Shown: positions 1 through 64,000 of the stretch, one piece after another
Numbering within the stretch: the first letter of the stretch is position 1
How the letters are laid out: every line of letters begins with the position of its first letter
Assembly: GCA_028284905.1 (NCBI GenBank)
Contig: JANQQU010000064.1
Coordinates: forward strand, 1 to 64,000
Source of the DNA: Calditrichia bacterium
GTDB lineage: Bacteria; Calditrichota; Calditrichia; RBG-13-44-9; J075
Reading direction: 5' to 3'
Length of the DNA: 64,000 bases
Notes under the pieces: generated by a model
Database searches by the model: none
Told to the model about the DNA's origin: nothing
The model's input: the letters and a program-made list of their open reading frames with translations, nothing else
Program-made: the position numbers and the translations under genes

Positions 1-102
1 CCACAGCCACAGCCACAGCCACAGCCACAGCCACAGCCACAGCCACAGCCACAGCCACAGCCACAGCCACAGCCACAGCCACAGCCACAGCCACTGCCAC
101 TT
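1..102. repeat. (CCACAG)n hexanucleotide tandem repeat
   Basis: Fifteen perfect copies of CCACAG run from base 1 to 90, followed by two degenerate units (CCACTG, CCACTT). The array is cut by the left edge, so its full length is unknown. It lies just downstream of the HxlR gene on the minus strand. It has no spacers, so it is not a CRISPR array. Confidence 0.95.
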
Positions 103-119
103 TTCATTTTCCTGATTTA

Positions 120-479
120 TTATCCTTCCTCAGGTTCCGCTTGCTGGAAAAGTACCATCTGGTCCCTGCCCCAGCGTGCCATGTCGTCGATAATCGGTAA
201 TAAGGATTCGCCAAAGTCAGTAATATAATACTCAACCCGCGGGGGAATTTCCGGGAAGATCTTTCTCTCCAGAATGCCGTCTGCTTCCAGTTCACGCAAT
301 TGCTTGGTCAGCATCTGTTTGCTGATACCGCTAATCGCCCGGTGCAAAATACCAAAACGATTGACGCCTTTGCGAATTAGAAAGAGAACGACCGGCTTCC
401 ATTTCCCGCCAATTTTACTCATGCAATAGGTAACCGGGCAATTTCCCGGTTTGATTTCAACTTCGGATAATTTTCTCAT
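120..479 (-). CDS. HxlR-family winged-helix transcriptional regulator
   Basis: A 119-residue protein with the HxlR arrangement: an N-terminal Cys in GNCPVTYCMSKIGGKWKPVVLF, a winged helix around SKQMLTKQLRELEADGILER, and the wing PRVEYYITDFGESL. HxlR proteins are small dimeric DNA-binding regulators that often respond to thiol-reactive or electrophile stress. Residues C14 and C19 are candidates for sensing, which is inference. The ATG at 479 is preferred because it sits 7 nt after AGGG; an in-frame TTG lies directly before it. The gene is divergent from the PAP2 gene, so the 480-663 gap probably holds the promoters for both. Confidence 0.88.
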   Translation of the reverse strand: MRKLSEVEIKPGNCPVTYCMSKIGGKWKPVVLFLIRKGVNRFGILHRAISGISKQMLTKQLRELEADGILERKIFPEIPPRVEYYITDFGESLLPIIDDMARWGRDQMVLFQQAEPEEG

Positions 480-663
480 CAATTTTCCCTAAGTATAATA
501 TTTACAGTAATGGTCTAAAAAACAAAACTATATCAATTAATACTGACTACTTGTGCTAATTATTTAAATATACGACATTGACTCTGCTGGAGAAAGCGAT
601 AACGAACTCCCGGACTAATTTAGTGTTAAGTGATTAATGAATACGAATCAACAGGAATGCAGA

Positions 664-1563
664 ATGGCAGTTAAAGAAACGCAGTTGATAGAAATAAAGC
701 GAATTATCAAAAGTCTAATTGTTCTCAGTTTGTTCATATCAGGAAGTAGTTCTGCCCAACTCAAGCTCGCCCTGGACAAAGGCCGCTTAACACAAACAAC
801 AACTATTCCAGAGGCGAATAAATCTTTGACCTGGCATTTGGGAGATCATCTCTCCACCCTTTACCTGGATTGGCCGGTACTCGTTCCGATAGCCGCCGTC
901 GGTGCCACCTGGCTGCTGGTCGAAAATGATGTAGATGCGGAAGTGGAGCGCTGGGCAGTCCGGCAGAATGAAACGGTCGCCGCTGTTATTAGCGTGCCAC
1001 CATTAATTGCCGGGTTTTTTGTACCGGTGGCGGTACCGCTGTTGTTTATGCGATCGGAGGATGCATTTATCCGGGAAGGGGGACTGGCTGCGGGACAGGC
1101 CGTTGGCGTAGCGTTTGCCGTTACCAATTTACTGAAAGCAATTACCGGACGTATTCCGCCGGATCGAACACCACCGGATGATATATATGAACGGAGCCGG
1201 GTGTTTAACTGGGGATTCCTGCGGGAAGGTGTGGTAACCGGATGGCCCTCCGGCCATACCATGACAAACATGGCCCTGGCATCTGCGCTTTCCGCTTATT
1301 TTCATGAGTCAACCCGAATTAAAGTGCTATCGTATGGTTGGACGTTTTCCGTGATGTTTGCTGCCACATACGGCATTCAGGGCGGCGTTCACTGGTTCTC
1401 CGATGTAGTCGCCGGTGGTATGATGGGTTGGTTGATCGGAAACGTCATCGGTAAAGGCTTCCGTAAAGGATCATCCAGCCGTCCTGGGAAAACGGTCTCA
1501 GTGCAGCCTGTTTATCAGACCCGGGAAAAAATACTGCAACTCTCTTTACAAATGAGTTTCTAA
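664..1563 (+). CDS. PAP2-family membrane phosphatase
   Basis: A type 2 phosphatidic acid phosphatase-like protein of about 299 residues. Its three catalytic motifs are visible: KAITGRIPPDRTPPDD (KX6RP-like) near residue 157, PSGHT near 194, and GGVHWFSDVVAG (H-x3-D) near 241. Several hydrophobic stretches indicate an integral membrane enzyme, and a possible signal segment is at the N-terminus. The family removes phosphate from lipid phosphates or undecaprenyl pyrophosphate; the substrate here is unknown. The ATG at 664 follows AGGA at about 8 nt. An upstream ATG at 637 has no ribosome binding site. Confidence 0.85.
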   Translation: MAVKETQLIEIKRIIKSLIVLSLFISGSSSAQLKLALDKGRLTQTTTIPEANKSLTWHLGDHLSTLYLDWPVLVPIAAVGATWLLVENDVDAEVERWAVRQNETVAAVISVPPLIAGFFVPVAVPLLFMRSEDAFIREGGLAAGQAVGVAFAVTNLLKAITGRIPPDRTPPDDIYERSRVFNWGFLREGVVTGWPSGHTMTNMALASALSAYFHESTRIKVLSYGWTFSVMFAATYGIQGGVHWFSDVVAGGMMGWLIGNVIGKGFRKGSSSRPGKTVSVQPVYQTREKILQLSLQMSF

Positions 1564-1592
1564 ATCACGTTGAAAAAAGTGTTAAATAACTA

Positions 1593-1898
1593 TTAGCTGA
1601 TGATCATACCAATGGCAACGCCGGAGCCCATCCCTTCTTCGGCCGCTGCCTTCCGAATTGCTTCGAGTTCTCCTTTATCCAGCCAAATCCCATTGCATTG
1701 AGGGCAGCGATCGATGACAATTCCCTCATTATTGGTTTTTTTTAATGTGCTGCCATCTACCGGGCAAAGGCGTTCCGGCTCCCTTTCAGTGAGGATATTC
1801 AATTGGCAATCCGGGCAAGTCGGTTGATTTTCAAATTCACGTTTCGTTTGAACAGTATTACAATGCACACAAGTTTGCTTTCTCTTAAACCAACTCAT
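1593..1898 (-). CDS. Zinc-ribbon (zf-TFIIB type) small protein
   Basis: A 101-residue protein with two CXXC-type zinc clusters. The first is CVHC...CPDC near residues 10-34. The second is LCPVDGSTL...DRCPQCNGIWLDKGELEAI near 44-85, which matches the zf-TFIIB repeat family. Such proteins are small, probably cytoplasmic zinc-binding proteins of unknown role. The last 15 residues are glycine-rich and hydrophobic. The start follows GGAGAT. It sits between the PAP2 gene, which converges on it, and the SRPBCC gene. Confidence 0.8.
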   Translation of the reverse strand: MSWFKRKQTCVHCNTVQTKREFENQPTCPDCQLNILTEREPERLCPVDGSTLKKTNNEGIVIDRCPQCNGIWLDKGELEAIRKAAAEEGMGSGVAIGMIIS

Positions 1899-2018
1899 TT
1901 GATCTCCGATTTTTGAAAAACTTTATTTAATTCGCCCGCTATTCTGAAAATTGTTCTATGGATACTTTGACGTATTTAATTACTGCAAATGGGCAATTCT
2001 GCATATTTGCCCATTTAC

Positions 2019-2450
2019 TTAACCAAGGTATTGTTTCAAACTTTCACCAATAAAATACTGCCAACCTCCCTCACAGCTCTCCCGTTTAAACTCCGGAATG
2101 CCTGTCTGATAGTCTTCCAGCACATAATTGGTCAGGCGTAATTTCGTCTGCTCACCTGTTGCAAAAAGTTCAAAAGTAGTATACCCAAAACCGTCATATC
2201 CTTCGAACTTCCAGGTATAAGTAATACTGCTTTCCGGAACCACTTCCGTTACTTTCCATATGTGTAAGAAATCCCGTCCATCATTGTGGATATTAAAACG
2301 GGTTTCGAAGCCAACTGCTGCTTTGAAGTCCGGTATATTAGGAAAATACCATTGGCGCATTTGCTCAGCATCGGTAATTGCCTGCCAAACATCCCGAAGA
2401 GAACGCGGGTAAGTTGCTTCGACGATAACTGGTGGATCACTACGCTTCAT
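2019..2450 (-). CDS. SRPBCC/AHSA1-like domain protein
   Basis: A 143-residue single-domain protein. It has the START/Bet v1-like pattern of activator-of-Hsp90-ATPase-1 homologues: an early VEATYPRSLRDVWQAITDAEQMRQWYFPN, a central GRDFLHIWKVTEVVPESSITYTW, and a final helix GGWQYFIGESLKQYLG. Members bind small hydrophobic ligands or chaperone partners, and the specific role cannot be read. AAGGA precedes the ATG. The HxlR regulator, the zinc-ribbon gene and this gene are all on the minus strand, but the gaps argue against one transcript. Confidence 0.82.
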   Translation of the reverse strand: MKRSDPPVIVEATYPRSLRDVWQAITDAEQMRQWYFPNIPDFKAAVGFETRFNIHNDGRDFLHIWKVTEVVPESSITYTWKFEGYDGFGYTTFELFATGEQTKLRLTNYVLEDYQTGIPEFKRESCEGGWQYFIGESLKQYLG

Positions 2451-2593
2451 AGTTAATCCTTTCGTTTTTTGTTATCAGCAAAATAGTTCTCTTTGAGATG
2501 TTACCCAAGAAAATCCTGCAGAATGTGCAAATGATTGAATTAACCAGTATTTATTATATTGTGAAATTGGGATACTGAGGAGAGGAAAAGTGG

Positions 2594-3742
2594 TTAATTG
2601 CCAGCGTTTGCGGCGTTAAACCACTGTAAAAATGCCTGAGCAAAAGCAACATGACCATCTTCCGAGAAGTGATCATCATAGATTTCTTTGCCAGCCTGTT
2701 TTGCAAAAGAAAATTGATGGACGGGGTCTATAAATTCTATATTCTTCGATCCACATAGGTTTTTGAGCCAATATCTCCAGGAGTCCTGAGCTGTTTCCGC
2801 TTTCAGCCATTCTTGATCTCGGGGAATATATAAAATGGCGAATGATTTACCAGATGTTGTTATTTCATTAAACCATTTTAATATAACTGCTTTTCCCAGA
2901 CGCTTAGCTTTTTCCTGGTATTTAGGATGCCAGCTTGAGGGTAAGTCACCCGGCCTTGGTACCTTATTGATATCTGCCTTGTGGGTCATATTAAAGTCCG
3001 AATCACTGGCAAAAATCTTGATGCCGTGCTGCTTTAGTAACTTTAAGCGATTAAAAATGGTCTGTACTAAAATAGAATGATTAAAAAATATTAACGATTT
3101 AATATTATCTTCAATTTGATCCTTTTGAACTTTCCTGGAAATAAGTGTTCGATTGATACTAACATCACCTTCATACAATTCCGCATAGGGTAACCAAGGA
3201 ACTTTTTTCATTTCTTCAATCTGATCCCCAAGGTCGTTTTCGTAAAATACGTAGATCACCATGTCAAGATCATAGAACTCACTATATTTTTTGCTTTTCA
3301 GGTAAGAATGAATAGGGCCGTGACTGCTTTGGCCGAATGCCAGTGTTTCGACACGCCTTTCAGTAAGTTCTTCTTCGATAATCCGGAAAAAAGTTTTCTC
3401 CAGCGGTACTTGAAGTGCTTCGACAAAAGAATCGCCAAAGAAACCGATCCGATAGGTATCCACCGGTTTCTTCCGGGTATGATTCTTGTCGAGAAAACCT
3501 TCGCTATTTACATCTCTTTCAATAATTTCGTAGCGGATATTTGTGCCAATGTATTTGGTGTTGGGCGCAAATTTATAAAGACCCAAATCTGAATCGTATT
3601 CCCTTGAAAGCATTTTGATACCCGGAATCGGTACAATGCGAAGTATAAATTCCAACATGAGAAATACAATGAGTGTGGGAATAATCGCAGCGGTCATGCG
3701 AAACAGCAGTGGCTTTAGATATGGTCCGGATTTATTGAGCAT
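2594..3742 (-). CDS. Membrane-anchored SGNH/GDSL-like hydrolase
   Basis: A 382-residue protein with one N-terminal membrane segment (about residues 12-32) and an extracytoplasmic SGNH-like domain. Block I is GFFGDSFVEALQVP near residue 103, where Ser105 is the likely nucleophile. The C-terminal DDHFSEDGHVAFAQAF near 356-371 resembles the block V DxxH. The family includes acetyl-esterases and acetyltransferase partners that work on cell-wall or exopolysaccharide. It is flanked by an SRPBCC gene and a divergent metallophosphoesterase, with no visible operon, so the substrate is unknown. Confidence 0.7.
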   Translation of the reverse strand: MLNKSGPYLKPLLFRMTAAIIPTLIVFLMLEFILRIVPIPGIKMLSREYDSDLGLYKFAPNTKYIGTNIRYEIIERDVNSEGFLDKNHTRKKPVDTYRIGFFGDSFVEALQVPLEKTFFRIIEEELTERRVETLAFGQSSHGPIHSYLKSKKYSEFYDLDMVIYVFYENDLGDQIEEMKKVPWLPYAELYEGDVSINRTLISRKVQKDQIEDNIKSLIFFNHSILVQTIFNRLKLLKQHGIKIFASDSDFNMTHKADINKVPRPGDLPSSWHPKYQEKAKRLGKAVILKWFNEITTSGKSFAILYIPRDQEWLKAETAQDSWRYWLKNLCGSKNIEFIDPVHQFSFAKQAGKEIYDDHFSEDGHVAFAQAFLQWFNAANAGN

Positions 3743-3929
3743 AATTCACATTGTATGTTAAATGAAAGTTGACTTGGCTTTACAAATCACGTTTTACCTA
3801 AGAAAAATACCAATATTGATAGTTGATTTTTTAAAATTGGTACGCCATCTTAAATATTTCTTAAAACTGTGATCACAACTACTTACTGAAACCCTTTTGC
3901 GACAGCCTCTCTTAAACGTAGGACCATTG

Positions 3930-5120
3930 ATGAAACTCGAAAACACCCGCGCTACGATTCACAGAAAAAGCCTCCCATTAGAGAAAATTATCCCGCTCAT
4001 ATTGCTAACTATGGTCGTTGGATTATGGGGCTGCAGCCACACCCGTCCATACTATGGAAATCCTGGCACTGGCCCGATAGATATGCCTGCAACGGAGGAT
4101 ATTCGCACCCGTTTGATTCTGATTGGAGACGCCGGCGCTCCGAAAACGGATGAACCGGCCTTGAAAACCCTGGAACAATGGGCGTCGCAAATACCGGAGC
4201 GAACCCATGTTTTTTTCCTTGGTGATAATCTTTATCCGGATGGTATGGTTAGTGCGGATCATCCCTGGCGAGCAGAAGCTGAGCGTCGTCTGAACGTTCA
4301 AATTGCAGCCGTTCGTAATGCGGGTGCCGAAGGGATATTTATTCCCGGCAATCATGACTGGGCGACTTACGGTCCGGAAGGTGCCAGTGCTTTGCGCATG
4401 CAGGAGAACTATATTGAAGAGAAGATGAACGGAGAAGATCGTTTTCTACCGTCAAATGGAAAAGCGGGCCCGGTCCGGCTGGATATTGATAGTGTATCAG
4501 TTGTCATTCTGGATTCGCATCGCTGGATTTATGCCGATCTGCACAAATATCAGGATGCTGAAGTTTTTCGCGATTCGGTGATGACAGCAATGACAGAAAT
4601 GCTTTCATCCCTCGGTGAGCGCCCGGTGGTGGTGCTTGGCCATCATCCCCTGGCGACGCATGGTCCCCATGGAGGATTTTTTGGATGGGAAGATCATATA
4701 TTTCCTTTGCGTCGCGTCGCCTCCTGGTTGTGGATACCAACCCCGTTGATTGGCTCTGTTTATCCGTTGGCCCGTTGGCACCTGAACACCAATGATCAGG
4801 ATATTAATGGACCGAATCATCGTAAGTATATTGAAAGCATGTATTCGATTTTCGAGCAATATCCTCCCTTGCTTTATGTGGCAGGCCATGAACATTCCCT
4901 GCAGGTGATTGATGGCGACGATAAGGCGGAACTCTTTTTAGTCAGCGGCGCGGGTTCAGAAAAGAAAAAGTCCGTTGTCGGGCATGGGATAAACACATTG
5001 TTTTCTCATGAACATAGTGGTTTTATGGTGGTTGATTTTACCCGTGATGAGCGTGCGTTTTTGCAAGTCGTTGAACCGGCTGAAGAAGAAGTGCTTTATC
5101 GATATGAGTTTAAGCGGTAG
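3930..5120 (+). CDS. Metallophosphoesterase (calcineurin-like) lipoprotein
   Basis: A 396-residue calcineurin-like phosphoesterase. Metal-binding motifs occur in order: GDAG near residue 65, GDNLYPDG near 93, GNHDW near 140, GHHPLATHG near 237 and GHEHS near 319. All metal ligands look intact. An N-terminal hydrophobic segment ends in VGLWGCSH, a plausible lipobox, so the enzyme probably sits in the periplasm as a lipoprotein. The ATG at 3930 follows AGGA at about 7 nt; a TTG further upstream is less likely. A related phosphoesterase module lies in the giant protein at 27.9-36.7 kb. Confidence 0.87.
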   Translation: MKLENTRATIHRKSLPLEKIIPLILLTMVVGLWGCSHTRPYYGNPGTGPIDMPATEDIRTRLILIGDAGAPKTDEPALKTLEQWASQIPERTHVFFLGDNLYPDGMVSADHPWRAEAERRLNVQIAAVRNAGAEGIFIPGNHDWATYGPEGASALRMQENYIEEKMNGEDRFLPSNGKAGPVRLDIDSVSVVILDSHRWIYADLHKYQDAEVFRDSVMTAMTEMLSSLGERPVVVLGHHPLATHGPHGGFFGWEDHIFPLRRVASWLWIPTPLIGSVYPLARWHLNTNDQDINGPNHRKYIESMYSIFEQYPPLLYVAGHEHSLQVIDGDDKAELFLVSGAGSEKKKSVVGHGINTLFSHEHSGFMVVDFTRDERAFLQVVEPAEEEVLYRYEFKR

Positions 5121-5210
5121 GGGAGGGGGATGTTTCGTGCCCTTATATTGTTGTTTGGGAAAGTGGATGTTGGAGATTTCGAAGCAAGTTAGTGTTGCCG
5201 CTCTCTGCGT

Positions 5211-5275
5211 TCGCTGATGGTTCCGCTCCTTACAGTCGCTAATGGCTCCGCTCCCGTTGGTCGTTAATGGTTTTG
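5211..5275. repeat. 25-nt tandem repeat unit (2.6 copies)
   Basis: Two 25-nt units at 5211-5235 and 5236-5260 share the form TCGCTRATGGYTCCGCTCC followed by 6 variable bases. A partial third unit (TCGTTAATGG) follows at 5261. The array overlaps the left arm of the large hairpin described next. It lies between two convergent genes. Confidence 0.75.
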
Positions 5276-5326
5276 AAATATTAGCAGATAATTTTTAAAC
5301 CATTAGCGACCAACGGGAGCGGAACC
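5244..5326. repeat. Long inverted repeat between convergent genes
   Basis: Left arm 5244-5273 and right arm 5297-5326 are complementary at 28 of 30 positions. Both mismatches are transitions that would still allow G-U pairing in one strand's RNA. The spacer is AT-rich and 23 nt long. It sits between the phosphoesterase (+) and a small membrane protein (-), so it may end transcription from both sides, but there is no clear U-run directly at the stem. Confidence 0.75.
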
Positions 5327-5385
5327 ATGTGACCGGAGAGGGAACCGCTAATCAGTAACTGAAAGTAGCTAACTGCAATTTATTC

Positions 5386-5730
5386 CTAGTTCATCATTCG
5401 ATCTAAGCCAAAAAGGTTTATTCGCCGAAAGACCAATAAATTATAGAATGCCGAAAAGAGAGTACCAGCTATAAAACCAAAGGCAAAAGATGCCAGGAGA
5501 TTCCAGAACGGCCCACCGACAAATGCAGCGACAATTGTTGTCGGAGCTGTTATCCAGCCCCAGCGAAAAATCAGAAAGAAGACTACCAGGGTTAAACCCA
5601 ACGCCATTCCGAAAACGATAGCGATAAAACCTTGCATCCGCATTAAAACACCTTGATGACGATACGGATCGTCCGGTCCTCCGCCTCCACTTCCTTTTTC
5701 ATCTTCAGCTAAAATAGGCAAATAAGGCAT
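5386..5730 (-). CDS. Small membrane protein of the sigma/CHAT locus, unknown function
   Basis: A 114-residue protein with no family I recognise. A hydrophilic glycine-rich N-terminus (EDEKGSGGGGPDDPYRHQG) is followed by two or three membrane segments at about residues 32-52, 58-80 and 82-100. The ATG at 5730 is preferred because GGAGGT lies 6 nt before it, while the upstream ATG at 5736 abuts the ribosome binding site. It is the last gene of the long minus-strand locus, 13 nt after the CHAT gene stop, so it is probably cotranscribed. Confidence 0.65.
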   Translation of the reverse strand: MPYLPILAEDEKGSGGGGPDDPYRHQGVLMRMQGFIAIVFGMALGLTLVVFFLIFRWGWITAPTTIVAAFVGGPFWNLLASFAFGFIAGTLFSAFYNLLVFRRINLFGLDRMMN

Positions 5731-5749
5731 GTTCATACCTCCAAATATA

Positions 5750-8700
5750 TTAATTAAAGTTTACAGTTAATCCCAATCCTGCCCAGTAAAAAGGATGAGC
5801 AATCTGGGTATAGACATCGTTCTTAAATTCTTGAATTGATTTTTTTTGAACAGCCTGCAATGCTAGGGCGGGATGAAGAGATTGCCCACGCAGTTTGATA
5901 TATTCCTGGGTTTGTGGTATCGCTTTGCTTGCATCGATTTCCCAACGGCTGGCCAATATTTCGGTAATATTATTGTGGCTTAATATTTGTTCCAGACCAT
6001 ATAAGCCGGCGCCTTTAAACAATTGACCACTGCCAGTATTACATCCAATCAGCAGCACTGCGTCCCAGGCGCCCCAATCTATATGTTTTAGATGACTCTC
6101 CGACAGCCCGATAGTCTCAAAACGATCGGTGGAATGCTGCTTAACTGTTAAATTGAGCAACATCTGATTTGGTCCTTCGGGGTCAACTTCATGATGGGCA
6201 ATTACTACCAATGCATCATACCCGACTTCATCTTCGTTGAAGATTCTATCCATATCAATTGGTCGGTCGGATGAAGGTGGAGCACTCAGGGGAACCGCAT
6301 TAAATTTTGATGTTAAATAATTTGTGATGGCCAAGCTTTGAGAAAAGCCTTTATCTGCCGAAAAAGTTATTCTACCATCATGAAAACTGTTTCCACCATA
6401 TTTAAAACTCTCGGCCCCATTGCGCCCTGCTTGATCAGATTGCATAATAGCGACTCTTTCTACCAGAAAGTTGTCTCCAGCCGGATCCAACGGCAAACAA
6501 TGAAAAGGAAGATTATGTAAGGGGCCGTTGGGAATAATGTGTAAAATGTCAGCGTTCGTTATTAGCATCTGCAAATCTGGCCACCCTAATATGTCTATGA
6601 AAATCTGATGCCCCAGACGCATTGTTTCGCTATGATATTCTACTTTTTCCTCTTGGGGCTGTTGAGTATTTAATACTTCCCCGGTCTTGCTAATGCGCTC
6701 GATAAAATCATCAATTCTATTTTCAAGGATATTCGAATCGATTTTGCGTTGCTTAAGTAATAAAGTATCTTTTGCGCGAACGAAGATATAGAGATTGCTA
6801 TCCGCCGCGAAATAATTAAGTTCCAGTGTTTCTATCGGCATTATTGGCGGTCTCGCTAACGTATCGGAAACGATATGGTTGGAGATGCCATTGACACGGC
6901 TCTTCTGAGCAGTAGACTGCCGGGAAAATATTTGCGCCTGTTTCAATTTCTGGTAAGCAGCAGTCTCGTTATCCGCAAAAAGTTCATATAGTACCGCCTC
7001 CCGTAGATACTCGTCAATTCGGTGTCGATAACCAATAACAACATCGAGATCTTCAAATCCTTGGTGTAATCCAGATACAATTTTAAGAAGTTTATCCGTT
7101 AGTACATTTGCCTGCTGATAATCATTCTGTTGATGAGCCAGGCGCGCTTTCAATGCTAAAATATCGATCTGGCACTTTAGATAAGACAATTCCTGTGAAA
7201 GTTGATAAACCTCTTTGGAAAGCGTCCATGCCTTTTCCGTATTTTGATTCATGATAAGCGAACGAATCAAATCTACTTTGGTATCTAATTGAGAACGGAT
7301 TCTCCCGTTTTTACCATATAATTTCGCCGCTTGTTGGAAAACTTCAATCGATGCTTTTGGTTGGTGGTTTTCCTGATATAAGTATCCCAGCGAGCGTAAT
7401 ATCTCCGCCTTTATTACGGGATTAATAACGTTGCCGGCTTCGTTTTGTACACCGCCCATCATATGCCGAAAAGCAACTTTTTTACCTTGTAAAGCTTTTA
7501 TCGCTGCTAACCTTACCAGGCGGACCTGGCGAGTTTCTTTATCTTCCGGGAAGTTTTTTCGATGTGCGGCCAAAGCTTTTTCATAGTATGTTGCCGCCTG
7601 CCGGTATTGTCCGATTTGCTCATAATAGTCCCCTAGATTATTTAATGCGGTCAGATGATTGCGATGATCGTTATTTTCAATAACGTTTTCCAGGGCATCT
7701 TGAAATGATTCTAATGCGTTTTCGTACTTACCTAAGCGGGTATAAATGCGGCCCTGTTGTGTGAAAGTCTTAAATTTCTGTCGTTGGCTAAGCGTCTTGA
7801 CAGTATCCAATGATGCTAGAATTTTTAAGGCATCGACATGCCTGCCGAAATCAATAAAGACATCGATCAACCCAATTTTGCTGGCATTTTCATACCAATC
7901 TATCGAGGGTACTGTTTTTTTGTACTTTTTCACCCGTTCCAGATTTTTTTGATAAACTGAGTGCGCGGAAGAAACCCTGTCCGCCTGGGATAACGCTTCT
8001 GCGTAATTATATTCGAGCCCGGCTGCTCGCAGGTAAAACCCAATACTCATTGCTTCGGGAATTCTGGTTTCTGCTAACACACAACTAATATCGAAAAAGC
8101 GGTAGTAATCGGTCAAGATAACCATTAATTGTTGGAGCGTGGTAAATTTCGTGCGTTTGTCCGGGATCGCAGACGCATCAATGTTTTGCAATGCAAAACC
8201 GACAAATTGGTCTGCCTTCATAGGTGCTGAAGATTTGTATTTGGCGGCAAGGTTTTTTGCAATTTTTGCCGTTTTCCAGGCACGGGCTGTTATTGAATCA
8301 CTATTTGCTGATGCTTCTACAAATGGTGTCCAATAGGAAATTCCACCGAGACTATCCAGGGTTGTTGCCGTTTCCCGGGCACTTTGCCAATATGCTTCCA
8401 ACTGATCACCCTGCCCCAGCGATACCTGTGTCAATAATGTATCAAGATATTTTTCAAAGCGAATTTCCTCTTTTATGTGCAGAGAGTTTTGCTTAATAGC
8501 GAAGGGAGCTGGCAACGATTCCTCAAGTTCATTCAACATACAATCCACTTTTTGGCGGTTTTTGGCAGAAACTACCAGCGAACGATAGTGGCTTTCGAGT
8601 TTTGCGATAATTGCCTCTTTTTCGGCCAGCGTGGTGGCAAATTGGCTCTGTTCTTGCAATTCAACCAATACCGCCAGGTGTGATTCCCGGGAGCAGTTGA

Positions 8701-8794
8701 TGAATTGAACAACTATCATTGCTGTAATAACCAGCAGTAACGCCGAAAACTGTCTTTTATTATGTAGATATATTGACATAAAATTAATCGCCAT
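5750..8794 (-). CDS. Membrane-anchored TPR-CHAT (caspase-like) protein
   Basis: A 1,014-residue protein. One hydrophobic segment lies near residues 18-37 after a basic N-terminus (HNKR) and ends in FINCSRE, either a membrane anchor or a loose lipobox. Many TPR-like helical pairs fill about residues 240-620, for example LTALNNLGDYYEQIGQYRQA. The C-terminal 330 residues form a CHAT domain. The catalytic dyad is visible: His868 in VVIAHHEVD and Cys918 in LLIGCNTGSG. CHAT proteases are caspase-like and often act in self-destruction or defence switches. Here the anchor implies the protease faces the periplasm, which is inference. Its ATG directly follows the stop of the preceding gene, so translation is probably coupled. 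Confidence 0.86.
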   Translation of the reverse strand: MAINFMSIYLHNKRQFSALLLVITAMIVVQFINCSRESHLAVLVELQEQSQFATTLAEKEAIIAKLESHYRSLVVSAKNRQKVDCMLNELEESLPAPFAIKQNSLHIKEEIRFEKYLDTLLTQVSLGQGDQLEAYWQSARETATTLDSLGGISYWTPFVEASANSDSITARAWKTAKIAKNLAAKYKSSAPMKADQFVGFALQNIDASAIPDKRTKFTTLQQLMVILTDYYRFFDISCVLAETRIPEAMSIGFYLRAAGLEYNYAEALSQADRVSSAHSVYQKNLERVKKYKKTVPSIDWYENASKIGLIDVFIDFGRHVDALKILASLDTVKTLSQRQKFKTFTQQGRIYTRLGKYENALESFQDALENVIENNDHRNHLTALNNLGDYYEQIGQYRQAATYYEKALAAHRKNFPEDKETRQVRLVRLAAIKALQGKKVAFRHMMGGVQNEAGNVINPVIKAEILRSLGYLYQENHQPKASIEVFQQAAKLYGKNGRIRSQLDTKVDLIRSLIMNQNTEKAWTLSKEVYQLSQELSYLKCQIDILALKARLAHQQNDYQQANVLTDKLLKIVSGLHQGFEDLDVVIGYRHRIDEYLREAVLYELFADNETAAYQKLKQAQIFSRQSTAQKSRVNGISNHIVSDTLARPPIMPIETLELNYFAADSNLYIFVRAKDTLLLKQRKIDSNILENRIDDFIERISKTGEVLNTQQPQEEKVEYHSETMRLGHQIFIDILGWPDLQMLITNADILHIIPNGPLHNLPFHCLPLDPAGDNFLVERVAIMQSDQAGRNGAESFKYGGNSFHDGRITFSADKGFSQSLAITNYLTSKFNAVPLSAPPSSDRPIDMDRIFNEDEVGYDALVVIAHHEVDPEGPNQMLLNLTVKQHSTDRFETIGLSESHLKHIDWGAWDAVLLIGCNTGSGQLFKGAGLYGLEQILSHNNITEILASRWEIDASKAIPQTQEYIKLRGQSLHPALALQAVQKKSIQEFKNDVYTQIAHPFYWAGLGLTVNFN

Positions 8795-9547
8795 TTATTG
8801 TACCAAAACATTTATGGTTGTTACTGCTTCTGCGCCCAGAGGGTCTATGGCTTTTATATGAACAGTATGATTTCCTTTATGAGTTGAATCAGGTACGCCA
8901 AAGATTTTACCTTCCTGATCTATAGTAAGGAAACTGTCCGGAGACATATACAGTGAATAGGTGAGGCCACCAGTTGTACTATCAGGGTCGACCGCATTGG
9001 TTTTAATATTTAGCGTATCCCCGACAGAGATTACAGTGTCAGGAACTGTCAAGAGCGGCGGTTGATTAACCGGCAGCCATACGGAAATGCCGCCGATAAC
9101 CAGAATTAAAGTAATCGTTGCTATTACCGCCGAATTTCCCCCGAGATAATAGGAGATGACATTTCCCCAGCGAGTGCGGAAAGTACTCCGCCATACCGAT
9201 CCATAATTCCAGGCTGCGGCAGCATAATTCGCTACGCCTTGCACCGTTGGAGGTACCTGGAAAAAATTGCCTTGTTCCACGGCAAAGCGGCGGCGGGCCA
9301 TCCAGAGCTGGTGAACCGCTTTGAATGTCTTATAAACCTTCTCTTGTTTGAATTCTTCACCTGCCTTATCGGTTACGGTTTTTAAATCACTTTTTGCAGT
9401 AGTTCTGGGTGGAAGGTTATAAGGAAATTCATGCACTAATTCATGGCGTAGCGCAAATAGTCGCTCATGGCGGATAATGTTTTCTCCACGAAGCTGTGGT
9501 ATATATTTTTGCAACATACTTCTAAATTTGGACTGAAAGGGTTGCAT
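8795..9547 (-). CDS. Single-pass protein with Ig/cadherin-like ectodomain
   Basis: A 250-residue protein. Residues 1-138 are basic and soluble, with no recognised domain (a RHERLFALRHELVHEF stretch near residue 27). One membrane helix lies near 139-157 (SAVIATITLILVIGGISVWL). Residues 160-250 form a putative Ig/cadherin-like fold with the hallmarks PPLLTVPDTVISVGDTL, DPDSTTGGLTYSLYMSPD, GKIFGVPDSTHKGNHTVHIKAIDPLG. By charge, the N-terminus is cytoplasmic and the Ig domain periplasmic. It lies directly upstream of the CHAT gene with no gap. GGAGA precedes the start. It may couple an outside signal or partner to the cytoplasm; the function is unknown. Confidence 0.75.
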   Translation of the reverse strand: MQPFQSKFRSMLQKYIPQLRGENIIRHERLFALRHELVHEFPYNLPPRTTAKSDLKTVTDKAGEEFKQEKVYKTFKAVHQLWMARRRFAVEQGNFFQVPPTVQGVANYAAAAWNYGSVWRSTFRTRWGNVISYYLGGNSAVIATITLILVIGGISVWLPVNQPPLLTVPDTVISVGDTLNIKTNAVDPDSTTGGLTYSLYMSPDSFLTIDQEGKIFGVPDSTHKGNHTVHIKAIDPLGAEAVTTINVLVQ

Positions 9548-9570
9548 ATCAATTCTCCAATATAAGTATT

Positions 9571-11367
9571 TTAAGGTCTATTGGACTTTGTCATCAGAAG
9601 GTCATAAATAAAATCACTCAAAAGTTTGTCAAAGCGATTGCGGCCAGTGTCTCTGTCCATCAGACATTCATTATCGACATCTTGCTTCTCCGGAAAATAT
9701 CCTCTCCAGTTTTCTCGTGCGGTAGGATGCTGGCGATCTGAAAAGTAAAGTTTATCATTGTATTCAATAAATCGGACCGGAATTTCATCGCCAGGATTAG
9801 TCCGCCGCTGCCGATTAATTGGAGGTCTCGCATTGGCCGGAGGAGGTGGAGGATTGACCCCTCGTAGTTCTTGCCGATCATAATACTCATCGACAATTGG
9901 GGCAGAATTGGCGGAAGAAATGGCATGTGCAAATTCATGTATAAACGTACGCTGATCTGCGGTATACGCATTGATAGCAATCCGGCCTGGATGATCATTA
10001 TTAGAATATTGATGTACCAAAGTTCGTGACGTCGATCCCCAGATTAGCCTTCTGAGATGCCGGAAGAGAAAGCGACTCGTATGGTGCCCGTATCCTGCAG
10101 TCGTATTCCTACCTTTATTTAAAGTCGCAGTAACTCCTTTTCCTACAGGGATTTTGCTAGCGCCGGTTTCATCCCAATCAGCGACATGCGCCACTGGACG
10201 GTCATAGTTTTCAACCGCACTGATACCGTAAATGACGTCTGTCTGTTTGTAGAGCTGATTTGCAGTTAAGCCGTTCGGAAGAGTTATGTGGACTCTACCT
10301 AGTATCTTTGTTATCATAGCCTGATATGCTGAAGTCATCATATGACTCGGGTCAAGCAGATTCTCAGCAACATCCTGATCAAAAGCAACCACTGGGGCTG
10401 CGCCGCCCGGTGTACCAAAGTTGGGATCCAACTCCCGCAATCCGGCCAGATAAGACTGCACCAAACAGTAATGGTTCGGATATGGGAATTTTCGGCGAGG
10501 AGGGGGAGCAAATGTCTTATCAAAAATTGTGACAATCCGAATTCGTGGCCAAATGTCTGCACTGCCAATTACTTCATTGCTTTCTAGACTGGACAGCGCA
10601 TTTTCCACAGTTTTAATAAAAAGATCCTGCCGGTCAACGATAGGGTCACGATAAGAAAATAAATTTCTATATCCTGTTACAATACCCCCTGAAGTTATTC
10701 TCTTCAAATCCTGAAATGCCGGATTGGCAATAAAAACAATTGTAATGGGTTTGGCAGGTGGACTGGGGAGATCATAATTATACACCCAGTCCTCAGCCCT
10801 AGCATTGCCATAAACCGGCTTATGTGGTACTTCCGCAGCAATCGGGGATTTGATAATCTGAATTGGTGAATCAGGATCATAAGTAAAGAGGATTTTAATT
10901 TGATCCCGACGAAAGATCCGGGTATGAATATAGGCCAGATCATTGTAAAAGAGACCAAAGAAGCCGCCGAACAAGTATCCCCCGACATAAGATTCCGCCA
11001 ATTGGCAACAAAAATTCAACCAATTGTGAATCACATGCAAATCCGGGATAAGTATCGTCAACAACCCAAGAATGAAGCAAAAAATGCAAAACAAGAACAT
11101 GATACCTGCCAGCAAAAGGCCGAATAGAGAACCGACAAACAAGAATGAAATGCCGAATAGTAACCAGCCCCAGGCAATACCAGGTGTCGCAAAAAGATAG
11201 TGATATAATAAAAAGGCACTTGAGCAGAAAAAAGCGCAGGCAAGAGCCAATTGATGCGCACGAACGGTACGGATATGTGGCATCCGCCGAATGTAAAGAA
11301 TATTATCTATTCCTAATAACCGTCGTACCCAATCCAGCTGGGATATCCAGTTAAAGATACTTATCAT
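9571..11367 (-). CDS. Polytopic membrane HEXXH metallopeptidase
   Basis: A 598-residue protein. About four membrane helices lie near residues 39-58, 63-80, 82-110 and 125-145, followed by a soluble domain. The zinc motif HEFAH is at residues 477-481 (RTFIHEFAHAISS). NECLM near 567 resembles the Cys-Leu-Met turn of several metzincin-like peptidases. Basic residues flank the first and last helices, so the catalytic domain is likely cytoplasmic, which is inference. It lies 23 nt upstream of the Ig-domain gene. A site-2-like role on the neighbouring anti-sigma factor is possible but not shown, because the sequence lacks an LDG motif and HEXXH is not inside a membrane helix. Confidence 0.75.
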   Translation of the reverse strand: MISIFNWISQLDWVRRLLGIDNILYIRRMPHIRTVRAHQLALACAFFCSSAFLLYHYLFATPGIAWGWLLFGISFLFVGSLFGLLLAGIMFLFCIFCFILGLLTILIPDLHVIHNWLNFCCQLAESYVGGYLFGGFFGLFYNDLAYIHTRIFRRDQIKILFTYDPDSPIQIIKSPIAAEVPHKPVYGNARAEDWVYNYDLPSPPAKPITIVFIANPAFQDLKRITSGGIVTGYRNLFSYRDPIVDRQDLFIKTVENALSSLESNEVIGSADIWPRIRIVTIFDKTFAPPPRRKFPYPNHYCLVQSYLAGLRELDPNFGTPGGAAPVVAFDQDVAENLLDPSHMMTSAYQAMITKILGRVHITLPNGLTANQLYKQTDVIYGISAVENYDRPVAHVADWDETGASKIPVGKGVTATLNKGRNTTAGYGHHTSRFLFRHLRRLIWGSTSRTLVHQYSNNDHPGRIAINAYTADQRTFIHEFAHAISSANSAPIVDEYYDRQELRGVNPPPPPANARPPINRQRRTNPGDEIPVRFIEYNDKLYFSDRQHPTARENWRGYFPEKQDVDNECLMDRDTGRNRFDKLLSDFIYDLLMTKSNRP

Positions 11368-11454
11368 AACTTTCTCCTCTCAACATGATAAGTTTATATA
11401 AGCGATGAATTGACACTCATCGCAGAATCATATATTGTCAAAGATCGAAAACGT

Positions 11455-12417
11455 TTACTGCCCGATGTTTGCCTGAATCCGGTTTAATATGCGTTGCGCA
11501 GCGCGGCGCCACCCCTCCCGCGATTCCTGATCCAGGTAAATCTGTAGTTGTTCAGCCGCTTCCGGTAAACGGTTTGCTTTTTCAAGGGCCAGAGCCAGGT
11601 TATAAATAGCTTCCGGGGGAGGCGCTTTGGCATCCAACGATTGCTCAAAAAATTGAATCGCCGATTCCCAATTGTTATCCTGGTATGCAAAAACCCCAAG
11701 GTCATTAAGCAATTCGGCCGATGGATTTTCAGCAGATTGCAGAATGTTTACAACGGAATCTTTCTGGGATTCCTGACTCCGGGCAAGATAAATCAGGGCG
11801 AGTTTCCGTAGCGCCAATTCATTCTCCGGATCCCGGGAAAGCACGCCTTTCAAAATATTTTCTTCCTCAGCATACAAAGTTTTAGGCGACATTGTTTGGC
11901 CGACCCCAGTGTCCAGATAGCCGCCGGCCAGCCGGGGATCGTCAATATGAATCCGATGAGATGCCAGGAGGGATTCTTTTACCCCGGATATCGGGCGTTC
12001 AATCATAACCATTATGTACATTGGCCTAGCTCCGAAGATGCCGAGAAAAATTGCGGCGGTAGCAGCAATTTGATACGCATAGTGGCGAATATTTGTAGAG
12101 ATTCTTTCGAAATTGGATTGAGAAGAACCACCTATTTGCGCCATAATTTTCGAGTGAATTGTTTTTTGATCCAGCCCAATAGATGCCGCTGCTGCCTGCT
12201 GTTCTGCTAGCGTTGGTGGATCATCAATTTGCTGCATCGTCATCTTAAAAATTTGGTAGAAATCCGGATCTTCACTCAGCCATTGTTCTACCTGTTTGAT
12301 TTCGGAGGTATTTGCCTCCTTTTCAATATACCGCAAAAGCAATATTAACCTTTCTTGATCACTACCGGTATAAGGTCCCTCAGAAAAATTGTGCCCATTT
12401 TTCATTACGCATCCCAT
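11455..12417 (-). CDS. Anti-sigma factor-like protein with TPR ectodomain
   Basis: A 320-residue protein. The N-terminal about 70 residues (LLLRYIEKEANTSEIKQVEQWLSEDPDFYQIF) resemble the cytoplasmic sigma-binding segment of FecR-type anti-sigma factors. A hydrophobic helix lies near residues 111-136. The periplasmic C-terminal half holds TPR-like repeats (ENELALRKLALIYLARSQ, LNDLGVFAYQDNNWESAIQFFEQSL, YNLALALEKANRLPEAAEQL). It sits 56 nt downstream of one ECF sigma gene, as expected for the cognate regulator. The start could also be the ATG at 12405. The zinc-binding HxxxCxxC motif of ZAS anti-sigma factors is absent. Confidence 0.75.
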   Translation of the reverse strand: MGCVMKNGHNFSEGPYTGSDQERLILLLRYIEKEANTSEIKQVEQWLSEDPDFYQIFKMTMQQIDDPPTLAEQQAAAASIGLDQKTIHSKIMAQIGGSSQSNFERISTNIRHYAYQIAATAAIFLGIFGARPMYIMVMIERPISGVKESLLASHRIHIDDPRLAGGYLDTGVGQTMSPKTLYAEEENILKGVLSRDPENELALRKLALIYLARSQESQKDSVVNILQSAENPSAELLNDLGVFAYQDNNWESAIQFFEQSLDAKAPPPEAIYNLALALEKANRLPEAAEQLQIYLDQESREGWRRAAQRILNRIQANIGQ

Positions 12418-12473
12418 GTCTCTTAATTAATTCTACAATATTTTTATCACTTCCTATTCAAAGGATGTTCTCT

Positions 12474-13130
12474 TTATGTTTTTTTCCCGTTTTTATTTTG
12501 TCGTGGGCCAATTCCTTTTGAACGCAAGCACTTAATTAGCATTTTACGGTATTCGGTCCAGACATTATTGATTCGGCTCTCGCTAACATCTGAGAGCCAT
12601 CTGGTTATGCGGGAAGAACGTATGCCATCTGCTTTTAATAAAAATATTATCTCATCACGTTCTCCGCGCAGCCGTGCAGCTGAAACTTTTTTAATACAGT
12701 CATATATCTCCTCGTTTAGTTCTGAAGGAGTATACCCATTTGATTCTATTGAAGTTAATAGCTTCTCTCTCAGTGCTGTAAAATCCAAATAAAAGTATTT
12801 GTCTATATACTGTAGTACGACTTGATTGCACATCATGCCTAATAGAGTAAAAGCTGCATATTTATTATCTGATCGAAATTCCCGAAGTACTTTTGCATCT
12901 TTTTCAAATAACCGTAAATATACTTCCTGAATAATATCTTGCGGTTGAGTGGCTCGTTTTAGTTTTGCTTTATTACAGATTTTTAGCACAGTACCACAGA
13001 TATAAGCATGAAAACGGCGATAGAATTCATCATAAAGTACTTGATTACCAGGGTTTTCGCCTAGCTTGTTAATAAGCACCTTGTTGGATAGACACTGTAG
13101 ATTATCTGTCTCTTTATTTACCGACTGCAT
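12474..13130 (-). CDS. ECF-type RNA polymerase sigma factor (second of pair)
   Basis: A 218-residue sigma-70 family protein. Region 2 is recognisable around CNKAKLKRATQPQDIIQEVYLRLFEKDAKVLREF (residues about 52-86). A C-terminal helix-turn-helix like region 4 lies near 165-205 (EIIFLLKADGIRSSRITRWLSDVSESRINNVW). A GAGGGG ribosome binding site precedes the start. It is 82 nt downstream of another divergent ECF sigma gene on the same strand and directly upstream of the anti-sigma gene. The short C-terminal basic tail (GPRQNKNGKKT) is unusual. Confidence 0.8.
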   Translation of the reverse strand: MQSVNKETDNLQCLSNKVLINKLGENPGNQVLYDEFYRRFHAYICGTVLKICNKAKLKRATQPQDIIQEVYLRLFEKDAKVLREFRSDNKYAAFTLLGMMCNQVVLQYIDKYFYLDFTALREKLLTSIESNGYTPSELNEEIYDCIKKVSAARLRGERDEIIFLLKADGIRSSRITRWLSDVSESRINNVWTEYRKMLIKCLRSKGIGPRQNKNGKKT

Positions 13131-13212
13131 GGTTGACCCCTCTCTCAGTCTTATGCTTGGTTTAACAATAAGACAAACCAGGAAAGAGGTTTTCCCGAAA
13201 AAACTTTAAATT

Positions 13213-13842
13213 TTATATCTGCGGCTGCAGACAACTGCGCATATCGTCTTTCATTAAAGTAATTATGTTTTGAACGGTCTTAACCGATATGTCTCTGGAT
13301 AGCCATTCACAAATATTCTTCGCTTCAATTTCATCCAGCCAAAGTTTGAAAATTAATCTGCGTAACTCGGGGTCTTTGTATTGGTTCGCGATCTTTCGTA
13401 AACATTGATCTATAATGCGATTAATATCCTCACTGGTTAAGTCTTTCTCTACGGCTTGCAAAGAACCTGTGACTTCACTCAAATTTTTATCATTATCAGT
13501 AAAGAGGGGAGTAAAAGGGTATTTTCTCGTTGCAATATTAATTACCATATATTTTGCAACTGCTGTTAACCAGGTGGTTGCAGAATTCTCACTTTTTCCC
13601 TGAAAAGTTTCCAATAATTTTTCCTGAGGATCAAATAGCCTTGTATAGAATTGTTGGATCATATCATCCTCATCCAGTGCAACATCATGGAGGGTGTAAT
13701 AGTTGATAGCCTCGAGGATCACATAACAGATTAGTCGATGAAAACGAGTGTAGAACTCAGCAAAGAGCTGTCTATTCGTCGGGGATTTTGCTAGCTGTTT
13801 AATTACCTGATTATCTGTCAATTTTTCAAAGGATGTCGACAT
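13213..13842 (-). CDS. ECF-type RNA polymerase sigma factor (first of pair)
   Basis: A 209-residue sigma-70 family protein related to its downstream neighbour. Both begin with LTDNQVIKQLAKSP/LSNKVLINKLGENP and FYTRFH/FYRRFH blocks. Region 2 is DEDDMIQQFYTRLFDPQEKLLETFQGKS; region 4 is LRRLIFKLWLDEIEAKNICEWLSRDISVKTVQNI. It is the first gene of the long minus-strand locus. The pair probably arose by duplication. The ribosome binding site is weak. The 779-bp gap upstream separates it from the divergent crystallin gene. Confidence 0.8.
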   Translation of the reverse strand: MSTSFEKLTDNQVIKQLAKSPTNRQLFAEFYTRFHRLICYVILEAINYYTLHDVALDEDDMIQQFYTRLFDPQEKLLETFQGKSENSATTWLTAVAKYMVINIATRKYPFTPLFTDNDKNLSEVTGSLQAVEKDLTSEDINRIIDQCLRKIANQYKDPELRRLIFKLWLDEIEAKNICEWLSRDISVKTVQNIITLMKDDMRSCLQPQI

Positions 13843-14621
13843 TCTTATTCACCAAGTGTAGTAGAAAAAGTAAATTTTCGAAAAATCGGTATTTCAATTT
13901 GTGGGTAAGAAAAAGCAAAAATTGCTAATAACACAGAGAATGCTCGAAACGAAAAGTCGACATCATATCGCAATTGTTTAATGCTCTTTAAGGTAGCCAG
14001 AAGCTATCGATTTCTGGCGAAATAGTCAATGGTTTGTTCGAAAAAACATTGATCTTGTTGTTTCGAAATAATACTCCCCTGCTTCATGCTCGCTGGTTGT
14101 TAATCATTATTTCCTTTTATCTGAACCCGAAACAGGTAATGAGTTGCTTGTTGAAAGTGCTTGTAAAAAGTCATAAACCGTTTAATATCAACTGATTTTT
14201 CTTCTAAACATTATTTTAATAAAAAACGGGAAAATTTTTCAATGAGTCGCTCTTTACAAATTATAAGAGGGGTAGCTGATATTTACGAATAAGGTATCAG
14301 GCAAATTAAAGTATCAGATCTTTTCCCCCTAAGCGACTCTTTGGAATGAATGGAGATGGGCGCATTCTGCATAAATCACAAAAAAGATATCAGAATAGGT
14401 ATTCCCTGATTTAATAATTGCTGTGGAATATCCCAAAAAGGCTAAAATAACTAATACCGCGCGGTTAATAGTAAAAGGAAAAGTAAAATCCATTATGAAA
14501 TTTAGGGAGGGACATATTGTGTAGAAATAATTGCTTACAGTATACAATCGAAGTTGCTCAAAAATATAGTTAGAATAAATATCTTAAATTATGGTTTTAA
14601 ACTTTTTAGGAGAAATATAAA
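13843..14621. other. Intergenic region between sigma locus and crystallin gene
   Basis: A 779-bp AT-rich stretch with no convincing gene. It holds an inverted repeat at 13996-14018 (GCCAGAA/TTCTGGC) and a 12-bp inverted repeat with one mismatch at 14037-14067 (TTCGAAAAAACA/TGTTGTTTCGAA). It also holds a possible structured element at 14244-14339 closed by GAGTCGCT/AGCGACTC. TTCGAAA-like words recur near 13875 and 14062. A 72-codon ORF on the minus strand at 14329-14547 has no ribosome binding site or family and is not called. Confidence 0.55.
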
Positions 14622-14783
14622 ATGGCAAAATTATTTGCAAAGGTGTAACAGCATGCAAACTATGGTGGACAATATCGATGGATTAGTAGAAATGTCCAAA
14701 ACGTCGGAAAAGAACTTGGGTTCAATGACAAAATTTCCTCGATTAACATTTATATCGGAAATGATTATGAACCAGGGGATAAA
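14622..14783 (+). pseudogene. 5' part of beta-gamma crystallin gene, broken by in-frame TAA
   Basis: An ATG at 14622 follows TAGGAGA and opens the frame that continues into the crystallin gene at 14784. TAA occurs at codon 9 (14646-14648). After it the frame reads QHANYGGQYRW, then LGFNDKISSINIYIGNDYEPGDK, a complete first crystallin motif. In the other motifs the residue before QHANY or QHVNF is Tyr, so TAA most simply replaces TAT or TAC. This is a nonsense mutation, a sequencing error, or less likely a read-through stop. Confidence 0.75.
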
Positions 14784-15239
14784 ATGAGGTTTTATCAACA
14801 TGCAAACTACAGCGGAGGATATTTAGATTTAGGTCCTGGCCACTATCCAAATATTCACATTCAGCCCTATTCTTTTGGAGATAAAATTTCTTCGATTGAT
14901 GTAGATACTGATCCTGCTCATATACACCCGTTAACGGTACGATTGAGAGTGAGAATCTATCAACACGTTAATTTTAAAGGAGAGTATCGTGATTTATTAC
15001 TGAGCGAGAACAATCTTAATGATGTTGGTTTCAATGATCGAGTGTCTTCTATAAGGGTCTATGCAGGTGAAGACTATGTACCTGGTTGGGTATGTGACTT
15101 TTATCAGCATGCTAATTATTCCGGTGGGCAATTACAGTCAGGAAGGTTTGGCCCAGGAGCGAGTCTGGCTAATATCAAGGCTGCCCCTTATTCATTCAAT
15201 GATACAATTAGCTCAGTAAAAATTCATAAAATAGACTAA
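14784..15239 (+). CDS. Beta-gamma crystallin-type Ca2+-binding protein (three intact motifs)
   Basis: A 151-residue reading frame with three Greek-key crystallin motifs opening MRFYQHANYSGG, VRIYQHVNFKGEY and CDFYQHANYSGG. Each ends in the calcium-clamp signature (N/D)(N/D)xx(S/T)S: FGDKISS, FNDRVSS and FNDTISS. A fourth motif is encoded in frame just upstream, beyond a TAA. The ATG at 14784 has AGGGG about 5 nt upstream and could restart translation. No signal peptide is seen from either start. Microbial beta-gamma crystallins bind Ca2+, and their roles are largely unknown. The gene is divergent from the sigma/CHAT locus. Confidence 0.82.
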   Translation: MRFYQHANYSGGYLDLGPGHYPNIHIQPYSFGDKISSIDVDTDPAHIHPLTVRLRVRIYQHVNFKGEYRDLLLSENNLNDVGFNDRVSSIRVYAGEDYVPGWVCDFYQHANYSGGQLQSGRFGPGASLANIKAAPYSFNDTISSVKIHKID

Positions 15240-15251
15240 CTAGTGCATTAA

Positions 15252-15288
15252 GCCAACAGTAAATATTCTGATGATATTTACTGTTGGC
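15252..15288. terminator. Bidirectional hairpin between crystallin and Omp85-fusion genes
   Basis: A perfect 15-bp stem (15252-15266 with 15274-15288) and a 7-nt loop lie 13 bp after the crystallin stop and before the end of a convergent gene. The stem is strong enough to end transcription from both sides, though U-runs are short. Confidence 0.75.
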
Positions 15289-15336
15289 GCTAATTGATAT
15301 TAAGTTGAAATATTGTCTAAGGATTGTTGAATTGCA

Positions 15337-18081
15337 TTAGAACATAAATCCCGCCCGCAGGTAAACACCATTCAAATCGTCCCCACTCATATAGGCGAGG
15401 CTCAACGTCTGCATTCTCCGTAGAAAGGAAACCCAAATTCCGCCACCAAAACCGGTGTGCCAGTCATCCGATGTGCTGAGATCGCCATCGAGAAAAACCC
15501 GTCCGGCATCGGCTGCGCCAAATACGCCGAATTCTCCGGGAACTAAAAGCTTCATTCTTGTTAAGCGAAAACGCAGTTCGGCATTTCCGAAAGCTGCGGC
15601 ATCTCCACCGAAACGATCCTGACGGAAACCGCGCAGGGTTTTCGGGCCACCGACATATGCTGCTTCATGAAAGGGGAATGTACCCCAAACTTTCTTTCCG
15701 CCAACGCGCAATGCCAGGGTTGGATCTGCAGGCATATTGGCAGAGAGATATGCTGCCGCCGTGCCACTGATATTTCCGAAGTTCGCGGCGACATCCCAGA
15801 GTTCCGGATAGAACACGCCATTAACATCGAAATGGACACCGCTTTTTGGGTTACCGGGATTATCCCGTGTATCGTATGTTAGCGCTCCCCGTACACCGGC
15901 TTGCCCGAATGTGCCGGTGCCATAAATGGCCTCATTAAAAGTGCCGATAAATCTATCAGTGTTATCTTCTGCGGGTGTGTTTGCATATTTAACCAGCGCA
16001 CCGATTTCCGCCGTCAGGTTTGAATAATGCTTATCCGCGCCTTCAGTGCCTCTGCTACCGATGCGGATACGAAAACCCGGTGTAAAAATAAATTCTTTCT
16101 GGTCGACTTCATAAAACTCTTTTGGCCGGGGAATCTCCGTACCATTGCCAAGTCCATGAAAGCGGATCACATTAATCCCTGAATATTCCAGATGAAGTTT
16201 CCCGTCAACCTTGTTCCAGAGGTCACGAAATGTGCCGGAATAGGCAATTAATGGCTCCGGTCCGTTACTGGCAATACCAGCGCTAATTTGATGGCGAGAG
16301 GCATACGGATATTTGCGATAGCCAAAATGCTCACGACCGTTTACAAAACCGACATAGGCACCGAGATCCGGGCTATAGTTAATGAGCGGATAAGTCAGCG
16401 ATTTATTTCCCCAGTCCAAAGAATAGCGATCCACAAAAGAACCACCGGGGGCAATGCGCTCGAAGGGAGTTTCGTTTACCTTCGCCCCTTTTCCTTTCTC
16501 GTAACTATTGTTCCCTTCTGCATCAAAAAACTGGGTTTTGCCACCGCCAGCCGAGGAAGCATTGACATAAGTGTCGTCCCCTGCGCCACCATTGATGCGT
16601 AATTTGATTTGCGCGTTCCCGCCTTTTATTTCTACCCGGTCGTTTCCACCTTGCAGGTAAAGCCGCACTTCCCGAGTTTCGTTGGGGAGAAAAGTTCTAT
16701 TGTAGAAAGGTGCCTCTCTGTTGCCATCATTTGCCAACACACCGACTTGCAGGGAAAGATTGCCATTGGCTAAGTGTTCCAGATCGACATACTCATCCCG
16801 ATTCGTTGTGGTTATTTCCGGCTCGCGGGAAATGAGCGCATAATATTTATCCGCGAAGGATTGCAGGTCATCCCGGCGATGTTTCAGGGCATCGGCTAAA
16901 AATGCACCGACGCGCTCATAAATCGGATCTGGCAAGGCTTTCACAGCATCGTCAATCACCTGATCTGTCCAGAGCCCCTGGCAAACCGTAACGGTGGAAT
17001 CCCAGACGCTTTTATCCATTCCGTTTAGAAATTCGCGGTCAATCTCCCAACCGTTGCGTGTAAGGCCTTTGTGGCCGGGGTAAGTCTCTTTAAAACGGAT
17101 AAAGCGCGGATAGGCCCGGCGGACCATCGCCATTACCAGACCATCATAATCGATAAAGGCCTGATCGCGGTCTTCCGGGATCGGTATCCAGGTAAATCCA
17201 TCACCCTTTGGATAACGGGCCCAGCGCCATTGCCCGGCATGGCGGTCTTTGTCGCCGATGAAGAAGTCAAATAGTTTTGCTTTGAGGAATGCCCGGGTAT
17301 CGATCTGGTTTATCGGCCCTTCATAAAGAATTGGCCAGAGCTTTTCTGTGCTGGTAATTTCCCGGGAATTGGCAAATCCCGGGGTATCGCCGGGGCCGTC
17401 CATTGGGTGGCGCTGCACGGCGCCGATCAATCCGGCGTATTGCTCACGGAATTTTCCCAGCCATTCCGCATCGTCAGGAATAACTACCATCGTCTGTTTG
17501 GTAAAGAGAATACCGGTTGCTTCCATCAACTCATCAACGACCAGACCGGCGGTCGGTAATTGGGAGCTGATCATATCTTTGACGACTTCTTCCACCAGGG
17601 TATTGCGCAGGACGTCATCGAGCCGTTTCGTAGGGTCTTTGTCCAGTGAACGAACGGTATATCCGTGGCCATCTGCACCGGTACATTGCAGCGAGATAGA
17701 CTGACCAAAGCCGCCGGTTCGAAATGGCTTAATCCCGCCACCAATGTTTTTATAGTCGAGCACTGATACTTCGATCGGCATATTCCAGAGATCACGATAA
17801 TTACTGCCGTAGAGCCAGCGGCTGAAAGCGTTGCTCTGAAAGCGTTTTCCGGGCGTCACTGTATGGGTCGTCGCACCAGCAGGGGGAATCGATCGATGAA
17901 TATGTGGGCCCTGGGGAGGAATTACTTCATCATCCTGGGCAACTGTAAAAGCCGTCATGCCAAGCAATATGGTGGCAGCAATAAGAAAGAGATTACCTTT
18001 CCATAAAGATCCTATAGTCGCATTTGCATTTTTTTTGAAAGCGTTGGATGAATAGACCGGGGCTTTGTTCATAGTTAACAA
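15337..18081 (-). CDS. Kinase-like domain fused to Omp85/BamA-type outer membrane barrel
   Basis: A 914-residue exported protein with a signal segment near residues 25-48. Residues about 95-425 resemble a protein-kinase/HipA/Fam20-like fold. A Gly-rich GGFGQSISLQ precedes VRSLDKDP (candidate ATP-binding Lys), followed by IGDKDRHAGQWRW (DRHxxQ in place of DRHxxN) and IPEDRDQAF (metal-binding Asp). A GGAGDD stretch lies near 505. The last about 350 residues form a D15/BamA-like barrel containing YVGGPKTLRGFRQDRFGG. The TTG at 18081 is 6 nt after GGAGGAG, while the first ATG (18072) is 15 nt away, so TTG is the better start. Related barrel proteins in Bacteroidota carry a similar N-terminal region, of unproven activity. 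Confidence 0.72.
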   Translation of the reverse strand: MLTMNKAPVYSSNAFKKNANATIGSLWKGNLFLIAATILLGMTAFTVAQDDEVIPPQGPHIHRSIPPAGATTHTVTPGKRFQSNAFSRWLYGSNYRDLWNMPIEVSVLDYKNIGGGIKPFRTGGFGQSISLQCTGADGHGYTVRSLDKDPTKRLDDVLRNTLVEEVVKDMISSQLPTAGLVVDELMEATGILFTKQTMVVIPDDAEWLGKFREQYAGLIGAVQRHPMDGPGDTPGFANSREITSTEKLWPILYEGPINQIDTRAFLKAKLFDFFIGDKDRHAGQWRWARYPKGDGFTWIPIPEDRDQAFIDYDGLVMAMVRRAYPRFIRFKETYPGHKGLTRNGWEIDREFLNGMDKSVWDSTVTVCQGLWTDQVIDDAVKALPDPIYERVGAFLADALKHRRDDLQSFADKYYALISREPEITTTNRDEYVDLEHLANGNLSLQVGVLANDGNREAPFYNRTFLPNETREVRLYLQGGNDRVEIKGGNAQIKLRINGGAGDDTYVNASSAGGGKTQFFDAEGNNSYEKGKGAKVNETPFERIAPGGSFVDRYSLDWGNKSLTYPLINYSPDLGAYVGFVNGREHFGYRKYPYASRHQISAGIASNGPEPLIAYSGTFRDLWNKVDGKLHLEYSGINVIRFHGLGNGTEIPRPKEFYEVDQKEFIFTPGFRIRIGSRGTEGADKHYSNLTAEIGALVKYANTPAEDNTDRFIGTFNEAIYGTGTFGQAGVRGALTYDTRDNPGNPKSGVHFDVNGVFYPELWDVAANFGNISGTAAAYLSANMPADPTLALRVGGKKVWGTFPFHEAAYVGGPKTLRGFRQDRFGGDAAAFGNAELRFRLTRMKLLVPGEFGVFGAADAGRVFLDGDLSTSDDWHTGFGGGIWVSFLRRMQTLSLAYMSGDDLNGVYLRAGFMF

Positions 18082-18368
18082 TTGGCGCTCCTCCTCATAA
18101 GGCTCAACATGTTAGAATAATCTCTAAATGTAATAAAACCGGCGGAAATCGACAACTTTGCAACTGAAATTGCAGAAGAATGAAAAAAGGAAGCAGTATG
18201 ATCAAGGAAAGATTGGAGATTGATAGTAAAATCCCTACGGCTTGAATTCCCTTCGAGCTAATTTTCAAATTAAAAAAGACTAATGCGTGGCGTTTTTCTA
18301 TTTCCCTTTTTTGTTTTGTCAGTAGCTGAAGGAGAAGAGAAAGGAGAAAACACTTCGGAAAATGTTTT

Positions 18369-19706
18369 TCATCGAACCAGGAGCATCTTGCGGATTTGCA
18401 GAAAATTACCGGAGGTCATCCGATAGAAATAGATGCCCGCAGCCACCGGGTGGCCAAACTCATTCATCCCGTCCCAATCGACGATATAATCCCCCACCGC
18501 CCGATGCTCTTTTAGCAGCGTCTTAACCAAGCGTCCACTGATGTCGTATATTTGCAATTGCACCAACCCGGACACCGGCATCTGAAATCCGATATGCGTA
18601 ACAGGATTGAAGGGATTGGGATAATTCTGTTGCAATATAAAACTGTCGGACATCCCGTTGTTTTCCCGTACTCCGATGGCCAGGGCAGTCTGTGTATCCA
18701 GCAAAAAACCTTCGATCCGCCCATTGGTGCTATTGTAGCCATGTCCGACGATATAGCGGCCGTCGCCGGAAATATCACGAGCGCTGTAGAGCAAGGAACC
18801 GTCCATCAGCAGGGCATTATAAACCGAATCCAGGATTTCTATCCCGCCTTCGACTGTCCAGCGAATAGCCTGGAGGCCTACGCTCCCGACAACAATGCTG
18901 CCGTCCGCAGAGCTATTATTGGCAATACTTTGCATAGGCGTGCCAATACCTCCCATCCCGTTAGCCGCCGTCCAGCGGTAAGCAATACTGTTGAAATTTT
19001 CGTCCGCGGCCCGGCCGACGACCACTGTTCCATCCGCCGATACTCTACCGCGACCGGTGGGTAACCCCATAAAGGTGCCAAGGTCCAGCATTGTTTGACC
19101 CTCCAGGCGGAAGGCGCGATTGAGCTGATCGATATTGAGGCTGCCGCCGGAAATCACTGTCCCATCAGCAGAAACCCCGAATGCCCAGCTCTCATCTCCC
19201 CCGAGGGTGCCCAGATCGTTGATGCCGTTTTCCCAACTTACTGCGCGGAAGAAACCGGCAGAATCCTCGGCCGCACCAACAATTACTGCCCCGTTGCCCG
19301 AAATGGCAAAGGCCCTGCTTTCCAAACCACCGAGTGTTCCCAGATCTATCATTGTCCCATCCTGCCAGCGGAATGCCCGTGGCAGGCTGTCCGTTGTCTC
19401 CGCCCAGCCAACCAACACTTCACCATTGTCGCTGAGCCCGCTAGCATCGGAACCGGGGCCGCCGAAAGTGCCTAAATCTGTCATCACCCCGTTTGCCCAG
19501 CGAAACGCGTGTTTATAAGTAGTGACACCATCGCCGAATCGCCCTGCCACTACCGCGCCATCCCCCGATACCGCATTGGCGGTGCTAGAACCGTAGCCCG
19601 GTGGGCTTAACCAGGTCAAAGTTTGTGTGTTACCGATTTCCAGAATCCCCAGTAACAGCAGCGAAAAAATTGCCCCAATAATGCCATTAAATATTAAATC
19701 TCTCAT
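18369..19706 (-). CDS. Secreted HAF-repeat protein with C-terminal sorting domain
   Basis: A 445-residue secreted protein with an N-terminal hydrophobic signal segment. About six repeats of the HAF type (FRWANGVMTDLGTFGG, FRWQDGTMIDLGTLGG, VSWENGINDLGTLGG) alternate with GNGAVIVG/DGTVVVGRA strands over about residues 35-320, suggesting a beta-propeller-like fold. The last about 85 residues (LQQNYPNPFNPVTHIGFQMP ... YFYRMTSGNF) match the FlgD-like/type-IX-secretion-type C-terminal domain. The ATG at 19706 has GGGAG 9 nt upstream, while the upstream in-frame ATG at 19739 has none. The function is unknown. Confidence 0.83.
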   Translation of the reverse strand: MRDLIFNGIIGAIFSLLLLGILEIGNTQTLTWLSPPGYGSSTANAVSGDGAVVAGRFGDGVTTYKHAFRWANGVMTDLGTFGGPGSDASGLSDNGEVLVGWAETTDSLPRAFRWQDGTMIDLGTLGGLESRAFAISGNGAVIVGAAEDSAGFFRAVSWENGINDLGTLGGDESWAFGVSADGTVISGGSLNIDQLNRAFRLEGQTMLDLGTFMGLPTGRGRVSADGTVVVGRAADENFNSIAYRWTAANGMGGIGTPMQSIANNSSADGSIVVGSVGLQAIRWTVEGGIEILDSVYNALLMDGSLLYSARDISGDGRYIVGHGYNSTNGRIEGFLLDTQTALAIGVRENNGMSDSFILQQNYPNPFNPVTHIGFQMPVSGLVQLQIYDISGRLVKTLLKEHRAVGDYIVDWDGMNEFGHPVAAGIYFYRMTSGNFLQIRKMLLVR

Positions 19707-19758
19707 CCAACAATGCTCCCATAGACCTTTATACGGCATTTTTTTGTTGCTTTTTGTC

Positions 19759-20427
19759 CTAGTGTGCCTCTGAGGAATTGACCTTAATTTTCGCCGTAAA
19801 ACCGTTTGTTCCCGAATGCTCGAAAGTCTCTTGTTCGCTCTCGTGCTTCAGCAGGATCGTTTTATACTGGACATGATCAAGAAACGGAGGCGCCGGGAAG
19901 CTCGGCGCCGGTAGATTGGCAATACTGATGGTTTCGCCATTTTGCCCGCGCATCATCTGGATGTGGGCGGTTGTGTTCGGCGTTGAGACTTTAAACGATC
20001 CTTCTGCCTGCTCGATAGAAATTGGCACGTTTTGCACTTCGACGACATTCTCAATTGCGAAGAACTTCTCGAAAGTTGGTAAGAACTTAACCACCGCCTT
20101 GGTCTGCTCGGCGCTAGCGCTTTCATCGACATAAAACTTGATCCAGTTTCCACCGCGATAAACGGCCAGCACCTTGACGTCATCGAGAATGACATCTTCA
20201 AAGCTGGCTTTGTCGATATTGATCAGCGTGACGCCTTCGCAAAATCCGAGCGTTGGTGCCGATCCGAACAAACAGGGGCAGGCGGGGGCACAACAACAAG
20301 CGTCCATATAAGCCGCTTGAATCGACCACTCTGTATTGCTGACGCCCGGTTCAGCCCGATCGGACATCAGTTGACCAAATAACAATGCAATAAAAACGAG
20401 CAGAAAAGCAAAAATCCATGGTTTCAT
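19759..20427 (-). CDS. DUF1326-domain secreted protein
   Basis: A 222-residue protein with an N-terminal signal/anchor (MKPWIFAFLLVFIALLFG) and the DUF1326 signature near residues 34-56: WSIQAAYMDACCCAPACPCLFGSAP, a Cys-rich segment that may bind metal. The rest follows the family pattern (GNWIKFYVDESASAEQTKAV, NVPISIEQAEGSFKV, PSFPAPPFLDHVQYKT). The biochemical role of the family is unknown. The ATG at 20427 follows GGGAG, whereas the longer frame start lacks a ribosome binding site. It is divergent from the sigma-54 activator. Confidence 0.82.
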   Translation of the reverse strand: MKPWIFAFLLVFIALLFGQLMSDRAEPGVSNTEWSIQAAYMDACCCAPACPCLFGSAPTLGFCEGVTLINIDKASFEDVILDDVKVLAVYRGGNWIKFYVDESASAEQTKAVVKFLPTFEKFFAIENVVEVQNVPISIEQAEGSFKVSTPNTTAHIQMMRGQNGETISIANLPAPSFPAPPFLDHVQYKTILLKHESEQETFEHSGTNGFTAKIKVNSSEAH

Positions 20428-20691
20428 AGCGATCTCCCTGGTTTTGGATTTCTGGGCGTAACGTCTTACATTCACTTAATCAGTAGTCGGTGCTACGATG
20501 TTCTCTTAGCTATTCGATGAGCGCCCTAAAGCAGTGTTTTAATAAGTTTAACATTTTTGCATCAGTTAAGCAAAATTACCCGAGAATAATTGATCCTTTT
20601 AATGTGCAGCGGTCGATGACAATTTTAAATTTGCCTAAAACTTTAATCGTTTGAAATGTCGCCAATGTATTATTCTTAAGGAATTTATAAC

Positions 20692-22629
20692 ATGGGAAAA
20701 TCCGAGCAAAATTTCTCTGAGAATCTCGATCAGAATGCCGCTTTACGTATGATCTTGGAGGGGACGGCCTCCCAGACCGGGGAACAGTTTTTTGCTGCAC
20801 TGGTGGAAAATTTAGCGAAAGCGCTAAACACTAAAGGGGCCTGGATAAGCGAGTATTTTGAAGAAGTGCAACGGCTGCGGGTGTTAGCTTTCTGGTTCGA
20901 TGAACAGATTGAAGATCCTTTCGAATATGATGTCGCCGGAACACCCTGCGAAAAGGTTCTTGAAAGCGATGACTTACAATTATACTCTGATAACCTGAGC
21001 GGACTCTTCCCGGACGACCCATATTTGGAACCATTCGGCGCTGTCAGTTACATGGGGGTGCCGTTGTTGGATGTTGATGGAAAAATACTGGGCCATCTGG
21101 CGGTTCAGGATTCAAATCCAATGCCGGAAGAGTCCCGCAATCTTGATCTTTTCAAAATATTTGCTGCCCGCGCCGCTGCCGAATTACAGCGCCTCCGTGC
21201 TGAATGTGATATCCGGGAACGAGAAGAGAAACTCGGCCGGTTGGTAGATAGCGCCATGGATGCTATTATTGAAATTGATCGTGATTTTAAAATCACGCGT
21301 GTTAATGCGGCGACTGAAAAGGTTTTCAAATGTACGAACGATGAGCTCATCGGTGAAGATTTTCAACGCTTTTTAACCCCGGCAAGCCATGAAAAACTTA
21401 CTTCTCTAATTGAAACATTGAATTCACGATCGGAAGGCCAGCGTTATTTGTGGATTCCGGGAGGCCTGGAGGCACTATGTGAGGACGGCAAAGTTTTCCC
21501 GGCCGAAGCGACACTCTCTCATTTTGAAATGCACCGTGAGTCTTTTTATACCCTGATTCTCCGGAACGTAAATGAGCGAATGGCAGCAGAGGAGAAGATT
21601 CGTGAACTGACCGTAGAAGCGGAATATCTCCGGGAAGAGATTAAGGCATTGCACAATTTTGATGAGATTATCGGCCAGTGTAAACCGCTTCTGGAAGTGT
21701 TGCGCGATGTTGAGCAGGTAGCGGATACCGAGGCTACAGTGTTAATCCTCGGTGAGACCGGTACCGGTAAGGAAGTTATTGCCCGGGCTGTTCATGGGGC
21801 CAGTCAGCGAAAGGGCAAACCCCTTATCAGAGTGAATTGTCCTGCGATACCCGCTTCCCTTATTGAAAGTGAATTTTTTGGGCATGAGAAAGGGGCTTTT
21901 ACCGGTGCAACGGCTAAACGAGACGGCCGGTTTACGCTGGCAGACGGGGGCACCATCTTTCTTGATGAAGTCGGTGAATTACCGCTAGACCTTCAGGTTA
22001 AACTACTGCGTGTTTTGCAGGAGGGAGAGTTTGAAGCGGTTGGCAGTTCGCAAACCAGACAGGTTGATGTGCGGGTGATTGCAGCTACAAACCGCGACCT
22101 TTTTCAGGAAGTTCAGGAAGGGAAATTCCGGGAGGATTTATATTATCGGCTAAATGTGTTTCCGATTAAAGTTCCCCCCTTGCGTGACCGCGGTAATGAT
22201 ATCGATTTGCTGGCAGCATCTTTTGCAGAGAAATTTGCCCACAAATTAGGTCGCTCTCTCGAGCCGCTTTCGCAAAGTGATTTTCAGCGGTTGAAAGCCT
22301 ATGACTGGCCTGGTAATGTACGGGAATTACAGAACGTTATTGAGCGTGCTGTTATCACCTCTCGTGATGGGCGCTTAAATTTGAACCGGGCTCTGCCGGA
22401 AACTGGAAAAGATGCACTGCCGAGCGCTACGGATTCCAGCAGTGGAATTGACAATCGCATCCACACCGCCCATGAGCTTCTCCAACTAGAGCGGGAAAAC
22501 ATTATTCGCGCGTTAAAAAGCTGTAACTGGAAAGTGGCCGGAGAAAAAGGGGCGGCGAGCCTTTTAGGTATCCCATCCTCCACATTAAGCTCTCGTATGA
22601 AAACGCTGGACATTAAACGTCCGAATTAG
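20692..22629 (+). CDS. Sigma-54 activator with GAF-PAS-AAA+-Fis HTH domains
   Basis: A 645-residue bacterial enhancer-binding protein. GAF-like residues 10-165; PAS at about 180-290 ([24 protein letters not shown]); AAA+ domain at about 330-560; Fis-type HTH at the end ([19 protein letters not shown]). Walker A GETGTGKE is near residue 354, the sigma-54 contact motif GAFTGA near 400, Walker [11 protein letters not shown] near 418. There is no phospho-receiver domain, so it probably senses a ligand or redox state through GAF/PAS. AAGGA precedes the start. A sigma-54 promoter and a palindromic site lie just downstream, so the two unknown genes that follow are its likely targets. Confidence 0.9.
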
Positions 22630-22753
22630 CATCACCATTAAAGCATTTCTTTCACCCTCGGTAATTGTTATACCCATCCGGTTTTTGACAATACTCATCT
22701 ACTGTTTTAACTTTGATTCCCACCTGCACTGTTTGCCAAATTTAGCAATTTTC

Positions 22754-22790
22754 ACTTACGAGATTTCGTAAGTTACGAAATCTCGTAAGT
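22754..22790. promoter_or_regulatory. 37-bp perfect palindrome, probable activator-binding site
   Basis: Two 18-bp arms flank a single central base (22772): ACTTACGAGATTTCGTAA and its exact reverse complement. Each arm is itself a near-palindrome (TTACGARATYTCGTAA), so the site offers two dimer sites in tandem. Its centre is about 86 bp upstream of the -24 element, a usual enhancer distance for sigma-54 activators. The lack of a U-run makes a terminator role for the activator gene less likely. Confidence 0.75.
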
Positions 22791-22857
22791 AATTTCCTTT
22801 GATTAAAAATCTCCCAAGTGCCTGTTTCTGCTTAGTATAAGCGTGCAAGGTTTCTGT

Positions 22858-22873
22858 TGGCACGCACCCTGCT
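22858..22873 (+). promoter_or_regulatory. Sigma-54 (-24/-12) promoter
   Basis: The sequence TGGCACGCACCCTGCT matches the consensus TGGCACG-N4-TTGCW except for one base (CTGC for TTGC). GG at 22859-22860 and GC at 22871-22872 are separated by exactly 10 nt. It lies 42 nt before the start codon at 22915 and downstream of the palindrome at 22754-22790. Confidence 0.8.
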
Positions 22874-22914
22874 TTATACCTCCTCGAATGCAATAATCTG
22901 AAAGGAAAAATTCA

Positions 22915-23904
22915 ATGAAGCATCGAGGAGATTGTAATCTAATGAAGCGGCATCAACATCGTTTCAACTCAGTCGTCATTCTGGCTGTTATATTTCATGT
23001 CATTTATCCCATCTTAAATCCACTGAACCTGAATGCAGAAGATTACCCCGGTAATTCGACAGTTAGCATCACTCGGAATCAGGTTGCCTTGGAGAAAACG
23101 ATCGCCGTAAATCAAGATTGGTTTAATAGCCCCGCCTTTAAAAACATGATCCAAACGCATGATCAATTTCTGCCGGAGTTTACCAGGTGGCGCGCTTTGT
23201 TCGCCAGGCATGCTGATACTATAGCGAGATTGATAAAAACTTTTCCGAACAGTGGAAACTTGAGTGAAGATCATTTGCGTCAGATCGTAGCCAATCCGGA
23301 GAAAATGTTCGACAGCCTGGAAAATAAAAATGTCTTCGCTCCCTGGACAAATCGTTGGTCCGGGAAGTGGAGCAACGGCGCAGCGCAGTACCATATCTGG
23401 GATACGACGAGAATCATCAATGGAAGGATGATTCAACCGGTAACCCTCTCGGAAAATTCTTTTATCAATGCCTGCTGTGTGGAAAGAAATATACGTAGCC
23501 GCAATACCGATATCGCCATCAACCTTTACAGCCGTCAGTATGGAATTACCGGATGGGTTTCAAAAAATCAGCACCAACGCATCGAACTGCCGCATATCGG
23601 CTACCTGGTAAATGACAGCACCCTGCTGTGGATTTGCCAAATCAAATCGCCCGGAGAACTATCTGCACCCGGAAATCGCTGGTTTGTTTTTTTGGAAACA
23701 GTGAATAATTCAGCAATCCCAAGGGAATACCACATATTCGGTCAGCCGGTTTTTATCACGGAAACATTTGGCGTGGAGGCCAGCGAATACGGGATGCATC
23801 ATGGTGTCTACTATTCAACCAAAGCACCTACTGCGAGGAGCCTGCAGGATGGTGCAGATAAAAAGATTGGTTTGATCCCAGATATAGGCCCGGGGAAAGT
23901 TTAA
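22915..23904 (+). CDS. Unknown exported protein, sigma-54 controlled
   Basis: A 329-residue protein with no family I recognise. A hydrophobic segment near residues 17-38 (SVVILAVIFHVIYPILNPLNL) suggests export or one membrane anchor. The remainder is soluble with many aromatic residues; a CC pair occurs in SFINACCVERN near residue 187. AGGA precedes the ATG at 22915; an in-frame ATG at 22942 also has GAGGAG upstream and may be used. It follows a clear -24/-12 promoter and is probably cotranscribed with the next gene, 71 bp downstream. Confidence 0.7.
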   Translation: MKHRGDCNLMKRHQHRFNSVVILAVIFHVIYPILNPLNLNAEDYPGNSTVSITRNQVALEKTIAVNQDWFNSPAFKNMIQTHDQFLPEFTRWRALFARHADTIARLIKTFPNSGNLSEDHLRQIVANPEKMFDSLENKNVFAPWTNRWSGKWSNGAAQYHIWDTTRIINGRMIQPVTLSENSFINACCVERNIRSRNTDIAINLYSRQYGITGWVSKNQHQRIELPHIGYLVNDSTLLWICQIKSPGELSAPGNRWFVFLETVNNSAIPREYHIFGQPVFITETFGVEASEYGMHHGVYYSTKAPTARSLQDGADKKIGLIPDIGPGKV

Positions 23905-23975
23905 AATTTTTGAGGCAAGGATACAAACCTTAGCAGAAAAACTTAAAACTATCGAAAGTAAAAAGGAGCAGTAAA

Positions 23976-24482
23976 ATGCCAAAAAGAACAACCGCACATA
24001 ACAGACAAAGAGAACTTTTCGCAGACCTGGCAAATATGCAGGGAATAGTGCTAACAGCTAAAAGTGGAGATTCGGTATCAATGAATATTCATGGCGCTTT
24101 TGAGTTATTTGACAAACACTGGTATACGGAAGATCATTTGCCCAGGGAAACAATGCTGGCGTTAAAGACGGATACACCGACGCCACCGACAAGTGAACCA
24201 GCCGTCCACTTTCATGTGGATTGGAATGAGGTCAAATGGGCAAGAATTCAGCCGCGCCGTCTTAAGCTAATAAATATGGATTATGAAATTGTGTTTTGCT
24301 CCGAGAAGCATGCGTCAACGAGGATATTCTGGTTTTACCTGCCGGAAGGTCTTGATGTTCAACTGTTCAGGGCAAAGTGGGGAGAGGACTGGATTAATCT
24401 ATTGCAAGAAAGTAACTACGGCCTTGAAATTAACAATTTTGAAAACATACAAATTGAAAAACAATTTTCAGAAATTTTCTAG
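23976..24482 (+). CDS. Unknown soluble protein, second gene of sigma-54 operon
   Basis: A 168-residue protein with no recognised domain, signal peptide or membrane segment. The N-terminus (MPKRTTAHNRQRELFADLANMQ) is basic. AAGGAG lies upstream at good spacing. It ends 41 bp before a long perfect hairpin terminator, which closes the two-gene unit. Its location after the sigma-54 promoter suggests induction under the same signal as its neighbour. Confidence 0.65.
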   Translation: MPKRTTAHNRQRELFADLANMQGIVLTAKSGDSVSMNIHGAFELFDKHWYTEDHLPRETMLALKTDTPTPPTSEPAVHFHVDWNEVKWARIQPRRLKLINMDYEIVFCSEKHASTRIFWFYLPEGLDVQLFRAKWGEDWINLLQESNYGLEINNFENIQIEKQFSEIF

Positions 24483-24523
24483 GCGTTATTTTTTGATTGT
24501 CTGGATGTAGAAATGAGCCAATA

Positions 24524-24565
24524 AAAAACAAAGGCTGATAATTATAATTATCAGCCTTTGTTTTT
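24524..24565. terminator. Bidirectional intrinsic terminator
   Basis: A perfect 42-bp palindrome with A-run on the left and T-run on the right, so either transcript gives a hairpin ending in U residues. It serves the unknown gene ending at 24482 (+) and the tRNA-Leu gene (-). Confidence 0.92.
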
Positions 24566-24566
24566 G

Positions 24567-24650
24567 TACCGAGGGCGGGATTCGAACCCGCACGTCCTAA
24601 CGGACACTAGACCCTGAACCTAGCGCGTCTGCCAGTTCCGCCACCTCGGC
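24567..24650 (-). tRNA. tRNA-Leu (anticodon CAG)
   Basis: An 84-nt leucine-type tRNA with a long variable arm. The acceptor starts GCCGAGG and closes with CCTCGGT (one G-U pair) plus discriminator A. The D-arm GGCGGAACTGGCAGACGC and T-arm GGGTTCGAATCCC are standard. The anticodon CAG lies at 24614-24616, read on the minus strand. The 3' CCA is not encoded. It closely resembles E. coli tRNA-Leu(CAG) in outline. Confidence 0.97.
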
Positions 24651-24669
24651 AATCGTTCAGAGCGCCGTA

Positions 24670-24698
24670 AATATAATTTCCCGTTAATAGGGAAGCAA
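24670..24698 (-). promoter_or_regulatory. Sigma-70 promoter of tRNA-Leu
   Basis: On the minus strand, TTGCTT (24693-24698) and TATATT (24670-24675) are separated by 17 bp. The -10 box lies about 20 nt before the first base of the tRNA. Confidence 0.75.
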
Positions 24699-24718
24699 GT
24701 AAATAATTAAGCCGTTTT

Positions 24719-24753
<35 letters not shown>

Positions 24754-24754
24754 G

Positions 24755-25954
24755 CTATGCTGTTTTTCCCGGATATGCCTGCAGGGCTTTTTCGAGAATT
24801 TCCATCGAGCGTTGCATTGCAGCGACGTTGAGGACAAATGCGATGCGTACTTCATCCTGGCCTAATCCCGGTGTGGCATAAAATCCTGCTGCCGGGGCAA
24901 GCATGATGGTTTCGTTGTTATCTGCGAATTCTTCCAGGAGCCAGGTACAGAATTTATCGGCATTATCAACCGGCAATTTGACGATGGTATAGAATGCGCC
25001 AGGAGGTTTCTGCCCAACTACGCCGGGCATATTGGACAACGCCTGGAAAACAGCTTCCCGCCGGGCATTATACTCTGCATAGACTTCATCCATGTATTCC
25101 TGCGGCGTATCCAGAGCGGCGATGGCGGCGATTTGCTCCATAGTCGGCGGGCAAAGCCGAGCCTGACCGAAGCGGAGAGCAGTATCAATAATATCTTTGT
25201 TTTTCGTTACCAGGCAACCAACCCGTGCACCACAGGCGCTATAACGCTTGGAGATGCTGTCCATAATCACTGCCCGATCGTCGATGCCTTCCAGGTGTAG
25301 AACGGAATGATGCTGCTTGCCATCATAGACAAATTCCCGGTAAACTTCATCGGAAAAGAAGAAGAGATCAAACTCCAGCACCAGCTTGCGCAGCCGCTCC
25401 ATCTCTTCCATGGTGTAGACATAGCCGGTGGGGTTGTTCGGATTGCAAATCATAATCGCACGGGTTTTCGGGGTAATTTTCGCACGAATCTCTTCATCGG
25501 AAGGTAAAGCGAATCCGTCTTCCGCCCGGCAGGTTACCGGTACTACTTTAACGCCGGCTTCTATCGCAAAGCCGTTGTAATTGGTATAAAAAGGTTCGGG
25601 GACTATCACTTCATCGCCGGGATCCATCGTGGCCATCATAGCAAAAATAATCGCTTCACTGCCAGCGGTCGTTACCAGAATTTCTTCTTTGCTGACGTTA
25701 ATATTGTTTTTCTGATAATACTTAGCCAAGCCTTCCCGGTATTCCCATAAACCGGCGGAATGGCCATAGGCAAGCACTTCGATTTCATGATTGCGGAAAG
25801 CATCCATCATCACTTTCGGGGTGGGAATATCCGGTTGACCGATATTGAGGTGGAAGACTTTTACGCCACGCGCTTTCGCAGCTTCGGCATAGGGAACCAG
25901 TTTACGGATTGGAGATGGCGGCATCGATTGTGCGCGTTGGGAGACTGAAGGCAT
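24755..25954 (-). CDS. Class I/II pyridoxal-phosphate aminotransferase
   Basis: A 399-residue fold-type I aminotransferase of the AspC group. Visible motifs: GQPDIPTP near residue 38, the substrate/PLP segment NPNNPTGYVY near 171, and the PLP lysine in SISKRYSACGARVG (about Lys236). Length fits the family. Substrate cannot be fixed; aspartate, aromatic amino acid or alanine are all possible. AAGGAGG precedes the ATG. It is followed by the tRNA-Leu gene on the same strand. Confidence 0.9.
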   Translation of the reverse strand: MPSVSQRAQSMPPSPIRKLVPYAEAAKARGVKVFHLNIGQPDIPTPKVMMDAFRNHEIEVLAYGHSAGLWEYREGLAKYYQKNNINVSKEEILVTTAGSEAIIFAMMATMDPGDEVIVPEPFYTNYNGFAIEAGVKVVPVTCRAEDGFALPSDEEIRAKITPKTRAIMICNPNNPTGYVYTMEEMERLRKLVLEFDLFFFSDEVYREFVYDGKQHHSVLHLEGIDDRAVIMDSISKRYSACGARVGCLVTKNKDIIDTALRFGQARLCPPTMEQIAAIAALDTPQEYMDEVYAEYNARREAVFQALSNMPGVVGQKPPGAFYTIVKLPVDNADKFCTWLLEEFADNNETIMLAPAAGFYATPGLGQDEVRIAFVLNVAAMQRSMEILEKALQAYPGKTA

Positions 25955-26134
25955 TGCATTTCCCTCCTTACTTTATAAAGTTAATAACAACAATAATTTT
26001 GTTTGATCTCATCAGGAATTTATTCTTGCCTGTCGCAAAGAATTTGTTGAAAAATATAACTTTATGAATCGTTGTATCGTGTTTGACGTTGCAAAAAATC
26101 AGCCCGGTTTTAAAACCGGTTTTGCTTGTATTTT

Positions 26135-26307
26135 CGGTAGTGTTAAAGAAGTTATGCTAAAAGCTGTCATCGCGAGGAGTGCCCCAAGGGGATCCCTACG
26201 GGGCAACGACGTGGCGATCTCTTTGCAGATGCCACTTCTGGGATTGCTTCGGCAAAAAACGCCTCGCAATGACGAGGACAAATAGCATTATATGTTTAAC
26301 ACTACCG
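26135..26307. mobile_element. MITE-like palindromic element with candidate target duplication
   Basis: Terminal inverted repeats of 13 bp (CGGTAGTGTTAAA and complement) bound a 173-bp non-coding element. Inner inverted repeats follow: TATGCT/AGCATA and GTCATCGCGAGG / CCTCGCAATGAC. The direct repeat TATTTT flanks both ends (26129-26134 and 26308-26313), as expected for a target-site duplication. The inner GTCATTGCGAGG-type sequence is a dispersed repeat known from many bacterial genomes. No transposase is encoded. Confidence 0.75.
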
Positions 26308-26360
26308 TATTTTCTACATCATCCGACTGGATAAGATAATTCCAACAGCGATATAAAATC

Positions 26361-26403
26361 AAAAAAAGTGCCTGCCAAATAAAATTATTTAGCAGGCGCT
26401 TTG
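26361..26403 (-). terminator. Intrinsic terminator of ilvE
   Basis: On the minus strand, a stem AAAGCGCCTGC / GCAGGCACTTT (one G-U pair) encloses an AT-rich loop and is followed by a run of T. It begins about 26 nt after the ilvE stop. Confidence 0.85.
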
Positions 26404-26428
26404 AAAATGCAATTTATGACCGAATAAA

Positions 26429-27469
26429 TCAGACGTTTTCCGGATCCAAAGCCTTAACACGGCCATTCAGATTCGACTTTGCTTCTTCCGGTGTATCATA
26501 AACATAAGTCAACCAGTGATCGTATTCCGCGACTTTACCACGAACAATATCCTGATAAAGATGCGCCAGCTCCAGGGTGATTTTCCCGGGTTTGCCATCG
26601 CCGAGCTGATATGTTTTCCATTCTTCCTGGGTTTGATTACGATCGCGGGAATCGGTGATTTTGGTAATCGGGGTTACCTCTGCCGCCGTTCCGGTAAAGA
26701 AAGCTTCATCTGCAGTTAAAAAATCTTCTACGCTAATCGGCGCAATCTCGGTTTCATAACCCAGATTTTTCGCCATAGTCATAATTGAAGTGCGGGTGAT
26801 GCCTTCCAGCACAGATTCTGCCTTGTCGTTGGTGGTCAGTTTACCGTTCTTCACGATGATGATATTCTCTCCCGGACCTTCGGAAATTCTATCTTCTATG
26901 TTGAGAAAAACAGCTTCGTTATATCCCAAACGACGCGCTTCCGTAGCGAAAATATTTGATTGAACATATAATCCGCCCAATTTAACAGACGCATTAATCT
27001 GGGAAGGATGAAAGCGCTTCCAGGGCATTAGAAGGGTATGAACACCATTACGTAATGATTCTTCTCCCAGGTAGGCGCCCCACTCCCAGCAACCGACGGT
27101 CAGATTTACCGGACAGGCGTGCGGGGTGAGCCCAAGATTGCCATAACCATAAAAAAGGTTCGGGCGGATATATGCGCTGTTGAGTTGATTTTTCCGGACG
27201 ACCATCCGGCAGGTTTCGCTGATCTCGTCATGAGGATAGGGGACTTCCATATTGATCGCAGATGCTGAATAGAAAAAGCGATCGATGTGTTCTTTCAGGC
27301 GAAAAATCGCCGGACCGCGAGGAGTTTCATAAGCACGTATGCCTTCGAATACTGAGCTGCCGTAATGAGCAACATGTGCCATTGCGTGGATTGCGTAGGA
27401 GTCCCAGTCTAATATTTTCCCGTTATGCCAGTAATATTTTGCACCCGGAAAATTGCTTAGGTCCAACAT
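26429..27469 (-). CDS. ilvE: Branched-chain amino acid aminotransferase
   Basis: A 346-residue fold-type IV aminotransferase. It shows the IlvE pattern: HYGSSVFEGIRAYETPRGPAIFRLKEHIDRF near residues 37-67, IRPNLFYGYGNLGL near 101, PLP lysine in INASVKLGGLYVQS (about Lys163), and EGPGENIIIVK and LEGITRTSI for cofactor phosphate binding. It makes or degrades leucine, isoleucine and valine by transfer with glutamate. A sigma-70 promoter and an attenuator-like hairpin lie upstream, so expression is probably regulated in the leader. No other ilv/leu gene is present nearby. Confidence 0.92.
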   Translation of the reverse strand: MLDLSNFPGAKYYWHNGKILDWDSYAIHAMAHVAHYGSSVFEGIRAYETPRGPAIFRLKEHIDRFFYSASAINMEVPYPHDEISETCRMVVRKNQLNSAYIRPNLFYGYGNLGLTPHACPVNLTVGCWEWGAYLGEESLRNGVHTLLMPWKRFHPSQINASVKLGGLYVQSNIFATEARRLGYNEAVFLNIEDRISEGPGENIIIVKNGKLTTNDKAESVLEGITRTSIMTMAKNLGYETEIAPISVEDFLTADEAFFTGTAAEVTPITKITDSRDRNQTQEEWKTYQLGDGKPGKITLELAHLYQDIVRGKVAEYDHWLTYVYDTPEEAKSNLNGRVKALDPENV

Positions 27470-27541
27470 TATTTTCTCCTTTCAAATTATAGAATTACCA
27501 GATTTATTTATTGTTTTCTCTTCTCCAAAAGTATGTGAATC

Positions 27542-27571
27542 AAAAAAGCCTGGATAAATAAAAGCCAGGCT
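27542..27571 (-). promoter_or_regulatory. Attenuator-like hairpin in ilvE leader
   Basis: On the minus strand, AGCCTGG and CCAGGCT form a 7-bp stem with an 11-nt loop, followed by TTTTTT. It lies between the promoter (-10 at 27667) and the ilvE start (27469), where a terminator must be read through or regulated. A 13-codon frame starting at an ATG about 15 nt before the stem runs into the hairpin (MLIQPGFYLSRLF), but it lacks a clear ribosome binding site. Confidence 0.6.
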
Positions 27572-27666
27572 GTATAAGCATAAAAAATAATAATTTAGAT
27601 GAATGCTTGTTCTTGTCGTTTTTTACAGTCTTTTCCTGGTTTTGTGACTCACATTTTGACAATTTC

Positions 27667-27695
27667 ATATTATCGATTCCGCCTCAATAAGTCAA
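27667..27695 (-). promoter_or_regulatory. Sigma-70 promoter of ilvE
   Basis: On the minus strand, TTGACT (27690-27695) and TAATAT (27667-27672) are separated by 17 bp. The start codon is about 190 nt downstream, which leaves room for the leader hairpin. Confidence 0.75.
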
Positions 27696-27838
27696 GGTAA
27701 TTGTAAAATGATAATGATTCGCAAAGGGAATACATCGGGGGAAAATGCATATTTTTACCGAAAAGGCAGTGTTGGGATGAAATGAATATTCGAGCAATAA
27801 TCTTAAGGTTGTTGCTGTTATGGAAGCTTTAGGCAAAC

Positions 27839-27876
27839 AAAAAAATCGGGACTGCGAAAAGCAACCCCGATTTTTT
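27839..27876 (-). terminator. Intrinsic terminator of the giant secreted protein gene
   Basis: On the minus strand, AAAAAATCGGG pairs with CCCGATTTTTT, leaving a 16-nt loop and a T-run. It starts about 25 nt after the stop codon. Confidence 0.88.
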
Positions 27877-27901
27877 CTCGAAAGGTGTTAACTGACCCTG
27901 G

Positions 27902-30900
27902 CTACTTTTGTAGCATGATCTTCTGGACAAACCGTTGCTTGTCTACCGCCATTACCACAAAATAGATACCGGAACTCACCGGCTGACCGTTCGTGCTAAA
28001 ACCGTTCCAACTGACGGTCTTGAAACCGGCTGACTGATATCCATTGACCAGTGTATTGACCGGCTGCCCGAGAATGTTGTAAACTGTAATGCGGACATCT
28101 GCATCGATTGGTAATGCGTAGCGAATCATCGTTTCCATATTGAATGGATTGGGATAATTCCCGAGCAGGGCAAATTTATCCGGCAGGGTAAGCGTTTGTA
28201 AACCGGGCGAATTCTCAGCTGCAGCAGAATTGAAAATTCCGGAAAACGCAGGCTGGTCTTTGCCATCTGCCAAACGAACAATTAGTTGCGCTTCATTCTT
28301 ACTATTTTCCATTTCGAGAAGCTGCCCTTGCGAAGAAGACGACTCGATCATAAAACTATATTCACCGGGTGACTGAATGATTTTAGTTAAATCGAATTCC
28401 AGCCAGCGCGCTTTGTGAACTGAGCCCGCTGTGCTAACGTCCTTCAGAACAACGGAAGGCAACGATTGCTGACTGATGCGCTTTCCGACCCAATTCTCAC
28501 CGTTCTCCAGTGTATTGGATATATGGTGAAGGTGGATGTCTGGCGCGGCAGTATCCGTTGCCGTGGCGTAGAGACGCAGCGTTGCTCGGGCAACATCACC
28601 AGGGATACTATCGACTTTAAATTTCCAGAGATACTTTTGGCTGTAATTGTTTTGGGCTATGCCACCCTTGTTATTTACAGCCTCTCCAGGGGGATTGATG
28701 CCTTTACTTTTGGGAGATATTGGGGGTGCTGTAAACTCTGCCCCATTGCTTCCCTGGGAAGTATTTAAGAATGCCCGCTCTTTCGCCAGAAAAGTTCGCG
28801 ATGGTGCAACCGTATTTTGTGACTGCTTGGCCAGCGTCGGAGTTTGTGTCGTGCTGTGCACATAGAAACTGTCGACGATATTGCCATCAATATCCTTGAA
28901 ATAAAACCTGGCGAGGTCAGATTGCCCGTTATAATTGAACACCCCGAAGAGCGCACCGGGATTGGCATCCTGATTCCGGGAATAAACGCTCGCCCAGAGC
29001 GGGTCAAAATTACGTTGCGCATTGATGCCACGGCCTCCCAGGCCGGAGACAGCGACAAAACTCCGCCCCTCATCTTCGATAGTTGCGGGATCATCCTTTA
29101 CCAGAACCAGGGTGTCTGAGGTGCTGGCCATTACCTGGTTTTCCATGCTACTCAATAAATGGGTGCGGCCGTAAATATGATCATCACCGGTAATGATAAA
29201 CACACCTGCCTGGCGGGATTCCCGATAGATATCCCAGCCGATTCCGGAGCCAATCAATCCCGGAGAAAGGGCTGTCATATTCTTATGCCAGATATTGACC
29301 CGCCAAATGTCATTGTTGGCAGCAAGTTGATTCCGGATATATGTGGGATGGTTACTGCCGGCTACACCAGGTGCCGTTGTAATAAAAAAGATACCGTTAA
29401 ATGTAAACGAAGATTGAATACCGAGACTACCATCCCATGGAATACCAATAAGATTCATTCGGGCTTCACAATATTCCTGGTAGCTGCCACTACCGGTAAG
29501 ATGTCCGGCTTCCTTATCTCCGAAAGCTGCAAAGTAAGGAAAGTCATCGGGGAAAACTTCCGCGATCTGGGCGACCCACTCATCCGGTTCACCAACGTAA
29601 TCAAGATCGCCGGCATGCATAATCATATCTGCGCCTTCGTCCTTGATCATGTTCATTACCGCGACGGCATTATTGTTGATGCCCTGATCCCCGAAGAAGG
29701 CGACGGTAAAGTTAACCGGTGTGCTGCTGCCGCCAATAATGTCAAAGTTCGCGATAATATTGGTGGTATCGGAGATTTCGACAGTAATCGGATTGTCGGA
29801 TGCATTGACATTGCCGATATCGCCACTCCAATGAGAAAATGTGTAACCAGTGGACGGATTCGCAGTTAGAGTAACGCTTTCGTTATCATAATACACCAGC
29901 TTGGCAGTGTCCGCGACAATTGTACCGCCGCCGGATGGGGCTGCGCTGGTGGTCAGCGGATAAATACCAATAGGACTACCAATTGTGTACTGATCGATCA
30001 GTGTGCCGCCATTAGTGATCGAATAAAACTGGAAAGTAATACCAGCATTATTCGCGACAACATACATGGTGCCGAAATCATCATTATAGCGCATCTCGCT
30101 GCCGGTTTCATACGGTGTTGAGTAGCCTCTGGTGTTATTACCGCCAATCCCGGTGACAAAGTGTGGAATATCGACGTTGTCATTATTGTCATCTTTAATA
30201 ATGCGCTCATAATGGTGATCATGACCGGCAAACACGGCATCTACACCCCACTCTTCGAACGGCCATTGCATCCAGTCGTGGTTACCGTGATAGGAACCGG
30301 AAGAATAAGCCGCATGATGCATTAATACAATTTGCCAGGGCGTTGTGGAAGCCGCCAATTGTGCCTGCAGCCAACGGCCTTGTGTCGAGTCATAGGTGAC
30401 GCCATCCGGCTCTTCCGGATCGCTATCGAGAAAAAAGAAATGCACTGGTCCCTGGATGACATCGTAATATCTTTCGTTGCCGGATGTATTTGTGCTGGTA
30501 ACACCGGGACCGGGAAGATCGAAAAAATCGAGATAATCGTTTAAATCTTCTTCGTCCCAGTCATGATTGCCCACGGCGGGGAAGAAGCGATTGACATCCG
30601 ATCCCTGACCATAAATGCCCGGATAATTCCCGATATATTCATGATAGAATTGACCCACTCGCCGGTCATAATCGCTGCCGTATACATTGTCGCCGACAGT
30701 TAAAACGATATCGACACCGAGTTGCTTGATCAGGCCGGAAACGTCCCAGTTATCATCACTGCCATCACCGAAATCACCAATGGCGGCAAAGGAGATATAT
30801 CCGGATGGGGCCGCAAATACTGCCGATACACTGCGGTCCTGATCCATGGTTAAAGTTAGTGGATTTTTACGGATGTCGCTTGCCGGCACATCGCCACTCC

Positions 30901-33900
30901 ATTGAGTAAAAACCAGGCCGGAAGTGCTGATTGCCGTAAGCTCAACAGTCTCCGAATGATCAAATACTGTCTGGTTAGGATTACTGGAGACAGTGCCGCT
31001 GTCCAACGGGGATACTGCGACGCTCAGCGTGCGAGGCAGCGGGGTAAAGCTGGCATTGATGCTGCGATCCTGATTCATTGTGACGGATATCGGATTATCA
31101 CCCGGTGTTGCACTGCCAATATCACCGCTCCATTCTGAGAAAGCGTAGCCAAAGTTTGCCGTCGCGGATAATTCAACTGCCTCATTTGGGTCATATGTTG
31201 CTTTAACCGGATTTGCGGAGATGCTGCCCCGGGCCGGATCATTAACGGTGGTAGTGAGGAGATGACCGGAAATTATGACGCTGCTATCCCGGATAATCGC
31301 CTCGTTCAGCAAACTGGCATCCGCTGCATTTGCCAGCGCATTGTAAGCGAGATCCAGCGTGGATGAAGTATTTGCACCGCCTGTCGCAGCTAAGGTAATC
31401 TGTAATAAGTTAAAAACATTGCCAACACCGCCGGGATTGTTGCCACTAAAAGAGAGCTGACCGCTGGCGACGTTGGTGAGATCGATATTTCCGGTAAATC
31501 CTTGCAGCAAACCACCATTGGAAACGTAAGTCAACACTGCGGGGTCCCAGCTCAGGCTGGCGCTGAAGCTACCAAGCAAATCGTTTATTGGGGTCATATC
31601 GACAGCAATCGTCGCCACGAAGCTGGTCCCGGGAAATGGGGCCTCCGTAGATGGAGCCACTGTGCTGATGAGGCCGGGCAACTCTTCGAAGTTTGCGGTA
31701 ATAAGACGATCCTGAGTCATCAAAATGTCCAGCGTATTTAGCGAAGGATTCGCCGTGCCAATATCCCCACTCCAGCTAAGAAAGCGCCAGCCGGTATTTG
31801 CCACGGCCGTCAGGGTTACCTGCTCTCCTTCATCATAAGTCGGCTTGTTAACACTGCGATTGATGGATCCGCTTCCTGCCGGATCTACAGTGGTTGCCAG
31901 GCTAAACTGCCGGGGGCCACTGCTGCCGGCGGGCATTATTTCCAGGGCAATTGCGGACCAATCCACCTTACCGTTAAAAACACCATCAACTGTTTCTGTA
32001 CCAGCGGTTTCCACTGTTTTTGTCTGTATGGCAATATTGACAATATCACTGCCGCTTCCCCGGGAAAGTTCAAAAAGTTCGCTGTAGTCACTGCCGGGTG
32101 TATGGGTTTTATTACGAATGCTAGCGATGGAATAAATGACGGATCCATCCGCATTCGTTGTTAATTCGAATGAATAATCGCGTCCATCCGAACCACTACT
32201 GCAAGCGCCATCAATGCCGTTAGAGTTTACCGGTACGACTGCACCAACCGGAGTAACGTCATCGACCCCACTATAGCGGGATACTGCGATGACGGCATGA
32301 TTGGGATCATCAGCAAAATCTGCCCGAACGATACCATCACCGCTGGGAGTGCCCATTGCACGCCAAATCTCGACCATGTTGTGGCTACGCCCGGAGCACT
32401 GTACATCCACTATTTCCCAGGTCAATCCCATCCCGGAAACGTTGTTGATTGGCTTGTATGGTTTGGAAGAAATCACTGCCAGGTAAAGGTCATTCGCTAC
32501 CGCTGTTACCGATGTTGAGGTTTCTACGAAAAATGCATCAGAGCTACTGCCAGTAGTAGAGCCTTCATAAACGACTTCGGCATTGCCAACAGAAAACCCG
32601 GCGGTAACGGAACGATCCTGATCCATTGTGAGATTAATCGTACTGCTATTGGGATCGGCACTACCTATGTCGCCACTCCAGTTGGCAAACTGGAAGCCGC
32701 TACCAGGATTGGCGGTTAAGGTAACTACCTCTCCATGATCGTACGTGGCTTTTTCCGGAGAGCGGGTAACGGCCCCAGCGCCACCGGGATTGGTGCCGAT
32801 TGTCAGTGTCCGCTGCACAGCATTAAATATTGCTTCGATATTTTTGTTACTATCCATAGTAATGTTAATGCTGGTTGCAGCGGGATCTTCATCGCCAATA
32901 TCCCCTTGCCAATGGTTGAACAAGTGGTGTTCCGCCGCGGTTGCGCTAAGGGTAACAACCTCGCCATTGTTGTAAACGGCTTTATCCGGAGAGGCTTGCA
33001 CAAAACCGCCATTTTCCGGCGTGGCAGCGGCTGTCAGTTGATAGCCGATAACTGTTACGGAGCTATCGGTAACGGTTAAGGTGGGGAGGAGATCCAGCGT
33101 TGCCCGGGACTGCAGGGCGCTAAAGGCTAAATCCAACGGAGATGCACTCCCTGCCGCACCAATGACATCAAAAGTAACCTGGAGAATAGCAACATCGCCG
33201 GCGATTCCCGCTGGATGACTGGCAGTAAAATTTATGTCGCCGCCAGCGACCCCGGCAACATCTACAGTGCCACTAAAATTGTTCAGCAGGCCGCCATTAG
33301 CGTTATAGGACAAAACGGTCTCATCCCAGGAAAGGCTGCCGCTAAAATTGCCAAGCTCACTATTGGTGCTACTCATGTCAATATTGATCTGCGCTGTTAC
33401 GGTTGTTTCGGTAAGGGCGCTGTCATTATCGGGAACTACCCGGGCATAGACATACTCCGGTAATGGTTGAAAATTGGCGCTTACGTTACGATCCTGATCC
33501 ATCGTTAGCGCTAAAGGATTAACAGTGGGATTCGCACTGCCGATATCACCGCTCCAGTTAACAAATTCAAAATTGTCCGCTGCGGTCGCTGTCAGGGAAA
33601 CCGATTCCCCATGATCATAACTGCTTTTTGCTGGTGTAGCAGCAACAGATCCACTGCCGGTGGGGGAAACCGAGCTGCTCAGAAAGCGCTGCACAGGGGT
33701 GAAATTAGCGGTAATTGCGCGGGATTGACTCATGGTTACATTGATCACCAAATCCGTCGGATTTGCGCCGCCAATATCGCCGCTCCAGTTAGCGAATTCA
33801 TAATTGGCAGATGGTGTCGCAGAGAGTTCTACCAGGCTATTTTCTTCATAGTTGCTTAAATTGGGTGTTTTGCTAACACTGCCACCGATGGATGGATTAA

Positions 33901-36703
33901 CAGCAGTTGTTAACGCGTAGCGCGGTGGGCCGCTGCTGCCTGCGGGAAGGATTTCCAGCGCGACAGAGGACCAGTCGACCTTGCCGCTAAAGAAGCCGTT
34001 CACGGTATGTGCGCCGGCTGTTTCAGCTTTCTTTTCCTGAAAGGCAATATTCGCGATGTTGCTGCTACTACCCTGGGAGAATTCAAAATGTTCGCTATAA
34101 CCACTGCCCGGGGTGTGCGTTTTATTTCTGGTGCTGGTAATATTGTAGATCATCGCACCATCAACTGTTGTGGTGAGGGAATAGGAATAATCTCGCTGAT
34201 CGCTGCCGCCGGAACATGTACCATCGAGGCCATTGGAGTTTGCTGATGCATTATTGCCGAGTGGGGAGGTGGCATCAATACCGCTGAATCGGGAAACGGC
34301 AATAACCGCATGTTTGGGATCGTCGGCAAAGTTTGCCCGCACGATATCATTGCCGCTGGGATTTCCGATCGCCATCCAGATGTCGACCATATTATGCTCA
34401 CGACCGGAACATTGCAGATCTACCCGTTCCCAGGTTAATCCCATTCCACTGACGCTGTTAACGACTTCGTAAGGTTTACTGGAAACCGCTACCAGGTAAA
34501 GCTGGCCGTTATAGGCATCTACCGCTGTAGAGGTCTCGACAAATAATTGCTCTGAACTGCCGCCGGTTGTAGTGCCTTCATAGGTAATTTCAGTAGGACC
34601 GTCAATAAAATTTGCTGTGATGCTGCGATCCTGGTCCATTGTTAAGGAGATTGTTGTGGCACTGGCATTTGCCCCGCCAATATCGCCACTCCAATGGGAA
34701 AACTGGAAGCCAGTGCCGGCATTGGCTGTGACCGAAACCGATTCTCCGTGATCATAGGTCGCTTTATTCGGAGACGCAGAAATGCTTCCTGTGCCAACCG
34801 GAGAGACATTGCTGCTTAGTGTGCGTTGAATCGGTGCAAAGTTCGCAGTGATGTTACGGTCCTGGCTCATTGCGACATCGATTGTCGGGGAACTGGCATT
34901 TGCCCCGCCAATGTCACCACTCCAGTTAACAAACAGATAGCCGCTGGCTGGAGAAGCATTTAGGGTAACATTCTCTCCATTATCATAAAAACCCTTATCC
35001 GGACTTCTGGTGACATTACCGCCATCTACCGGAGCAGCAGCCGTATTCAACGAACGGCCGGAAACGGTGATGCTGCTGTCTGTAATCGTTAAAGTCGGCA
35101 GCCAATTTGTAGCAGTAAAGGAAGCCAGGGATGAAAATGACAAGTCCAGAGCGGATGCATCGTTCGCAGCGCCAATCACTGTAAAATCGATTTCGATAAT
35201 GTTAATAACGCCACCAATCCCACTGGGATGCGTGCCGTCGATAGCAAGCTGTCCGCTGCCGGTGTTGCTTTCATCAACGCTACCGCTGATGCTATTCAAT
35301 AATCCGCCATTGCCGCTGTAGCTGAGAACGGCTGGATCCCATTGTAATGTGCTGCTTAAGCTGCCCAGTGTTGCGCCATTGGCATCACTCATGTCCAGAG
35401 CGATGATCGCTGTAATATTATTGCCGGTTAACGGCGTATCATCAGAAGGAGTGACTGTAGCGCTAACATATTCCGGCTTTGGCTGAAAATTGGCACTAAC
35501 ATTTCGATCCTGATCCATCGTTACGATCAACGGATTCGAAGTTGGATTCGCCCCACCGATGTCGCCACTCCAGCCGGTAAATTCATAAGTGCTGCCAGGG
35601 TTGGCTGTCAGGCTAACCGTTTCTCCATGATCATAAGTCGCTTTATCCGGAGAGAGACTAATGCTACCACTGCCACCTGGCGTAACTGTGGTGCTCAATG
35701 TTCTTTGAATCGGGGTGAAATTTGCGGTTACTGTGCGGTTCTGATCCATGGTAAGGGTAATGACCGGATTGCTTGCCGTTGCGCCACCAATATCGCCGCT
35801 CCAGCCGTCAAAAAGAAAACCGGTTGCCGGGGTCGCTGTCAGATCTACGGATTCATTTTCATCGTAAAATGATTTATCCGGGGCGCGGGAAACACTGCCG
35901 CCAATTGACGGGGCGGCCAGGGAAGATAAAGTATACTGCGGAACGCCGCTGCCACCTTGAATCACCAGTGTGCCGGTCGCCCAGTCTACACTACCGCTGA
36001 ATGTGCCATCGACTGTCTCCGTGGAGGGAAGAGCAATGCTTTTGTCCATGAAGCTCAAGGCAGCCGCAGAGCCACCGCTACCCTGGTCAAATGTACCTTG
36101 CGCCGTATAACCGCTGCCTGCAGTATGATTGCGATTACGATGCGCCGCCGCGGAAAAAATGAGCGAGTTAGCGATTGTCGTCGAGATGTTGTAGGCATAA
36201 TTGCGGCCATCAGAACCACCGCTACAGGAAGCAGCTTCCCCGTTTGTATTAAAAGATGTAAAGTTGCCGATTGCATTTAGCGGATCCACGCCACTGTAAC
36301 GAGCCACTGCAATAACGGCATTGCTCGGGGTATTATCGAAAAGTGCTGTGACGACCTCGTTGCCACTGGGAATTCCCTGTGCGGTCCAGATTTCAATACC
36401 GGTTTGATTTCGGCCGGCGCATTGATCGATACGTTCCGTCCAGGTTAGTCCCAGACCATTAACCGAGAGAACATCCTTTTTCGATTTCGAAGAGATGATT
36501 GCAATATAAAGATGGTTATCGACTGCGGTTAGCGCGGCAGCGGTAGATACGCTAAGACTGTTGGCGTTACCACCATTCTTTACTTCTTCAAGATTTATTG
36601 TCGTCGGCTGAGCACTAGCACTGACATAAAAAAAGCTGAGAATCGTCAGGCAGTAAAAATATAATTTATGAGCGACACTTTTTCTGCTGGTTCCAGTTTT
36701 CAT
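27902..36703 (-). CDS. Giant secreted multidomain protein with phosphoesterase domains
   Basis: About 2,933 residues with signal peptide MKTGTSRKSVAHKLYFYCLTI... ending at ASAQP. Three similar lectin-like modules begin near residues 35, 705 and 1375 (VIAVxRYSGVD, GSDGRNYxY). Between them lie many divergent InlB-type repeats (YDHGESVSLTA ... WSGDIGGANP ... MDQDRxVxANF) and three cohesin-like domains (LSWDPAVLTYxxNGGLL). Near residue 1970 is a calcineurin-type phosphoesterase (GDFGDG, GDNVYGSD, GNHDW, MHHAAYSS, GHDHHYER). A second, degenerate one starts near 2330. A DNRLRE-like domain and a YPNPFN sorting domain end the protein. The ATG at 36703 follows TTGAGGG and is preferred over 36727. It is probably cell-surface or released; the target is unknown. 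Confidence 0.85.
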   Translation of the reverse strand: MKTGTSRKSVAHKLYFYCLTILSFFYVSASAQPTTINLEEVKNGGNANSLSVSTAAALTAVDNHLYIAIISSKSKKDVLSVNGLGLTWTERIDQCAGRNQTGIEIWTAQGIPSGNEVVTALFDNTPSNAVIAVARYSGVDPLNAIGNFTSFNTNGEAASCSGGSDGRNYAYNISTTIANSLIFSAAAHRNRNHTAGSGYTAQGTFDQGSGGSAAALSFMDKSIALPSTETVDGTFSGSVDWATGTLVIQGGSGVPQYTLSSLAAPSIGGSVSRAPDKSFYDENESVDLTATPATGFLFDGWSGDIGGATASNPVITLTMDQNRTVTANFTPIQRTLSTTVTPGGSGSISLSPDKATYDHGETVSLTANPGSTYEFTGWSGDIGGANPTSNPLIVTMDQDRNVSANFQPKPEYVSATVTPSDDTPLTGNNITAIIALDMSDANGATLGSLSSTLQWDPAVLSYSGNGGLLNSISGSVDESNTGSGQLAIDGTHPSGIGGVINIIEIDFTVIGAANDASALDLSFSSLASFTATNWLPTLTITDSSITVSGRSLNTAAAPVDGGNVTRSPDKGFYDNGENVTLNASPASGYLFVNWSGDIGGANASSPTIDVAMSQDRNITANFAPIQRTLSSNVSPVGTGSISASPNKATYDHGESVSVTANAGTGFQFSHWSGDIGGANASATTISLTMDQDRSITANFIDGPTEITYEGTTTGGSSEQLFVETSTAVDAYNGQLYLVAVSSKPYEVVNSVSGMGLTWERVDLQCSGREHNMVDIWMAIGNPSGNDIVRANFADDPKHAVIAVSRFSGIDATSPLGNNASANSNGLDGTCSGGSDQRDYSYSLTTTVDGAMIYNITSTRNKTHTPGSGYSEHFEFSQGSSSNIANIAFQEKKAETAGAHTVNGFFSGKVDWSSVALEILPAGSSGPPRYALTTAVNPSIGGSVSKTPNLSNYEENSLVELSATPSANYEFANWSGDIGGANPTDLVINVTMSQSRAITANFTPVQRFLSSSVSPTGSGSVAATPAKSSYDHGESVSLTATAADNFEFVNWSGDIGSANPTVNPLALTMDQDRNVSANFQPLPEYVYARVVPDNDSALTETTVTAQINIDMSSTNSELGNFSGSLSWDETVLSYNANGGLLNNFSGTVDVAGVAGGDINFTASHPAGIAGDVAILQVTFDVIGAAGSASPLDLAFSALQSRATLDLLPTLTVTDSSVTVIGYQLTAAATPENGGFVQASPDKAVYNNGEVVTLSATAAEHHLFNHWQGDIGDEDPAATSINITMDSNKNIEAIFNAVQRTLTIGTNPGGAGAVTRSPEKATYDHGEVVTLTANPGSGFQFANWSGDIGSADPNSSTINLTMDQDRSVTAGFSVGNAEVVYEGSTTGSSSDAFFVETSTSVTAVANDLYLAVISSKPYKPINNVSGMGLTWEIVDVQCSGRSHNMVEIWRAMGTPSGDGIVRADFADDPNHAVIAVSRYSGVDDVTPVGAVVPVNSNGIDGACSSGSDGRDYSFELTTNADGSVIYSIASIRNKTHTPGSDYSELFELSRGSGSDIVNIAIQTKTVETAGTETVDGVFNGKVDWSAIALEIMPAGSSGPRQFSLATTVDPAGSGSINRSVNKPTYDEGEQVTLTAVANTGWRFLSWSGDIGTANPSLNTLDILMTQDRLITANFEELPGLISTVAPSTEAPFPGTSFVATIAVDMTPINDLLGSFSASLSWDPAVLTYVSNGGLLQGFTGNIDLTNVASGQLSFSGNNPGGVGNVFNLLQITLAATGGANTSSTLDLAYNALANAADASLLNEAIIRDSSVIISGHLLTTTVNDPARGSISANPVKATYDPNEAVELSATANFGYAFSEWSGDIGSATPGDNPISVTMNQDRSINASFTPLPRTLSVAVSPLDSGTVSSNPNQTVFDHSETVELTAISTSGLVFTQWSGDVPASDIRKNPLTLTMDQDRSVSAVFAAPSGYISFAAIGDFGDGSDDNWDVSGLIKQLGVDIVLTVGDNVYGSDYDRRVGQFYHEYIGNYPGIYGQGSDVNRFFPAVGNHDWDEEDLNDYLDFFDLPGPGVTSTNTSGNERYYDVIQGPVHFFFLDSDPEEPDGVTYDSTQGRWLQAQLAASTTPWQIVLMHHAAYSSGSYHGNHDWMQWPFEEWGVDAVFAGHDHHYERIIKDDNNDNVDIPHFVTGIGGNNTRGYSTPYETGSEMRYNDDFGTMYVVANNAGITFQFYSITNGGTLIDQYTIGSPIGIYPLTTSAAPSGGGTIVADTAKLVYYDNESVTLTANPSTGYTFSHWSGDIGNVNASDNPITVEISDTTNIIANFDIIGGSSTPVNFTVAFFGDQGINNNAVAVMNMIKDEGADMIMHAGDLDYVGEPDEWVAQIAEVFPDDFPYFAAFGDKEAGHLTGSGSYQEYCEARMNLIGIPWDGSLGIQSSFTFNGIFFITTAPGVAGSNHPTYIRNQLAANNDIWRVNIWHKNMTALSPGLIGSGIGWDIYRESRQAGVFIITGDDHIYGRTHLLSSMENQVMASTSDTLVLVKDDPATIEDEGRSFVAVSGLGGRGINAQRNFDPLWASVYSRNQDANPGALFGVFNYNGQSDLARFYFKDIDGNIVDSFYVHSTTQTPTLAKQSQNTVAPSRTFLAKERAFLNTSQGSNGAEFTAPPISPKSKGINPPGEAVNNKGGIAQNNYSQKYLWKFKVDSIPGDVARATLRLYATATDTAAPDIHLHHISNTLENGENWVGKRISQQSLPSVVLKDVSTAGSVHKARWLEFDLTKIIQSPGEYSFMIESSSSQGQLLEMENSKNEAQLIVRLADGKDQPAFSGIFNSAAAENSPGLQTLTLPDKFALLGNYPNPFNMETMIRYALPIDADVRITVYNILGQPVNTLVNGYQSAGFKTVSWNGFSTNGQPVSSGIYFVVMAVDKQRFVQKIMLQK

Positions 36704-37160
36704 TTTTCCCTCAACTGGTTTAGTCATTTATCCACTGGCGTATGTAGAGTTGAAAACTCGAATTCACAAAGGCTGGGATTGAGATCCCGGAAAGGTCTTC
36801 TGACAGATTAAAATTTCAAAGTGAGCAATTGGCAATGCGGATCTACTTAATATTTACTGCCGGGTTTTTAATGAAAACGCCCCAACAACATTTGCCGGAG
36901 ATCTGATCTTGCAGTTCCGGCCGGGCAATATGGATTGCGAATTAATGGGAATGAGCATTTGCCTGATGAATTACATTATCGCGGGAAACAAGCTTTTATC
37001 CGGTGATAGGTATCACCGGGGGAAGAATTATTCTCTGATATACCTAACTACATTAATTCTCAACGACTAGGACATATTTATCACAGTATGGGACTTACAT
37101 GTCACAAGGTTGAAAAAAGGGACAAACAACGAAACTGTTTCGTGAAAAAAATCTCTTTAC

Positions 37161-37190
37161 TTGATTTTTATGAATTTAAGACAGTATAAT
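37161..37190 (+). promoter_or_regulatory. Sigma-70 promoter upstream of aceB
   Basis: TTGATT (37161-37166) and TATAAT (37185-37190) are separated by 18 bp, a near-consensus pair. Confidence 0.65.
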
Positions 37191-37326
37191 ATAAAAGCTT
37201 CTGAGTGGGTTGAAACAATTTCATTACATCATTCTTCGATTTCGGATACAAACGACTGTAGTGTTTCGGCATATGCAGTTCCGGCCGATTCACACTTAAC
37301 TGCTTACCTGTAATTGTATTGCTATT

Positions 37327-37342
37327 GGGACAATTTTGTCCC
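37327..37342. promoter_or_regulatory. Palindromic operator candidate GGGACAATTTTGTCCC
   Basis: A perfect 7-bp inverted repeat with two central bases lies about 140 bp downstream of the aceB promoter and 130 bp before its start codon. A related half-site, GGGACAAAC, lies upstream near 37117. A repressor site in the leader is plausible; the regulator is not in the window. Confidence 0.4.
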
Positions 37343-37471
37343 GGAATTAAGTCGCAGTACGTTCTTCAACTTTAGTTAATTCTATAATAAACAATATATA
37401 GCCGGCTTTTATCGCCTGGTTGAAAAGCTGGCATTGAATTAGCGGCATACTAATTAATCAAAGGAGGTATA

Positions 37472-39082
37472 ATGAGTATTGTTTCCGAGAGTATCGCTAT
37501 CGAGGTGAAAGGGCCGGTGGATGAGGCGGCCCGGGAAATCCTCACACCAGCCGCTCTGCAGTTTCTGGCGGAGATTCACAACCGTTTTAACGACACCCGC
37601 TTGCATTTGCTTGCCCGCCGGGATGCCCGGCAAAAAGAAATTGATGCCGGCCGATTACCAGACTTCCTGCCGGAAACTGTGGACATTCGCATGGATCCAA
37701 ACTGGCGTGTCGGCCCAATTCCGAATGATTTACAAAAACGATGGGTAGAGATTACCGGTCCGATAGACCGGAAAATGATGATCAATGCCCTGAATTCCGA
37801 TGCAGACGTCTTTATGGCCGACTGCGAAGATTCAAACTCTCCTACCTGGGAAAATATCATCCAGGGACAAATAAATTTACGTGATGCCGTTAATAAGACG
37901 ATTGCATTTGAAGATACAGCCCGCGGAAAATCTTACCAACTGAAAGATCGAACAGCGTTGCTATTGGTTCGCCCCCGTGGCTGGCATCTCACTGAAAAGA
38001 ACCTCCAAATAGAAAATATGCCGCTTTCTGCTTCCCTGGTGGATTTTGGGTTGTATTTTTTTCATAATGCCCGCCAGTTATTGAATAATGGCAGTGGCCC
38101 TTATTTCTATCTCCCTAAATTGGAAAATCGCCTGGAAGCGCGCCTCTGGAACGATGTCTTTAACTTTGCCCAGGACGCGCTCGATATCCCCCGCGGATCT
38201 ATCAAGGTTACAGTGTTGATCGAAACCATCCTCGGCGCATTCGAGATGGAAGAAATTCTCTATGAATTACGTGATCATATCGTTGGTTTAAATGCTGGCC
38301 GCTGGGATTATATCTTCAGTATTATCAAAACCTTCCGTAATCAACCGGGATTCCTTTTGCCGGATCGCGCGCAGATCTCCATGACGGTGCCGTTTATGCG
38401 GGCCTACACAGATTTACTGGTGAAGGTCTGTCATAAACGCGGCGCCCATGCCATTGGTGGCATGGCTGCTTTTATTCCCAGCCGGAGAGATGAAGAAGTA
38501 AACCGTGTCGCGATGGAGAAAGTCCGCGATGACAAGCTGCGCGAAACTGCTGACGGATGTGACGGCACCTGGATCGCTCATCCCGATCTCGCTGCAATGG
38601 TGCGCTCTGTTTTTGAAAACGTTCTGGGAGATGCGAATCATCAAAAACATCAAATGCGTGATGATGTATTCATTGAAGGCAAAGATTTAATGAATTTCAG
38701 CGTCCCCGATGGGAAAATTACCGAAGCAGGACTACGCCTGAATATTAATGTAGCGATTCTCTACCTGGAGTCCTGGCTGCAAGGCGTTGGTGCTGCCGCA
38801 CTTTATAATCTCATGGAAGATGCCGCGACCGCGGAAATTTCCCGCGCGCAAATCTGGAACTGGATTCGCCATCCGGAAGCTGCTTTAGATGATGGCCGGG
38901 AAATCAACCTGGATTTATATGACGAATTTGTCGCTTCCGAATTGGAAAAAATCGAAGCATTGGTTGGGGAAAAGCGTTTTCGTGAAGGACGTTTCGATAT
39001 CGCCGTTACCTTGCTGAACGATCTGGTGAAATCCGATAATTTCGATAATTTTCTCACTTTAAAAGCATACCAACACATTTAA
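37472..39082 (+). CDS. aceB: Malate synthase A
   Basis: A 536-residue malate synthase of the AceB type, with usual length. Visible blocks: [15 protein letters not shown] near residue 70, [25 protein letters not shown] near 114-138, and [13 protein letters not shown] near 168. The conserved [33 protein letters not shown] follows near 250, then [15 protein letters not shown]. It condenses acetyl-CoA with glyoxylate to form malate. AAAGGAGG precedes the start. It is the first gene of the acetate-use locus, followed by isocitrate lyase after 92 bp. Confidence 0.96.
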
Positions 39083-39174
39083 TCTAACGGAAGGTTCCCG
39101 CTAAAAAGTTCAGCGTTTATCTACCCTTGAACGTTGAACTTTGAAGCTGAACTAACCAGAAACGGAGGTTTTTT

Positions 39175-40464
39175 ATGGGCACGATGAATACTGGTAAATT
39201 ACAGCTTGATTGGGACACAAATCCGCGTTGGAATGGGGTGAAACGCGATTATACCGCAGAGGATGTGTTGCGGATAAGGGGAAGTATTCATATTGAACAT
39301 ACGCTGGCGAAGCGCGGTGCGGAACGCTTGTGGGAGTCGTTGAAAAAACGGGATTATGTCAACGCGTTGGGTGCGCTCACCGGTAATCAGGCCGTGCAGC
39401 AGGTGAAGGCGGGATTGCAGGCGATCTACCTCAGTGGCTGGCAAGTGGCCGCCGATGCGAATTATGGGGAAACGATGTATCCCGATCAAAGTCTCTATCC
39501 GGCGAACAGCGTACCGGGAGTGGTGCGGAAAATTAACAATGCATTGGCCCGGGCAGATCAAATCGATTGGTCTAATGGTAAACACGATATCGACTGGTTC
39601 GCGCCGATTGTCGCCGATGCAGAAGCCGGCTTTGGCGGCCCGCTCAATGCGTTCGAGTTAATGAAAGGAATGCTGGAAGCCGGTGCTGCCGGTGTGCATT
39701 TTGAGGATCAACTGGCTTCCGCAAAGAAATGCGGCCATATGGGAGGCAAGGTATTAGTGCCGACCAGTGAGTTCATCACCAAGCTAAAAGCCGCCCGCCT
39801 GGCAGCGGATATGATGGGTGTGCCGGCAATTCTCATCGCCCGCACCGATGCCTTCAGCGCCAAGCTACTCACGTCTGATGTCGATCCCCGCGATCAGCGC
39901 TTTATCGATTATGATCATCCGCGTACCAGCGAAGGATTTTATTATCTTAAGGGTGGATTGGACCGCGCCATTGCCCGCGGATTATCCTACGCGCCATACA
40001 GTGATTTAGTCTGGTGCGAAACTTCGACACCGGATCTCAACGACGCCCGTGCCTTTGCAGAAGCGATCCAGGCCGAACATCCCGGCAAAATGCTCGCCTA
40101 TAATTGCTCGCCTTCTTTCAACTGGCGGCGCAATCTTGATGAGTCAACGATTGCCAAGTTTCAACGGGAATTAGGTGCAATGGGCTATAAATTCCAGTTT
40201 GTTACCCTGGCCGGATTCCACTCCCTCAATACCAGCATGTTCGAGCTGGCCTGTGGCTATCGGGATGAAGGAATGGCCGCTTATTCCCGCCTGCAGGAGA
40301 AAGAATTCGAACTGGAAAGAACCGCTGGTTATGAAGCCATCAAACATCAGCGCTTTGTTGGCGCCGGTTATTTTGATGCGGTTCAGAATATTGTTTCCAG
40401 TGGTAAGGCCAGTACTGCCGCCCTGGCAGGCTCCACGGAAGAAGCACAGTTTGAGGAAAAATAA
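39175..40464 (+). CDS. aceA: Isocitrate lyase
   Basis: A 429-residue isocitrate lyase. The catalytic signature [18 protein letters not shown] lies near residues 183-200, with Cys185 as catalytic acid. [20 protein letters not shown] near 143 and [21 protein letters not shown] near 221 match the family. It splits isocitrate into succinate and glyoxylate, feeding malate synthase encoded just upstream. The first ATG (39175) has GGAGG at good spacing. A dispersed palindrome that may act as terminator follows 12 bp after the stop. Confidence 0.96.
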
Positions 40465-40476
40465 ACCAACAACATT

Positions 40477-40510
40477 CCCGTAGAGATGATTCATGAATCA
40501 TCTCTACGGG
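40477..40510. repeat. REP-like palindrome copy 1, after aceA
   Basis: A perfect 34-bp palindrome of the dispersed GTAGAGA(C/T)GATTCA family, extended by CCC/GGG. It could form a terminator-like hairpin followed by a partly T-rich stretch. It belongs to a family of at least four full copies in this window. Confidence 0.9.
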
Positions 40511-40730
40511 CAATTTTATTAAACTATAGACACTTAATTTTTTCCATACTAAATTCCTGAAGACGAAACGACTGATGCGATCTACACCGGCCTGACCGCT
40601 GGTGAGCGGATGCAGACGACGAACATTGGCCAGCTTTAAAAAGCATTGACTAAAACCGGATTCTCTCCGGAACGCCTTCTCTTCCCGCCAGCGAACGGCG
40701 GATTGCGCGCGAAATCAAGAGGAGGTTGTT

Positions 40731-41948
40731 ATGTTCAGGAAGCTTTTACCCACCATTTGGATACTTTTAATTTCATTTACAGCTTTTGCCGGAGAAGCAA
40801 ACTACGGCCTGAAAATCAGTGGCTTTATCAAAGCGGATCATATGCTCGATTCCCGCCAGGTGGCGGTTGCCCGGGAAGGCCATTTCCTATTCTATCCCAA
40901 ACCACCGTTGCTGGATAGTCGCGGGGCGGATATAAACAGCACGGCAAACTTCAATCAGCTGGCGGTGCAAACCCGTATACGCGGCGCAGTAACTGCACCG
41001 GATGCCTTCGGTGCAAAGATGTCCGGCGTCATCGAAGGTGCTTTTTTCGGCCAAACCAATACGGACATTAACGGTTTGCGTTTGCGGCACGCCTTTGTTA
41101 AATTCGGCTGGACAAACACTGTTCTGCTCTTTGGACAAACCTGGCACCCCATGTTTGTAACGGCCGTTTTTCCCGGCACCGTGTCTTTCAATACCGGCGT
41201 TCCTTTTCAACCCTTTTCCCGTAACCCGCAAGCGCGTTTAGAGCAAAATATTGGCGCCCGGGGTAAGATGATTCTGGCAGTATTGTCTCAGCGGGATTTT
41301 ACCAGTCCCGGGGGCAGTGCGGCATTAAGAAACGCTGTAATACCTAATCTTCATTATCAACTGCAATTTACACCCGGCCCCCATGTTTTTGGCGCCGGAA
41401 TCGACTATAAAGTATTGCGTCCGGCACTCAGCAAAAATGGCATCAAGACCGATGAAACCGTTCGCGGTACCAGCTTTATTGCCTATAGTAAAGTAAAGTT
41501 GGGAAAAGTCTTTCTGAAACTGGAAGGCATTGCCGGTGAGAATCTCTACGATATGTTAATGCTCGGTGGATATGCCACCCGCGCTGGTAGCGGATCGGGC
41601 AATACGCCCACAGCTTATGCCTCTATTGATAATCTTTCCTTTTGGGGAGAAATTTATGGAGGTAAAAAGTTTTCCCCGGGGATATTCTTCGGCTATACGG
41701 AGAACAGAGGCGCCGGCACGGAAGTCAATCAGCCGGTAGAATCTCTTTCCCGTGGATGTACCATCAAGGACGTCTGGCGGGTGTCGCCCCGGATGATTTT
41801 TAATTCTGGCAATGCCCGCTTCGCATCCGAACTGGAAATTACCCGCGCAGGATACAGCGAAACCTGTGATACACAGGGAAGACCATCCGGTAAAATTGAA
41901 AATGTTACAAATGTGCGCCTGCTGTTCGCCGCATATTTGTTTTTTTGA
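40731..41948 (+). CDS. Outer membrane porin-like beta-barrel protein
   Basis: A 405-residue exported protein with signal peptide MFRKLLPTIWILLISFTAFAG. The body shows alternating amphipathic strands ending in aromatics (KISGFIKADHML, VIEGAFFGQTN, LRHAFVKFGWTNTVLLFGQTWHPMF) and ends in VRLLFAAYLFF, the usual C-terminal aromatic of outer membrane barrels. It resembles DcaP/porin-like proteins. Its place between isocitrate lyase and the acetate-type symporter suggests uptake of a small carboxylate across the outer membrane. GAGGAGG precedes the ATG. Confidence 0.78.
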   Translation: MFRKLLPTIWILLISFTAFAGEANYGLKISGFIKADHMLDSRQVAVAREGHFLFYPKPPLLDSRGADINSTANFNQLAVQTRIRGAVTAPDAFGAKMSGVIEGAFFGQTNTDINGLRLRHAFVKFGWTNTVLLFGQTWHPMFVTAVFPGTVSFNTGVPFQPFSRNPQARLEQNIGARGKMILAVLSQRDFTSPGGSAALRNAVIPNLHYQLQFTPGPHVFGAGIDYKVLRPALSKNGIKTDETVRGTSFIAYSKVKLGKVFLKLEGIAGENLYDMLMLGGYATRAGSGSGNTPTAYASIDNLSFWGEIYGGKKFSPGIFFGYTENRGAGTEVNQPVESLSRGCTIKDVWRVSPRMIFNSGNARFASELEITRAGYSETCDTQGRPSGKIENVTNVRLLFAAYLFF

Positions 41949-42016
41949 TAATTTTTCGATAATCATCCAATGGAACGGATGATTATTAATTTTGAACCTA
42001 ACACGGAGGAAACTGA

Positions 42017-42268
42017 ATGTCGAAAATGCAGGAGTATTGGCGGAAGAATCTCACCTATGTGGGCATTCTTTTGACCATCTGGTTTGTAGTCTCTTATGGA
42101 TTCGGAATTTTACTCGTCGATCAACTGGATACAATTCGTTTCTTCGGATTTAAACTGGGCTTTTGGTTCGCACAGCAGGGATCGGAAATCACCTTTGTGA
42201 TACTCATTTTTGTTTACGTCCGGCTAATGAACAATCTGGACAGGGAATACGATGTACATGAAGAATAA
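42017..42268 (+). CDS. DUF4212-type small subunit of sodium/solute symporter
   Basis: An 83-residue protein with two membrane helices (YVGILLTIWFVVSYGFGILLV and GSEITFVILIFVYVRLMNNL). It matches DUF4212: MQEYWRKNLTYVGILL at the start and FGFKLGFWFAQQGSEITFVI near residue 43. Members pair with a large symporter subunit encoded next to them, as here. GGAGGAA lies before the ATG. Confidence 0.88.
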   Translation: MSKMQEYWRKNLTYVGILLTIWFVVSYGFGILLVDQLDTIRFFGFKLGFWFAQQGSEITFVILIFVYVRLMNNLDREYDVHEE

Positions 42269-42387
42269 GCGAACTCGCATTTGGTTTAAAATCATATAGG
42301 ATGATCAAATGAGTAGATGCGTTTTTTTGCCCATTTGCCCATTTGCAACTTACGCCCAATGACAGACACTGATGACCGGAGGAACAA

Positions 42388-44091
42388 TTGATGAGTAATA
42401 TAGAACTATGGACCTGGATAATCGTCGGAATTACTTTTGCACTATATATCGGCATTGCAATTTGGTCCCGGGCTAAATCTACCGGGGATTTTTACGTAGC
42501 GGCAAAATCGGTCCATCCGATAGCGAATGGTATGGCAACCGGCGCGGATTGGATGTCCGCTGCATCCTTTATCTCCATGGCGGGTATTATCGCTTTTATG
42601 GGGCGTGATGGCGCCATGTATCTAATGGGCTGGACCGGCGGCTATGTGCTGCTGGCGATGCTGCTCGCGCCTTATCTGCGCAAATTTGGCAAGTTTACTG
42701 TGCCGGATTTTGTCGCGGAACGCTACTATTCAAAAACGGCCCGGGTCGTGGCAGTGCTTTGTGCCATTTTTGTCTCTTTCACTTATGTTGCCGGGCAGAT
42801 GCGCGGCGTTGGTATCGTCTTCTCCCGCTTTCTCGAAGTGCCGATTAATACCGGCGTTATTATCGGGATGGCGATCGTTTTTATGTATGCGGTGTTAGGG
42901 GGTATGAAGGGGATTACCTACACCCAGGTGGCGCAATATTGTGTATTGATTTTTGCCTACCTCATCCCGGCAATTTTTATTTCCATTCAAATGACTGGCA
43001 ATCCGGTCCCGCAGTTAGGATTCGGCTCCGAACTGAGTGATGGCGGGGGCTATTTGCTCGACAAACTGGACGGCCTTAGCACCGAACTGGGCTTCGCCGC
43101 CTACACCGGGCGAGGGAGTAAATCAATGATCGATGTCTTTATGATCACCGTCGCCCTGATGGTCGGTACTGCCGGTCTCCCGCACGTAATCATTCGCTTT
43201 TACACTGTGCCGCGCGTTCGCGATGCCCGTTCCTCCGCTGGCTGGGCGCTGCTTTTTATCGCTTTATTGTATACGACTGCGCCTGCTGTTGCCGCTTTCG
43301 CTCGCACAAATATGCTCCAGACAATTAATGATAAACCTTATACCGAAGCACCTTCCTGGTTTAGTAACTGGGAAAAAACCGGCCTACTCGGCTGGGAAGA
43401 TAAAAATGACGACGGGATCATTCAATATCGCGCTGATACCGCTGTCAATGAGCTGAGTGTCGACCGGGATATTATGGTGCTGGCGAATCCGGAAATTGCT
43501 CAATTACCAGACTGGGTAGTTGCCCTTGTCGCAGCGGGGGGATTGGCCGCGGCACTATCGACGGCGGCAGGTTTACTGCTGGTGATTTCTACTTCGGTGG
43601 CCCACGACTTGATTAAAAATGTAATCGCCCCGAAAACCACCGAAAAACGGGAGTTGCTCTACGCACGTATCGGTGCGGGCTTTGCAGTTGTATTGGCTGG
43701 TATACTGGGAATATATCCGCCGGGATTTGTGGCGCAGGTGGTCGCCTTTGCCTTTGGGCTGGCCGCCGCATCTTTCTTCCCGGCAATTATTCTTGGCATC
43801 TTTTCCCGGAAAATCAACAAAGAAGGCGCGCTCTCCGGGATGATCGTCGGTATCATTTTTACCGCGGCATACATTATTTATTTCAAGTTTATTTCTCCGG
43901 AAAGCAATAATGCCGAAAACTGGCTCTGGGGCATTTCCCCGGAAGGGATCGGTACGATCGGGATGGCGCTTAATTTTATCATCTCAATTGTCGTTTCCCG
44001 ATTTACCCCGGCACCTCCGGAAGAAATTCAAACATTGATTCAGAATATCCGCATACCGCGCGGTGCGGGAGAATCGGCTGGAACGCATTAA
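42388..44091 (+). CDS. Sodium:solute symporter (acetate type), large subunit
   Basis: A 567-residue SSS-family transporter with about 13 membrane helices. Family blocks include DFYVAAKSVHPIANGMATGADWMSAASFISMAG near residues 31-63, AERYYSKTARVVAVLCAIFVSFTYVAGQMRGVG near 109, and VALVAAGGLAAALSTAAGLLLVISTSVAHDL near 381. The last block is typical of ActP-like acetate/lactate symporters. It works with the DUF4212 subunit encoded 119 bp upstream. The position after the glyoxylate genes supports acetate or a related acid as substrate. GGAGGAA precedes the start. Confidence 0.92.
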   Translation: MMSNIELWTWIIVGITFALYIGIAIWSRAKSTGDFYVAAKSVHPIANGMATGADWMSAASFISMAGIIAFMGRDGAMYLMGWTGGYVLLAMLLAPYLRKFGKFTVPDFVAERYYSKTARVVAVLCAIFVSFTYVAGQMRGVGIVFSRFLEVPINTGVIIGMAIVFMYAVLGGMKGITYTQVAQYCVLIFAYLIPAIFISIQMTGNPVPQLGFGSELSDGGGYLLDKLDGLSTELGFAAYTGRGSKSMIDVFMITVALMVGTAGLPHVIIRFYTVPRVRDARSSAGWALLFIALLYTTAPAVAAFARTNMLQTINDKPYTEAPSWFSNWEKTGLLGWEDKNDDGIIQYRADTAVNELSVDRDIMVLANPEIAQLPDWVVALVAAGGLAAALSTAAGLLLVISTSVAHDLIKNVIAPKTTEKRELLYARIGAGFAVVLAGILGIYPPGFVAQVVAFAFGLAAASFFPAIILGIFSRKINKEGALSGMIVGIIFTAAYIIYFKFISPESNNAENWLWGISPEGIGTIGMALNFIISIVVSRFTPAPPEEIQTLIQNIRIPRGAGESAGTH

Positions 44092-44102
44092 GTAACTTGG
44101 AA

Positions 44103-44212
44103 ATGTCCAATGATCAATAATCAATGTCCAATGTAAAAGTAGGGGATAGGAAATCCGGAATATTAATCACTTTTACATTGGACATTGAGCATTCTACATT
44201 GGATATTTCTTT
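44103..44212. repeat. Inverted AATGTCCAATG intergenic repeat
   Basis: The left segment 44103-44140 contains two copies of AATGTCCAATG, and the right segment 44172-44208 contains the complementary TACATTGGACATT and TACATTGGATATT. The two halves could form a long imperfect hairpin. The open frame at 44124 runs through it, but the repeat looks intergenic rather than coding. Confidence 0.65.
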
Positions 44213-44264
44213 TAGAAACCGTTTTAATAACCAGATTTTATTAACTCCGGAAACGGTGGAAAAG

Positions 44265-46169
44265 ATGGACCGTTCTCTCATCGAATTTCTGGCGAAACAC
44301 CCACCTTTCAGCTTTCTGCCGGAAACAAAACTGACAGAAATTGCCCCATCATTTCAGATGATCGAATACGATGCCGGGACGATCCTCTTCGAGCAGGAAA
44401 AATCCCGGGTCAGTGATCTGTTTCTGCTATACAGCGGGGGGCTGGAGCTGTATTACCAGGAAGAGGGAAAGCGCACTCTGAATGATTTACTGTCCGATGG
44501 CGATACCTTTGGCGGTATTTCTCTCCTGATGAATGACGGAGTTGCTGTGCGCACTGTTGCAGTAACCGAAGCATCGCGTTTTTATACCCTGCCGAAAAAT
44601 ACTTTCCTGCAGCTTTGTAAAGATCATCCGGAGTTCTCCGATTATTTTACGGACACTTTCGGCAAACTAATGCTGGATAAGTCCTACGCAGCTCTCGTGG
44701 CAAGCGTCGCCTCCCCAAAAATAAACGGCTCAGCGGATATTTTCCTGCATCGTTCTCTCGATAGCCTTATCGATAAAGAAATTCTTGTTTGTGAGGGAAA
44801 AACCAGTATTCGTGAGGCTGCCCGGTTAATGTCAGAACATCGGCATAGTGCTATTCTAATTGGCAACGCCGATGAAATGCCTGCGGGGATCGTCACCGAT
44901 AAAGATTTTCGCGACCGGGTAGTCGCTACCGGCCGCTCAACAGATCAGCCGGTTTCCGAAATTATGTCTTCGCCATTGATAGCGATAAGCGCCAATGAAT
45001 CATTGTTGTCTGCATTAATGACGATGGTACGGCATAATATTAAACACCTTGCGATCCGCGATGATGCCGGGCAGATAAGCGGAATACTCAGCGATAAACG
45101 ATTGTTAACCGCCCGGGGGCAGTCCCCGGTTTCCTTGCTGAGAGATATCGAGGATGCATCGACTGTCGCCGCCTTGCTTCCTCGTCAAAAGCAAATCGTG
45201 CCATTGGCAGGAACATTGATCGAAGGTGGCGCTCGCGCCGAGGAAGTGGGTCGGATCATCAGCGCTCTGGCGGATGCAGTGTTACAACGGCTGATCCGTT
45301 TCGCCCTGGCCGAGATGGGACCACCACCGGTGCGTTTCGTTTTTCTGATAATGGGTAGCGAAGGCCGCCGGGAACAAACTCTGAAAACCGATCAGGACAA
45401 TGCGATTATTTATGAAGATGTTCCCGAATCATCAGAAGCGGCCGTGCGGGAATATTTTCTCGCTTTTGCGACCCGGGTATGCGGCTGGCTGAATGATGCC
45501 GGTTATGATTATTGCGGGGGAGATATTATGGCGCAAAATCCCCGCTGGTGCCAGCCAATATCACAATGGAAGACCTATTTCCGGCAATGGATACAGACAC
45601 CGGAACCACAGGCAGTGATGCATGCAACCATCTTCTTTGATTTCACCGCTGCCTATGGCGACCAGGCTTTAGCGGACGAGCTTCGCGATTACTTGCAAAA
45701 ATTAATCGGAAAGCGCAGCGATTTATTCTTTCGTTACCTGGCCCAAAATGCATTGGATATAAAACCACCACTGGGCTTTTTTCGCAACTTTCTGGTGGAA
45801 GCACGGGGGGCGCATCGTAATGAATTGGATATCAAAAAAGCAATGACGCCAGTGGTCGATTTTGCGCGGATTTATGCCCTGGAAAATGGAATTACAGCGA
45901 CGAACACGCTGGAACGATTGCATGTATTGGCAGCGCAATCCGTGTTAACGGAAAGCGAACATCATGAGTTAACCCAGGCATATCGCTATTTAATGCAGAT
46001 TCGCCTGGTTCGTCAAATAAACATGATTCGCGAGGAAAATTTACCGCCGGATAATTACATCAATCCCCAAAACCTCTCCCGCATCGAACAAAAAATGCTG
46101 AAAGAAATTTTTCGCCTGGTAACATCCTATCAGGAAAAATTAACGGTTCATTTTCTGGGGGTGGGGTAA
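44265..46169 (+). CDS. cNMP-binding/CBS-pair/DUF294 nucleotidyltransferase-like sensor
   Basis: A 634-residue protein. The cyclic-nucleotide-binding-like domain is at about residues 10-130 (AGTILFEQEKSRVSDLFLLYSGGLELYY). A CBS pair is at about 160-285 (KTSIREAARLMSEHRHSAILIG, PVSEIMSSPLIAISANESLLSALMTM). DUF294 nucleotidyltransferase fold has GSEGRREQTLKTDQDNAIIYED near 363, and a helical DUF294_C end follows. Such proteins accompany acetate-type symporters and probably sense cell energy state; the enzyme activity is unproven. The ATG at 44265 is preferred because the longer frame to 44124 would encode an intergenic repeat. It has only a weak GGTGGA ribosome binding site. Confidence 0.83.
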   Translation: MDRSLIEFLAKHPPFSFLPETKLTEIAPSFQMIEYDAGTILFEQEKSRVSDLFLLYSGGLELYYQEEGKRTLNDLLSDGDTFGGISLLMNDGVAVRTVAVTEASRFYTLPKNTFLQLCKDHPEFSDYFTDTFGKLMLDKSYAALVASVASPKINGSADIFLHRSLDSLIDKEILVCEGKTSIREAARLMSEHRHSAILIGNADEMPAGIVTDKDFRDRVVATGRSTDQPVSEIMSSPLIAISANESLLSALMTMVRHNIKHLAIRDDAGQISGILSDKRLLTARGQSPVSLLRDIEDASTVAALLPRQKQIVPLAGTLIEGGARAEEVGRIISALADAVLQRLIRFALAEMGPPPVRFVFLIMGSEGRREQTLKTDQDNAIIYEDVPESSEAAVREYFLAFATRVCGWLNDAGYDYCGGDIMAQNPRWCQPISQWKTYFRQWIQTPEPQAVMHATIFFDFTAAYGDQALADELRDYLQKLIGKRSDLFFRYLAQNALDIKPPLGFFRNFLVEARGAHRNELDIKKAMTPVVDFARIYALENGITATNTLERLHVLAAQSVLTESEHHELTQAYRYLMQIRLVRQINMIREENLPPDNYINPQNLSRIEQKMLKEIFRLVTSYQEKLTVHFLGVG

Positions 46170-46171
46170 TC

Positions 46172-46198
46172 GTAAAGACGATTCACGAATAGTCTCCA
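46172..46198. repeat. Degenerate REP-like palindrome, after DUF294 gene
   Basis: GTAAAGACGATTCACGAATAG... is a damaged copy of the dispersed palindrome. It lies between the convergent DUF294 and GNAT genes. A GAACAACGATCAACGAT run follows it. Confidence 0.6.
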
Positions 46199-46215
46199 AA
46201 GACAACGAACAACGA

Positions 46216-46689
46216 TCAACGATTATCAATATCATACCGCATCACCGGCAAGGACCGCCCGGGAATCACTGAAGAAGCCTCTGCATCAACCGTCACCGCC
46301 CCCATCTTTTCATAAAACCCCTCCGCATAAGGGTCGGCAAGAATGCGAATGCTTTTCGCACCGTTTTCAGTTTGCGCGTTAAGCATGTGTTCAAACAAGC
46401 GCCGCCCAACACCATATCCCATATATTTGGGTAAAACCCAGAAATGTTCAATCTCCCGGTCATCGACATCACCACTAATGGCGCAAAATCCGGCAATCTG
46501 ATTATCGATGCAGGCGAGATACACTGGATGATTGTTCAGAAAATCGGCAGTTAGCGTCAGGTCATTTTTCCAGATTTCGATATAGGATTCCGGGTATCCC
46601 CAATGCCGTTTTGAGGCATGGGCAATTTCGGTGAGAATGCCGGCATCCGATGGGGTTGCAATGCGTATGTGGATGGGGGATTGGGTCAT
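46216..46689 (-). CDS. GNAT-family N-acetyltransferase
   Basis: A 157-residue single-domain acetyltransferase. The acetyl-CoA binding motif is MGYGVGRRLFEHML near residue 100, after EIEHFWVLPKYMG. IRIATPSDAGILTEIAHASKRHWG is the typical N-terminal start, and YEKMGAVTVDAEASSVIPGRSLPVMRYDI the usual end. The acceptor is unknown. It stands alone on the minus strand between repeat copies. Confidence 0.88.
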   Translation of the reverse strand: MTQSPIHIRIATPSDAGILTEIAHASKRHWGYPESYIEIWKNDLTLTADFLNNHPVYLACIDNQIAGFCAISGDVDDREIEHFWVLPKYMGYGVGRRLFEHMLNAQTENGAKSIRILADPYAEGFYEKMGAVTVDAEASSVIPGRSLPVMRYDIDNR

Positions 46690-46720
46690 AAAAAATTCCC
46701 GGATTGGTTTTTATGGGTTT

Positions 46721-46769
46721 GTAGAGACGATTCATGGTTTTGTAGAGACGATTCATGAATCGTCTCTAC
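46721..46769. repeat. REP-like palindrome copies (one half, one full)
   Basis: A half-copy (GTAGAGACGATTCATG, 46721-46736) precedes a full 28-bp perfect palindrome (46742-46769). They lie between the GNAT and acyl-CoA dehydrogenase genes. The half-copy suggests tandem insertion and decay, or duplication. Confidence 0.9.
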
Positions 46770-46810
46770 TGTCTATACACATCTATCAAAAAAACGGGAT
46801 CATCGAATCA

Positions 46811-47965
46811 TTATTTTGAAAATAACATTTTCCCGATGGTATCCAATTGCATGTTCGAGGTGCCCTCGTAGATTTGGCCGATTTTCGCATCCCGATAAAA
46901 TTTTTCTGCCGGGAAATCCTTGGTATAACCGTATCCGCCGAACACTTCCAGCATCCGGGAGGTCACTACTTCAGCATTGGTGGATGAAAAATATTTCGAC
47001 ATCGCCGCTTCCATAACGAAATCTTCACCGGCATCTTTCATGCGGGCAGCATTGTAGACAAAGCGGCGGGAAGCTTCCAGCAAAATCTTCGCTTCAGCTA
47101 CCTGAAAACGCAAACCCTGGAATTTGAAAATCTCTTTCCCAAACTGCGTCCGCTCTTTCGCATACTGCACGGCAGCATCCATCGATCCCTGCATAACACC
47201 GAGCATCTGGGCACCAATGCCGATGCGTCCTTCATTCAGTGTTTCGATGGCAACTTTATAGCCTTTGCCAACTTCGCCAATAATGTTGTCTTTCGGCACA
47301 ACGCAATTGTTCATAATTAATTCGCAGGTGCTGCTGGCGCGAATCCCGAGCTTATCTTCTTTTTTACCAATGGTGAAACCTTCAAAATCCCGTTCAACAA
47401 CAAATGCTGTAATTCCTTTATAGCCTAATTCCGGGTTAACGTTGGCAAAAATCAGAAAAATATCTGCTTCACCGGCATTGGTAATCCAAAGCTTGCTTCC
47501 GTTCAGAATGTAGTGATCTCCTTTTTCCTCGGCCTTGCATTTCAAGCCGAATGCATCACTGCCGGAACTTGGCTCGGAGAGGGCGTAGGCCCCAATTTTT
47601 GCCTGAGCCAGCTGCGGTAAATAACGCTTCTTGATTTCCTCGTTTCCCCAGCGCTGGAAAGCGTTATTCACCAAAGTATTTTGTACGTCAACATAAATGG
47701 CGGCGGATGCATCCACACTGGCCATTGCTTCGATTGCCAGGATCGACATGAAAAAATTACCCCCGGTGCCGCCATATTCTTCCGGAATGTCGATGCCCAT
47801 TAAACCCAATTCAAAAAACTGATCGATGATCTCCCGGCGGAAAGCACCTTTTTGGTCCATATCCATCACATGGGGGAGTATTTCTTCCCGTGCAAAATCC
47901 TGCACGGCTTCTTTAAACATCTGCTCTTCTTCGCTCAAATACGTAACCGGATGAATCGCGTCCAT
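46811..47965 (-). CDS. Acyl-CoA dehydrogenase
   Basis: A 384-residue flavoprotein. Conserved parts: EEYGGTGGNFFMSILAIEAMA near residue 61, the FAD-binding YALSEPSSGSDAFGLKCKAEEKGDHYILNGSKLWITNAGEAD near 131-172, RTQFGKEIFKFQGLRFQVAE near 270, and the catalytic glutamate E367 in YEGTSNMQ. Length and E367 position fit short/butyryl-CoA-type enzymes, but chain length is not certain. AAAGGAG precedes the ATG. No ETF genes are nearby, so it is a stand-alone beta-oxidation or amino-acid catabolism enzyme. Confidence 0.93.
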   Translation of the reverse strand: MDAIHPVTYLSEEEQMFKEAVQDFAREEILPHVMDMDQKGAFRREIIDQFFELGLMGIDIPEEYGGTGGNFFMSILAIEAMASVDASAAIYVDVQNTLVNNAFQRWGNEEIKKRYLPQLAQAKIGAYALSEPSSGSDAFGLKCKAEEKGDHYILNGSKLWITNAGEADIFLIFANVNPELGYKGITAFVVERDFEGFTIGKKEDKLGIRASSTCELIMNNCVVPKDNIIGEVGKGYKVAIETLNEGRIGIGAQMLGVMQGSMDAAVQYAKERTQFGKEIFKFQGLRFQVAEAKILLEASRRFVYNAARMKDAGEDFVMEAAMSKYFSSTNAEVVTSRMLEVFGGYGYTKDFPAEKFYRDAKIGQIYEGTSNMQLDTIGKMLFSK

Positions 47966-48280
47966 CTGTAGCTCCTTTCGTAGTAGTAAGTTTTATTATT
48001 TCTAAATAACTGTTCAGGTCTTCAGGTTCAACCTCCAAAAAATTATTGGGAACCGGAGGCCTGGACAGTCACTTATTCCAGGGTTTATTTTATCATTGAA
48101 AATATCATCCATAAAAAACGAATCAGATTTACAATCGGCAGAAGTTTCCCTACATTGTCTGAAGTCTTTTGAGATAAGAGATAAGAGCGTTGCAGCTTTT
48201 CTCGGGAAGCCTGAGCGGATGTAAATTTACCCCGACAGCGTATAATACAAAATTGAACAAAATCATTTCAAGGAAAATTT
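47966..48280. other. Intergenic region with imperfect inverted repeat
   Basis: A divergent gap between the acyl-CoA dehydrogenase and TPR genes. An imperfect inverted repeat is present at 48009-48029 and 48049-48069 (ACTGTTCAGGTCTTCAGG and a partly diverged complement). It lies 44 bp upstream of the dehydrogenase start. GATAAGAGATAAGAG is a short direct repeat near 48173. No gene is seen. Confidence 0.5.
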
Positions 48281-49171
48281 ATGAATGATCGCGCGCAGGA
48301 AATTGTGCAGGTATTAAAAGATGCCCAGGCAGCATTTGTTGCGAAGGATTATGAGCTCGCATTGGAGAAGTATCGCTCTATCGAGAGCCAAATGGATCCC
48401 GATGCCGCCGAATTGCCATTAATACTTATCGAGATCGGCTGGTGCTATTATCTGCTACGAAATTATCCCTACGCAATTGCTTACCTGGAGAAAGCGGCGC
48501 AAAGTCCGCATATCGATGTGCGGCAAATGTTTGACTGCCTGCGCCTTTGCGGATTCGCACATGAATTTACCGGGAATACTGAAAAAGCAATTGCATTTCT
48601 GAAAGATGCGTTGCTCCAGCCGGTGGAAGAAACCATGAAACGGCGAGTCTATTTTGAATTGGGGAAAATCTTTTTTATCGCCAATCAAAGTATTGAAGGG
48701 AAGGAATACCTGGAAAAAGCACTGGCACTTTTTGATGAAAACGATGCTGATTATATACAATCCACCCGCTATTATCTCGGATTTATTGCGTTCTACGAGA
48801 GCGAATACAATGATGCCGAGATATTCTTTCAGCAAATTGTCCAAAATGCCCCGAACCGGAAGACGCAAGCGCCGGGACATTTTGGGCTTGCCTACATTAA
48901 TTACCAACATAAAGAATTTCAGGACCTGGTAACAACTTGTGAAACCGTGATGGATTGCGATCCGGAATTTTATGACAAGGAGACAATCGGCTTTTTCTTT
49001 TGCAAAGCGTTTATGGAACTGGAGCAATGGGATCGCCTTGCCTTGTTTTTACCACGGTTGACGAATGAATTCTCGGATGGACGTTATCAATCGTTGTATG
49101 CGGAAATGGAACGGGCGTTATGGGATAATTTTACCCCGCCGGATACGGAAGGAAATGCGTTGAAAAATTGA
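48281..49171 (+). CDS. TPR-repeat protein, function unknown
   Basis: A 296-residue soluble protein made largely of TPR-like helical pairs (AAFVAKDYELALEKYRSIES, IGWCYYLLRNYPYAIAYLEKA, LCGFAHEFTGNTEKAIAFLKDAL, GFIAFYESEYNDAEIFFQQIV). There is no signal peptide or membrane segment, so it is likely cytoplasmic. TPRs mediate protein contacts; the partner is unknown. AAGGAAAA precedes the ATG. It converges with mpl across a REP-like palindrome. Confidence 0.82.
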   Translation: MNDRAQEIVQVLKDAQAAFVAKDYELALEKYRSIESQMDPDAAELPLILIEIGWCYYLLRNYPYAIAYLEKAAQSPHIDVRQMFDCLRLCGFAHEFTGNTEKAIAFLKDALLQPVEETMKRRVYFELGKIFFIANQSIEGKEYLEKALALFDENDADYIQSTRYYLGFIAFYESEYNDAEIFFQQIVQNAPNRKTQAPGHFGLAYINYQHKEFQDLVTTCETVMDCDPEFYDKETIGFFFCKAFMELEQWDRLALFLPRLTNEFSDGRYQSLYAEMERALWDNFTPPDTEGNALKN

Positions 49172-49199
49172 TTGTTTGGGGTTGGATTGTGGTTTTGTT

Positions 49200-49227
49200 G
49201 TAGAGACGATTCATGAATCGTCTCTAC
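49200..49227. repeat. REP-like palindrome copy between TPR gene and mpl
   Basis: A perfect 28-bp palindrome (GTAGAGACGATTCA and its complement) located 28 bp after the TPR gene stop and 48 bp before the mpl stop, in a convergent gap. It may act as a bidirectional terminator. Confidence 0.92.
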
Positions 49228-49275
49228 GGAATATGTAACACGCATTGATAACAAACAACGGATGACATAACCCAA

Positions 49276-50670
49276 TCATCCCCGGATCGCCGCCCGCAAT
49301 TTTTGATATTCCCCACCTAAACTGCCATTGGTTAACAACATCAATATATCATCGGGTTTTAAAATGTCCGACAATGCTGCCGGAATATCGCTGTAATTGG
49401 TCAGCGTTTTGACAATGGTGCCGCCATCTTTTAAATCCTGCACCAGTTTATCCAGCGATAAACGCTGATCAACCGGCAGGCGATCCAGGCGATGGATCGG
49501 TGTTAACAATATACCGTCGGCAACATTCAGAGCTTCGGCGAGTTCATCCTGAAAAATATTTCGCACCGTGGTGTTGGTTCGTGGCTCGAACAGGGCGATG
49601 AGTCGGCGATTGGGAAATTTTGCCTTCATCGCATCCAGGGTGACTTTGATAGCAGTCGGATGATGAGCAAAATCGTCATAAACATCAGCGTCGTGTAATT
49701 TCCCCCAATGTTCCATGCGGCGGGCAACGCCCTGGAAACTGGCCAGTCCATCGCGGATCTGCGTCCAGGAAAGGCCGATATCGCGGGCAATAGCTGTGAC
49801 AGCAAGGCAGTTCTGCACCTGGTATTCTCCGGGAAAGGGGAAGTGAAACTCTCCGACGGTTTTCCCGGATTCAAATATTTCGAAATCGATGCCTTCGGAT
49901 GAATGCCCGAGAACTTTGTATGACCAATGGTTCTCTGGAGATTTTCCGAATGTCTGCAAGCGGGAGTAGGCGGGGTCGATCACTGCTCGCACTTCCGGGC
50001 TGTCGCCATTGGCTACGGTGAGGCCATTTTGCGGAACGACGCGCATCAATTTCCGGAAAACATCCTGGATTGATGCCAGATCCGGATAGATGTCGGCATG
50101 ATCAAATTCGATATTGTTGATGATCAAATAAGTCGGGAAGTAATGCACGAACTTTGGCCGCTTATCAAAGAAAGCACAGTCGTATTCATCTCCTTCGACG
50201 ACAAAATGTTGCCCTTCGCCGAGCTGGATGGATGAGTCAAAATTTTTAGCGATGCCGCCAATCATGAATCCTGGCTGAAGGCCGGCATTTTCCAGCAACC
50301 AGCTCATCAGGGAAGTCGTGGTCGTTTTCCCATGTGTGCCGGTAACGACAATGCTTTGATAATGGTCGATGAATTCTTGGCGGATAAGTTCGGGGAGAGA
50401 AGTAAAGGGAAGCTTCCGATTGAGAATCGCCTCGACCTCGACATTTCCGCGGGACATGGCATTTCCAATAATCACTTTATCGAAGGGCATTTCGTCCAAA
50501 TGATCCTCGCTAAATCCTTCCCACACCGGAATTTTGTGTTCGGCGAGAAAGTCACTCATCGGAGGATAAATGCCCTGGTCGCTGCCCCATACTTCGTGAC
50601 CTTTCAATTTCAATAAAACGGCCAGCGAAGCCATGGCAGTACCGGCAATCCCCAGAAAATAATAACGCAT
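49276..50670 (-). CDS. mpl: UDP-MurNAc : L-Ala-gamma-D-Glu-meso-Dap ligase
   Basis: A 464-residue Mur-ligase family enzyme. The N-terminal Rossmann start MRYYFLGIAGTAMASLAVLLKLKGHEVWGSD, the P-loop VTGTHGKTTTTSLMSW near 111, and the central EGDEYDCAFFDKRPKFVHYFPTYLIINNIEFDHADIYPDL near 158-197 match Mpl rather than MurC. It recycles the murein tripeptide onto UDP-MurNAc. Its start overlaps the stop of trmJ by one base (TAATG), so the two are cotranscribed. The presence of Mpl implies meso-diaminopimelate peptidoglycan. Confidence 0.9.
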   Translation of the reverse strand: MRYYFLGIAGTAMASLAVLLKLKGHEVWGSDQGIYPPMSDFLAEHKIPVWEGFSEDHLDEMPFDKVIIGNAMSRGNVEVEAILNRKLPFTSLPELIRQEFIDHYQSIVVTGTHGKTTTTSLMSWLLENAGLQPGFMIGGIAKNFDSSIQLGEGQHFVVEGDEYDCAFFDKRPKFVHYFPTYLIINNIEFDHADIYPDLASIQDVFRKLMRVVPQNGLTVANGDSPEVRAVIDPAYSRLQTFGKSPENHWSYKVLGHSSEGIDFEIFESGKTVGEFHFPFPGEYQVQNCLAVTAIARDIGLSWTQIRDGLASFQGVARRMEHWGKLHDADVYDDFAHHPTAIKVTLDAMKAKFPNRRLIALFEPRTNTTVRNIFQDELAEALNVADGILLTPIHRLDRLPVDQRLSLDKLVQDLKDGGTIVKTLTNYSDIPAALSDILKPDDILMLLTNGSLGGEYQKLRAAIRG

Positions 50671-51419
50671 TATTGCTCTCCCTTTTTTTCTTTGCGCATC
50701 AAATCGATGTATTGATCGAACGACTGGAATATTTTGTGCATCACGTTAACGTCCCGTACTTCCGGATGTGCCCGGCCAAAAAAGCGCCGAAAGCGCATCA
50801 GGAAATTCTCCCAGTTATCCATCGGGACAAAATTAACGTTGCGCAAACTTTTCTCCATATGCTGGTAAACGCCTTCAATTTGATTGTGATCGGCCAGGCG
50901 CCATTCATACCTGGTCGTTTTCGGATCGAAAGAATCTTTACCCATTTCGTAGGCATAGAGCATTACAGCCTGCGCGAGGTTAAGGGAAGGATTACTGACT
51001 GCCGCCGGAACGGTGGTCAGCGCATGACAGCGGCGAATTTCGTCGTTAGTTAGGCCGGTGCGCTCCCGTCCGAAAACCAGGGCAATGCGATGTTCCCAGC
51101 TCACGGGAATCGCTTTCTCCCGCAGCTCTTCGGGAGGATAGAAAGGGAAATGATAACCACGAATACGCTGCGTAGTACCGACGACCCAATGGACGTCTTC
51201 GATTGCTGCATCAAGAGAGTCATAAATTTTCACGCCCTCAAGAATATCTTCAGACGCATGGGCCATATAGCGCGCTTCTTTATGCGTAATATCGCAAGGA
51301 TTGACCAGGCGAAGGTTCTTAAATCCCATAGTCTTTAAGGCCCGGCAGGCAGCGCCAACATTGCCGGGGGTTTTCGGCTCAACCATGATAAATTCAACAT
51401 TTTCTTTAAAAATACCCAT
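50670..51419 (-). CDS. trmJ: tRNA (Cm32/Um32) 2'-O-methyltransferase TrmJ
   Basis: A 249-residue SPOUT-fold RNA methyltransferase. The start VEFIMVEPKTPGNVGAACRALKTMGFKNLRLVNP, the motif HWVVGTTQRIRGYHFP near 78, IALVFGRERTGLTNDEIRRCHALTTVPA near 110-137, and SNPSLNLAQAVMLYAYEM near 141 form the TrmH/TrmJ knot. TrmJ modifies position 32 of the anticodon loop. The C-terminal helical extension (YQHMEKSLRNVNFVPMDNWENFLMRFRRFFGRA) is typical of TrmJ. It is the upstream partner of mpl. Confidence 0.88.
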   Translation of the reverse strand: MGIFKENVEFIMVEPKTPGNVGAACRALKTMGFKNLRLVNPCDITHKEARYMAHASEDILEGVKIYDSLDAAIEDVHWVVGTTQRIRGYHFPFYPPEELREKAIPVSWEHRIALVFGRERTGLTNDEIRRCHALTTVPAAVSNPSLNLAQAVMLYAYEMGKDSFDPKTTRYEWRLADHNQIEGVYQHMEKSLRNVNFVPMDNWENFLMRFRRFFGRAHPEVRDVNVMHKIFQSFDQYIDLMRKEKKGEQ

Positions 51420-51658
51420 ATCAATCCGCTTTAAATTTTGTTCTTGAAAAATGAGGCAACGACAAGTTCTAGAAGTATTTTAAATACGAACAACGAACAA
51501 CGATAACGATCCACAAAAAATCCGGCATATTTTAAACAGTTTTCCCCGTTCTTGAAAGTGAAAAGTGATTTGGGAAGATTTCCACTTTTATTTTTGCAGG
51601 CTTTAAAATACATTTCTTCAATGAAGAAAAGTTTATATCTCATATCCGGAGTTATAAA

Positions 51659-53257
51659 ATGAAAATAGACACCATCACGCAATACCCTAGTATCTTTAAT
51701 GATGTTATCGGCCCGGTAATGCGCGGGCCTTCCAGCTCCCATTGCGCCGCTTCGGTGCGTATCGGGCGCATTGCCCGTGATCTGATGGATGGCAATATCC
51801 GCAATATCCGTATTTCCTTTGACCCGAATGGCTCCCTGGCAACCACGCATGATGCCCAGGGATCGGATATGGGATTGTTCGGCGGTTTTCTCGGATGGGA
51901 AGCACAAGATCCACGGCTGCCAGAGTCGCATCTCCATATTGAGGAAGCTGGTATTAACGTGGAGATCGTTATTGAATCCTATGGCGCCAGTCATCCGAAT
52001 ACTTACCAGATGGTTTTAGAGAACGGGGACGAAACGCATGAACTGACGGCAATCTCCACCGGTGGGGGAATGATTGAGGTGATTGCCATTGATGGTGCAC
52101 CAGTGAATATGGCAGGAGATTATTTCGAGACGTTGATTTACGCCAGGGAAAATATCGACTTCATTGCGCAATTTGTTAAGGCGAATTTAGTCGCAGATGA
52201 AATCGCCGTTCGTGTCGGACCAGAGCGATCATTTATCGAGATTAAAGGACAGGCATTTCCCGAAGAAGGATTTTTATATCAGCTTCAGGCAAAATTCCCC
52301 GGTTGTGTGATAAAGAAAATCGCACCGGTGTTGCCGGTAATGTCCCGGAAAGATTTGAATGTGCCGTTTATAACCTGCGATGAAATGCTGCAATACAACG
52401 CTGATAAACAACTCGATCTCTGGGAACTGGCAGTGCATTACGAGAGTGCCCGCGGCAATATTTCCGGAGAGGAAGTATTCGAGAAGATGCGTACCATTGT
52501 GCGAATCATGAAGAATTCTATCCAGGAAGGGCTGGCCGGTACCGAATACGAAGACCGCATTCTCGGTTGTCAATCGAAGGGGTTTCAGGAGAAAATGGCC
52601 CGAGGGCAACTGCTTGACGGTGGCATGCTCAATCGCATCATCCTCTATATCACCGCGATGATGGAGGTGAAGAGCTCTATGGGAATTATCGTTGCTGCCC
52701 CAACTGCCGGATCCTGCGCAGCTTTGCCGGGCACGCTGATCGCCGCGGCGGAAACGATGGATGTGTCGGAAGAACTATTAGTGAAAGGGATGCTGGCTGC
52801 GGGTATTATCGGTGTATTCATCACCACTCATGCCACCTTCGCTGCGGAAGTGGGCGGCTGCCAGGCAGAATGCGGCTCGGGTTCCGGAATGGCGGCGGCC
52901 GGCCTGGTAACGATGGCCGGTAGCGATACGGCGCATGCCCTCAGCGCTGCTTCTATGGCGCTGCAAAGCACCCTGGGAATGATCTGCGACCCTATCGCTA
53001 ATCGGGTAGAAGCGCCCTGTCTGGGTAGAAATGTTATCGCTGGCAGTAACGCACTCTCCTGCGCGAATATGGCCCTTGCCGATTTCGATGCCTTAATTCC
53101 CCTGGACGAAGTAATCGAAACCATGGATAAAGTGGGACAAAATATGCCCAGTGAAGTTTGCTGTACAGCTCTCGGTGGTTTATCAATTACAAAAACCTCG
53201 AAAGAAATTGAGAAGCGCCTGAGTGAGAAAAAAGGCTGCTTTAATTGCCAATGCTAA
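51659..53257 (+). CDS. sdaA: Iron-sulfur L-serine ammonia-lyase (fused beta and alpha chains)
   Basis: A 532-residue single-chain L-serine dehydratase. The beta part (about 1-215) has the diagnostic DVIGPVMRGPSSSHCAASVRIGRIARDL near residue 15 and DPNGSLATTHDAQGSDMGLFGGFLG near 59. The alpha part (about 255-532) has cluster-binding cysteines in TAGSCAALPG near 349, GGCQAECGSGSGMAAAGL near 399 and DPIANRVEAPCLGRNVIAGSNALSC near 446. It removes ammonia from serine to give pyruvate with a [4Fe-4S] cluster. CCGGAG precedes the ATG. E. coli SdaA is about 454 residues, so this one carries extra sequence between the parts, possibly an ACT-like domain. Confidence 0.9.
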   Translation: MKIDTITQYPSIFNDVIGPVMRGPSSSHCAASVRIGRIARDLMDGNIRNIRISFDPNGSLATTHDAQGSDMGLFGGFLGWEAQDPRLPESHLHIEEAGINVEIVIESYGASHPNTYQMVLENGDETHELTAISTGGGMIEVIAIDGAPVNMAGDYFETLIYARENIDFIAQFVKANLVADEIAVRVGPERSFIEIKGQAFPEEGFLYQLQAKFPGCVIKKIAPVLPVMSRKDLNVPFITCDEMLQYNADKQLDLWELAVHYESARGNISGEEVFEKMRTIVRIMKNSIQEGLAGTEYEDRILGCQSKGFQEKMARGQLLDGGMLNRIILYITAMMEVKSSMGIIVAAPTAGSCAALPGTLIAAAETMDVSEELLVKGMLAAGIIGVFITTHATFAAEVGGCQAECGSGSGMAAAGLVTMAGSDTAHALSAASMALQSTLGMICDPIANRVEAPCLGRNVIAGSNALSCANMALADFDALIPLDEVIETMDKVGQNMPSEVCCTALGGLSITKTSKEIEKRLSEKKGCFNCQC

Positions 53258-53291
53258 GTATTAAGCATGATTTTGACGATGAAACTTTATC

Positions 53292-53310
53292 CCGGACATT
53301 TGTCCGGAGG
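53292..53310 (+). promoter_or_regulatory. Hairpin overlapping the ribosome binding site
   Basis: CCGGAC (53292-53297) can pair with GTCCGG (53302-53307), leaving a 4-nt loop. The 3' arm covers the first bases of the GGAGG (53306-53310) of the next gene, so the stem could limit ribosome access. Confidence 0.45.
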
Positions 53311-53315
53311 AATAA

Positions 53316-53984
53316 ATGAAGAAAAAGAATGCTCTGATTATTTTTTGTAAAGCACCGCGCCCCGGCACCGTAAAAACCCGTATGCAACCGGAGTTAACCC
53401 CGGCGCAATCCCGCGAGCTTTACATGGCGATGGTGGAGGATCTTACAGCAACTTTTGCCAATGCGGAGAGTTTCGATTTACATATCCATTATTGGCCTAC
53501 GGATGCTGCTACTGAGATGGAAAGCTGGCTGGGCGCCGATAAGCATTTCACACCACAGCATGAAGGTAATCTCGGCACAAAAATGCATCTTGCGTTTACT
53601 GATGTGTTGAATAGTGGTTACGAAAAAGTAGCAATTATCGGCAGCGACTTACCCTCATTAGATGGAGATGACATCGAATCTGCCTACCAGTTACTCGATA
53701 CCCATGATGCCGTTTTTGGTCCGACAGATGATGGCGGTTATTATCTGGTTGCCCTGAAAAATACGCAATCAGTTTTATTCGAATCTGTAGAATGGAGTAC
53801 CCCGGCAGTTTTTGAACAAACACTGGCAAATGCCCAACGTGCAAATTTAAGCATTGCTCAGCTAAGCGAAAAACGGGATATCGATAATTTTTTGGAAGTG
53901 CAGCGGTTATGGAAAGCCATCAGTAAAAATGGCAATGGAAATACGCCACGGACAGCCGCGGTATTGCGGCGATATTTTGATTGA
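53316..53984 (+). CDS. TIGR04282/DUF2064-type glycosyltransferase-like protein
   Basis: A 222-residue nucleotidyl/glycosyl-transferase A-fold protein. The start NALIIFCKAPRPGTVKTRM and the signature AIIGSDLPSLDGDDIESAYQLLDTHDAVFGPTDDGGYYLVALK near residues 107-149 fit the DUF2064 family, members of which are linked to arsenosugar synthesis or other sugar nucleotide use. Residues GSDLP and GPTDDGG probably bind the nucleotide and metal. No arsenic genes are seen nearby. GGAGG precedes the ATG, partly inside a small hairpin. Confidence 0.84.
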   Translation: MKKKNALIIFCKAPRPGTVKTRMQPELTPAQSRELYMAMVEDLTATFANAESFDLHIHYWPTDAATEMESWLGADKHFTPQHEGNLGTKMHLAFTDVLNSGYEKVAIIGSDLPSLDGDDIESAYQLLDTHDAVFGPTDDGGYYLVALKNTQSVLFESVEWSTPAVFEQTLANAQRANLSIAQLSEKRDIDNFLEVQRLWKAISKNGNGNTPRTAAVLRRYFD

Positions 53985-54016
53985 TATATTAGCGATTATT
54001 GAAAATGGAGAATTTG

Positions 54017-54478
54017 ATGAAATTATTGAACTTTTTTGTTGTATGTTTTTTGTTGGTTGGTGCGAATTCAATGCCGGCTGTTGCCCAGGGTGACGGCTTT
54101 GGGATTGGGGCAATCATCGGGGAGCCGACCGGATTGAGTCTGAAACAGTGGCAAACCCGCCGCACTGCTATCGACGCTGCCCTCGCCTGGTCGGTAAGCG
54201 GTGATAATCACCTTTACGTTCATGCGGATTATCTAGTGCACAGTTATGATGCTTTTCGTGCACATGATACTTTGATCCCGCTGTATTATGGTATCGGAGG
54301 GCTGATCCGTTTCGATGATGACACCCGCCTGGGGGTACGCCTGCCACTGGGCGCATCCTATTTTATCCCCGGTGCGCCCCTCGATATCTTCTTGGAAGTT
54401 GCACCCATTTTGGAGTTAACGCCCACCACCGAATTCGTCATCAATGGCGGCATTGGCATCCGCTTCTTCTTCCGATGA
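54017..54478 (+). CDS. Small outer membrane beta-barrel-like protein
   Basis: A 153-residue exported protein with signal peptide MKLLNFFVVCFLLVGANSMPAVAQ. Short amphipathic strands follow (GFGIGAIIGEPTGLSLKQWQ, TAIDAALAWSV, HLYVHADYLVHSYD, LYYGIGGLIRF, RLGVRLPLGASYF, IFLEVAPILEL), ending in IGIRFFFR. The start GxGAIIGEPTGLSLK recurs in a family of small outer-membrane proteins of unknown function. GGAG lies 7 nt before the ATG at 54017; the frame could start at 53999, but with no better signal. Confidence 0.75.
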   Translation: MKLLNFFVVCFLLVGANSMPAVAQGDGFGIGAIIGEPTGLSLKQWQTRRTAIDAALAWSVSGDNHLYVHADYLVHSYDAFRAHDTLIPLYYGIGGLIRFDDDTRLGVRLPLGASYFIPGAPLDIFLEVAPILELTPTTEFVINGGIGIRFFFR

Positions 54479-54535
54479 TAAAAGATCGGCAGTACAAAAA
54501 TAACCATCGGCCTAAGGCCTACAGTCTTCAGCCAA

Positions 54536-55723
54536 TCATTTCTCCCCATGATGATATGCCAGTGACGATCCTACCCAGGTTTGTTGCTGGTTGAAATCCA
54601 CACCCATCATCTTTCCCTTACTGACACGTAAGAGATTGTTCACCAGCATCGGTTTATCATCCCAAATAAACATCATGCGTACTTCTGCTTTCGAGTCAAT
54701 GTCCTTTGTTTTGATGAACGGGATATACTCGATTTTATGCTGTAAGAGGTAGTTGCTGCGGTCTTCGATCTTGTCCAGCATTTCCCGGGTAACGTCGATT
54801 TCAACCCCCAGGCCGGCAAAAGAGAATAGCGGTTTTAAAACGTAATTTTCGAGATCAGATGGATACTCATCCAATTCGTTGAGGAAGTAGCAAGGAGGGC
54901 AATACTTACTGTTGATCAGCGGCAGCGTATATTTACTAACCTTGAAAAACCAGTTGGGATGACCGACCCATTTGATATCGAGGTCTTCGTCATCGAAACG
55001 AAAGCTGATATTAAGGTTCTTTCGTACCAATTCATCAAAAATAAAACGATGATAGAAGCGTTCGATCGGAATCTCTCTACCCTTATCTTTGTAGAAGAGT
55101 TTGTTGCCGCGATGAATTACTTCGGTAACGCAAACCGACTTAATCCCAAAATATTCTTCCGTTAAATAAAAGTCGATGCGGGTTTTCTGCTTTTCCGGTT
55201 CGATTTCCAGCAAAACGACGTTTTCCGGATCACTGTCTCCGGTTAAAACACCGCCCAATAATTTTTTGTAGCTCTCCCGATCGAGGCCACTGTAAAAAGG
55301 TGTCATATCCTCGGGAATGGGAAAATATTGCCGCAACTTCCCATCGAGGAAATGTTGAAAGCAATACAGCGAGGGAAACCCCTGTAGTTCGATGAGTTGA
55401 GGAATAAATTCACCATTCTCATCTTTACAAATGGCAAAATCTACCTGGAGAAAAGTTGGATGATCATCCTCCCCGGCAACTTTCAATCCTTTTGGGATGG
55501 CATTCTTTACTCTCTCATTAAAATCTTTTTCCTGCAAAACAGCGATAACATCATGCGCTGCTTCGATCAGCCTTTTGCTCAGTTTATCGGATAAAAAGAG
55601 CGGTGTTTCCGACAAACGGAAAATCAGACTTTGGCGGTAATTGCTATTTATATCATCAATACAGGCCTGGTAGGCCGCTGGATCGAAGGTGTTATTAAAA
55701 CTTTCGCGAAAATCAGGAATCAT
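54536..55723 (-). CDS. Putative ATP-grasp-like amide ligase, third gene of ligase cluster
   Basis: A 395-residue soluble protein. The C-terminal part resembles an ATP-grasp catalytic lobe: NYVLKPLFSFAGLGVEIDVTREML near residue 291, YLLQHKIEYIPFIKTKDIDSKAEVRMMFIW near 324, and NNLLRVSKGKMMGVDFN near 359. An upstream LQVDFAICKDENGEFIPQLIELQGFPSLYCF near 93 could carry metal ligands. This order recalls circularly permuted or glutathionylspermidine-synthase-like ligases, which is an inference. It lies 157 bp downstream of the GCS2-type ligase and, on the same strand, ends the cluster. Confidence 0.6.
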   Translation of the reverse strand: MIPDFRESFNNTFDPAAYQACIDDINSNYRQSLIFRLSETPLFLSDKLSKRLIEAAHDVIAVLQEKDFNERVKNAIPKGLKVAGEDDHPTFLQVDFAICKDENGEFIPQLIELQGFPSLYCFQHFLDGKLRQYFPIPEDMTPFYSGLDRESYKKLLGGVLTGDSDPENVVLLEIEPEKQKTRIDFYLTEEYFGIKSVCVTEVIHRGNKLFYKDKGREIPIERFYHRFIFDELVRKNLNISFRFDDEDLDIKWVGHPNWFFKVSKYTLPLINSKYCPPCYFLNELDEYPSDLENYVLKPLFSFAGLGVEIDVTREMLDKIEDRSNYLLQHKIEYIPFIKTKDIDSKAEVRMMFIWDDKPMLVNNLLRVSKGKMMGVDFNQQQTWVGSSLAYHHGEK

Positions 55724-55770
55724 CGCTGTCTCTCATGTTTGTTGGTTTAACTTGGTCCCTATATGCAACA

Positions 55771-55803
55771 CATGCCGGAGAGCGGTAATCAGTCTCCGGC
55801 ATG
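55771..55803. repeat. Hairpin between ligase-cluster genes
   Basis: CATGCCGGAGA (55771-55781) pairs perfectly with TCTCCGGCATG (55793-55803) around an 11-nt loop. It lies between the GCS2-like gene and the third ligase gene. No U-run follows, so it may stabilise or process the transcript rather than end it. Confidence 0.65.
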
Positions 55804-55880
55804 CCTGCTTAAAATATGAAAAATACCACAGTAGAAAGTTGATTTTCCGGTTGGCAATTTATAGCTAATCGGGGATGCGC

Positions 55881-57002
55881 TTAGGCTTTAACTCCCAGAC
55901 CGTGGTGAGTTTCCTCAATGATGTAATCAACTACATTGTTGAGATCGCTGGATTGCTCCCATACTGCGAGTTGGCGATCTGCACCGCTACTGTTAAGCAT
56001 AACATCTTTAACATAGTTGATCTCGTTCCGGGTCCCGAGATCATCAACGACTTCGTCGATGAAATCCAAAAGCTCCAGCATTAGTTTCCGGCAGTCCACT
56101 TCTTCCTGTTTTCCAAAATCAATCAGCTTACCATCCAGTCCATAACGGCAGGCGCGCCATTTGTTTTCAAGAATAAGGGAACGGCGGTAAAGCCGGAAGC
56201 CGAGGTTCTGTTTTTTAAGCAAGAGCAACTTGGCCACAATTGCCTGAAAAATAGCAGCAATGGCCAGCGATTCATCCGCCCGCATTGGCACGTCACATAG
56301 GCGGAATTCCAGGGTGTCAAAGTAAGGATGCAGGCGAATATCCCACCAGATCTTCTTGGCATCATCGATGGAATTTGTTTTCACCAGCAGTTTCAGAAAG
56401 TTTTCATACGCAGCAAGACTGTCGAAATAATCTGGCAGACCGGTACGAGGAAAACGATCGAATACCTTTACCCGATAGGATTTAAAACCGGTATTCCGGC
56501 CGACCCAAAACGGCGAGTTTGTGGAAAGCGCCAGGATGTGCGGCACAAAATAACGAGCAGCGTTCATCACCTGTAAACCATCTTCACGATCATCAATGCC
56601 AACATGCACATGCAGACCGAAGATCAAATTCCCGCGTGCAACCATTTGCATATCCTGCACAATCGTTTTATAGCGGGGATGTTCGGTAATCTTTTGATCC
56701 TTCCAGTGCGAGATCGGATGGGTGCCCGATGCGGCGATGCGCATGCCAGACTTCTGGGCAGTTTTCGCAAGTTCCGTCCGAAGCTCATATAGATCTTCTC
56801 TCGCTTCGTTGATATCGGCACAAACACGCGTACCGATTTCTACCACAGACTGGTGCATCTCCGGCTTCAGCTGCTCAACCAATCGGGGGGCCTCTGTCCC
56901 CTGAATGATCTGCTGAATATGGGATTTTAACTGCCTGCTTTTGGGATCAACGATCTGAAATTCTTCTTCGATACCCAGGGTGAATCGCTTTTTTTTGCTC
57001 AT
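55881..57002 (-). CDS. Carboxylate-amine ligase, YbdK/GCS2 type
   Basis: A 373-residue member of the glutamate-cysteine ligase type 2 family. The start RFTLGIEEEFQIVDPKSRQL near residue 5, GLHVHVGIDDREDGLQVMNAARYFVPHILALSTNSPFW near 127-164, and the ending NEINYVKDVMLNSSGADRQLAVWEQS are characteristic. Enzymes of this group join a glutamate-like gamma-carboxylate to an amine using ATP; the substrates here are unknown. The ATG at 57002 is preferred (a TTG lies at 57008), 7 nt after the stop of the ATP-grasp gene, so the two are translationally coupled. Confidence 0.88.
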   Translation of the reverse strand: MSKKKRFTLGIEEEFQIVDPKSRQLKSHIQQIIQGTEAPRLVEQLKPEMHQSVVEIGTRVCADINEAREDLYELRTELAKTAQKSGMRIAASGTHPISHWKDQKITEHPRYKTIVQDMQMVARGNLIFGLHVHVGIDDREDGLQVMNAARYFVPHILALSTNSPFWVGRNTGFKSYRVKVFDRFPRTGLPDYFDSLAAYENFLKLLVKTNSIDDAKKIWWDIRLHPYFDTLEFRLCDVPMRADESLAIAAIFQAIVAKLLLLKKQNLGFRLYRRSLILENKWRACRYGLDGKLIDFGKQEEVDCRKLMLELLDFIDEVVDDLGTRNEINYVKDVMLNSSGADRQLAVWEQSSDLNNVVDYIIEETHHGLGVKA

Positions 57003-57009
57003 ACTCAAC

Positions 57010-57984
57010 TCACTTTTTTACGTTTTGAGGGGTCACAAATTTACTTTTTGTTGACTGATTAACGAAACTTCCCCAAACGAGATTCATGCCATTTTCTTTG
57101 TGCTCTTTGGCGCGGCGAATGGCCATATTCGCTGCTGCTTCTACAATCCATTCAAAATTTTGCTCGCCAACAGAGTAGTAGTCAGCATCCGGTGCGGGAT
57201 TGCCAAAATCAATCGCAAACGGTACACCGTCCCGAATCGCTAACTCCACGGTATTAAATTCGTAACCGAGGCCTTTGCAGAGGCGAAGTACGGAATCTTC
57301 AATTTTCGCTTTCATCTTGGCACTAATCGGCTTGGGATCTTTTACATACTGCAAATGGTAAGGCTGCTTGGGATCATATTCCATAATGTGAACGTCCTGC
57401 ATACCAAGACCATAACAGCGATAATATTCGGTAAACTGAATTTCTTCCTGCAACATCATTACCAATTGACCGGTTTTATGATAGGCTTCAAAAAACTCGT
57501 CGCGGTTATTTACTTTATATACATTTTTCCAACCACCGCCAGCAAACGGTTTAAAAAACGCCGGAAAACCGATGTATTCGAAAATGCCATCCCAGTCCAG
57601 GGGAAAGGCGAGATTACGCATAGACATTTCGTCTGTATCATGAGGACGCTCGTGGGAGGGGAGTAAAACGGTTTTCGGGACAGCGACGCCAGCCCGTAAC
57701 GCCAGGGCGTTATTAAAAAATTTATCGTCTGCACTCCACCAAAAAGGGTTGTTAATAACGGCAACGCCAGCAGAGGCGGCATTTTTCAGAAAAGCGCGGT
57801 AGAATGGGATATCCTGGGAAATACGATCAATAATAACCGAGTATTGATCACACTCACCCTGAATCACTTTATTTACATCAACAAACTCTGCGGTAATACC
57901 TTCTTCATTTTTCGAATTCACACGATCGATGAACGCGTGGGGAAATGTATTTTCCCGTCCAAAAAGAATTCCGATCTTCTTCAT
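57010..57984 (-). CDS. ATP-grasp ligase, first gene of ligase cluster
   Basis: A 324-residue ATP-grasp protein related to D-Ala-D-Ala ligase/GshB-like enzymes. The ATP-binding part FPAFFKPFAGGGWKNVYKVNN near 155 and LVMMLQEEIQF near 192 are visible. NTVELAIRDGVPFAIDFGNPAPDADYY near 256-282 supplies the metal-binding Glu, Asp and Asn. It forms amide bonds via acyl-phosphate intermediates. A strong sigma-70 promoter lies upstream, and the stop sits 7 nt before the GCS2-like ATG. Substrate unknown. Confidence 0.85.
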   Translation of the reverse strand: MKKIGILFGRENTFPHAFIDRVNSKNEEGITAEFVDVNKVIQGECDQYSVIIDRISQDIPFYRAFLKNAASAGVAVINNPFWWSADDKFFNNALALRAGVAVPKTVLLPSHERPHDTDEMSMRNLAFPLDWDGIFEYIGFPAFFKPFAGGGWKNVYKVNNRDEFFEAYHKTGQLVMMLQEEIQFTEYYRCYGLGMQDVHIMEYDPKQPYHLQYVKDPKPISAKMKAKIEDSVLRLCKGLGYEFNTVELAIRDGVPFAIDFGNPAPDADYYSVGEQNFEWIVEAAANMAIRRAKEHKENGMNLVWGSFVNQSTKSKFVTPQNVKK

Positions 57985-58020
57985 CGCGAATAGACTCCTT
58001 CAGCTTAGGCTGTTTAACTT

Positions 58021-58049
58021 ATTATATCGTAATTATTTTTATTTTCCAA
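58021..58049 (-). promoter_or_regulatory. Sigma-70 promoter of the three-ligase cluster
   Basis: On the minus strand, TTGGAA (58044-58049) and TATAAT (58021-58026) are 17 bp apart. The start codon follows 37 nt after the -10 box. Confidence 0.7.
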
Positions 58050-58314
58050 AAAAATGTCGCCGGAATAAATCCGGGAAATTCGCTCCATCCATGCAGGCTG
58101 TATTTCAAAAATACCCGTCAAATCTCAATAATTTAAAATTTTATTCCAACAGTTTTTTCCTTTTCCTGAATTCGCCGGTCAAATTGGGGCAGAATGTGTT
58201 GGAATAAACGATTGGTAAAAGAGGAAAAATACGGTATTACGATGGGGTTTTTGTTGTATTAATTCATTGGATTTTTAGATGGGGGGCTGGGATCTGGGGT
58301 GTTATCGTTTGTGC

Positions 58315-58359
58315 GTAGAGACGATTCATGAATCGTCTCTACAACATAATCGTCTCTAC
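58315..58359. repeat. REP-like palindrome copy plus half-copy
   Basis: A full 28-bp perfect palindrome (58315-58342) followed by AATCGTCTCTAC (58348-58359), a right half of the same sequence. This matches the half-plus-full arrangement seen near 46.7 kb. Confidence 0.9.
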
Positions 58360-58395
58360 ATAACAAACGGGTTACCAATAACCCGTCTGCGAATA

Positions 58396-60255
58396 TCATT
58401 TCGGTAAAATTTTCAATTCATCCCCGGGATGAATCAGATTGCTGCGTTTACCGTTCCAGCGTTTGATGTCGCGGATGCTCACCTTGTATGCCTGGGCAAT
58501 ATCCCAAAGGGTTTCCCCGGATGCTACGCGATGTGTAATGGTGCTGCCATCTGCTTTCTTGGTGGTGGCGGTAGTTGTTTGCTTTTTCGTAGTCTGGGAT
58601 TTACCAGCAGCGCTGGCTGTCGTCGATTGCTGCGCACCGGCGATTGGTAACCAGATGTTCAGTTTTTGTCCCGGCTTAATCAGACGGGTGCGACCAAGGC
58701 CGTTCCATTTACGAATTTCGCTGAGAGTTACATTGAACTCCCGGGAAATATCCCAGAGAGAATCCCCGGAGCGAACGATGTATTCATGCTTTTCCCGGCC
58801 GTCTACTTTTTCCAGTGGCTTGGTGCGGCGTGGCGTCGACTTTCGTTCGATCTTGGCATATTTTGCCCGAACATTCTTGTCGGATGGAATCGGGATTACC
58901 AAACTTTTGCCTGCACGAATCAGGTTGCTGCGAAGTTTGTTAAAGCGTTTGATTTCTGACATACGCACGTTGTAACGCCGGGCGATGGTCGAAAGAGTTT
59001 CCCCGGAACGAATGCGGTGCCGTACCCAGCTAACTTTTTTCTCTTTGGGAATTTCGGCATATTTTTGGGCAAAAATCTCCCGTTTGCCTTTAGGAATGTA
59101 TAATGTCCAGGTTTTTTCATCCGGTGGGGTGCACCAGCGGAGCAGGGCGGGATTCAACGCTTTCATTTCCTCGAAGGTGCTGCCGATTGCCTTTGCAACG
59201 ACATTCAGATCAACACATTCGCGCACGGTCATGGTGTCAAATTCCAGCGGTTCCTGTAGCTCATAATCGGTAAATCCATAATCGCCGGGATTGCTGGCGA
59301 TGGTTACTGCGGCTAAAAAGGAAGGTACATATCCCCGGGTTTCTCTGGGGAGACGGGGGAGATCCCAGTAAGTCTCCACTTTATATTTCTTAATGCGATA
59401 GGCAATTTTTGCCGGATTGAAATTGTAGCCGGCGATCGCCAGATACCAGTCGCCAAAACGATCATACAAATCATTGAGATGGCGGGCAGCTGCACGCGTT
59501 GCTTTTACCGGATCGCGGCGCTCATCGTACCACCAGTTATTGCGCAGGCCATATGCTTTCCCGGTCGCGGAAATAAATTGCCACATGCCAACGGCACGTG
59601 CCCAGGAGCGGGCGCGCGGATTGAATCCGCTTTCGATCATCGCCAGATAGAAAAGCTCTTCCGGTGCTTCCTCTTCTTTCAGAATGTCCTGCACCAGTTT
59701 TTGATACTTGCCGGTACGCTCCAGCCAACGATGGAAAACTCTTTTCCCTTTGCCGCGGGTAAAATAGCGGATGGTTTTTTCTACCCGGGAATTCATTTCG
59801 ATCGGAATCTGCATGCGCGGCGGGGTATAGGAAAGCGGGTAGGAAGCTTTCAGGGAGTCGTTGTCATAAAGATCGCCGAGTTGTAGCTGAATAAGGTCCG
59901 CCGAGAGAGAATCGGATTGACTGGCGTTCAACTCGGTTAAATAGCTATCATAGGATTCGGTAACCCGGGTTTGCATTAAAGCAAACGTGGGGTGCTCTTT
60001 GTGGGTCACTGAAAGATGCTCCAGTTCCTCGAATGCCCGCTGATAGTGAAATTCTATATCAAGGGTGTCTTCCATTTCACCGGGATTTTCAGCCCGTTCA
60101 AGGTAGCTGGAAATCAAAGTCATTTCCTGTTCAAGATACAGATCTTTTTCCGGATTATAAGGGGCGAGTGTTTCCTGCACTGCTTTTTTCTGGCAGGCCG
60201 TAAACAGCATCAGTAGTAATAGTAATAAACCGGTTCTTTTTAAAAGAAACATCAT
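58396..60255 (-). CDS. MltD-like lytic transglycosylase with three LysM domains
   Basis: A 619-residue lipoprotein (LLLLLMLFTACQKK lipobox). The SLT domain at about residues 185-310 has the catalytic Glu in LAMIESGFNPRARSWARAVGMWQFI, then AAARHLNDLYDRFGDWYLAIAGYNFNPAKIAYRIKKY. Three LysM peptidoglycan-binding domains follow near 407-450 (RSGETLSTIARRYNVRMSEIKRFNKL), 494-537 and 574-617, separated by basic or Thr-rich linkers. It cleaves peptidoglycan glycan chains, forming 1,6-anhydro ends, probably in the periplasm. GGAGGAG precedes the ATG pair. rfaE2 lies 23 bp upstream, so the two may be cotranscribed. Confidence 0.92.
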   Translation of the reverse strand: MMFLLKRTGLLLLLLMLFTACQKKAVQETLAPYNPEKDLYLEQEMTLISSYLERAENPGEMEDTLDIEFHYQRAFEELEHLSVTHKEHPTFALMQTRVTESYDSYLTELNASQSDSLSADLIQLQLGDLYDNDSLKASYPLSYTPPRMQIPIEMNSRVEKTIRYFTRGKGKRVFHRWLERTGKYQKLVQDILKEEEAPEELFYLAMIESGFNPRARSWARAVGMWQFISATGKAYGLRNNWWYDERRDPVKATRAAARHLNDLYDRFGDWYLAIAGYNFNPAKIAYRIKKYKVETYWDLPRLPRETRGYVPSFLAAVTIASNPGDYGFTDYELQEPLEFDTMTVRECVDLNVVAKAIGSTFEEMKALNPALLRWCTPPDEKTWTLYIPKGKREIFAQKYAEIPKEKKVSWVRHRIRSGETLSTIARRYNVRMSEIKRFNKLRSNLIRAGKSLVIPIPSDKNVRAKYAKIERKSTPRRTKPLEKVDGREKHEYIVRSGDSLWDISREFNVTLSEIRKWNGLGRTRLIKPGQKLNIWLPIAGAQQSTTASAAGKSQTTKKQTTTATTKKADGSTITHRVASGETLWDIAQAYKVSIRDIKRWNGKRSNLIHPGDELKILPK

Positions 60256-60278
60256 TCCCGAGTCTCCTCCTTCAAGGA

Positions 60279-60779
60279 TTAACTGAAAATTCCACGTTGG
60301 GTTAAGTCGACAATTTGCTGCACGATATTGGTCGTAGACCTGTTGGCAACAAATGGAATTGTCAGCACTTTTCCGCCACGTGCCTCAACGATATCTTTGC
60401 CGACGATGTCATCAATTTTGTAATCGCCACCCTTTACGAGAATATCCGGTTGCGCAACCGAGATAAGATCATACGGAGTGTCTTCATCAAAAATCGAAAC
60501 AAAATCAACGGCAAAAAGTGATGCTAAAATAAATGCCCGATCATCCTGGGGAACAATTGGCCGGAATTCCCCTTTCAGACGGCGGGTCGAGTTATCACTG
60601 TTTAATCCGACAATCAGTGCATCTCCCAATTGACGCGCCTGTTGCAGATATTCTACATGCCCCCGATGTAAGATGTCAAAACAACCATTGGTAAAGACAA
60701 GTCGTTTTCCCGCAGCCTCGAACTCTTTGCGAATATCCCCCAGTTCCGCGCGGGATTTTATTTTCGAAAAACTTTCCAT
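60279..60779 (-). CDS. rfaE2: D-glycero-beta-D-manno-heptose 1-phosphate adenylyltransferase
   Basis: A 166-residue cytidylyltransferase-like enzyme. The signature GCFDILHRGHVEYLQQARQLGDALIVGLNSDNSTRRLKG near residues 33-70 includes HxGH. RPIVPQDDRAFILASLFAVDFVSIFDEDTPYDLI and PDILVKGGDYKIDDIVG are hallmarks of RfaE domain II. It activates heptose phosphate to ADP-heptose for the lipopolysaccharide core. The kinase domain is absent, so it acts as a separate protein. Its presence suggests a heptose-containing surface glycan. Confidence 0.92.
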   Translation of the reverse strand: MESFSKIKSRAELGDIRKEFEAAGKRLVFTNGCFDILHRGHVEYLQQARQLGDALIVGLNSDNSTRRLKGEFRPIVPQDDRAFILASLFAVDFVSIFDEDTPYDLISVAQPDILVKGGDYKIDDIVGKDIVEARGGKVLTIPFVANRSTTNIVQQIVDLTQRGIFS

Positions 60780-61190
60780 TCTTTGTTTATTACGCTCTCT
60801 TTTTGTAAAAAGAGGCCAATATAGAAATATTTCACATGGGATAAAAGCAAAAATAACAGAATTTTAATAGACCACTAGATTGTATAAGGATGATTATGCT
60901 GCCACAGCCAGCTCATTGAAGAGGAAAACCGGATAATATTTTTGCTATCTATATATTATTACGAAAATTCGCCCTGCTTCGCAAGACCATTTTCCCGCTT
61001 GAAAAAAAATCCTGGCGATATCCAGCATACCTAACTTATTATAAGCGGCGGGATTTATCTTTGAATATGGCGGAAACCATTCCGGCAGAACACCGATATA
61101 GACAGTGAGGATTGCGGTGGATTTAAAATGTATGCGCGCCTGTGGCTGCTTTTTGCTGCCCGGGAAAAAGATTTTGGTAGAGGAGAAATA
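60780..61190. other. Divergent intergenic region between rfaE2 and cupredoxin
   Basis: 411 bp between two divergent genes. It has a small stem near 60796-60813 (CTCTTTTTGTAAAAAGAG) and AT-rich stretches that should hold promoters. No strong -35/-10 pair was chosen. The in-frame extension of the cupredoxin ORF back to 61128 lacks a ribosome binding site and is not coding. Confidence 0.5.
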
Positions 61191-61655
61191 ATGAAGAAAA
61201 TGGCAATTTTTACCTGGGTGTTTATCCTGAGTGGTTTGGTAATTTTTCAATCCTGTGAGAAAACAAAACCGCCCGCAGGTCCGGCAAATGAAATCGTTAT
61301 TCAACCGATTGGAAATGAAATGCGATTCGCCACCCGGGAATTTACGGTAAAAGCTGGTAGCGACGTCAGAATAATTATGGACAACATTGCCACCAGCGAT
61401 GCTATGAAGCATAATGTCGTGATCCTAAAGATCGACGCGAATATTCAGGATGTTGGTCTCGCTGCTACCAAAGCGGGAGAAAACGCAGAATATGTGCCGG
61501 ATCATGAAGCCATTCTTTTTTACACACCACTGGCTGATCCCGGAGAAAAGACCGAAGTCTCCTTCACTGCACCGCCGCCTGGCGAATATCCCTTCGTCTG
61601 CACCTATCCCGGGCATTGGCTGTTGATGAAAGGGGTTATGCACTCCGTAGAGTAG
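61191..61655 (+). CDS. Azurin/plastocyanin-like cupredoxin lipoprotein
   Basis: A 154-residue lipoprotein with lipobox LVIFQSCEK. The cupredoxin fold shows the azurin-type Cu site: His in DAMKHNVVILK near residue 81, then CTYPGHWLLM with C137, H142 and M146 in the Cys-x4-His-x3-Met spacing. The N-terminal NEMRFATREFTVKAGSDVRIIMDN matches azurins. It probably carries electrons at the periplasmic or outer face for respiration. GAGGAG precedes the ATG. No reductase is encoded next to it. Confidence 0.9.
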   Translation: MKKMAIFTWVFILSGLVIFQSCEKTKPPAGPANEIVIQPIGNEMRFATREFTVKAGSDVRIIMDNIATSDAMKHNVVILKIDANIQDVGLAATKAGENAEYVPDHEAILFYTPLADPGEKTEVSFTAPPPGEYPFVCTYPGHWLLMKGVMHSVE

Positions 61656-61774
61656 GATTTCCCGTTTATCCCAAAGCTATTCCCAAACATCCCGGCAGCC
61701 CCATATGCGGAAAAAAATGTCGTATGTTTGCCTGTGACAGTTAATCGCAACCAACTCTTACGAAAGGAACTATC

Positions 61775-62224
61775 ATGGCAAACGTATCAAAATATTCCGC
61801 AATGCTTCGCAATGTTTTAAGATTAGATGCTGTAATGAATGTCGTTTCCGGCGCCGCATTATTATTTGCTGCCGGCTCGCTGTCCGAATTGCTGGGATTA
61901 AATAGCATTATGGGCGGCAGTGCAAATATGACCTTGCAAATTATCGGCGTTTTGTTATTGGTCAACGGCGTCGGCTTGTTTCGCAATGCTGCCCGGGAAT
62001 CTCTGAACTTAAAAGAGGCCGCTGTTTCCGCAATGATGGACGCTGCCTGGGTAATTGGTAGCGCCGCTTTACTCTTCAGTAGCCTGGCTTTTACCAATAC
62101 CGGCTGGTGGCTCATTGCTATCATCGCGGATATCGTGGCAGTTTTCGGCATTGCCAAATATTATCTGCTCCATCGGATTAAGGGCGAAAATACTGTGGAA
62201 AGCGGATTACAGTATAACGGATAA
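61775..62224 (+). CDS. Small four-helix membrane protein, function unknown
   Basis: A 149-residue protein with about four membrane helices near residues 18-40, 52-74, 82-105 and 108-130 (VSGAALLFAAGSLSELLGL, TLQIIGVLLLVNGVGLF, MMDAAWVIGSAALLFSSLAF, WWLIAIIADIVAVFGIAKYYLL). It is not assigned to a characterised family here. AAAGGA precedes the ATG. The cupredoxin gene lies 119 bp upstream on the same strand; a link is unproven. Confidence 0.7.
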   Translation: MANVSKYSAMLRNVLRLDAVMNVVSGAALLFAAGSLSELLGLNSIMGGSANMTLQIIGVLLLVNGVGLFRNAARESLNLKEAAVSAMMDAAWVIGSAALLFSSLAFTNTGWWLIAIIADIVAVFGIAKYYLLHRIKGENTVESGLQYNG

Positions 62225-62289
62225 ATTCCCTGTAGATTTGCAAATTTAACCCTTCAATTCTATTTTAAGTAAGCTTTAATCTGCGCCAT

Positions 62290-62351
62290 TGATATGCACG
62301 GATGATCATAGTTGTTCTATTTATTTGACTTATATTCATCCGTGTATATCA
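62290..62351. repeat. Inverted repeat upstream of LytTR regulator
   Basis: TGATATGCACGGATGA (62290-62305) and TCATCCGTGTATATCA (62336-62351) are complementary at 15 of 16 positions. They flank a 30-nt loop, 35 nt before the GTG start. It may be an intergenic repeat or a leader structure. Confidence 0.65.
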
Positions 62352-62386
62352 GTGAGCATCTGTGGCTAAATGTTCGGGAGTAAAGC

Positions 62387-63388
62387 GTGTATAAAAAATA
62401 TCGGGACTTTATCCAGCAACCATACCCCCTTTTTCTGGAAGCATCAAAGCTGCTGCCGGCAATTACCGCAACTAGTATTTTTCTGGTGTTATTTCTTTTC
62501 CTCTTCGAACCATTCGGCCTGGCCAATATACACTTTGAGGGAAAGACCTGGCATTTGCTCGGCTACGGCCCATTGATATTTATCGTATTAAGTGTTAACT
62601 ATTTCGGGGTAACCCGATTGTTTCCGAAGATTTTCCAGGAAGATAAATGGGTGATCTGGAAAGAAAGTAGCTGGATCCTGTTCAATATGTTTGCCGGTTG
62701 TTTTGCCGGCATTGTGTACCAGGTGATGAATCCTCATTTGGATGCATCCTTCTCCGAATTGTTTGTTCGCCTGATCCAGGCGTTTTGGATTGCGGTTATT
62801 CCGGAATCGGTTTATGTTCTGACCACCTACATGATTTACCTGAATAACCGCCTGCAGCAGGCAGAAGCGATCAATCGTAAATTGCTTGCCGCCGCTCGTC
62901 TGGCGCATCGGCAGACAGATGCCCCCTCTCCGGTTGCCCCGGCAGCGACGTCCGCTTCTGCCCGGCAATTTCAAATGCCTTCAACAGATCATTCCCGGGA
63001 AGAAAACTCTCTGCCGGAAGCTGCTTCCGATACGGAGGGACATCTTTCATTGGTGGGGGAAAACAATACGGAACGAATAGAAGTGCCGCTGGATCAGTTG
63101 CTCTATATTCAATCTCAGGATAATTACTCCAGTATTGCCTGCGCGGAGCGCGCCGGGGTAAAGCGTTTGTTATTGCGTTCCAGTCTGAAACGCCTGGAGC
63201 AGCAGATTGATATTCCCTTTGTCATTCGTTGCCATCGCTCTTTTATTGTGAACCTTACCAAAGTGCAATCCGTGGAAGGGAACGCGCGTGGTTACCGGCT
63301 TTCCCTGGAATCCGGCGGAGAAGCGATACCGGTCTCCCGTGAATCCGGGAAAGAAGTGCTGAACACCCTGGAAAGATTAGCAGGGTGA
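62387..63388 (+). CDS. Membrane-bound LytTR-type transcription regulator
   Basis: A 333-residue protein with a GTG start after GGGAG. Residues about 18-150 form four membrane helices (AITATSIFLVLFLFLFEPFG, GYGPLIFIVLSVNYFGV, SSWILFNMFAGCFAGIVY, LIQAFWIAVIPESVYVLTTYMIYL). A variable linker follows. The LytTR DNA-binding domain fills about 225-333 (IEVPLDQLLYIQSQDNYSSI, RLLLRSSLKRLEQQIDIPFVIRCHRSFIVNLTKV). No kinase or receiver domain is present, so the membrane part may sense directly, which is inference. The target genes are unknown. Confidence 0.85.
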   Translation: MYKKYRDFIQQPYPLFLEASKLLPAITATSIFLVLFLFLFEPFGLANIHFEGKTWHLLGYGPLIFIVLSVNYFGVTRLFPKIFQEDKWVIWKESSWILFNMFAGCFAGIVYQVMNPHLDASFSELFVRLIQAFWIAVIPESVYVLTTYMIYLNNRLQQAEAINRKLLAAARLAHRQTDAPSPVAPAATSASARQFQMPSTDHSREENSLPEAASDTEGHLSLVGENNTERIEVPLDQLLYIQSQDNYSSIACAERAGVKRLLLRSSLKRLEQQIDIPFVIRCHRSFIVNLTKVQSVEGNARGYRLSLESGGEAIPVSRESGKEVLNTLERLAG

Positions 63389-63505
63389 TGATTCTCGAAA
63401 CCATCCGTTAAAAGTTCATTTTCCCACTGCCCAATTCTACTAATCTCTTTTAGTCGCCTCTTTCTTTGCTTATAATAGCGCGGAACTTAAAAGGGACTGA
63501 CTTTA

Positions 63506-64000
63506 ATGAATCGAATATACATTCTCACGCTAATACTTCTTGCCTCATTCACTATTTTAAACTGCAGCAATAATGACGATAGCGCAATTCCTGCCGGCAG
63601 TGAATGGCAGGGGCGTATGAACGTTCCTGCAGTTGAACTGCCACTAATCCTGCACCTGAGTGGTGATGAATCGGAAGGCTTCTCCGGTGTTATCGATAAT
63701 CCCTCCGAGAATGATCTTAATCGTCCGATTAATGCTGTCACCTTCTCGAATGGTGAACTTCGCCTGCGTATCAATAGCCTGGCGGTTTTCTTTAAAGGCG
63801 AGTTATCGCCGAATGGTGATTCACTTTCCGGACATTGGATCCGCGGACGTAACCGGGTGCCGTTAACATTTGTTAAGCAGGAAAAAAATCGCGGAATTGC
63901 CGGGAGCTGGGCAGGAACCTGCCGTTATCCCGGGGAGTCACTCAATATTCTCTTAAAGTTCGATCGTAGCTGGGGAGGATTAAATGGCACTGTGGATATT
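63506..64000 (+). CDS. Lipoprotein, N-terminal part (cut by window edge)
   Basis: The frame opens at ATG 63506 and runs to the end of the window without a stop, 165 codons. A lipobox (LASFTILNCSNN) ends the signal peptide. The visible domain (GSEWQGRMNVPAVELPLILHLSGDESEGFSGVIDNPSEND, then LSPNGDSLSGHWIRGRNRVPLTF) resembles the N-terminal beta domain of secreted alpha/beta-hydrolase lipoproteins. A second similar domain begins near residue 133 (IAGSWAGTCRYPGESLNILLKF). The catalytic domain would lie beyond the window, so this is a guess from the domain pattern. Confidence 0.7.
   Translation, partial: MNRIYILTLILLASFTILNCSNNDDSAIPAGSEWQGRMNVPAVELPLILHLSGDESEGFSGVIDNPSENDLNRPINAVTFSNGELRLRINSLAVFFKGELSPNGDSLSGHWIRGRNRVPLTFVKQEKNRGIAGSWAGTCRYPGESLNILLKFDRSWGGLNGTVDI

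Follow-up and report, generated by a model that had tools for sequence, protein, structure and literature searches.

The locus examined here raises the question of whether a run of genes that joins ECF-type sigma factors to a CHAT protease and a membrane zinc protease encodes a proteolytic switch, and, if so, how such a switch would free a sigma factor. The window, a 64,000-nucleotide stretch of a Calditrichia bacterium contig, contains seven open reading frames at positions 5386-13842, all on the minus strand.

Gene content of the locus

A sequence-only reading of the window had described two ECF sigma factors, an anti-sigma-like protein with a TPR ectodomain, an HEXXH membrane protease, an Ig-type protein, a membrane-anchored TPR-CHAT protease and a small membrane protein, most of them separated by less than 90 bp. 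All seven were recovered where that reading had placed them, and the intergenic gaps along the direction of transcription measure 82, 56, 87, 23, 0 and 13 bp, every one of them under 90 bp. Scans for promoters and terminators gave 34 and 13 candidates, against 24.1 (sd 5.1) and 9.2 (sd 3.3) in shuffled sequences; with counts just modestly over the shuffles, they yielded no clear promoter or terminator site. The sole Rfam match was one tRNA.

The first cassette gene (13213..13842, minus strand) encodes an ECF-type sigma factor matching TIGR02937 (E = 2.9e-8, 33.5 bits), and the second (12474..13130, minus strand) a divergent one (E = 1.2e-3, 18.6 bits). Both lie under the curated TIGR02937 cutoff of 42.9 bits, which is a superfamily score threshold and not a mechanistic feature. 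The assignment of both proteins as ECF sigma factors is supported by the family profile, which includes the second sigma factor and aligns near full-length to solved ECF sigma factors (SigH, 9.8e-8; RpoE, 1.1e-6). The tandem second gene is unusual: most copies of the cassette have one sigma gene (several are present in L038), and the second sigma factor is nearest to the single sigma factor of the L039 cassette (phmmer, 140 bits). The anti-sigma-like protein that follows (11455..12417, minus strand) has an N-terminal domain, one predicted transmembrane (TM) helix (~117-140) and an ectodomain with TPR matches. The window copy is without the HxxxCxxC zinc anti-sigma signature, which stands at the aligned place in L041, L052-L054, L057, L058 and L062; matches to zf-HC2 were found only in L107 (above cutoff) and L108 (below).

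The TPR-CHAT protease (5750..8794, minus strand) matches PF12770 with E = 2.4e-15 (57.2 bits against a curated cutoff of 24), as well as TPRs, and it has an N-terminal signal/anchor. The window lipobox, FINC, is non-canonical; N-termini of relatives are lipoprotein-like or TM anchors, several having a plain TM anchor. Among solved structures, the CHAT family profile scored best against Csx29/TPR-CHAT (E = 1.7e-8).

The helical/Ig membrane protein (8795..9547, minus strand) consists of an N-terminal helical domain (1-137), a TM helix (~140-158) and an ectodomain (161-250). The Ig/cadherin ectodomain from which the sequence-only reading had named this protein is present, with a He_PIG match slightly under cutoff (E = 1e-4) and a cadherin-like fold modelled at low confidence, but it is peculiar to the window copy; what is conserved across copies is the helical domain, predicted to be cytoplasmic. 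A Foldseek search matched mainly the cadherin-like ectodomain, never at E <0.001, and left the helical domain unmatched. In L041 the helical domain is fused via a TM helix to TPR-CHAT, and the helical protein is predicted to contact CHAT. The last gene (5386..5736, minus strand) encodes the small 2-TM protein, a hairpin with GFxxGxxxxxxYN that resembles the hairpin of the HEXXH protein by alignment and by cross-matches between the two family profiles (5e-7 in the window, down to 3e-9 in L045). Weak matches of the HEXXH profile in G001, G006:C175, G037 and G253 fall in this hairpin part, not in the protease, and were set aside.

An igalysin-like membrane protease

The HEXXH protein (9571..11367, minus strand) comprises a TM region followed by a catalytic domain, as judged from its zinc motif, active-site profile and predicted topology. 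The zinc motif HEFAHAISSANSAPIVDEY spans residues 477-495, with HEFAH at 477-481, and a Met-turn-like CLMD lies at 568-571. Relatives carry HEFxHx7Gx3DEY, in which A replaces G in the window copy. Igalysins (M64) have the zinc motif HExxHxxxGxxD followed by EY, and a structural zinc site formed by a family Glu, the Met-turn Cys and two Cys in the C-terminal helix (PMC12237041). Like the igalysins (IgAse, PDB 3P1V and 4DF9), the cassette protein has HExxH...DEY with Asp at the place of the third ligand and a CxM Met-turn-like motif, and its active-site profile matched true M64 with a probability of 58%. It differs in the spacing from the second His to that Asp (12 versus 7), in its N-terminal TM anchor, in having no Pfam M64 match and in lacking the second Cys pair past the Met-turn; Glu494 and Cys568 are present in the window protein, and the two later Cys are missing. 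Membership of M64 was rejected on motif spacing, the structural zinc site and the Pfam result; a separate, true M64 protein is encoded at G000:C11.

Pfam, NCBIfam and PDB families gave zero matches to the window protein, and M64 was absent from the families matched by nine cassette HEXXH members. A search with a structure model (pLDDT 79) listed a snake-venom metzincin (TM-score 0.51 on the target, with a weak E of 0.93), and Foldseek found nothing at E <0.001; all that a PDB profile search with the family produced was hydrophobic similarity to the histamine H4 receptor, of the kind expected by chance. A contig scan with the single window protein detected no relative, and an alignment-based scan did detect relatives. 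By its sequence motifs, the protein resembles an igalysin-like metzincin with a longer zinc-motif spacing, outside the known families in the libraries searched.

In members where both could be measured, K/R residues flank the TM region on both sides and are few in the loop. The predicted topology is N-in/C-in with the catalytic domain on the cytoplasmic face, which makes it probable that one protease works on each side of the membrane. This arrangement, with CHAT predicted to be extracytoplasmic and HEXXH inside, is read from hydropathy and charge.

Conservation of the cassette

Seventeen further copies occur in Calditrichota/KSB1 genomes (one on a contig labelled Brocadia), giving 18 loci. 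In all 18 the genes lie on one strand in the order sigma, anti-sigma, HEXXH, helical/Ig, TPR-CHAT and 2-TM, with L040 as the single exception (the anti gene lies between Ig and CHAT). Sigma and anti-sigma genes are present in 15/15 loci where the contig reaches, and CHAT in 16/16. Loss of catalytic residues was also checked: His867/Cys918 of CHAT are invariant in 14 complete members, and HEXXH is kept in 18/18 loci. Linkage and conserved catalytic residues together uphold the sequence-only view of a sigma-controlled locus joining the two proteases. Mean identity per gene is ~20-31%, a figure restricted to the 11 loci in which all six genes are separate open reading frames. Finding 17 further copies at such low identity shows that the linkage reflects more than chance; adjacency of unrelated genes by accident, which would be consistent with the weakness of single-gene family matches and nothing more, is rejected by this synteny and is vanishingly improbable.

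The genes also co-diverge. Correlations are tight for HEXXH-CHAT (r = 0.80), helical-CHAT (0.66) and HEXXH-helical (0.59), with p ~0.001-0.002 across these three, and looser between sigma/anti-sigma and the proteases (0.22-0.35, from noisy alignments). ECF sigma factors often drive their own operon. The sigma/anti-sigma pair could be a conventional autoregulatory unit whose regulon comprises the remaining four genes, and these could form a machine for envelope proteolysis or protein maturation that acts on other substrates. Co-directional genes with short gaps fit this explanation, as does the finding that the protease, helical and 2-TM genes co-diverge more tightly among themselves than they do with the two regulatory genes. 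The linkage would also fit if the sigma factor does no more than switch on the protease machine. However, the cassette has no conserved substrate gene, and further TPR-CHAT genes of the same genome adjoin sigma/anti pairs even without HEXXH, helical and 2-TM genes (L107, L108 and L110), which points to CHAT within a regulatory circuit. We consider the regulon explanation somewhat unlikely.

The distribution of the cassette is patchy: any match occurs in 9/40 phylum genomes, several being just short partial ones, and G003 has three copies. Almost all of the carrier lineages, which are little studied, are known from environmental assemblies, and leads drawn from sequence are therefore the chief way into their regulation. 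Patchiness and multiple copies would also, indirectly, suit a defence or regulated-cell-death module, in which infection or envelope damage activates CHAT and the resulting chain of proteolysis leads to death or arrest of the cell, with the sigma factor setting expression. Craspase is one of the conflict systems in which CHAT proteases are known to act (PMC10028731), and at the paralogous L110 locus two C14 caspase proteins and one CHAT-STAND protein come after sigma/anti/TPR-CHAT. Against this, the flanking genes inspected (a few around the window's cassette and in a few relatives) are ordinary, PADLOC matched cassette genes to generic TPR alone, and no pore-former, nuclease or toxin was recognisable among them. 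Such a role seems unlikely.

A proposed model for sigma factor release

Linkage, catalytic residues and the sigma, CHAT and TPR family assignments are well supported. Conservation in 18 loci, co-divergence, the L041 fusion, the conserved CHAT His/Cys and HEXXH, HxxxCxxC in relatives and the Craspase precedent lead us to propose that the cassette encodes a switch that spans the membrane and uses proteolysis to release an ECF sigma factor, a proposal to which we give slightly less than an even chance. According to this model, the sigma factor would be kept in the cytoplasm by the single-pass anti-sigma factor, whose TPR domain would sit outside the inner membrane. The anchored, extracytoplasmic TPR-CHAT would pick up a signal via its own TPRs and either cleave the anti-sigma ectodomain or trigger the complex, and the helical protein (the Ig protein in the window copy) would relay the signal through the membrane. 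The igalysin-like zinc protease, at the cytoplasmic face and helped by its paired 2-TM protein, would then degrade the cytoplasmic part of the anti-sigma factor or an inhibitor, thereby freeing the sigma factor. The sequence-only reading had suggested an envelope-sensing proteolytic switch, and one that spans the envelope is also the interpretation we prefer; we infer the signal, the substrates, the order of cuts, which protease cleaves which protein and the regulon. Nothing in the evidence favours its other suggestion of surface remodelling.

Comparison with known systems

In the DegS/RseP-RseA-RpoE system a membrane anti-sigma factor holds an ECF sigma factor and membrane proteases pass the signal on. 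The logic proposed for the cassette is alike, with an ECF sigma factor and a membrane anti-sigma factor accompanied by membrane proteases; these are CHAT and metzincin-like, not a PDZ serine protease or a site-2 protease. DegS/RseA is covered in PMC10028731. The ECF54 group has CHAT, subtilase and carboxypeptidase genes in its context and is reported without an anti-sigma factor, its listed model being a Geodermatophilus sigma factor (PMC8999054). It shares with the cassette a CHAT gene close to an ECF gene, but the cassette differs in its gene set, which includes an anti-sigma-like protein.

Two things are new here, a metalloprotease family for which the libraries searched have no match and a conserved cassette with two proteases, and they extend the short list of sigma systems under protease control. 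If CHAT does act on the anti-sigma factor, the cassette would provide a non-CRISPR setting for Craspase logic, and the origin of the CHAT-inhibitor-sigma triad would become testable. A bolder and fairly unlikely proposition is an undescribed type of signal transduction in which a caspase-like CHAT protease on the outer face of the inner membrane and an unrelated protease, from a new metzincin-like family, on its cytoplasmic face sequentially free an ECF sigma factor; on this view, the triad found in type III-E CRISPR may derive from such membrane modules.

In Craspase, an RNA-activated complex, the CHAT protease Csx29 cleaves Csx30, an inhibitor of an ECF sigma factor (PMC10028731). Both systems encode a TPR-CHAT protein alongside an ECF-type sigma factor and an inhibitor, and both have the catalytic His/Cys pair. 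Unlike Craspase, the cassette includes no Cas7-11 or crRNA part, its CHAT protein is anchored and predicted to be extracytoplasmic, the protein presumed to be the inhibitor sits in the membrane and carries TPRs, and a zinc protease and a 2-TM protein are present in addition.

Results

The sequence-only reading had described seven close-set minus-strand genes at 5386-13842, and these were found as stated, with intergenic gaps of 0-87 bp. Transcribed from 13842 towards 5386, they encode in order two sigma proteins, an anti-sigma-like TPR protein, an HEXXH membrane protein, an Ig-type membrane protein, a TPR-CHAT protein and a small 2-TM protein. Upstream of the cassette a beta/gamma-crystallin domain protein is encoded on the plus strand (14784-15239), and the sole RNA gene found in the window was a tRNA (24566-24650).

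Searches with the HEXXH protein and its alignment recovered 17 further cassette loci, whose records belong to Calditrichota or candidate division KSB1 apart from a single contig labelled Candidatus Brocadia. Locus L064, part of the cassette on a 5.7 kb contig with that label, may be a mis-binned KSB1 fragment. By our own count over 18 loci including the window, same-strand sigma and anti-sigma genes were present wherever the contig reached upstream (15/15), the TPR-CHAT gene wherever it reached downstream (16/16), and the 2-TM gene in 14 of 15 loci. The CHAT/HEXXH neighbourhood is conserved among these loci. Among individual copies, the Ig and CHAT genes of L040 are separated by the anti-sigma gene, L038 carries additional sigma and anti genes, and in L053 the TPR-CHAT gene is partial and the helical gene was not called. 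In L044 the TPR-CHAT gene appears as two ORFs of 576 and 370 aa (2105-5026), reflecting either a sequencing error or a real break. No full match was found outside the phylum in a 385-genome sample weighted toward relatives, which does not prove absence elsewhere, the genome_contigs scan having been run with the single peptide pattern HEF[AG]HA[MI]S.

Inter-locus distances were compared across the 11 loci with a complete six-gene set, each gene giving one row per locus in low-identity alignments; they correlated strongly for HEXXH-CHAT (r 0.80), helical-CHAT (r 0.66) and CHAT-2TM (r 0.63). Pairs involving sigma or anti-sigma correlated less (r 0.19-0.35), with the exception of anti-2TM (0.65).

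The window CHAT domain scored above the Pfam cutoff (E 2.4e-15), and its catalytic pair is retained in relatives, His867 and Cys918 being invariant in all 14 complete aligned members. Family N-termini are lipoprotein-like or form a hydrophobic anchor; the window lipobox, FINC, is non-canonical. A CHAT-only profile matched Craspase Csx29/TPR-CHAT (E 1.7e-8), indicating kind and not descent because the PDB appears to hold few other CHAT structures.

Neither Pfam nor NCBIfam matched the HEXXH protein (9571-11367, minus strand), and the PDB gave nothing meaningful. HEFxH and, 12 residues beyond its second His, DEY are kept in 18/18 members, and CxMD in 16/18. Conservation of HEFxH partly reflects how members were chosen, because the genome_contigs members were found by the HEF[AG]HA[MI]S pattern; DEY and CxMD lay outside it. 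In igalysins the motif reads HExxHxxxGxxD-E-Y, the Met-turn is CIM, and Glu together with three Cys binds a structural zinc (PMC12237041), whereas the HEXXH protein has longer motif spacing and lacks two of the three Cys. When its profile was compared with 15 true M64 proteins, only the active-site segment aligned (probability 58%). Foldseek returned no significant match for the structural model (pLDDT 79), a snake-venom metzincin being among the results (TM 0.51 of target, E 0.93). Given the spacing and the two absent Cys, M64 membership was dropped and "igalysin-like" kept. Positive charges flank the TM region on both sides and are few in the loop, although the N side could not be cleanly measured by script in several members, including the window; this distribution gives a rule-based prediction of a cytoplasmic catalytic domain.

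An Ig-domain membrane protein had been proposed as a cassette component. The protein (8795-9547, minus strand) belongs to the cassette, but its Ig/cadherin ectodomain was seen in the window copy alone, and the part common to the copies is an N-terminal helical domain. In L041 the helical gene is fused to CHAT, so that helical domain, TM helix and TPR-CHAT form a single protein, an arrangement that ties the two together and is consistent with the helical domain being cytoplasmic and CHAT lying outside. The 2-TM protein (5386-5736, minus strand) shares a GxxxGxxxxxxYN-type hairpin with the HEXXH TM region, and their profiles cross-match, a score that hydrophobic bias may inflate.

Neither window sigma protein reached the cutoff of TIGR02937 (E 2.9e-8 and 1.2e-3); the cassette-sigma profile matched solved ECF sigmas across nearly full length. 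Several sigma-like ORFs of the same genome (209-248 aa) match TIGR02937 in region 4 only, a possible sign of a divergent sigma family there. The window anti-sigma-like protein matched no anti-sigma family, and is so named from its sigma adjacency, its TM and TPR layout, and HxxxCxxC at the aligned site in relatives. The 8.55 Mb genome of the window, G000, has 19 CHAT matches. In two of its loci lacking HEXXH, L107 (G000:C26, 6472-10893) and L108 (G000:C37, 6113-11132), a sigma and a zinc-finger-type anti-sigma adjoin TPR-CHAT; of these, only L107 has zf-HC2 above cutoff. In a third, L110 (G000:C92, 1718-15217), the genes for sigma, a 144-aa protein, an anti-like protein and TPR-CHAT precede two that encode Peptidase_C14 caspase proteins and one for a CHAT-nSTAND1 protein.

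Discussion

The cassette could instead be a defence or regulated-cell-death module. We give this a low probability. In a small sample, made up of the Pfam-scanned window flanks, which include PAP2, AHSA1-like, metallophosphatase, beta/gamma-crystallin, Omp85, DUF1326 and sigma-54 activator genes, and of ten proteins near other copies, no obvious defence gene was seen.

Of the envelope-sensing proteolytic switch put forward in the sequence-only reading, linkage, catalytic residues and families are borne out by sequence, the topology is predicted, and we infer the signal, substrates, order and regulon. Our proposal, made by analogy, is that sigma would be released by the two proteases, CHAT and HEXXH, working on opposite sides of the membrane. 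Protease-released sigma has precedents in DegS/RseA/RpoE and in Craspase, where Csx29 cleaves the ECF sigma inhibitor Csx30 (PMC10028731); in ECF54, CHAT occurs in the gene context without an anti-sigma (PMC8999054).
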